Virus record (IMG/VR): IMGVR_UViG_3300043786_001515
Location: 1 to 21,810 of that record
Origin: a virus
Strand: one strand, 5' to 3'
DNA length: 21,810 nucleotides
Shown: in pieces, positions 1 to 21,810 of the stretch
Layout of the letters: each line of letters opens with the position of its first letter
Position numbering within the stretch: the first letter of the stretch is position 1
Program-made: the position numbers and the translations under genes
The notes under the pieces: generated by a model
The model's input: the letters and a program-made list of their open reading frames with translations, nothing else
Database searches by the model: none
What the model was told of the DNA's origin: nothing

Positions 1-53
1 GCGAGAAGGGCAACAAACGCCGATGGATCGTGGAACTCGAACAGATCCCCTGA
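1..53 (+). CDS. C-terminal end of an upstream gene (partial)
   Basis: The third frame is open from the window edge to a TGA at 51-53 and ends in EKGNKRRWIVELEQIP. Only about 16 residues are visible, so no family can be assigned. In Mu-like gene order the position just before the protease/scaffold gene is usually held by the portal or the gpF-like minor head protein, so this may be the tail of one of those. That is inferred from gene order only. The next small ORF starts inside this end, in keeping with the coupled gene junctions in the rest of the window. Confidence 0.45.
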   Translation, partial: EKGNKRRWIVELEQIP

Positions 54-190
54 CCCTCAACGGCGAGCCGATCTCCTGGGAAGAGGCGCTCGCGCTCCCT
101 CCCCCCGACCGCTCCTTCGTCGTCGCCACCGACGCTGAGGGGAGCCGGTACCGGCCCTTCCGCTTCCTCACCCTCGCCGACGAGGACTGA
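23..190 (+). CDS. Small hypothetical protein before the protease gene
   Basis: An ATG at 23 opens a 55-residue frame ending at TGA 188-190, two bases before the next start. It overlaps the end of the upstream frame by 31 bases. The product is acidic and has no membrane segment or recognisable motif; PISWEEALALPPPDRSFVV is its most distinctive stretch. The frame is also open upstream to the window edge, so the true start could lie outside. A GAAGGG at 5-10 is a distant ribosome-binding candidate. I do not recognise a family. Its placement and tight spacing argue that it is a real small head-region gene, but function is unknown. Confidence 0.5.
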   Translation: MDRGTRTDPLTLNGEPISWEEALALPPPDRSFVVATDAEGSRYRPFRFLTLADED

Positions 191-192
191 CC

Positions 193-1206
193 ATGCTGCA
201 AGCCATTTTGACCCTGATCGCCTTTGCCGGGGGCGACGGTGGCCCTCGCGTGGCCCCCAAGGAACTTCGACTCTTCCCGATGGGGATCATCGACACGTCC
301 AAGGGCCCGTTCACCTTCGACCAGCAGGCCGCCGCCATGGTGATGGCGGCCTACCAGGACCAGGGCAACGACCTCTTCTTCGACTACGACCACCGGTCGC
401 TGTCGGAGATGGGTCCTCCCGACAGCGGCAAGGCCGCCGGGTGGTTTGGCCTGGAGCTGCGCCCCGATGGCCTCTGGGCGGTCAACGTGCGCTGGACCCC
501 GGCGGCCCAGGCGCAGATCGAGGCCGGGGAGTGGAGGTACTTCAGCCCTGCCTTCCTCGTCGACGAGAACCGCCGGATCTGCGCGCTGATCAACGTCGCG
601 CTGACCAACAACCCGGCCACCAAGAACATGACTCCGCTGGTCGCGGCCAGCGCGCGATGGGGCCGCGAAGCGCCCTCCGACAAGGACACCATGAACAAAG
701 CTCTTCTGGTGGCGCTCGGGCTCGCGGAGACCGCGACCGACGCCGAAGCCCTCTCCTTCGCCCAGGCCCTCAACGGCCTCTTCCGGGACCTCCTCGCCCT
801 CTCCGGCAAGACCACCTCCGCCGAGGCCCTCGCCATCGTCAAGGCCTGGCAGGAGAGCCACGCCAAGCTGGGCGAGGTCCAGGCCCAGCTCACGCAGCTC
901 CGGGCCGCCGAGGACAAGCGCGCCGTCGAGGAGGAAATCCGCCTCGGCAAGGAGGGCGCGAAGATCACCGGCGCCAACGAGGCCAAGGTGCGCGCCCTCG
1001 GCTCCGCCGCGGCGATCAAGGCGTTCCTGGAGACGGCGCTGCCGGTGCTCCCGGCCAACGCCCCGCCGGCCCCCACGGGCGGCGCCACCACGCCCCAGGG
1101 CAAGACCTGGGCGCAGCTCACCCGGGCGGAGAAGCACCGCCTCTACAACGACGACCGCCCCGCCTACGAGGCGCTCAAGCAGGAACACGAGCGCCTCGCG
1201 CGCTGA
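193..1206 (+). CDS. Mu gpI-like head maturation protease with C-terminal scaffold
   Basis: The 337-residue product looks like the Mu-like prophage I protein family, which combines a capsid-maturation protease with a C-terminal scaffold. The N-terminal half (about 25-150) has the family pattern: a D-Y-D-H motif in FFDYDHRS, then AAGWF, then a WTPAA...I.AGEWRYFSPAF block and a LTNNPAT block. Residues from about 167 onward are helical and charged, rich in Glu, Lys and Ala, as expected for a scaffold that fills the procapsid and is later degraded. GAGGA at 182-186 is well spaced for the ATG at 193. The major capsid gene follows 12 bases downstream, the usual order for this system. The assignment rests on recalled family patterns; the catalytic residues are not proven here. 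Confidence 0.85.
   Translation: MLQAILTLIAFAGGDGGPRVAPKELRLFPMGIIDTSKGPFTFDQQAAAMVMAAYQDQGNDLFFDYDHRSLSEMGPPDSGKAAGWFGLELRPDGLWAVNVRWTPAAQAQIEAGEWRYFSPAFLVDENRRICALINVALTNNPATKNMTPLVAASARWGREAPSDKDTMNKALLVALGLAETATDAEALSFAQALNGLFRDLLALSGKTTSAEALAIVKAWQESHAKLGEVQAQLTQLRAAEDKRAVEEEIRLGKEGAKITGANEAKVRALGSAAAIKAFLETALPVLPANAPPAPTGGATTPQGKTWAQLTRAEKHRLYNDDRPAYEALKQEHERLAR
691..1206 (+). CDS. Probable nested scaffold protein from an internal start
   Basis: Within the protease gene an in-frame ATG at 691 (codon 167) is preceded by AAGGA at 682-686, a good ribosome-binding sequence at short spacing. Translation from here would give a 171-residue protein beginning MNKALLVALGL, exactly the part left after removing the protease domain. 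In phage Mu the scaffold Z protein is made from an internal start in gene I, so the same arrangement is plausible here. Most of the product is predicted helix with many Glu, Lys, Arg and Ala. The start is inferred from sequence only. Confidence 0.55.
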   Translation: MNKALLVALGLAETATDAEALSFAQALNGLFRDLLALSGKTTSAEALAIVKAWQESHAKLGEVQAQLTQLRAAEDKRAVEEEIRLGKEGAKITGANEAKVRALGSAAAIKAFLETALPVLPANAPPAPTGGATTPQGKTWAQLTRAEKHRLYNDDRPAYEALKQEHERLAR

Positions 1207-1218
1207 GGAGAACCGACC

Positions 1219-2082
1219 ATGGCTTTCACGAAGAAGGGGGACGTGTTTGTCCCCGAGATGTTTGTCGAGGCGATCCAGGCCGGTTTTGCCGGTATGGAGA
1301 TGATGGACAAGAGCGGCGCCATCATCGTCAACACGTCGATGCCCTACGGCGGCTCCAACGTGGGCGAGTCCGTCAAGATCCCGTACTTCAGCAACATCGG
1401 GGAGCTGGAGGACATCGCCAACGACGGCGACGCCCTCACCCCCGTGGGCATCACCTCCTCCGAGGAGATCGCGACGGTCAACCACAGCGGCAAGGCCATC
1501 GAAGCCACCTGGTGGGCGCAGATGTCTGCGGTGAGCGACCCTTACGCCGAGGGGGCGCGGCAGATGCTCGAGGCCGTTCGCCGCCGGGCGATGAAGGCCG
1601 CGACCGACATCTGCAACACCGACGCGAACCTCCTGGAGCTCGACGTCTCCGCCTCCAACACCAAGCTCGACTACGACGTCATGATCGACGCGAAGCTCAA
1701 GTTCGGCGACGAGGACGGCGGCATCGCGGCGCTGATGGTCCACAGCAAGGTGAAGGCCGATCTGCGCAAGCTGAAGACCTCCACGGGGGTGCCGCTCTTC
1801 ATCGACGGCATCAACGGCGACGTGGACCGCTTCACCGGCGTCCCGGTCTACACCAGCGACCGGCTGCGGGTCTCGAGCGGCACCTACACCTCGCTGGTGC
1901 TCAAGCGCGGCTCCATCCTGATCTGGCTGAACGGCAGCCCGATCGTCCTGACCGACAAGGACATCCTCGCCAACACCGACGTCCAGGCGGTCCATATTTA
2001 CTGGGCGGCCCACGCCTACAAGAACATGCCCGGGTACACCAAGCCGGGCGTGTGCCGGATCCTCCACAAGGTGGGCTCCTGA
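1219..2082 (+). CDS. Major capsid protein
   Basis: The 287-residue protein follows the protease/scaffold gene and has the look of an HK97-fold phage coat protein. An N-terminal arm leads to a VKIPYFSNIGE segment and a DALTPVGITS segment, then a long helix (AEGARQMLEAVRRRAMKAA) and a C-terminal domain with FTGVPVYTSDRL and a region resembling coat-protein ends (IYWAAHAYKN). No long N-terminal delta domain is present, which fits a separately encoded scaffold upstream. GAGGAG at 1205-1210 is well placed for the ATG at 1219. It does not obviously resemble Mu gpT, so the head may combine a Mu-type protease with a different coat lineage. The next gene starts on the last base of the stop codon (TGATG). 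Confidence 0.8.
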   Translation: MAFTKKGDVFVPEMFVEAIQAGFAGMEMMDKSGAIIVNTSMPYGGSNVGESVKIPYFSNIGELEDIANDGDALTPVGITSSEEIATVNHSGKAIEATWWAQMSAVSDPYAEGARQMLEAVRRRAMKAATDICNTDANLLELDVSASNTKLDYDVMIDAKLKFGDEDGGIAALMVHSKVKADLRKLKTSTGVPLFIDGINGDVDRFTGVPVYTSDRLRVSSGTYTSLVLKRGSILIWLNGSPIVLTDKDILANTDVQAVHIYWAAHAYKNMPGYTKPGVCRILHKVGS

Positions 2083-2228
2083 TGCTCGGCGCGTTCCGTA
2101 GGGCGCGCGCTCGTCGCCGCGTCAAGAACGCGCCTGCTGCCCCCTCCTCGACGCCCCCGCCCGTCGCCCCCGCGCCTCCCCCGGCTCCGCCCGCACAGGG
2201 CGCCCAGGGGCCGTCTCGGCGCCGATGA
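2082..2228 (+). CDS. Small basic, proline/alanine-rich protein
   Basis: A 48-residue frame starts at ATG 2082, sharing one base with the capsid stop, and ends in a TGA that overlaps the next ATG (ATGA at 2225-2228). Residues 1-15 are strongly basic (MLGAFRRARARRRVK). Residues 18-40 are nearly all Pro, Ala, Ser and Thr, and the end is again basic (PSRRR). Coupling on both sides supports a real gene rather than chance. A flexible, cationic peptide next to the capsid gene could be a DNA- or capsid-binding accessory, but no family is recognised. It was easy to miss because the same frame is open much further upstream, antiparallel to no known gene, through the protease and capsid genes. Confidence 0.55.
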   Translation: MLGAFRRARARRRVKNAPAAPSSTPPPVAPAPPPAPPAQGAQGPSRRR

Positions 2229-2503
2229 GCGCGGTCTCCTCGCCGCGGCGCTACTACCTGCTCAAGCGCCTCGAAGCGGCCCGGTCGGATGACCGCCCCC
2301 TCGACGGCGTTTGGCGCAGCAAGCAGGAGAGCCAGCCCGGCACGGCGCTCCCCGCCGCCTTCCCCTTCCGGGCCCAGCTCGTCGCTGCCGGGTACAGCAC
2401 CGCCGAGGACCTCGACGGCGCCACTGCCGACGAGCTGGTCACCTACGTCTCCCTCCCGTCCCGCGACGCCGCGGCCGTCGTGGCCGCCGCCGCCAACCTC
2501 TGA
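2225..2503 (+). CDS. Small head-region protein with helix-hairpin-helix-like C-terminus
   Basis: The 92-residue product has a charged N-terminal part (YYLLKRLEAARSDDRP), a middle PFRAQLVAAGYSTAEDLDGA, and a C-terminal helical stretch ATADELVTYVSLPSRDAAAV. The pattern of a short turn after 'AGYSTAEDLDGAT' followed by two helices resembles small helix-hairpin-helix-type domains seen in many head-region phage proteins. This is pattern recognition only. Its ATG overlaps the previous stop and its stop overlaps the AAGGA of the next gene. The likely role is capsid or connector accessory; function is unproven. Confidence 0.6.
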   Translation: MSAVSSPRRYYLLKRLEAARSDDRPLDGVWRSKQESQPGTALPAAFPFRAQLVAAGYSTAEDLDGATADELVTYVSLPSRDAAAVVAAAANL

Positions 2504-2517
2504 AGGAACCCCTCCCC

Positions 2518-2874
2518 ATGGGCTACAACACGGCAAACGGCAGGTACGCGGACACGGTCCCCGTCACCCTGCACGAGAGCGCGGCGCGCATCGCCAGCGG
2601 CAACGGCTCGTCCGTCGAGCTGGGGGACCGCGGCGTGCTGCGACTTCTTCTCGACGTCACCGCGGCAAGCGGCACCCTGCCCTCGCTGTCGGTCGACGTG
2701 CAGACCTCCTACGACGGCACCACCTGGCGCACGGTCGGGGGCTTCACCGCCCTCGCCACCACCGGCAGCGAGCGCCTGTCGTTCGCGGGATGCGACCGCT
2801 TCGTGCGGGCGTCCTACGCAATCTCGGGGACCACCCCGAGCTTCACCTTCTCCGTCAGCGGCGAGGCCGTCTGA
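2518..2874 (+). CDS. Small beta-rich decoration-like protein
   Basis: The 118-residue protein starts at ATG 2518, with AAGGA at 2503-2507 as ribosome-binding site. It is rich in Ser, Thr, Gly and Val, with alternating hydrophobic residues and no long helices, as in an Ig-like or beta-sandwich fold. Its C-terminal half (VQTSYDGTTWRTV ... RASYAISGTTPSFTFSVSG) is clearly related to residues about 50-107 of the protein encoded at 3358-4074: 29 of 56 aligned residues are identical by my count. Position behind the capsid gene suggests a capsid surface or head-completion role. The paralogy is directly visible; the decoration role is an inference. Confidence 0.65.
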   Translation: MGYNTANGRYADTVPVTLHESAARIASGNGSSVELGDRGVLRLLLDVTAASGTLPSLSVDVQTSYDGTTWRTVGGFTALATTGSERLSFAGCDRFVRASYAISGTTPSFTFSVSGEAV

Positions 2875-2902
2875 CCTGACCTGATCCCAAAGGAATCACC
2901 AC

Positions 2903-3358
2903 ATGTCTCAGAGCCTCACCTCTCCTCATGGTCACGCGAAGGTACCCTCCGCGGAGGGCACCGGCATCGCCCTGCTCAAGCTCGCCGTCTCCTTCAACAC
3001 GGCCGACGCCGCGGTGCTCTTCACGGTGCCCGCCGGGCACCACCTCCGCGTCAGCCGTACCTGGTGGAACGTCCAGACGGCGTTCACCGGCGGCACGTCC
3101 AGCGCCATCGGCGCCAGCAGCAGCAACGCCGCCTACAACACGAAGGGCGACCTCCAGGGCGGCGCCTCCGGTGACCTGCTCGCCGCGCTGACCGCCGGCC
3201 AGCGCCCCGGCACCATCGGCGCCAAGTTCGGCTCCAACGGGGTCATCATCCTGGCCCCCGGCGACACGATCCGCTTCGACCGCATCGCCAGCGCCTTCAC
3301 CGCGGGCGCCGGCTACCTCATGGTCGAGGTCGTCGAGGTCGGGGACGCGCTCGTCTGA
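2903..3358 (+). CDS. Probable head decoration or head-fibre protein
   Basis: The 151-residue product starts at ATG 2903, nine bases after AAAGGA (2889-2894). It is predicted to be mostly beta: LLKLAVSFNTADAAVLFTVP and HHLRVSRTWWNVQTAF are alternating hydrophobic strands, and the end (LAPGDTIRFDRIASAF, YLMVEVVEVG) reads like the last strands of a jelly-roll or trimeric virion protein. No signal peptide or membrane segment is present. It sits between two genes that share a paralogous domain, within the head cluster. I infer a virion surface role but do not recognise the family. The stop codon overlaps the next ATG by one base. Confidence 0.55.
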   Translation: MSQSLTSPHGHAKVPSAEGTGIALLKLAVSFNTADAAVLFTVPAGHHLRVSRTWWNVQTAFTGGTSSAIGASSSNAAYNTKGDLQGGASGDLLAALTAGQRPGTIGAKFGSNGVIILAPGDTIRFDRIASAFTAGAGYLMVEVVEVGDALV

Positions 3359-4074
3359 TGGCCACCGCGCTCACCCTGCTGGCCAGCGCTGCGCGCACCA
3401 CCAGCGGGGTGGGCGCTTCTGTCGACCTGGGGGCCGCGACCAGCGCCCAGCTCGACCTGACCCTGACCGCGGCGAGTGCGTCGCCCACCACGCTCGTCGT
3501 GGCGGTGCAGACCAGCGCCGACGGTACGCTGTGGGAAACGCTGGCCACGCTGCTCCCCGGGTCGACCCCGGGGCGTAGCCCGGTCCGCGTGGCTGGGGCG
3601 CTGCGCTACCTGCGCGCGTCCTACACGATCTCGGGCGCCACCCCGAGCTTCACCTTCAGCGTCGCAGGCACCGCCCTGGTGGTCTACGCGACGCCCGACG
3701 ACTTCGACGCCCTGGCGCCCTCTGCAGCGGCCAGCGAGGACTTCTCCGTCGAGGACAAGTCCAAGGCCCTGGAGAGCGCCACGAGCGAAGCCGACGGCTA
3801 CCTCAACGCCCGGTACACGCTGCCGCTCACCGCCTGGGGGCACGACCTCCGGCAGTGCGTCGTCAGCATCGCCGCCTATCGGCTCCTGGTGCGCCGCGGC
3901 TGGTCGCCGGTGGCCCCCGAAGACGACACCGTCCGCACCGGCTACACCGACGCCCTGGCCTGGCTCGCCAAGGTCAAGGACGAGAGAATCTCCCCTCCGG
4001 ACATCGTCGACAGTACCCCCGAGGTCTACGACGCCGGGGCGTTCGTCGTGTCGAAACCCAAGCGAGGCTGGTGA
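3358..4074 (+). CDS. Fusion of a decoration-like domain to a DUF1320/gp36-like head-tail connector
   Basis: This 238-residue protein has two parts. Residues 1-107 are a beta-rich domain related to the separate 118-residue protein at 2518-2874, including near-identical RASYxISGxTPSFTFSV. Residues 109-238 match the DUF1320 (Mu gp36-like) pattern: YATPDDFDAL, then a helix ESATSEADGYLNARYTLPL, then QCVVSIAAYRLLVRRG and a YTDALAWLAKVKDERI helix. Members of that family normally begin at the YAT-x-x-D stretch, so here their start methionine is replaced by the fused domain. Family knowledge places gp36-like proteins at the head-tail junction. The frame is continuous, with no stop between domains. It overlaps its neighbours by one base at each end. 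Confidence 0.8.
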   Translation: MATALTLLASAARTTSGVGASVDLGAATSAQLDLTLTAASASPTTLVVAVQTSADGTLWETLATLLPGSTPGRSPVRVAGALRYLRASYTISGATPSFTFSVAGTALVVYATPDDFDALAPSAAASEDFSVEDKSKALESATSEADGYLNARYTLPLTAWGHDLRQCVVSIAAYRLLVRRGWSPVAPEDDTVRTGYTDALAWLAKVKDERISPPDIVDSTPEVYDAGAFVVSKPKRGW

Positions 4075-4559
4075 TGGGCGTCCTCAAGGGCAACCTCGCC
4101 TCGCTGCAGAAGCACCTCAAGGCGGTCCAGGCCCTGGGCAAAACAGGCCTCAAACGGGTCTCTCGAGCCGTCGCCGAAGAGGCCAAGACCCTGGTGGACG
4201 ACGGCTTCGCCCAGGGCGTCTCCCCCTCCGGCCAGCGCTGGAAGGCGCTCAAGGTCCGCGCCGGGCAACCGCTCCGGGACACCCGCCGGCTCCAGTCCTC
4301 GCTGGCCCCCGTCGACACCGGGAACGGGTTCCGGATCAGCACCAACCTGCATTACGCCAGGGTGCACCAGTTCGGCGCCACCATCCGCGCCAAGGGCGCC
4401 AAGGCACTCTACAGCCGCAAGGCCAAGAAGTTCTTCGGCAAGGTCGTCAAGATCCCCGCGCGCCCCTTCCTCCCTCGCGAGGGCAAGCTCCCGGCCCGCT
4501 GGGCCCAGGGGCTCGACGCCGCCGCTCGTGACGTCCTCGCTCTGATCTTGAAATCATGA
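4074..4559 (+). CDS. Phage virion morphogenesis protein (Mu gpG / P2 gpS-like)
   Basis: The 161-residue product fits the virion morphogenesis family that completes the tail and helps join it to the head. Visible hallmarks are SPSGQRWKALK, LRDTRRLQSSLAP, a strand with ISTNLHYARVHQFGA and the C-terminal IPARPFLPRE, in the family's usual order. Length is typical. The ATG at 4074 shares one base with the previous stop; a longer in-frame reading from 3855 would run inside the connector gene and is not supported. The next gene starts in an ATGA overlap. Confidence 0.88.
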   Translation: MGVLKGNLASLQKHLKAVQALGKTGLKRVSRAVAEEAKTLVDDGFAQGVSPSGQRWKALKVRAGQPLRDTRRLQSSLAPVDTGNGFRISTNLHYARVHQFGATIRAKGAKALYSRKAKKFFGKVVKIPARPFLPREGKLPARWAQGLDAAARDVLALILKS

Positions 4560-5065
4560 CCTCCAAGCTGGAAAGCCTGTGCGCCGAGCTGCAAGCGCAC
4601 ATGGAGACCAAGGGCGTCGTCTCGGGGACCGCCTTCGGCTTCGGCGCCAAGGAGCTGGACCGCGCCAGCAAGCCCCCGCGCGTCGTCTGGCGCCTGGTGC
4701 GCGGCGAGTGCGAGGGCACCCCGAGGCCCGGCCAGAACCCCCGGCCCCTGTTCAACCGTCGGTTGGAGCTCGAAGCCCACCTCTGGGGCACCGACTACGA
4801 GCAGACGGAGCAGCTCCTCGAGGACGTGAGCCGCGCCATGCACGGCGCCGCCGCCGGGAGCTACGCCCCGCTGCGCGAGGAGTGGCCCGCCGAGGACGAC
4901 GACGGGCGAGCCCACCAGTTCAAGGGCAATTACTGCGTGTTCACGCTGGAGGTGCTGGTGCCGGTGACGACCACCACGCAGACCACCGCGCGCGTCACCA
5001 CCGTCCAGCCCGATACGAGCACCAGCAGCCCCACCGACGGCAACCTCGACGTAGGAGAGACATGA
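4556..5065 (+). CDS. Probable tail terminator / neck protein
   Basis: The 169-residue product has the size and order expected for a tail terminator: it follows the morphogenesis gene and comes just before sheath and tube. It has a helix at the start (LESLCAELQAHMETKG), a central RRLELEAHLWGTDYEQTEQL strand-helix unit and a last strand (YCVFTLEVLVPV). That alpha/beta layout is shared by terminator proteins such as lambda gpU-like and Mu gp37-like ones. Residues about 139-169 are an added low-complexity tail rich in Thr and Ser. The assignment depends mainly on position and predicted fold, so confidence is moderate. Confidence 0.55.
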   Translation: MTSKLESLCAELQAHMETKGVVSGTAFGFGAKELDRASKPPRVVWRLVRGECEGTPRPGQNPRPLFNRRLELEAHLWGTDYEQTEQLLEDVSRAMHGAAAGSYAPLREEWPAEDDDGRAHQFKGNYCVFTLEVLVPVTTTTQTTARVTTVQPDTSTSSPTDGNLDVGET

Positions 5066-5280
5066 GCGACCGCGACCCCACGACACGCTCTGTCCTGGCC
5101 TGGGCCAAGGACAAGGGCGTCGATGAATTTTTCCTCGCTGGTGCCGCCGTCCTGGCGGGCTGGCCGCGAGGCAACGTCTACGACGAGCGAGCCCCTCTCC
5201 TCGTCACCGAAGCGGATTTTGACAAAGCCGTCGCGGCCTTCCGCGGCCTGGAGATGAAGTTATGCCCCTCCCCGGTGTGA
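5062..5280 (+). CDS. Small unknown protein before the tail sheath
   Basis: A 72-residue frame starts at ATG 5062, with AGGAGA just upstream and an ATGA overlap with the previous stop. The product reads DRDPTTRSVLAWAKDKGVD, then an AGAAVLAGWPRGNVYDE segment and a C-terminal helix (TEADFDKAVAAFRGLEM). It has no membrane segment. The sheath gene starts inside its last 19 bases, so translation of the two is probably linked. Small genes are common at this position in Mu-like phages, but I do not recognise the family and assign no function. Confidence 0.6.
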   Translation: MSDRDPTTRSVLAWAKDKGVDEFFLAGAAVLAGWPRGNVYDERAPLLVTEADFDKAVAAFRGLEMKLCPSPV

Positions 5281-6692
5281 ATGTTGTGCTCCAGGATTTC
5301 GCCCTGGGGCTGGTCGAGCCTGCGGACCACGCGCAGGCCATCGTCGGCACCGCGGCCAGCGGGACCAACAACGCCGTGGTCGCGATCAGCGACCTCAAGA
5401 CCCTCAAGGACACGTTCGGCTCGGGCCCGCTCGTCGAGGCCGCGGCGCATGCGCTGCTGGTCGCCGGCGGCCCCGTCTACTGCGTCAAGGTGGCCGCCAC
5501 CACGGCGGGCTCCAACAGCTCGGTGACCCTGACCGGCACCGGCGTGGACCCGGGCGCCACCGTCTCCGGCACCCCGCTCGACGACTACACCGTCCGGGTG
5601 AAGATCGTGCTCGGCGGCACTCGCGGCACCGCGACCTTCCAGATCTCCTTCGACGGCGGCGACACCTACTCGGAGGTGTACGTCACCGCCGCCAGCGTCA
5701 CGACCTGGGCCACGGAAACGGGCCTCACCATCGCGTTCGCCGTGGGCACCTACGTCGCCGGCGACATCTACGCCTTCACCTCGACCGGGCCCAAATTCGG
5801 CAGTTCCGACCTGGCGACCGCCCTCGATAACCTCAACGCTTCGGCCTACTCGTTCGAGTGGGTCCACATCGCCGGCACGGTCACCGGCGCCGACGATGCG
5901 GCCAAGGTCACGGCGTTCGCCGCCCTGGCTGCTGCCGTCGAGACCAAGCTGACCACCTGGACGACGGCGTTTCGGTACGCCTTCGCGATCCTGCAGGTGC
6001 CCACGGTCGCCGACTCGGCGCTCAACGTCTCCGGGGTCACCGGCTTCGCCAGCACCCGGCAGATGTGGGTTGCGGGCGATGTGGAGCTGGTCTCGGCCAT
6101 CAACGCCCGCCAGATCCGCCGCAACGCCTCCCTGAACGTCGCCGCCCGGCTCGGCGCCATCGATCTGCAGCGGTCCCCGGCCTGCCCCGCCGACGGCACC
6201 CTGCCGGGGATCGTGTCCCTGGTCCGGGACGAGCGGATCACCGAAGCCCTCGACGCGCTCCGCATCACGACGCTCCGGACCTTCGATAGCGCGTTCGCCG
6301 GTCACTACGTCACCAACGGCCGGATGATGGCGCCGGCGGGCAGCGACTACGCCTTCGTCCAGAACCGCAGGGTGATGGATCGGGCCGCCACCGTCGCCCG
6401 CCAGGCGATGATCCCCTACGTCAACGCCGATTTTCGCGTCGATGCGGTGACCGGCTTCATCGACGAGCGGGAGGCCGTGGCCATCGAGTCGCGCATCACC
6501 CGCGCCCTGGAGGGCGACCTCGTCGCCACCGGGCGCGCGACCCGGGTGCAGGTCCAGGTGAAGCGCGACGACAACCTGATCAGCACGCAGACCCTGAACG
6601 TCCGGATCCGCGTCATTCCCAAATCTTATGCCCGGTTCATCACCCTGGACCTCGGCTTCGAGAACCCCGCCCTCGCGGCGGCGGCGACCTGA
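5262..6692 (+). CDS. Contractile tail sheath protein
   Basis: The 476-residue protein has the features of a contractile sheath subunit, closest in my judgement to the DUF2586 sheath-like group. The N-terminus MPLPGVNVVLQDFALG is a typical sheath start. Residues about 84-178 form a beta-rich domain (FQISFDGGDTYSEVYV, TYVAGDIYAFTSTGP) that sits between parts of the core. The C-terminal core includes RRVMDRAATVARQAMIPYVN, a helix ending in LEGDL, VRIRVIPKSYARFITLDLGF and a final FENPAL. These C-terminal strands are the ones that interlock between sheath rings in known structures. GGAG about nine bases upstream supports the ATG at 5262. It is followed directly by the tail-tube gene, the standard order. 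Confidence 0.85.
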   Translation: MPLPGVNVVLQDFALGLVEPADHAQAIVGTAASGTNNAVVAISDLKTLKDTFGSGPLVEAAAHALLVAGGPVYCVKVAATTAGSNSSVTLTGTGVDPGATVSGTPLDDYTVRVKIVLGGTRGTATFQISFDGGDTYSEVYVTAASVTTWATETGLTIAFAVGTYVAGDIYAFTSTGPKFGSSDLATALDNLNASAYSFEWVHIAGTVTGADDAAKVTAFAALAAAVETKLTTWTTAFRYAFAILQVPTVADSALNVSGVTGFASTRQMWVAGDVELVSAINARQIRRNASLNVAARLGAIDLQRSPACPADGTLPGIVSLVRDERITEALDALRITTLRTFDSAFAGHYVTNGRMMAPAGSDYAFVQNRRVMDRAATVARQAMIPYVNADFRVDAVTGFIDEREAVAIESRITRALEGDLVATGRATRVQVQVKRDDNLISTQTLNVRIRVIPKSYARFITLDLGFENPALAAAAT

Positions 6693-6701
6693 GAGGGCAC
6701 C

Positions 6702-7151
6702 ATGGCCACGTACACCAAGATCAACGGCAAGGCGTACTCGCATTCCTCCATCGAGGTGCAGCTCAACGGCAAGAGCTACCCGTTTGTCAAGGAGGTCTCC
6801 TACTCCGACGACCTGGAGCCCGGCGAGGTGCGCGGCACCAGCGCCCAGCTGCTGAGCCGCACCCGCGGCGAGTACAAGGCCGAAGCCAGCATCACGCTCT
6901 ACAAGGGGGCGGCTCAAGAGCTGCTCGATGACCTCGGCGACGGCTTTATGGAGAAAGAGTTCGATATGGTCGTCACCCGCAAGGAGGATGACATGTCGAC
7001 GATCATCGACACCGTCGTGAAGTGCCGCATCAAGAAGCACGAGAGCGGCTCCTCCACGGGCTCCGACCCCAACGAAGTGAAGTTCGATCTTCACCCCATG
7101 TACATCCTCTGGAACGGCTATTCGCCCATCGCTGGGCTGATCAAGGGCTGA
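6702..7151 (+). CDS. Tail tube protein (Mu gpM-like)
   Basis: The 149-residue product matches the tail-tube family of Mu-like phages in size, order and sequence style. It has an N-terminal INGKAYSHSSIEVQLNGKSY, a VKEVSYSDDLEPGEVRGTSA stretch and alternating beta strands through ASITLYKGAAQELLDDLG and EFDMVVTRKED to FDLHPMYILWNG. Tube proteins polymerise into the inner tail channel around the tape measure. AGAGGG at 6692-6697 is the ribosome-binding site. It lies between the sheath gene and the chaperone genes. Confidence 0.85.
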   Translation: MATYTKINGKAYSHSSIEVQLNGKSYPFVKEVSYSDDLEPGEVRGTSAQLLSRTRGEYKAEASITLYKGAAQELLDDLGDGFMEKEFDMVVTRKEDDMSTIIDTVVKCRIKKHESGSSTGSDPNEVKFDLHPMYILWNGYSPIAGLIKG

Positions 7152-7153
7152 CC

Positions 7154-7471
7154 ATGACCATCGATCCGCAGACCATCGAAGCGCTCAAGGCCAAGCACGG
7201 CGACACCCTCACGCTGCTCGAAGCGGAAGGGGTGGAGATCGTCGTCAAGCCCATCGACCTGGGCAGCTACCGGATCTTCAAGAAGAAGGCCGCCAACGAG
7301 GAGACCAGGGCGACCGCCGGCGAGGATCTGCTCTACGGCGTCCTCGTCCACCCGACCCGCGAGGAGCTGCAGATCGCCGTGCGCGGGCGGCCCTTCCTGC
7401 TGGAGCACTTTGCCGGCGAGGTCGTGAAGAACGCCGGGGCCCTGGCTGAGGTGCGCTCAAAAAAATTGTGA
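7154..7471 (+). CDS. Tail assembly chaperone, short form (gpG-like)
   Basis: The 105-residue product comes from ATG 7154, with AAGGG at 7143-7147, and ends at TGA 7469-7471. It lies between tube and tape measure, the place of the conserved tail-assembly chaperone pair in long-tailed phages. The sequence (EIVVKPIDLGSYRIFKKKAA, LVHPTREELQIAVRGRPFLL) resembles chaperones of Mu-like and related phages. Immediately before its stop is a run of seven A residues in exactly the register needed for -1 slippage. A fraction of ribosomes would therefore continue into the frame ending at 7623 and make a longer form. A longer upstream reading of this frame inside the tube gene is not supported. Confidence 0.8.
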   Translation: MTIDPQTIEALKAKHGDTLTLLEAEGVEIVVKPIDLGSYRIFKKKAANEETRATAGEDLLYGVLVHPTREELQIAVRGRPFLLEHFAGEVVKNAGALAEVRSKKL

Positions 7472-7501
7472 GCCTCTACCACGAGGCCCGTCGTGACGTG
7501 G
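7459..7501 (+). promoter_or_regulatory. Programmed -1 ribosomal frameshift signal with hairpin or pseudoknot
   Basis: Seven consecutive A residues (7459-7465) read as A-AAA-AAA in the upstream frame, a classic X-XXY-YYZ slippery heptamer. Six bases later GCCTC (7472-7476) and GAGGC (7483-7487) form a perfect five-pair stem with a six-base loop. Loop bases CCAC (7479-7482) can pair with GTGG (7498-7501), so an H-type pseudoknot is possible. A competing hairpin using GAG/CTC further downstream can also be drawn. Stem spacing of 5-9 bases after the slippery site is typical for stimulators of -1 frameshifting. The elements are directly visible; efficiency is unknown. Confidence 0.8.
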
Positions 7502-7623
7502 GGCTCGCCGGCTACTGCCTGCTGGCCTACCGCCGCCTCGAAGACTGCGAAGAGGCGGAAGTCGGGGCGCTCCTCGAAGCCGAGTTTTTTCATATCGTCC
7601 GCGCCAACCTCTCGAAGATCTGA
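7465..7623 (+). CDS. -1 frame extension of the tail assembly chaperone (GT-like form)
   Basis: After a -1 slip on the A7 run, reading continues IVSLYHEARRDVGLAG and ends at TGA 7621-7623, adding 52 residues to 104 upstream residues for a 156-residue fusion. The extension has no ATG; the nearest stop upstream in its own frame is at 7447-7449. The only alternative start is a GTG at 7468 without a ribosome-binding site. The extension is amphipathic and acidic (RRLEDCEEAEVGALLEAEFF), as expected for the T part that contacts the tape measure. In lambda and most long-tailed phages this G/GT pair is made by frameshifting, and the ratio of the two forms matters for tail assembly. Confidence 0.78.
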   Translation: MVSLYHEARRDVGLAGYCLLAYRRLEDCEEAEVGALLEAEFFHIVRANLSKI

Positions 7624-7629
7624 CCCGCC

Positions 7630-9429
7630 ATGAGCGTCAAGTTTGCCCTCGCCCTCCTCGACATGACCAGCGGGCCCGCACGCGCCGCCGGCAGGGCGCT
7701 GGCGGCCGTCGAGGGCAAGCTGCGGGCGCTCCAGGCGGCGGCGGGCGTCGACATCGGCAAGAAGGTCAAGGGCAGCACGTCCCAGCCTCGCGACGAGCTG
7801 GCCAGGCTCAAGGCGGCGGGGCAGGACGGCACCAGCGGGCTCGCCGGCGGGGCCCTGGGGGCCACCTCCGCCATGGCAGGCCTGGCGGCAGCCATCGGGG
7901 TCGCGGCGGTCGCTGGCCTGGGGCTTGCGGCGGCAGGCGCCAGCTACGCCGCGGACATGGCAGGCTTCAAGGGGCAAGCCGCGTTTGCCTTCAAGTTCAT
8001 CACCGGGAGCCAGCAGAAGGCCGGCGAAGTGATGACCATGGCGGACGAGCTGGCCCGGAGCATGGGCGCCAAGACCACCGACGTCACCGAGTCCATCCGG
8101 GAGCTGATGGCCGGAGGTTTCGGGGCAGATCAGGCCAAGGGCATCACGGCAGCGGTGGCCGATATCCGGGCCATGAACCCCAAGGCCAACATCGAGGCCA
8201 TCGCCACGCAGATCGCCCAGATGAAAGGCGCGGGCCGCGTGCTCGCCGAAGACCTGAAGCCGCTGCTCAACGCCGGCATCAACGACGATATCTTTTATCA
8301 GGTGCTCCGCGAGATGACCGGTCAAAAGGACCAGGTCAAGCTCAAGAAGATGATGGAGTCCGGCAAGGTCTCCAGCGATCAGGGCATTGCCGCCATCCTC
8401 GAGACCGTGAAGCGCATGGGGGGCGGCGGACCCCTCGGCGCCGTCGCCGCCGAGAAGGCGTCGACCAGCGTGGCCGGCGCGATCGAGAACACGAAGGCGA
8501 TGTTCGAGCGCCTGTTCATCGCGATCAACTCCGGCGCGGCCAGCAAATCCCTGATCGCCATCGCCGGGCGCCTCGCCAACCTGTTCGACCCAGCCCAGCC
8601 GAGCGGGCAGCGCCTGCTGGCCACCCTGGACAAGATCGCCGGGATGGTCGGGAGGATGTTCGAGCGCCTCGACCTCGAAATGCTCATCGGAGGCCTCTTC
8701 CTGGTGGTCGGCGCCGTGGACAGCGTCATCACCGCCCTGTCCCCGCTGGGGGAGGGGCTCCTGGCTGGACTCGGCGAGGCGGGGAACCTGGTCCTCGAGG
8801 TCCTCAGCGCCGTCATGGGCTCCGGGGGCGCTGCGGGCAGCAGCAAGGACCTGGCAGAGGCGCTCCGCATGGTCGGGACGGCCATCGGCTACGTGGTCGT
8901 GGGGATCGGCGTGGTGGTCGCCATGGCCGGGTGGCTGGCGGTCCAGATCGCTCGTGTGGCGGCCTTCGTCGGGGCTGCTGCGGGCGCGATCGGCATCGCC
9001 CTCGTCGACGGCATCGGGGGCGGCCTGGATGCGGCCTGGCAGGGACTCGTGACCCGCCTGGGCAAGCTGACCTCGCTGCTGCCGGATGTGGTGCGCAAGG
9101 TGCTCGGCATCGCCTCCCCGTCGAAGGTCATGATGCAGCTCGGCGGGTACACCGCCGAGGGTTTTGCCCTGGGCGTGGAGCGCGGCGCAGCGACCCCCGG
9201 CGACATGGCCGGGATGCTCACCGCTCCGGCAGCGCTGGGGGCCCTCCCTGGGGGCGCCGAGGCTGGCGGGGGCGCCGCCCCATCCATCGCCCTCACGATC
9301 CAGGTCGACGCCTCGGGCCGGGACGACGCCCAGGAGATCGCGGCGCTCGCGGCCTCCCGAGGGCGCGAGATGCTGGTGAGCGTCTTCGAGCGCATGGCCC
9401 TCACCTCCGGTGCGACGGTGCCCACATGA
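7630..9429 (+). CDS. Tail tape measure protein
   Basis: This 599-residue protein sets tail length and lies inside the tail tube. Its start MSVKFALALLDMTSGPARAA is typical of tape measures. Residues 72-105 are hydrophobic and Ala/Gly-rich, and further hydrophobic segments lie around 350-366 and 414-468, as is usual for the part that enters the cell envelope. Residues 493-515 carry the widespread GIASPSKVMMQLGGYTAEGF motif of tape-measure C-termini. A Gly/Ala/Pro linker and a short helical end follow. By the general rule of about 0.15 nm per residue the tail would be near 90 nm. It has no muralytic domain that I can recognise. The ribosome-binding site is weak. Confidence 0.9.
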   Translation: MSVKFALALLDMTSGPARAAGRALAAVEGKLRALQAAAGVDIGKKVKGSTSQPRDELARLKAAGQDGTSGLAGGALGATSAMAGLAAAIGVAAVAGLGLAAAGASYAADMAGFKGQAAFAFKFITGSQQKAGEVMTMADELARSMGAKTTDVTESIRELMAGGFGADQAKGITAAVADIRAMNPKANIEAIATQIAQMKGAGRVLAEDLKPLLNAGINDDIFYQVLREMTGQKDQVKLKKMMESGKVSSDQGIAAILETVKRMGGGGPLGAVAAEKASTSVAGAIENTKAMFERLFIAINSGAASKSLIAIAGRLANLFDPAQPSGQRLLATLDKIAGMVGRMFERLDLEMLIGGLFLVVGAVDSVITALSPLGEGLLAGLGEAGNLVLEVLSAVMGSGGAAGSSKDLAEALRMVGTAIGYVVVGIGVVVAMAGWLAVQIARVAAFVGAAAGAIGIALVDGIGGGLDAAWQGLVTRLGKLTSLLPDVVRKVLGIASPSKVMMQLGGYTAEGFALGVERGAATPGDMAGMLTAPAALGALPGGAEAGGGAAPSIALTIQVDASGRDDAQEIAALAASRGREMLVSVFERMALTSGATVPT

Positions 9430-10013
9430 CGCAGCCGTTCTGGGACAACAACGAGGCCAACCCGACCGAGGTCTTCGGCACCGGCTGGGATTACCTCGTC
9501 CTGGGCGGCTACCAGGTCCCCGGCGTCCTGGAGGAGCCCCCCAAGGCCGAAGCCAGCCGCAAGGCCGACAAGAAGAACGGACCCGGTCTCGATGGCGCCA
9601 CCCTCACCTGGCAGGGCTACGAGCCGCCGGATGTGAGCTTCAAGATCCTGATCTGGAAGCGCGACCAGTGGGAGGCCTGGCAGGACCTCTACCCGCTGAT
9701 CCTCCCCCGACCCGGCAAACCTCCCTCCGCGCCGTTCTCGGTGAGCCACCCCGCGCTCGCGATCCTGGGCATCACCGAGATCGCGATCACCAGGGTCAGC
9801 GCCCCCGAGAAGGCCAGCGTCCGGGGCGCCATGAGGATCAGCATCCAGGGCGTCCAGTGGGTGAAGCCCAAGCAGGTCGGCACAAGCACCCCCAAGGCCG
9901 CCAGCGCCGGCGTCCCGGCCACCGTCCACGACCAGAAGGGCGGGTACACCCCCGCCGTCACCGGGCCGCCTGCGCCGCCGCAGCCCCCGTCGAAATTCAA
10001 CGTCACCCCATGA
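9426..10013 (+). CDS. Baseplate-hub associated tail protein
   Basis: The 195-residue product starts in an ATGA overlap with the tape measure. Residues about 15-150 form a beta-rich domain (GWDYLVLGGYQVPGVL, ATLTWQGYEPPDVSFKILIW, AMRISIQGVQWVKP) like adaptor proteins that link the tail tip to the hub. Residues about 160-195 are a flexible tail ending PPAPPQPPSKFNVTP. Its place directly between tape measure and hub genes corresponds to the DNA-circularisation or LysM-type baseplate proteins of other phages, but I see no diagnostic motif for either. A baseplate role is a positional inference. Confidence 0.55.
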   Translation: MTQPFWDNNEANPTEVFGTGWDYLVLGGYQVPGVLEEPPKAEASRKADKKNGPGLDGATLTWQGYEPPDVSFKILIWKRDQWEAWQDLYPLILPRPGKPPSAPFSVSHPALAILGITEIAITRVSAPEKASVRGAMRISIQGVQWVKPKQVGTSTPKAASAGVPATVHDQKGGYTPAVTGPPAPPQPPSKFNVTP

Positions 10014-10666
10014 GCAGCTTCGCCGCCCTCAACGGTCGCCCGGTCCTCTCCGGATCGGTCCTGCTCCCCTTCGCTGGGGTCTGGGTCGCGGGCCTCGTGA
10101 TCGACGCCGCCGTGGCCCCCACGGGTGCCGCCGCGCTCACCCTGGACGAGGGCGCGGTCACCCTGAAGGGCACGCTGCTGCGGTCCCGCGAGGCCTTCGG
10201 GCGCGTCGAGGTGCTCCTGGTGGGCGGCGCCGGAGGGCTCTGGCGGCAGGTCCCCGGGCGCCACTACCGGAGCACGCCGGCGAGCATGGTCTGGTCGGAT
10301 ATCCTCAGCGCATGCGGCGAGACCCCCAGCGGGGCCTCCTCGGCGCAGCTCGGGGGGCAACTCGCCCAGTGGACCCGGATCCGGAGCAGCGGTGCCGACG
10401 CCCTCACCCGCCTTGCTGACGCCCTGGGCGGGGTCTGGCGGGTGGAGCTCGACGGCACGACCCGGCTCCTCGACCCGGCGGCCACCGAAGCCGGCAAGGC
10501 CACCACGGGGAGCCAGATCGCAGACTGCCCCGCGGAGTCCTCGGCGCTGTGGGCCCTGGACACCCACGCCCTTCTCCCCGGGCAGCTCCTCGACGGGCGC
10601 CGGGTCCGGGACCTCGAGCACCAGATCTCCGCCCAGGGGATCCGAACGAAGGTTTGGTATGGCTGA
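10010..10666 (+). CDS. Probable baseplate hub protein (gpD/gp44-like)
   Basis: The 218-residue product has an N-terminal beta-barrel-like half (residues 1-80: SGSVLLPFAGVWVAGLVID, GAVTLKGTLLRSREAFGRVE) and a second half with ASMVWSDILSACGE, then QWTRIRSSGADALTRLADAL and GGVWRVELDGTTRLL. Hub proteins of the gpD/gp44 group share this layout: a barrel, then a helix with a conserved WR in the following strand. It is shorter than Mu gp44. It precedes the spike gene and overlaps it by eight bases, the normal hub-spike order. Confidence 0.6.
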   Translation: MSSFAALNGRPVLSGSVLLPFAGVWVAGLVIDAAVAPTGAAALTLDEGAVTLKGTLLRSREAFGRVEVLLVGGAGGLWRQVPGRHYRSTPASMVWSDILSACGETPSGASSAQLGGQLAQWTRIRSSGADALTRLADALGGVWRVELDGTTRLLDPAATEAGKATTGSQIADCPAESSALWALDTHALLPGQLLDGRRVRDLEHQISAQGIRTKVWYG

Positions 10667-11147
10667 CCTCGATCGCCTCCGGGGGGCGCTGGCCGCCCTC
10701 GTCCAGCAGCTCACCGGGCACACCGACTACCACGCCGTGTACCTCGCCGAGGTGCGCGGGCAGAACCCGGATTTCACGGTCGAGCTGCGCCCCGAGAGCC
10801 CCAAGCTGGGCGACTTCTCCCGGGTGGCGCTCCGAGGCCTCCCCGGCGTTCAGGTCCGGGTCAAGCAGGGCGCCCGGGTCTTGCTCGGCTTCGAGAACGG
10901 TGACCCCTCCAGGCCCTACGCCGCCCTGTTCAACGCCGACAGCCTGCAAGAGATCATCGTCACCGCGCAGACAAAGATCCTGCTCAAGGCCCCGTCCACC
11001 GTCGTCGCCCAGTCCGAAGGCCTCGCCAAGCGGGTCGCGAGGATGGGCGACCTGGTGAAGGTCACCGGGATCTGCGGCCCCCCGGGCGCCCCGGTGGAGT
11101 TCGTCGGCTACATCCTCGACGGCGCCCAGAAGCTCACCAGCGAATGA
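10659..11147 (+). CDS. Baseplate spike protein (gpV/gp45-like)
   Basis: The 162-residue product fits the central spike family. After a short N-terminal helix, residues about 27-90 form an OB-fold-like domain (YLAEVRGQNPDFTVELRP, SRVALRGLPGVQVRVKQGAR, VLLGFENGDPSRPYAAL). GDPxxP is a common spike signature. Next is a short beta stretch (EIIVTAQTKILLKAP) in place of a long spike helix. The last 35 residues (RVARMGDLVKVTGI ... GYILDGAQKLTS) have a PAAR-like look, starting ARxGD and ending G-x-I-x-x-G, which would suit the needle tip. That last reading is tentative. It starts inside the hub gene and its stop overlaps the next ATG. Confidence 0.65.
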   Translation: MADLDRLRGALAALVQQLTGHTDYHAVYLAEVRGQNPDFTVELRPESPKLGDFSRVALRGLPGVQVRVKQGARVLLGFENGDPSRPYAALFNADSLQEIIVTAQTKILLKAPSTVVAQSEGLAKRVARMGDLVKVTGICGPPGAPVEFVGYILDGAQKLTSE

Positions 11148-11632
11148 TCACCTACCAGGGAAAAGTTGGGATCCTCGCGGCCTTCCCGGTGTTTGCGCAA
11201 CTCGTCGGCGCGATCGACCTGGCGGGCCTCGCGGCCGAAGCGGCGGCGCTGCTCCAGGCGAGCGTCACCTTCACGCCTCCGTCGATCTTCGGGATCCTCG
11301 GCGTGGTCGCGGCCATCGGCGCCGCGCTCCAGGCGGGATTCCAGCCCCCGAGCTTCGACTTCAAGGCGAACTTCCTCGTCAAATACGGGCTCCTCAAGCT
11401 GCGGTTGGAGCTCCTGATCAAGATCGTCGACCTTGTCGCCTCCGGCAGCGTGCGCCTCTACGAGCAGCAGGGCACCGCCGGGACCTTCGCCTCCGAGCTG
11501 GAGACCACCCTCTCCGGCACCGACGCCGCAGGGGGCATCGCCCCCACCCAGCAGACCTTCGCCGTGCTCCTGGTGGCCGAAGGGGGCACCGCCGGCGAGA
11601 CCACCCTCAAGCTCCTCCGGAGCGGGATCTGA
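11144..11632 (+). CDS. Hydrophobic baseplate-region protein of unknown function
   Basis: The 162-residue product starts in an ATGA overlap with the spike gene. It is rich in Ala, Leu and Gly, with hydrophobic stretches at about 18-38 (QLVGAIDLAGLAAEAAALL) and 48-66 (SIFGILGVVAAIGAALQAGF), then a KYGLLKLRLELLIKIVDLV helix. The C-terminal part is soluble-looking and beta-rich (QQTFAVLLVAEGG). It is not a typical secreted protein, as no signal peptide stands at the start. Its place beside the spike suggests a tail-tip part or an assembly helper. I do not recognise the family. Confidence 0.55.
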   Translation: MITYQGKVGILAAFPVFAQLVGAIDLAGLAAEAAALLQASVTFTPPSIFGILGVVAAIGAALQAGFQPPSFDFKANFLVKYGLLKLRLELLIKIVDLVASGSVRLYEQQGTAGTFASELETTLSGTDAAGGIAPTQQTFAVLLVAEGGTAGETTLKLLRSGI

Positions 11633-11635
11633 CCC

Positions 11636-12445
11636 ATGCCCCAGAACATCACCGACGTCGACGAATTCACAGCCACGGTCACCTCCCCCGCGGACGGCGA
11701 CACCCGCAACGCCGGCAGCGTCCTCGCCTCGTTCCAGATCGTCGCGAACCGCACGAAGTGGCTCTACAACACGCTCACCTCCCGAGGCATCTCGAAGATC
11801 CGGAAGGTCACCTCCACCACGGACCTGAAAGCCCTCGCCTCGCCGGTCGAGGGGGATGTGGCGATCCTGTCCACGGGCAGCGTGCCCCAGATCTTCGTCT
11901 ACCGGTCGGTGGCGCTGGCGGGCTCGGACCTCTCGCAGATCCGCTACGACAGCACCGTGTCTACCGGGCAGTGGCTCTCGCCCTGGTACTGGCTGGTCGA
12001 CGCCTCGGGGGCCTCGCCGCGGCTGGACGTGAACGTGCTGCCGCCGCCCAACCGGATCCAGAACGTCCAGAACGAATTCTCCATCAGCCCCTCGGCGACG
12101 AACGCCACGGAGGCCGGGTCGGTCTTCGGGCCCACCATGTCGCTCGCGGTGCTGGCTGGCGACAAGATCGTCTTCGACGCCCACACCACCCTGGCGATGC
12201 AGTCCGCCGATGCGTTCGGCTACATCGCCATCGCCGTCGATGGCACGGACCAGCCGCAGTCGAAGCGGCTGTGGACGGCAGACGGTACGGGCGCGAACCT
12301 GCACCTGCAGACGTCCTTGCTCTACGACGTGGTTTCGTCCGCCACCCTCACGATCCGCCTCTACCAGAAGATCACCACCCTGACCTCCGGGACGCCGCAG
12401 CTCATCGGGCCCCAGACGATCCGCGCGCTCGTGCTGAGGCCCTGA
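11636..12445 (+). CDS. Appendage or tail fibre-like protein
   Basis: The 269-residue product begins with NITDVDEFTATVTSPADGD and SFQIVANRTKWLYN, a start often found on phage fibre and spike proteins that attach to the virion. The rest is beta-rich (VEGDVAILSTGSVPQIFVYR, GQWLSPWYWLVDASG, DKIVFDAHTTLAM, FGYIAIAVDG, TLTIRLYQKI), in line with a trimeric or lectin-like head domain. The ribosome-binding site is weak. It lies between the hub/spike genes and the wedge genes. Host receptor contact is possible; no enzyme motif is seen. Confidence 0.6.
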   Translation: MPQNITDVDEFTATVTSPADGDTRNAGSVLASFQIVANRTKWLYNTLTSRGISKIRKVTSTTDLKALASPVEGDVAILSTGSVPQIFVYRSVALAGSDLSQIRYDSTVSTGQWLSPWYWLVDASGASPRLDVNVLPPPNRIQNVQNEFSISPSATNATEAGSVFGPTMSLAVLAGDKIVFDAHTTLAMQSADAFGYIAIAVDGTDQPQSKRLWTADGTGANLHLQTSLLYDVVSSATLTIRLYQKITTLTSGTPQLIGPQTIRALVLRP

Positions 12446-12447
12446 CC

Positions 12448-12894
12448 ATGGCGATGGAGGGCGGACAGGTCGTCGTCACCGACGACGAGACGGTGAGCGG
12501 CGGAGGCCTCGCGAGGGCCATCTACAACCGGAAGGCCACGAGCGGCGCAGCCACGCTCGCGGCCATCTCCACGGCCTACGCCTCCTCGCTGGAGACGGAG
12601 GGGCTCAGCCAGGGCGAGCGCGACGCCCTGGAGGCGCAGCGGGACAGCTCCCGGCTGTCGCTCCTGCGGTCCTGGGCGGCAGAGGCGAACGACCTCGGGG
12701 CCGCCATCGTCGACTACCTCAAGGCCAACGCCACGGTCTCCCTGGCCACGGTCAAGGCCACGGTGGGCACGTCGACCAGCGTGGGGCGCACGCCGAACCC
12801 GAACAACGGCGACGTCCCGATCGAGCCCCCGACGACCGCCGTGGACCTGCCGGTCACCGGGGCCGGGGGCGCCACGGTGCTCGCGCTGACGTGA
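12448..12894 (+). CDS. Small appendage-associated protein
   Basis: The 148-residue product starts at ATG 12448, with GAGG about nine bases upstream; an ATG two codons later is an alternative. It has an N-terminal GGGLARAIYNRKATSGAA, a helical middle (SLLRSWAAEANDLGAAIVDY) and a disordered end with TPNPNNGDVPIEPPTTAVDL. The pattern of GLARAIY followed by AAIVDYLKANATV recurs in phage proteins next to fibre genes. It may join or cap the preceding appendage. Its stop is six bases from the convergent end of the minus-strand gene. Confidence 0.55.
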   Translation: MAMEGGQVVVTDDETVSGGGLARAIYNRKATSGAATLAAISTAYASSLETEGLSQGERDALEAQRDSSRLSLLRSWAAEANDLGAAIVDYLKANATVSLATVKATVGTSTSVGRTPNPNNGDVPIEPPTTAVDLPVTGAGGATVLALT

Positions 12895-12900
12895 AGACCA

Positions 12901-13479
12901 CTATCGAGCGGACGGGGCCGAGCTCGGAGCCGGCGCCGAGGGGGATGCTCGAGGGTGCACCTTGAACGTGCATCCTGTAACCGTGTACCCCTCGGTACCA
13001 ACCAGCGAGCTGTTGTTTACTCGAACCTTGGACCAGCCAAGAAAGCTCGTATCGAGAACCGTGATTCCTGCGCCAACCACGGGGAACTTGGCTTTTGCCT
13101 CAAGTCGCTTCAGCTCGGCCTGGTTCTTGGCAGCGGCTACGCGCTGAAACCAACGAAAGTCCTCTTCGGTCGCAAAGACGGGCCCTCGCTCGTCGAGGGA
13201 GCAGTAGAGAAACCCGTCCTCTCCGGTGATGGGCCGGGGGATATATGCCTCCGGGGCAGAGGAAGGGGCAGACGCCTCGGCCTTGGCCCGCTTGTTTTCT
13301 CGCTCTTCCGCATTCTTGCGAGCCCCCTTCAGAGCGCCGCACATCATGCCCGTCACGACCAAGCAACCGAAGATCAGGGCGATGATGGCCAGAGGGCCGG
13401 GGCCCTTCTTCGGAGTTGGCTGCTGGTGTTGCGGATATCCCTGAGGGGACTGCGCCCCCGGTGGTTGCTGCCAGGTCAT
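12901..13479 (-). CDS. Moron: single-span membrane protein with possible SH3-like domain
   Basis: This is the only gene on the minus strand. The 192-residue product starts at ATG 13479, and a TTG at 13515 is a less likely start. Residues 1-29 are Gln/Pro-rich (PPGAQSPQGYPQHQQ). Residues 30-50 are one strong membrane span (LAIIALIFGCLVVTGMMCGAL). Residues 51-70 are highly charged, and 78-130 are a soluble region with a long helix (EEDFRWFQRVAAAKNQAEL). Residues 134-168 (VVGAGITVLDTSFLGWSKVR, then GTEGYTV) resemble a bacterial SH3-type barrel. The end is Ser/Ala/Pro-rich. Hand counts give 56% G+C for 12961-13140, against 73% in a 60-base sample of the next gene, so it looks acquired. A lysogenic-conversion or exclusion role is possible but unproven. 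Confidence 0.7.
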   Translation of the reverse strand: MTWQQPPGAQSPQGYPQHQQPTPKKGPGPLAIIALIFGCLVVTGMMCGALKGARKNAEERENKRAKAEASAPSSAPEAYIPRPITGEDGFLYCSLDERGPVFATEEDFRWFQRVAAAKNQAELKRLEAKAKFPVVGAGITVLDTSFLGWSKVRVNNSSLVGTEGYTVTGCTFKVHPRASPSAPAPSSAPSAR

Positions 13480-13577
13480 AGCTCCGAGGCTCGCTCCATG
13501 TCGCGCTGAGCACAACGCCCCGCGCCGCCCCTTCGCCCTCCCGCTCCCGTTCCCCTTCGAGCTGAGCCCTCAAAATC
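13480..13577. other. Divergent intergenic spacer between the moron and the wedge gene
   Basis: These 98 bases separate the moron start (minus strand) from the next + strand gene. This is the longest stretch without a gene in the window. On the minus strand GGAG lies directly before the moron ATG. A moron usually has its own promoter, which would have to lie here, but I cannot point to convincing -35 and -10 boxes. On the plus strand no clear ribosome-binding site precedes the ATG at 13578. A pyrimidine-rich run spans about 13525-13560. Confidence 0.4.
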
Positions 13578-13961
13578 ATGCCTTTCGGCACCGACATCTC
13601 CACCTTCCCGGACCTGGACCCGGCGTTCACGATCATCTCCGGGCCCCGGGTCGTGATCGAGGCGCTCGCGCGCCGGCTCACCACCCCGCGCGGCTCGCTG
13701 GTGAGCGATCCCGACTACGGCTTCGACCTGCGGCAGCTCCTGCACCTCGACACCACCCCCCAGGACGAGGGGCGCCTGCTGGCGCAGATGCAGGCCCAGA
13801 TCGAGGCAGACGAGCGGGTGCTGGGCGCCAGCGTGCGCTTCGTCCGCTCCGCCGGGGACACGCTCCGCGTCGTCGTGCGCTTCCGCACCCTCGACGGCCC
13901 CTTCGCTTTCACCCTCGCCGTGGCTGACGCCGGCGCCGCCATCCTCCCCGGGGAGACATGA
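13578..13961 (+). CDS. Baseplate wedge protein (gp25/gpW/gp46-like)
   Basis: The 127-residue product matches the small wedge protein that starts baseplate assembly. It has the typical EALARRLTTPRGSLVSDPDY block, a GFDLRQLLHL segment, an acidic helix and final strands ASVRFVRSAGDTLRVVVRF and GPFAFTLAVADAG. T4 gp25, P2 gpW and Mu gp46 share this layout. It precedes the J-like gene and overlaps it at ATGA. Its start has no obvious ribosome-binding sequence, perhaps because the region before it was altered by the moron insertion. Confidence 0.82.
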   Translation: MPFGTDISTFPDLDPAFTIISGPRVVIEALARRLTTPRGSLVSDPDYGFDLRQLLHLDTTPQDEGRLLAQMQAQIEADERVLGASVRFVRSAGDTLRVVVRFRTLDGPFAFTLAVADAGAAILPGET

Positions 13962-15070
13962 TGCCCACCCTTTCGCTCTCGGATCTGATCGTCCCCGCCA
14001 CCAGGGAAGAGGCGCTCCTGACGCTCCTCGGGCTCCTGGAGTCCGCCGGCTTCGAGGCCACGAGCTGGCAGGCCGGCAGCGTGCCCAGGACGCTCGTGGA
14101 AGGGGAGGCGGAGGCCTACGCGGACGCCTCCGAGCTGATCTCCCTGATCGCTCGCAGCGGCCTCGTGGACCTGGCGGAGGGGGGCTGGCTGACGCTCCTG
14201 GGGCAGGACATCTACGGCCTCCCTCGGCTGGCGGCGGTGCAGACGAAGGGGACCTTCCGCCTCACCGACGCGGGCGGCGGACCGCACACCTTCACCGCCG
14301 GCTCGCTGATCGTCACCGACGCCAACGGCCTGAGGTTTCGCAACGCCGCTGGCGGCACCCTCACCCTCGACGGCACCCTGGACGTGGTGTTTGAGGCGGA
14401 GGCCACGGGGGCCCAGTACAACCTGGTCACCAACGCCACGCTGGAACTGCTCACCTCGCTCGCCACCGTCACGGTCACCAACCCCGGCGGCGTCGACGGC
14501 TGGATTACCCAGCAGGGCGCCGACGAGGAGAGCGATGCGAACTACCGCGTTCGGCTCAAGGCGCGCTGGCCGGCGACGACCTACATGCTCTCGACCAAGG
14601 CGACCTACGAGGCCGCCGCGCGCACGGCGAGCGCCGAGGTCACCAAGGTCAAGGTTTTCCCCAACAACCCCTCTCCCGGCCAGGTCAAGATCGTGCTCGC
14701 CGGCAGCGCCGGGGCCGTCAGCGGCGCAGCCATCACGGCCGTCGAGACATACATCGAGGACCGCCTCCCGCTGTGCGTCAACGCCACCGTGGAGAGCGCC
14801 GCGGTGCTGCTGTTGCCGGTCCAGGCGCAGCTCCAGTGTGAGGCCGCCTACGTCGACACGGTGAAGCCCCAGGCGGAAGCCAAGCTCGCCGAACTGCAGG
14901 CGTCCCTGGCCATCGGCGGGGCGGTCTACCGGTCCGCGCTGATCGAGGCGCTGATGGCCCCGACCGGGATGGTCAACACGGTCCTGTCGATCCCCGACAT
15001 CAACGCGATCCTCACCAACACGCAGATCGCCGTGTTTGTCCCGAACCTGACGGTCCTGGCGGTGTCCTGA
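13958..15070 (+). CDS. Baseplate J-like protein (gp47-like)
   Basis: The 370-residue product matches the baseplate J/gp47 family, the main wedge subunit linking hub and sheath. The start contains LIVPATREEALLTLLGLLES, then LVEGEAEAYADASELISL and GWLTLLGQDIYGLPRL, the conserved entry to the core domain. A beta domain follows (GPHTFTAGSLIVTDANGLRF), then a DEESDANYRVRLKARWP motif and a helix with TKATYEAAARTASAEVTKVK. The end has TVLSIPDINAILTNTQIAVF. Two tandem ATG codons (13958 and 13961) are possible starts. The stop overlaps the next gene at TGATG. Confidence 0.88.
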   Translation: MMPTLSLSDLIVPATREEALLTLLGLLESAGFEATSWQAGSVPRTLVEGEAEAYADASELISLIARSGLVDLAEGGWLTLLGQDIYGLPRLAAVQTKGTFRLTDAGGGPHTFTAGSLIVTDANGLRFRNAAGGTLTLDGTLDVVFEAEATGAQYNLVTNATLELLTSLATVTVTNPGGVDGWITQQGADEESDANYRVRLKARWPATTYMLSTKATYEAAARTASAEVTKVKVFPNNPSPGQVKIVLAGSAGAVSGAAITAVETYIEDRLPLCVNATVESAAVLLLPVQAQLQCEAAYVDTVKPQAEAKLAELQASLAIGGAVYRSALIEALMAPTGMVNTVLSIPDINAILTNTQIAVFVPNLTVLAVS

Positions 15071-15732
15071 TGGCCGACTACGCCGACTACGAGGTGCAGC
15101 GCGCACCCGCCTGGCTCCGGGGCCCCCTGGGCTCCGGGTGGCTCTCGGCGCACGGCTACCTCAAGGACGCCCTGGTCGAGGGCGCTCGCCAGGCGGTGCG
15201 GGCCCGGTTCGTCACCAGGGCGCCCGTCGACGCCCTGCCGGTGCTGGCCAGCGAGCGGAGCCTCGAGCGCATGCCCCCGGACACGGAGGCCGCGTGGAGA
15301 GCTCGACTCGGGCAGGCCTGGGAGCTGTGGGCCTACGCCGGCACCCGCAAGGGCGTCCGCGAGGCCCTGGAACGCACGGGCTACGCCACCAGCGTCGTGG
15401 TCTACGACGCGCTCGAGTGGCCGACGGGCCCCGGCGCCGTGAGCTGGGCGGTCTTCTGGGTCGTGCTCTCGGGGCACGACTGGGTCTCCGACGGCGTCTG
15501 GAGTGATCCGGGCGTCTGGGGCGACGGGGGCACCTGGGGCAGCACCGCCACGCCGGACGAAGTCGCCCGGGTGCAGCGCCTGATCCTGCTGTGGAAGCCC
15601 GCCCACGCGCGATGCGCCGGGGTGATCGTGCTGCTCAGCGGCGAGGTGTGGGGCGTGCCGCTCGATGGCCTCTGGGGCGACCCGGGCACCTGGGGTGGCA
15701 CGTCCGCGGTCTGGCTTCTCCCTGACGAGTAA
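15070..15732 (+). CDS. Tail protein I-like (gp48-like) baseplate component
   Basis: The 220-residue product follows the J-like gene, the place of P2 gpI / Mu gp48. The N-terminal half is helical (YLKDALVEGARQAVRARF, AAWRARLGQAWELWAYAGTR, REALERTGYATSVV), as in that family. The C-terminal half is marked by Trp/Gly-rich units: VWSDPGVWGDGGTWG and, about 50 residues later, LWGDPGTWGGTSAVW. These units probably fold as beta turns on the virion surface. Length and order support the call; the sequence itself is less diagnostic. Confidence 0.7.
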   Translation: MADYADYEVQRAPAWLRGPLGSGWLSAHGYLKDALVEGARQAVRARFVTRAPVDALPVLASERSLERMPPDTEAAWRARLGQAWELWAYAGTRKGVREALERTGYATSVVVYDALEWPTGPGAVSWAVFWVVLSGHDWVSDGVWSDPGVWGDGGTWGSTATPDEVARVQRLILLWKPAHARCAGVIVLLSGEVWGVPLDGLWGDPGTWGGTSAVWLLPDE

Positions 15733-15739
15733 AAAATCC

Positions 15740-16207
15740 ATGAGTCTCCTCGACAAAGTTTTCCTCTGGCTGGGGCACGGCCGGTACTACACCTCGCCCT
15801 CCGCAGCCTCGAACGGCGACGCCGTCCCGTTCCTCGTCGACGCCCAGGGGCGCCTGCAGGTGGCCACGGCCCCCGCGGCTCCTGCGGGGGTCACCGCGGT
15901 ACGGCAGCTCACCGCCGCGAACACCGGCGCGCTGAAGGATGCGGGCGCGGGCTCGCTGGTAGAGGTCACCCTCTGGAATTCCGGCAGCGTTCCGCTCTGG
16001 TTCCAGGTGCACGACAACGCCGACGCCATCGACCCGGGAGACACCTGCGTCGATCAGGTGATGGTGCCCGCCGGCGGCGCCCTGGGCTGGCGCCCGGCGG
16101 TGCCGGTGGCCGCGGCGACGCGTCTTCGCTGGGCGGCCTCCACGACCCCGGCGACCTACACGGCCCCGGGGACCGCTGCGCTCGGGTTCAGCGCGGGGGT
16201 GCTGTGA
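15740..16207 (+). CDS. Small beta-sandwich appendage protein
   Basis: The 155-residue product starts at ATG 15740. Its middle (RQLTAANTGALKDAGAGSLV, then EVTLWNSGSVPLWFQVHDNA, VPAGGALGWRPAVPV) is a compact beta-sandwich type seen repeatedly in phage collar, fibre or decoration proteins. The N-terminal part (MSLLDKVFLWLGHGRYYTSP) is short and partly hydrophobic and may attach to another virion protein. No ribosome-binding site better than an A-rich stretch is visible. Its stop overlaps the next ATG by one base. It opens the appendage cassette. Confidence 0.55.
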   Translation: MSLLDKVFLWLGHGRYYTSPSAASNGDAVPFLVDAQGRLQVATAPAAPAGVTAVRQLTAANTGALKDAGAGSLVEVTLWNSGSVPLWFQVHDNADAIDPGDTCVDQVMVPAGGALGWRPAVPVAAATRLRWAASTTPATYTAPGTAALGFSAGVL

Positions 16208-17136
16208 TGGGGCCGCTGGGCGGCGCCATCGCGCCTGGTGGCGAGAGCACGGGCTCCGACGAGCTGTGGGGCGCCTCCGTCGACGGCGCCCGCACGGAAT
16301 CCGGCGGCGGCGCCGCCACGGCTCTGTCCCAGCCGAGGTTCTACAGCGACCTCACGCTGAGCAACGCCACGACCCTGTCGATGGCGGGCTACAAGCTCCA
16401 CGTCGCCGGCACCCTGACGGTGGGCGTCGACTGCGCGCTCCACAACGACGGCAGCGCCAGCACCAACCAGACCGGCGGCGTGGGCGCCCCGGTGGGCGAG
16501 CTGGCCAGCGCGACCGTGGCCGGGGCGAACGGCGGCAACACCAGCAGCGTCGGAGGCAGCGGCACAGCCAACGCCTCGTCGCCGGCGGTGGGCGGGGCTG
16601 GCGGCCCTGGCGGGGCGTCGAACGTGCCTCACGCGGGCGGCGCGGCCCCCACGGTCACGTTGACCGTGACCAGCCACGGGATCCCCTGGAGCAGCTTCGG
16701 CCTGGAGTTGATGGTGTGCCTCTTCGCGGGCACGACGTTCAACAAATTCCGGGGCGGGGCTGGTGGGGCAGGCGGTGGGGGCTCCCTGTCGGGCGTGGGC
16801 GGTGGTGGCGGTGGTAGCGGCGGCCTCGGGTGGATCCGGGCGAAGCACGTCGTCAACAACGGCAGGATCTCCTGCCGCGGCGGCGCGGGTGGCCCTGGTG
16901 GCACCAACGCCGGGGGCGGTGGTGGAGGGGGCGGCGGCCTCTTGGTGATCTGGTGCGAGACCTGGACGGGCAGCCCTCCGGACTGCGACGGCGGGGCAGG
17001 GGGCGCGGGCAACGGCGGGGGCGTGTCGGGCTCCTCGGGGAGCGAGGGCAAGGTCCTCGTCTTCGTCAAGGGCGTCCTGAAGTACCGGTCGGGCTTCGGC
17101 GCCAACGCCCCGGACATCGACGAGCTGGCGGCCTGA
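16207..17136 (+). CDS. Glycine-rich adhesin-like virion protein
   Basis: The 309-residue product has an N-terminal beta part (FYSDLTLSNATTLSMAGYKL) and a body with long glycine-rich stretches at about 107-145, 183-207, 225-244 and 262-282. Short polar or aromatic strands lie between them (GWIRAKHVVNNGRISC, LLVIWCETWTG, KVLVFVKGVLKYRSG). Such glycine-rich bodies with non-glycine loops are known from phage adhesins that form stacked polyglycine-II sheets, for example the S16-type tip adhesin. Four Cys residues lie in the body. I infer receptor binding at a fibre tip. Start chosen as ATG 16207, overlapping the previous stop at TGATG; a GTG one codon upstream is possible. Confidence 0.6.
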   Translation: MGPLGGAIAPGGESTGSDELWGASVDGARTESGGGAATALSQPRFYSDLTLSNATTLSMAGYKLHVAGTLTVGVDCALHNDGSASTNQTGGVGAPVGELASATVAGANGGNTSSVGGSGTANASSPAVGGAGGPGGASNVPHAGGAAPTVTLTVTSHGIPWSSFGLELMVCLFAGTTFNKFRGGAGGAGGGGSLSGVGGGGGGSGGLGWIRAKHVVNNGRISCRGGAGGPGGTNAGGGGGGGGGLLVIWCETWTGSPPDCDGGAGGAGNGGGVSGSSGSEGKVLVFVKGVLKYRSGFGANAPDIDELAA

Positions 17137-17149
17137 GGAGGATGGGATG
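17127..17149 (+). repeat. Gene-junction repeat, copy 1
   Basis: This 23-base stretch (ggcg, one variable base, then cctgaggaggatg, a variable base, gatg) covers the stop of the glycine-rich gene, a perfect AGGAGG and the start of the next gene. A copy with only two differences lies at 18515-18537. The high similarity may be due to duplication or recombination at module borders. Confidence 0.6.
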
Positions 17150-17932
17150 ATCGGCATCGGCATCGGCATCGGCCTATCAAGGCGCCGTCGCGGCGGCCCC
17201 GTCTGGACCCCGGAGACCCCCGGCGCTCCGGCGTGGTGGCACGAGGTCGCCCTCGGAAGGATCTGGCAAGACACGGCCGCCACCCTCGCGGCGACCACCG
17301 CCGGGCACCCGGTCGCCAGGATCGACGCCCGCTATGGCACGAATTTCACGCAGGGCGGCGTCTCCCTCCAGCCGTACCTGACCCCGCTCGGGTCCGTCCT
17401 GGCCGCGCGGTCGGACGACGTGGACGACAACTTGGGCAGCACCGCCACGTTCACGGCGGGCGCCAAAACGCTCGCGGTGCTGTTCGAGGTGTTCAGCGCG
17501 CCGGGAACGACGGCAGCCGAGACCCTCCTGCGGCTGGGGGCAACGCCCGCGCAGATCATCCTCCGGCACTCGGGCCTCAGCGCCTCCAGCGCCAGGGGGT
17601 GGCACGTCGGGATCGATCGCACCTCGTCCAACGCCGTCTGCATCCAGGGCACGTCGCCCGCGCTGCTGAGCAACGCCATCCACTCCATTGTGGTCCGGTA
17701 CGACGGCGTCAGCGCGACCGCGGCTTCGTCCTATCGCATCTGGCTGGACGGCGTCGAGGTCACCACCGCCACCGGCGGAAACATGGCCGCCACCGGTAAC
17801 ACCCGCTGGCTCGCCACCAGCGCCGCCTCCGAGGTCGCCAACGCGTCCGTGGCCGAGTCCATCGTGTGGACCAGCGCGCTCGCCGAGGCCGACTGCATCG
17901 CCGCCGCTGCTTACCTGGAAGCGAAGCGGTGA
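17147..17932 (+). CDS. LamG-like (concanavalin-fold) appendage protein
   Basis: The 261-residue product starts with MIGIGIGIGLSRRRRGG, coded by a hexamer repeat, then APAWWHEVALGRIWQDTAAT. The latter is a common phage appendage motif. The rest (TLAVLFEVFSAPGTTAAETL, IILRHSGLS, GWHVGIDRT, SIVVRYDGVSATAASSYRIW, LDGVEV) follows the strand pattern of LamG-type jelly rolls that bind carbohydrates. A 'VAESIVWTSALAEADCIAAA' end is typical of these modules. AGGAGG at 17136-17141 is an ideal ribosome-binding site. It likely forms a receptor- or capsid-surface-binding unit; the fold is inferred from sequence. Confidence 0.65.
   Translation: MIGIGIGIGLSRRRRGGPVWTPETPGAPAWWHEVALGRIWQDTAATLAATTAGHPVARIDARYGTNFTQGGVSLQPYLTPLGSVLAARSDDVDDNLGSTATFTAGAKTLAVLFEVFSAPGTTAAETLLRLGATPAQIILRHSGLSASSARGWHVGIDRTSSNAVCIQGTSPALLSNAIHSIVVRYDGVSATAASSYRIWLDGVEVTTATGGNMAATGNTRWLATSAASEVANASVAESIVWTSALAEADCIAAAAYLEAKR
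17150..17173 (+). repeat. Tandem hexamer repeat (ATCGGC) x4 at a gene start
   Basis: Four perfect copies of ATCGGC follow the ATG at 17147 and code for Ile-Gly four times. A change in copy number would keep the reading frame but alter the N-terminus in steps of two residues. It may be only a low-complexity anchor or slippage product. Confidence 0.85.
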
Positions 17933-18000
17933 CGCTCGCTACCCGCGTTCTTCTTGCCTTCCACGCCACGCTCACCCGCTACCTGCTCCGAGAGGTCATC

Positions 18001-18471
18001 ATGTCCTTTGTCCCCGCATCGTCCGTGATTTTCGCTGCCCCGCCCGCTGTCGCTGCCAGCCTCCAGGCGTACCTGATCGAGACGCTCGTGCGTCTCGGCG
18101 GCGCCATCGATTCCGTCGCCCTGACACAGCGCCTCGGCCCCGACGGCGGGGACTACGCGGATCCCTCGTTCTACGTCGGTGCGATGACCCTCAGCGAGGC
18201 CGAGATCCTGCTGATCCGGTCGGAGTTCCGCGCAGGCGGCACCCTGTACGACGCCGGGTGCCGGGCGCGCCGGCTCCTGTTCCCACCGAAGGAGATCGCC
18301 GCCCCTGGCACGGCTCCGGGGAAGCTCACCGTGGACGTGGTCGAAACCCTGCCGATCCCGGGCGGGGTCGACTGGGAGACGACCCGCGTGGCCAAGGACG
18401 CGTTCTTCGCGGAGCTGGGCCTGCCCGGCGATCCGCTGGTCGTGCTGTCCCCGCCCGAGGACAACCTCTGA
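18001..18471 (+). CDS. Hypothetical protein in the appendage cassette
   Basis: The 156-residue product is read from ATG 18001, with GAGAGG at a good distance upstream. A GTG at 17929, overlapping the previous stop, would add 24 residues and is the alternative start. The protein has an N-terminal beta-like SSVIFAAPPAVAASLQAYLI, a helical TLSEAEILLIRSEFRAGGTL and an end with LPIPGGVDWETTRVAKDAFF. No membrane span or known motif is visible. Its place among appendage genes suggests a virion part or a fibre chaperone. I do not recognise the family. Confidence 0.55.
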   Translation: MSFVPASSVIFAAPPAVAASLQAYLIETLVRLGGAIDSVALTQRLGPDGGDYADPSFYVGAMTLSEAEILLIRSEFRAGGTLYDAGCRARRLLFPPKEIAAPGTAPGKLTVDVVETLPIPGGVDWETTRVAKDAFFAELGLPGDPLVVLSPPEDNL

Positions 18472-18524
18472 GATCCGCCGGGGACAAGGCCGTCGAGCGG
18501 CACAAAGCGGAAAAGGCGCCCTGA
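18472..18524 (+). other. Possible remnant of a gene end
   Basis: Between two genes lies a short open stretch, in a different frame, reading RSAGDKAVERHKAEKAP before a TGA at 18522-18524. No ATG, GTG or TTG opens it within the spacer. The TGA sits in the same place within the 23-base junction repeat as the real stop of the glycine-rich gene does in copy 1. This may be the leftover C-terminus of a lost gene or chance. Confidence 0.25.
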
Positions 18525-18537
18525 GGAGGATGCGATG
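18515..18537 (+). repeat. Gene-junction repeat, copy 2
   Basis: Second copy of the 23-base junction sequence found at 17127-17149, with two differences. It provides AGGAGG and the ATG at 18535 for the next gene. The TGA inside it stops no recognised gene. Confidence 0.6.
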
Positions 18538-18861
18538 TTCCAGCTAAAACAAGGCGACACCTTTGCCCTCGCCGGGTCCGCGAAACAGGACAGCGGTGCG
18601 GCCCTCGACCTCACCGGCGCCACCCTCCGGGCCCAGGTGCGCCCTCGCGACGGGGCGGGCTTCGGGGTGGTGGTCCAGGAGCTGACCTACGCCGTCGTCA
18701 GCGCGACCCTGGGGACCTTCACCCTCAGCGCCACGGCGGCGCAGACGGCGCTGTGGCCCACGGGGCGCCTCGCCTGCGACCTGGAGCTGACGGAGAGCGG
18801 GGGCGCCGTGGTCCACAGCGAGACCGTGGATGTCCACGTCAGAGCGGCGGTGACGCGGTGA
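18535..18861 (+). CDS. BppU-type N-terminal domain protein
   Basis: The 108-residue product reads [58 protein letters not shown] and [13 protein letters not shown]. This is the pattern of a small beta domain common in phage appendages and similar to the N-terminal domain of baseplate upper proteins (BppU, DUF2479). There it anchors fibres to the baseplate. Here it is a free protein directly before a collagen-like fibre gene that starts in a GTGA overlap, so the two may form anchor and shaft. Its ribosome-binding site lies in the junction repeat. Confidence 0.65.
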
Positions 18862-19700
18862 AGTTCATCCTCACGCAGCAACTCGGCGCCCTCGCCACGG
18901 CCGGCGTCAGCCTCACCATCTCCTCGCTGACCCTCCAGGGCCCCCAGGGGCCTTCGGGTCCGACGGGCGCGACCGGCCCCACCGGGCCTACCGGTCCTGG
19001 CGGCACGGGCCCCACCGGGCCCGCAGGGCCCACCGGCCCCACCGGCAGCGCAGGAGCGACGGGGGCCACCGGCCCCGCAGGTCCGACAGGACCAGCAGGC
19101 CCCACCGGGCCCACGGGCCCGCAGGGGGACCCGGGGCCCACGGGGAACACCGGGTCAACGGGCGCGGTCGGACCGACGGGGCCTGTGGGCCCGACCGGTC
19201 CGCAGGGGGATCCGGGGGCGACCGGGGCAGCGGGCCCCACGGGGCCCACCGGAGCCACCGGGGGCGCAGGCCCGACCGGCCCGGCAGGACCCACCGGACC
19301 CCAGGGCGATCCAGGCGCCACCGGCAGCACCGGCGCGACGGGGCCAGCGGGTCCTGCGGGCAGCACCGGACCAACGGGCCCCGCTGGACCCACAGGCCCC
19401 GCCGGTAGCTCGGGGTTCACGCGAGGGACAGGGACGCTGGCCTTCGGAGCGTGGCCCGGGAGCGACACGGCGTCGCTCGCGGTGACCGGACAGACGGGGA
19501 TCCTCAGCGGCGCCCAGGTGCGCGCCTGGCTGCGGATCGCGGCCACCGCGGACCACAGCGCCGACGAGCACATCATGGCTCCGCTGCGGGTGTCCGCGGG
19601 GGAGGTGGTCGCCGGCGTGGGCTTCACCGTCTTCGCGGTCTTCGACGCGCCGGTGCGCACCTACGGGGACTGGTCGATCAACTGGGAATGGAGCAATTAA
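18858..19700 (+). CDS. Collagen-like phage fibre protein
   Basis: The 280-residue product begins at GTG 18858, overlapping the previous stop (GTGA). Residues 1-27 are a short head ([20 protein letters not shown]). Residues 28-185 are about 52 Gly-X-Y triplets rich in GPT, GPA and GAT, with one break at GPGGTGPT and three GPQGDP units. Residues 186-280 are a globular end ([45 protein letters not shown]). Bacterial and phage collagen-like regions form triple helices without hydroxyproline, so this is probably a trimeric shaft with a receptor-binding or trimerising knob. Confidence 0.85.
18939..19412 (+). repeat. Collagen-type Gly-X-Y repeat region
   Basis: The DNA is a degenerate nine-base repeat coding Gly-Pro-Thr/Ala/Gln triplets. 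GPQGDPG appears three times, coded by similar but non-identical DNA, so internal duplication is likely. Length change by recombination within the repeat would alter fibre length in frame. Confidence 0.85.
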
Positions 19701-19701
19701 C

Positions 19702-21132
19702 ATGGGCTTTCAGACAATCGGTGAGGGCGGCGCGATCTTGGAGGTGGATGCCACCCCGAAGGCGTCCAGGGCGATCCTCTACGCAGCCGACGGGAGCCCG
19801 CTGGTCCTCGCGGACAGGGCGACACAGAGCGCCACGCGCAAGGTCCCCGGTGTCCCCGTCATGGGGTTGTACCGGAACCAGCCGCACGTGCTCCACACGG
19901 ACGCTTTTGGGCGGCTGGACCAGGGGCACAGCGAGCCGCACCTCCAGGACGGGTTCGAGGGCGCGACCCTCAACACCAACATCTGGGTCTCGTCCGTCGG
20001 CACGATGACGACGACCCAGGCGCAGGGCCAGATCACCATGAACGCCGGCTCGTCGCTGGCGTCCGGCGGACACGCGCTCCTGACCACGGTGCGCCGGCTC
20101 CCCCTCCAGCCTCGCAAGACGCTGGCGAAGCGCTGGCGCAGCCGAGCAGCCTGGGCCACCAACGCCGTCATGGAGTGGGGCTTCGGTGCGCCGACAGGCA
20201 CCACCCCGGAGACCAACGACTCCTGCGGGTTCCGCCTCACGGGCACGGGGCAGGCGCTTCTGTTCTCCAAGTGGGGCGCGAACACCGAAGCCACCAGCGC
20301 GGATCTCGGCGCTCCGCTCACCCTCCTGGAGCCGACGAAGTATTACGACATCGACGTGTCCATGTCGTACAGCCACGTCGCTGTCCGCATCCAGGAGGTC
20401 GACGGGGAGGTGGTGCTGGATGCACGCCTTCTCCTCCCTTCGTCGCAGCAGGCGTCGGTGGCTCTCTCGCACATCGCCGCCTACACCCGGGTCTACACCA
20501 CGGGGGTCACGGCCACCGCGGCCCAGTTGTTCCATACGAACTTCCTCGCGGAAACGTTGGACATGGACATGCACCGTGACGCTCCGCAGCTCGCGGCGCT
20601 GGCGCACCGCGGTGGCCACGTCTCCCCCACGGCGTACACGCAGACGGCGAACTATGCGAACAGCGCGGCCCCTGCCTCCGCCACCCTGAGCAACACCACG
20701 GCGGGGTACACGACGCTGGGCGGGCAGTGGCAGTTCGCAGCGGTGGCGGGGGCTGAAACCGACTACGCGCTCTTCGGCTTCACGGTGCCGACGGGCTACA
20801 CGCTGCTGGTCCACGGGGTACGGATCGCCGCCTTCAACCTGGGCGCCGCGGTGGCCACCACACCCACGCTGCTCCAGTGGGGTCTCGGCGCCAACGGCGC
20901 CTCCGCGAACCTCTCGACGGGCGGCCACCAGCGCGTGGCCACCGGGGCGCAGTCGTTCGCGGTGGGCACCCCGATCGGCGGGGCCGCCGCCGAGCTTGTG
21001 TGGAACCGCAACTCGCCCCTGATCACCGAATCGGGCCGGGTGTTCGTCGTGATCCTGAAGATGCCCACCGCCACCGCCACGGCCAGCCAGATCGTCCGCG
21101 GCGTGGTCGAGCTCGACGCCTTCTTTGAGTGA
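19702..21132 (+). CDS. Large fibre or virion surface protein
   Basis: The 476-residue protein starts at ATG 19702, with GGAG at 19690-19693. Residues about 1-80 form a head region (ILEVDATPKASRAILYAADG, then VMGLYRNQPHVLHTDAFGRL). Residues 83-290 read like a lectin-type jelly roll: LQDGFEGATLNTNIWV, NAVMEWGFGAPTG, YYDIDVSMSYSHVAVRIQEV. Residues about 325-476 are another beta domain (AAVAGAETDYALFGFTVPTG, YTLLVHGVRIAAFNLG, ESGRVFVVILKM). It has no enzyme motif that I see. Similar two-domain proteins occur in large phages as capsid or tail surface proteins. The likely role is host or surface binding. Confidence 0.6.
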   Translation: MGFQTIGEGGAILEVDATPKASRAILYAADGSPLVLADRATQSATRKVPGVPVMGLYRNQPHVLHTDAFGRLDQGHSEPHLQDGFEGATLNTNIWVSSVGTMTTTQAQGQITMNAGSSLASGGHALLTTVRRLPLQPRKTLAKRWRSRAAWATNAVMEWGFGAPTGTTPETNDSCGFRLTGTGQALLFSKWGANTEATSADLGAPLTLLEPTKYYDIDVSMSYSHVAVRIQEVDGEVVLDARLLLPSSQQASVALSHIAAYTRVYTTGVTATAAQLFHTNFLAETLDMDMHRDAPQLAALAHRGGHVSPTAYTQTANYANSAAPASATLSNTTAGYTTLGGQWQFAAVAGAETDYALFGFTVPTGYTLLVHGVRIAAFNLGAAVATTPTLLQWGLGANGASANLSTGGHQRVATGAQSFAVGTPIGGAAAELVWNRNSPLITESGRVFVVILKMPTATATASQIVRGVVELDAFFE

Positions 21133-21142
21133 GGAGACCCCC

Positions 21143-21343
21143 ATGCACGAAGCCATTTTGTCAGGTGGACCCCACGGCGGCGAGGCCGCCTCTTTTGCGA
21201 ACGACACCCCGGGTGATCGCGTTGAATTCGCCATCGGCGGGAGCCAGCGCGTGCACCGCTACGAGCTGCGCGCCGTGCTCGACGAGTACGGCGACGACAC
21301 CGGGGAACGGGTAGCGGTCTACGTGGGCGTGGTGAGGCCGTGA
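21143..21343 (+). CDS. Small hypothetical protein
   Basis: A 66-residue frame starts at ATG 21143, with GAGGAGA at 21131-21137. The product is MHEAILSGGPHGGEAASF, then FAIGGSQRVHRYELRAVLDE and RVAVYVGVV: a short, acidic, probably beta protein without a membrane segment. Small genes of this type (GGPHGG start, YEL strand) are common near phage fibre and lysis genes. The function is unknown. An earlier TTG in the same frame lies inside the previous gene and is unlikely. Its stop overlaps the next gene's GTG. Confidence 0.55.
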   Translation: MHEAILSGGPHGGEAASFANDTPGDRVEFAIGGSQRVHRYELRAVLDEYGDDTGERVAVYVGVVRP

Positions 21344-21807
21344 CCGGGCGCAACGGCCACGAGCTGGCCCGCGAGATCGAGGAGGACAGCCCACCCTCAC
21401 CCCCTCCGAGCCTGGAGCGCCTGGCGTACCAGGTGCGGGAGGAGCGGACGGAGCGGCTCCGGCAGCACGGCCTACAGCAGCACCAGATCGCCGGCCTGGC
21501 CGCCGAGGTCGGGGAGCTGTCGGGGCTGGTGAGAAACAGCGAGGAGGCGCGGGCCGAGGACATGCGCGTCATCCGCAAGGCGCTGGGGGACCTCGCGGAG
21601 GGGCAGGGCAGGATCGCCGCCGAGCTGGCCACGAGGGCGCGCCAGGACTCGCTCCACGAGGAGGCGATCACGGGCATCCACAAGACGGTGGACGCGACGA
21701 AGGCAGACCTCGCGGTGGCGCGGGCGAAATGGCTCGGCTGGCGCTCGCTGGCGGCAGGGATCGGATGGGGCGCCCTGGAGGCGCTGAAGCACTGGATCGG
21801 AGGCTGA
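21340..21807 (+). CDS. Coiled-coil protein with C-terminal hydrophobic segment
   Basis: The 155-residue product starts at GTG 21340 in a GTGA overlap. Residues 1-25 are polar with SPPSPPPS. Residues about 25-125 are a long charged helix or coiled coil (LAYQVREERTERLRQHGL, IRKALGDLAEGQGRIAAELA). Residues about 131-155 (LGWRSLAAGIGWGALEALKH) are a short hydrophobic end that may be a membrane anchor. This layout, and the place after the fibre genes, recall XhlA-type holin partners or other lysis accessories, but the hydrophobic end is weak and an internal virion role is also possible. The lysis genes would be expected just outside the window. Confidence 0.5.
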   Translation: MTGRNGHELAREIEEDSPPSPPPSLERLAYQVREERTERLRQHGLQQHQIAGLAAEVGELSGLVRNSEEARAEDMRVIRKALGDLAEGQGRIAAELATRARQDSLHEEAITGIHKTVDATKADLAVARAKWLGWRSLAAGIGWGALEALKHWIGG

Positions 21808-21810
21808 GCA

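What the first reader, a model, noticed from the sequence alone, without database searches (positions are those of the whole stretch)
12895..13577. Antisense, lower-GC moron splits the baseplate genes
The only minus-strand gene lies inside the late operon between appendage and wedge genes. G+C in 12961-13140 is 56%, against 73% in a neighbouring sample. The product has one membrane span and an SH3-like end. Expression in a lysogen from its own promoter, opposing late transcription, would fit a conversion or superinfection-exclusion gene of undescribed type.
Basis: partly seen in the sequence, partly recalled or inferred. Interest (0 to 1): 0.62.

Follow-up and report, generated by a model that had tools for sequence, protein, structure and literature searches.

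The report
Antisense envelope-protein cargo slot in phage
A virus of (probably) soil myxobacteria carries, back-to-front inside its tail-building genes, a small gene for a membrane-anchored protein; nine distinct related viruses including this one use the same spot, usually with unrelated proteins, which points to a swappable cargo slot that probably lets a resident virus alter its host's surface or keep rival viruses out.

Summary
There is one minus-strand gene in the window, at 12901-13479 (192 aa, ATG with a GGAG ribosome site), between a 150-aa plus-strand gene and the gp25 baseplate gene. Its frame is the best of six by codon bias, and its third-position GC is 0.71, against 0.85-0.95 in nearly all plus-strand genes. 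Bulk GC is weaker evidence: the tail-tube gene is equally low. The protein has one membrane span; the SH3-like end is only suggestive. The closest relative (86-91% nucleotide identity on both sides) lacks the gene and has an unrelated plus-strand lipoprotein gene there. Among 87 distinct related loci with gp25, nine distinct phages (window included) carry minus-strand genes in this gap, nearly all for lipoproteins or single-span membrane proteins, mostly unrelated, with relaxed codon bias. Two share one C-terminal domain on different anchors. The best outside match to the window protein's anchor is a PHROG 'superinfection exclusion Sie-like' protein in a Myxococcota integrative element. Best reading: a moron hotspot for envelope-displayed proteins, most likely superinfection exclusion or surface conversion expressed from the prophage. 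Expression and function are inferred. Morons are known; a recurrent antisense envelope-cargo slot beside gp25 in these phages appears undescribed.

The parts
12901..13479 (-). antisense gene, 192 aa single-span membrane protein (moron cargo)
   Evidence: ORF with GGAG ribosome site; best of six frames by codon score; GC3 0.71
13330..13395 (-). membrane span, residues about 29-50 of the product
   Evidence: hydrophobic run PLAIIALIFGCLVVTGMMCGAL; helix 29-68 in AF2, pLDDT up to 81
12952..13251 (-). C-terminal domain, residues 77-176, possibly SH3-like
   Evidence: weak colinear match to L079 protein; AF2 inconclusive
13480..13577 (.). divergent intergenic stretch between the antisense start and gp25; expected site of a minus-strand promoter (inferred)
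   Evidence: sequence; no sigma-70 match; homology to L002 resumes near 13489
12448..12894 (+). small plus-strand gene (148 aa from ATG), also missing in L002; codon usage is phage-like
11636..12445 (+). fibre-like gene whose first 43-49 residues match tail-fibre N-termini; left neighbour of the variable segment
   Evidence: match to the start of the Riverbug tail fibre gene
13578..13961 (+). gp25 baseplate wedge gene, right neighbour of the slot
   Evidence: PHROG 975/120/43, PF04965 below cut-off, 99% identical in L002
13958..15070 (+). baseplate J gene used for the tree
   Evidence: PF04865 1.3e-30; tree
5262..6692 (+). tail sheath gene used to collect relatives
   Evidence: PF10758 6.3e-47

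Best explanation
The gene is a moron: a laterally exchanged accessory gene in a preferred insertion slot between the spike/fibre genes and gp25 of Mu-like contractile-tailed phages, probably of Myxococcota. Shown by sequence: antisense orientation, presence/absence, gene replacement, codon usage unlike the operon, a membrane anchor, and recurrence of mostly unrelated anchored cargo in the same gap. Inferred: it is transcribed from its own minus-strand promoter in the prophage, when the late operon is silent; its C-terminal domain is displayed outside the cytoplasm at the inner membrane, where it changes the lysogen's envelope, most likely to block entry of related phages (superinfection exclusion); after induction, late plus-strand transcription runs through it and would shut it down. 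Sub-confidences: accessory envelope moron about 0.8; superinfection exclusion or surface conversion as its role about 0.55.
For: L002, 86-91% identical on both sides, has an unrelated lipoprotein gene instead. Nine distinct phages have minus-strand ORFs in this gap; 13 of 14 such ORFs have a lipobox or span, against 17 of 262 other minus ORFs in the same loci. GC3 0.69-0.84 against 0.91-0.97. The same domain sits on a lipid anchor in L194 and on a span in L015 (E 1.5e-5), so display at the envelope seems to be what is kept. The anchor resembles that of L155, which matches PHROG 8545 superinfection exclusion Sie-like at 3.6e-30 and lies next to an integrase gene. Known exclusion proteins are mostly held at the outer face of the cytoplasmic membrane by a span or lipid (PMC3952083); a gene antisense to prophage lytic genes with its own promoter is described as a typical accessory (moron) locus (PMC7067206).
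Against: No transcript, promoter or phenotype. The Sie-like annotation belongs to the OB-fold domain of L155, which the window protein lacks; only the anchor is shared, and Q/P-rich anchors are common in myxobacteria. Positive charges after the span leave the topology open. The window protein has no family match.
Confidence: 0.55

Rival explanations
1. Surface conversion unrelated to phage exclusion: the slot carries host-type surface proteins that help the lysogen (adhesion, predation, kin interaction) and not its defence against phages.
For: Several lipoproteins look like myxobacterial surface proteins: Cys-rich tails in L098 and L146, a DSDGVCDDLDTC-type repeat in L015, a G-X-X stretch in L036 (the resemblance to host proteins is from memory). 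The unrelatedness of the cargo fits varied functions.
Against: Related anchor in a mobile element carries a Sie-like domain; exclusion is the commonest role of small anchored prophage proteins in the literature read here.
Confidence: 0.25
2. Lysis proteins: the span proteins and lipoproteins are inner- and outer-membrane spanins, or SH3-bearing lysis helpers, expressed late.
For: Span protein plus lipoprotein pairs in L015, L038, L098, L146 and L227; stand-alone SH3 proteins occur in lysis modules (PMC13164509); no lysis gene was recognised in the window.
Against: Orientation opposes late transcription; no endolysin or holin beside them; the pair is incomplete in the window, L007, L036 and L194 and absent in most relatives; large Cys-rich or 302-aa lipoproteins are unlike outer-membrane spanins; codon usage differs from the lytic genes.
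Confidence: 0.08
3. The RNA matters more than the protein: the minus-strand transcript is an antisense RNA that blocks incoming phages or late genes, as STnc6030 does in prophage BTP1.
For: STnc6030 is antisense to tail genes and mediates superinfection exclusion (PMC7067206).
Against: The ORF lies in a gap and hardly overlaps any tail gene; protein features (anchors, shared domain in L194/L015) are kept across phages; no Rfam match.
Confidence: 0.05
4. Spurious ORF in decaying or foreign DNA without a product.
For: Codon score is only just positive (0.02); high-GC DNA yields many antisense ORFs; no close homolog.
Against: Intact 192 codons with a ribosome site, best of six frames; same kind of product in the same gap of other phages; anchor shared with L155 and L098.
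Confidence: 0.06

Closest known systems
Phage morons / regions of genomic plasticity (PMC4378225 for Mu-like phages; PMC7067206)
   Same: single gene inserted between conserved genes, composition unlike its neighbours, absent in close relatives, sometimes antisense to lytic genes
   Different: here one gap is re-used by mostly unrelated genes that nearly all encode envelope-anchored proteins and nearly all face the late operon; no promoter or terminator was recognised
Ltp-type superinfection-exclusion lipoproteins (phage TP-J34, PMC3952083)
   Same: anchor, low-complexity spacer and C-terminal domain; lipid-anchored versions occur in the same slot of relatives
   Different: ltp lies in the lysogeny module of a Gram-positive phage; no sequence similarity was found; the window protein has a span, not a lipobox
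PHROG 8545 'superinfection exclusion Sie-like' (as in L155, Myxococcota integrative element)
   Same: Q/P-rich start, KKG, Cys-containing span and linker
   Different: L155 ends in a tRNA_anti-like OB domain (PF12869, 2.8e-20); the window protein does not match PHROG 8545 or PF12869
HK97 gp15 moron and Cor of phi80/N15 (named in PMC11436027)
   Same: small envelope-associated exclusion proteins encoded as accessory genes of temperate phages
   Different: compared from the literature and memory only; different hosts, no homology tested
L079 antisense protein (IMGVR_UViG_3300025154_000068)
   Same: antisense in the tail module, span, PVFATEE motif and GW...KVR...G..G end
   Different: different tail slot; similarity only suggestive

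Membership tests
Moron | accessory gene absent from close relatives, flanks conserved | tested here: met
   L002 comparison
Moron | nucleotide composition or codon usage unlike neighbours | tested here: met
   GC3 0.71 against 0.85-0.95; codon score 0.02 against about 0.5
Moron | own promoter and terminator | tested here: inconclusive
   no consensus match; myxobacterial promoters not covered; only 6 nt between the convergent stops
Moron | expressed from the prophage | not testable with these tools
   needs RNA from a lysogen
Superinfection exclusion protein (function) | membrane or lipid anchor with an exposed domain | tested here: met
   span found; exposure of the C-terminus is inferred, topology ambiguous
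Superinfection exclusion protein (function) | blocks infection by other phages | not testable with these tools
   needs expression and plating tests
PHROG 8545 Sie-like family | sequence match to the family | tested here: not met
   no match up to E 10; only the anchor resembles a member, L155
Bacterial SH3 domain family | profile or fold match | tested here: inconclusive
   no Pfam or NCBIfam match; AF2 low confidence
Spanin | inner/outer membrane pair co-oriented with a lysis cassette | tested here: not met
   opposite to the late genes, no endolysin beside it, no lipoprotein partner in the window
Known anti-phage defence family (PADLOC) | profile match | tested here: not met
   no match up to E 1

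The most novel reading that the evidence does not exclude
The gap before gp25 in Myxococcota Mu-like phages is a dedicated conversion slot: a small divergently transcribed cassette in which anchors and exposed domains are shuffled separately (the same domain on a lipid or a membrane anchor), giving each phage lineage its own exclusion or surface specificity, with expression kept mutually exclusive with virion production by convergence with the late operon.
Probability: 0.35. Interest if true: 0.72.

Novelty: new variant of a known kind. Interest (0 to 1): 0.52.

Why it matters
Morons are usually noticed one at a time. A fixed position whose contents change, but whose product type (envelope-anchored) and usual orientation (antisense) do not, gives a way to find candidate exclusion or conversion genes by position alone in phages of a poorly studied phylum. 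It also supplies a set of mostly unrelated candidates to test side by side, and suggests a simple switch, opposing transcription, between lysogenic and late expression.

Tried and rejected
Close homologs of the protein: none in viral contigs, genome contigs or phage records; C-terminal query in 377 Myxococcota genomes gave only marginal hits. The two-row profile with L079 found no confirmed relative in viral contigs and weak hits in genomes, mostly to the anchor region; the one hit reaching into the C-terminal part (L184) showed no convincing homolog among the ORFs listed. AF2 of the full protein and of the C-terminal domain gave low confidence, so no fold search was run. Pfam, PHROGs, NCBIfam and PADLOC gave nothing useful for the window protein. 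Rfam: none. The plus ORF 12955-13509 was rejected on codon score. Low bulk GC was rejected as decisive because the tail-tube gene matches it. The spanin and antisense-RNA readings were considered and ranked low. Relatives could not be drawn for a virus record. One profile (A4, gp25) was too diverse to scan with.

Full report
What the window is. The window is a whole 21.8-kb virus record. It holds a Mu-like head module and a contractile-tail module on the plus strand: protease, major head protein, DUF2586 sheath, tape measure protein, gp25, baseplate J and Tail_P2_I. The nearest named phages are Myxococcus phage Mx4, Meiothermus MMP7/MMP17 and Thermus Riverbug, at 35-41% protein identity in sheath and J. 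Similar modules occur in Myxococcota genomes, in 20 of 108 genomes of one family; that family includes G001, the genome of L101, titled Polyangiaceae. A Myxococcota host is therefore likely but not shown.

The gene. The only convincing minus-strand gene is 12901-13479. A codon model trained on gp25, J and sheath genes of related high-GC loci scores its frame 0.02, the other five frames -0.18 to -0.59, the overlapping plus ORF -0.20, and structural genes about 0.5. GC3 is 0.71 against 0.85-0.95 for nearly all plus genes. The product has a Q/P-rich start, a span at about residues 29-50, a charged linker, and a C-terminal domain with two cysteines. AF2 is confident only for the helix.

Presence and absence. 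L002/L003 (IMGVR_UViG_3300032322_002143) aligns at 86-91% over 5.2-11.8 kb and 13.6-17.2 kb but not between. In between it has a fibre-like gene of 37% identity and a plus-strand lipoprotein gene of 162 aa. Homology resumes near 13489, just left of gp25. Mx4, MMP7 and Riverbug have no gene in this position. In most other relatives gp25 starts 0-15 nt after the preceding stop.

Recurrence. Besides the window, eight distinct phages carry minus-strand ORFs exactly in this gap. L007: lipoprotein, 129 aa. L036/L037: lipoprotein, 183 aa. L015: lipoprotein of 302 aa plus span protein of 198 aa. L038: lipoprotein plus a weaker span ORF. L146, in a Myxococcota genome: lipoprotein plus span protein. L098: lipoprotein plus span protein. 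L194: lipoprotein. L227/L210: lipoprotein plus span protein. Of 14 such ORFs, 13 have a lipobox start or a span, against 17 of 262 other minus ORFs of at least 100 aa in the same loci, none of which has a lipobox. Three of the 14 were picked by eye, which inflates this somewhat. GC3 of the slot ORFs is 0.69-0.84. On a J tree of 66 rows the state needs 6 changes and is not clustered; L036 (occupied) and L035 (empty) are sisters, and window and L002 differ in cargo. L038, L194 and L227 were not in that tree. The last survey covered 162 distinct loci, 87 with gp25. Not every long gap reported there was inspected by hand, so nine is a lower bound.

Relations among the cargo. Most cargo proteins show no similarity to each other. 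L194 (lipid anchor) and L015 (span) share a domain over about 140 residues (E 1.5e-5). L079 and L083 share a lipoprotein in another tail slot, 69% identical. The window protein's N-terminal part resembles that of L098 (0 of 2000 shuffles reach the score) and of L155 (E 8e-8 as a pair; such Q/P-rich anchors are low in complexity). L155 lies beside an integrase gene and matches PHROG 8545, superinfection exclusion Sie-like. L079, antisense in another tail slot, resembles the window protein along its length; its C-terminal match is suggestive only (p about 0.001 by shuffling, not top-ranked blind) and is the only support for the SH3-like end.

Mechanism. Shown: position, orientation, codon usage, anchor, replacement, recurrence. 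Inferred: expression in the lysogen from a minus-strand promoter in or near 13480-13577, display of the C-terminal domain outside the cytoplasm, and exclusion or surface conversion. The fit to exclusion rests on architecture: known exclusion proteins are mostly held at the outer face of the cytoplasmic membrane by a span or a lipid (PMC3952083), and an antisense position among lytic genes is described as characteristic of accessory loci (PMC7067206). The convergent arrangement, with 6 nt between stops, would let late transcription silence the gene after induction; this is inference. Rivals are other conversion functions, spanins, an antisense RNA like STnc6030, and a spurious ORF; none is excluded by experiment.

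Novelty. Morons, Sie proteins and antisense morons are known. No description of a recurrent antisense slot for envelope proteins beside gp25 in these phages was found in the searches made (open-access library only). It is rated a new variant of a known kind.

Noticed in passing
window 18861-19700: GC of about 80% and a collagen-like protein with Gly-Pro-Thr repeats (Pfam Collagen 6.4e-22), probably a virion appendage.
   Followed up: partly
window 17152-18514: A 1.4-kb plus-strand segment that the closest relative L003 lacks entirely (11574 joins 11550); a second variable site of this phage.
   Followed up: no
window 11636-12445: The first 43-49 residues match tail-fibre N-termini of other phages, but the gene lies before gp25 and not after the Tail_P2_I gene as in Riverbug.
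   Followed up: partly
L079:14403-15890 and L083:10132-10668: Antisense lipoprotein genes, 69% identical, just after the tape measure gene, and in L079 a second antisense span gene; the tail module has more than one antisense slot.
   Followed up: partly
L155:9711-12902: A PHROG 8545 Sie-like protein with an OB domain next to an HTH gene and a tyrosine integrase-like gene in a Myxococcota genome; related proteins in L108 and L109.
   Followed up: partly
L144:3396-3899 (also L114): Antisense HNH endonuclease gene in the tail module of a Myxococcota prophage.
   Followed up: no
L007:7126-8001: The gp25 reading frame is open for about 150 residues more at its N-terminus and starts 19 nt from the antisense lipoprotein start.
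   Followed up: no
L055:15830-16672: Antisense ORF of 280 aa with a possible span in the tail module, not identified.
   Followed up: no
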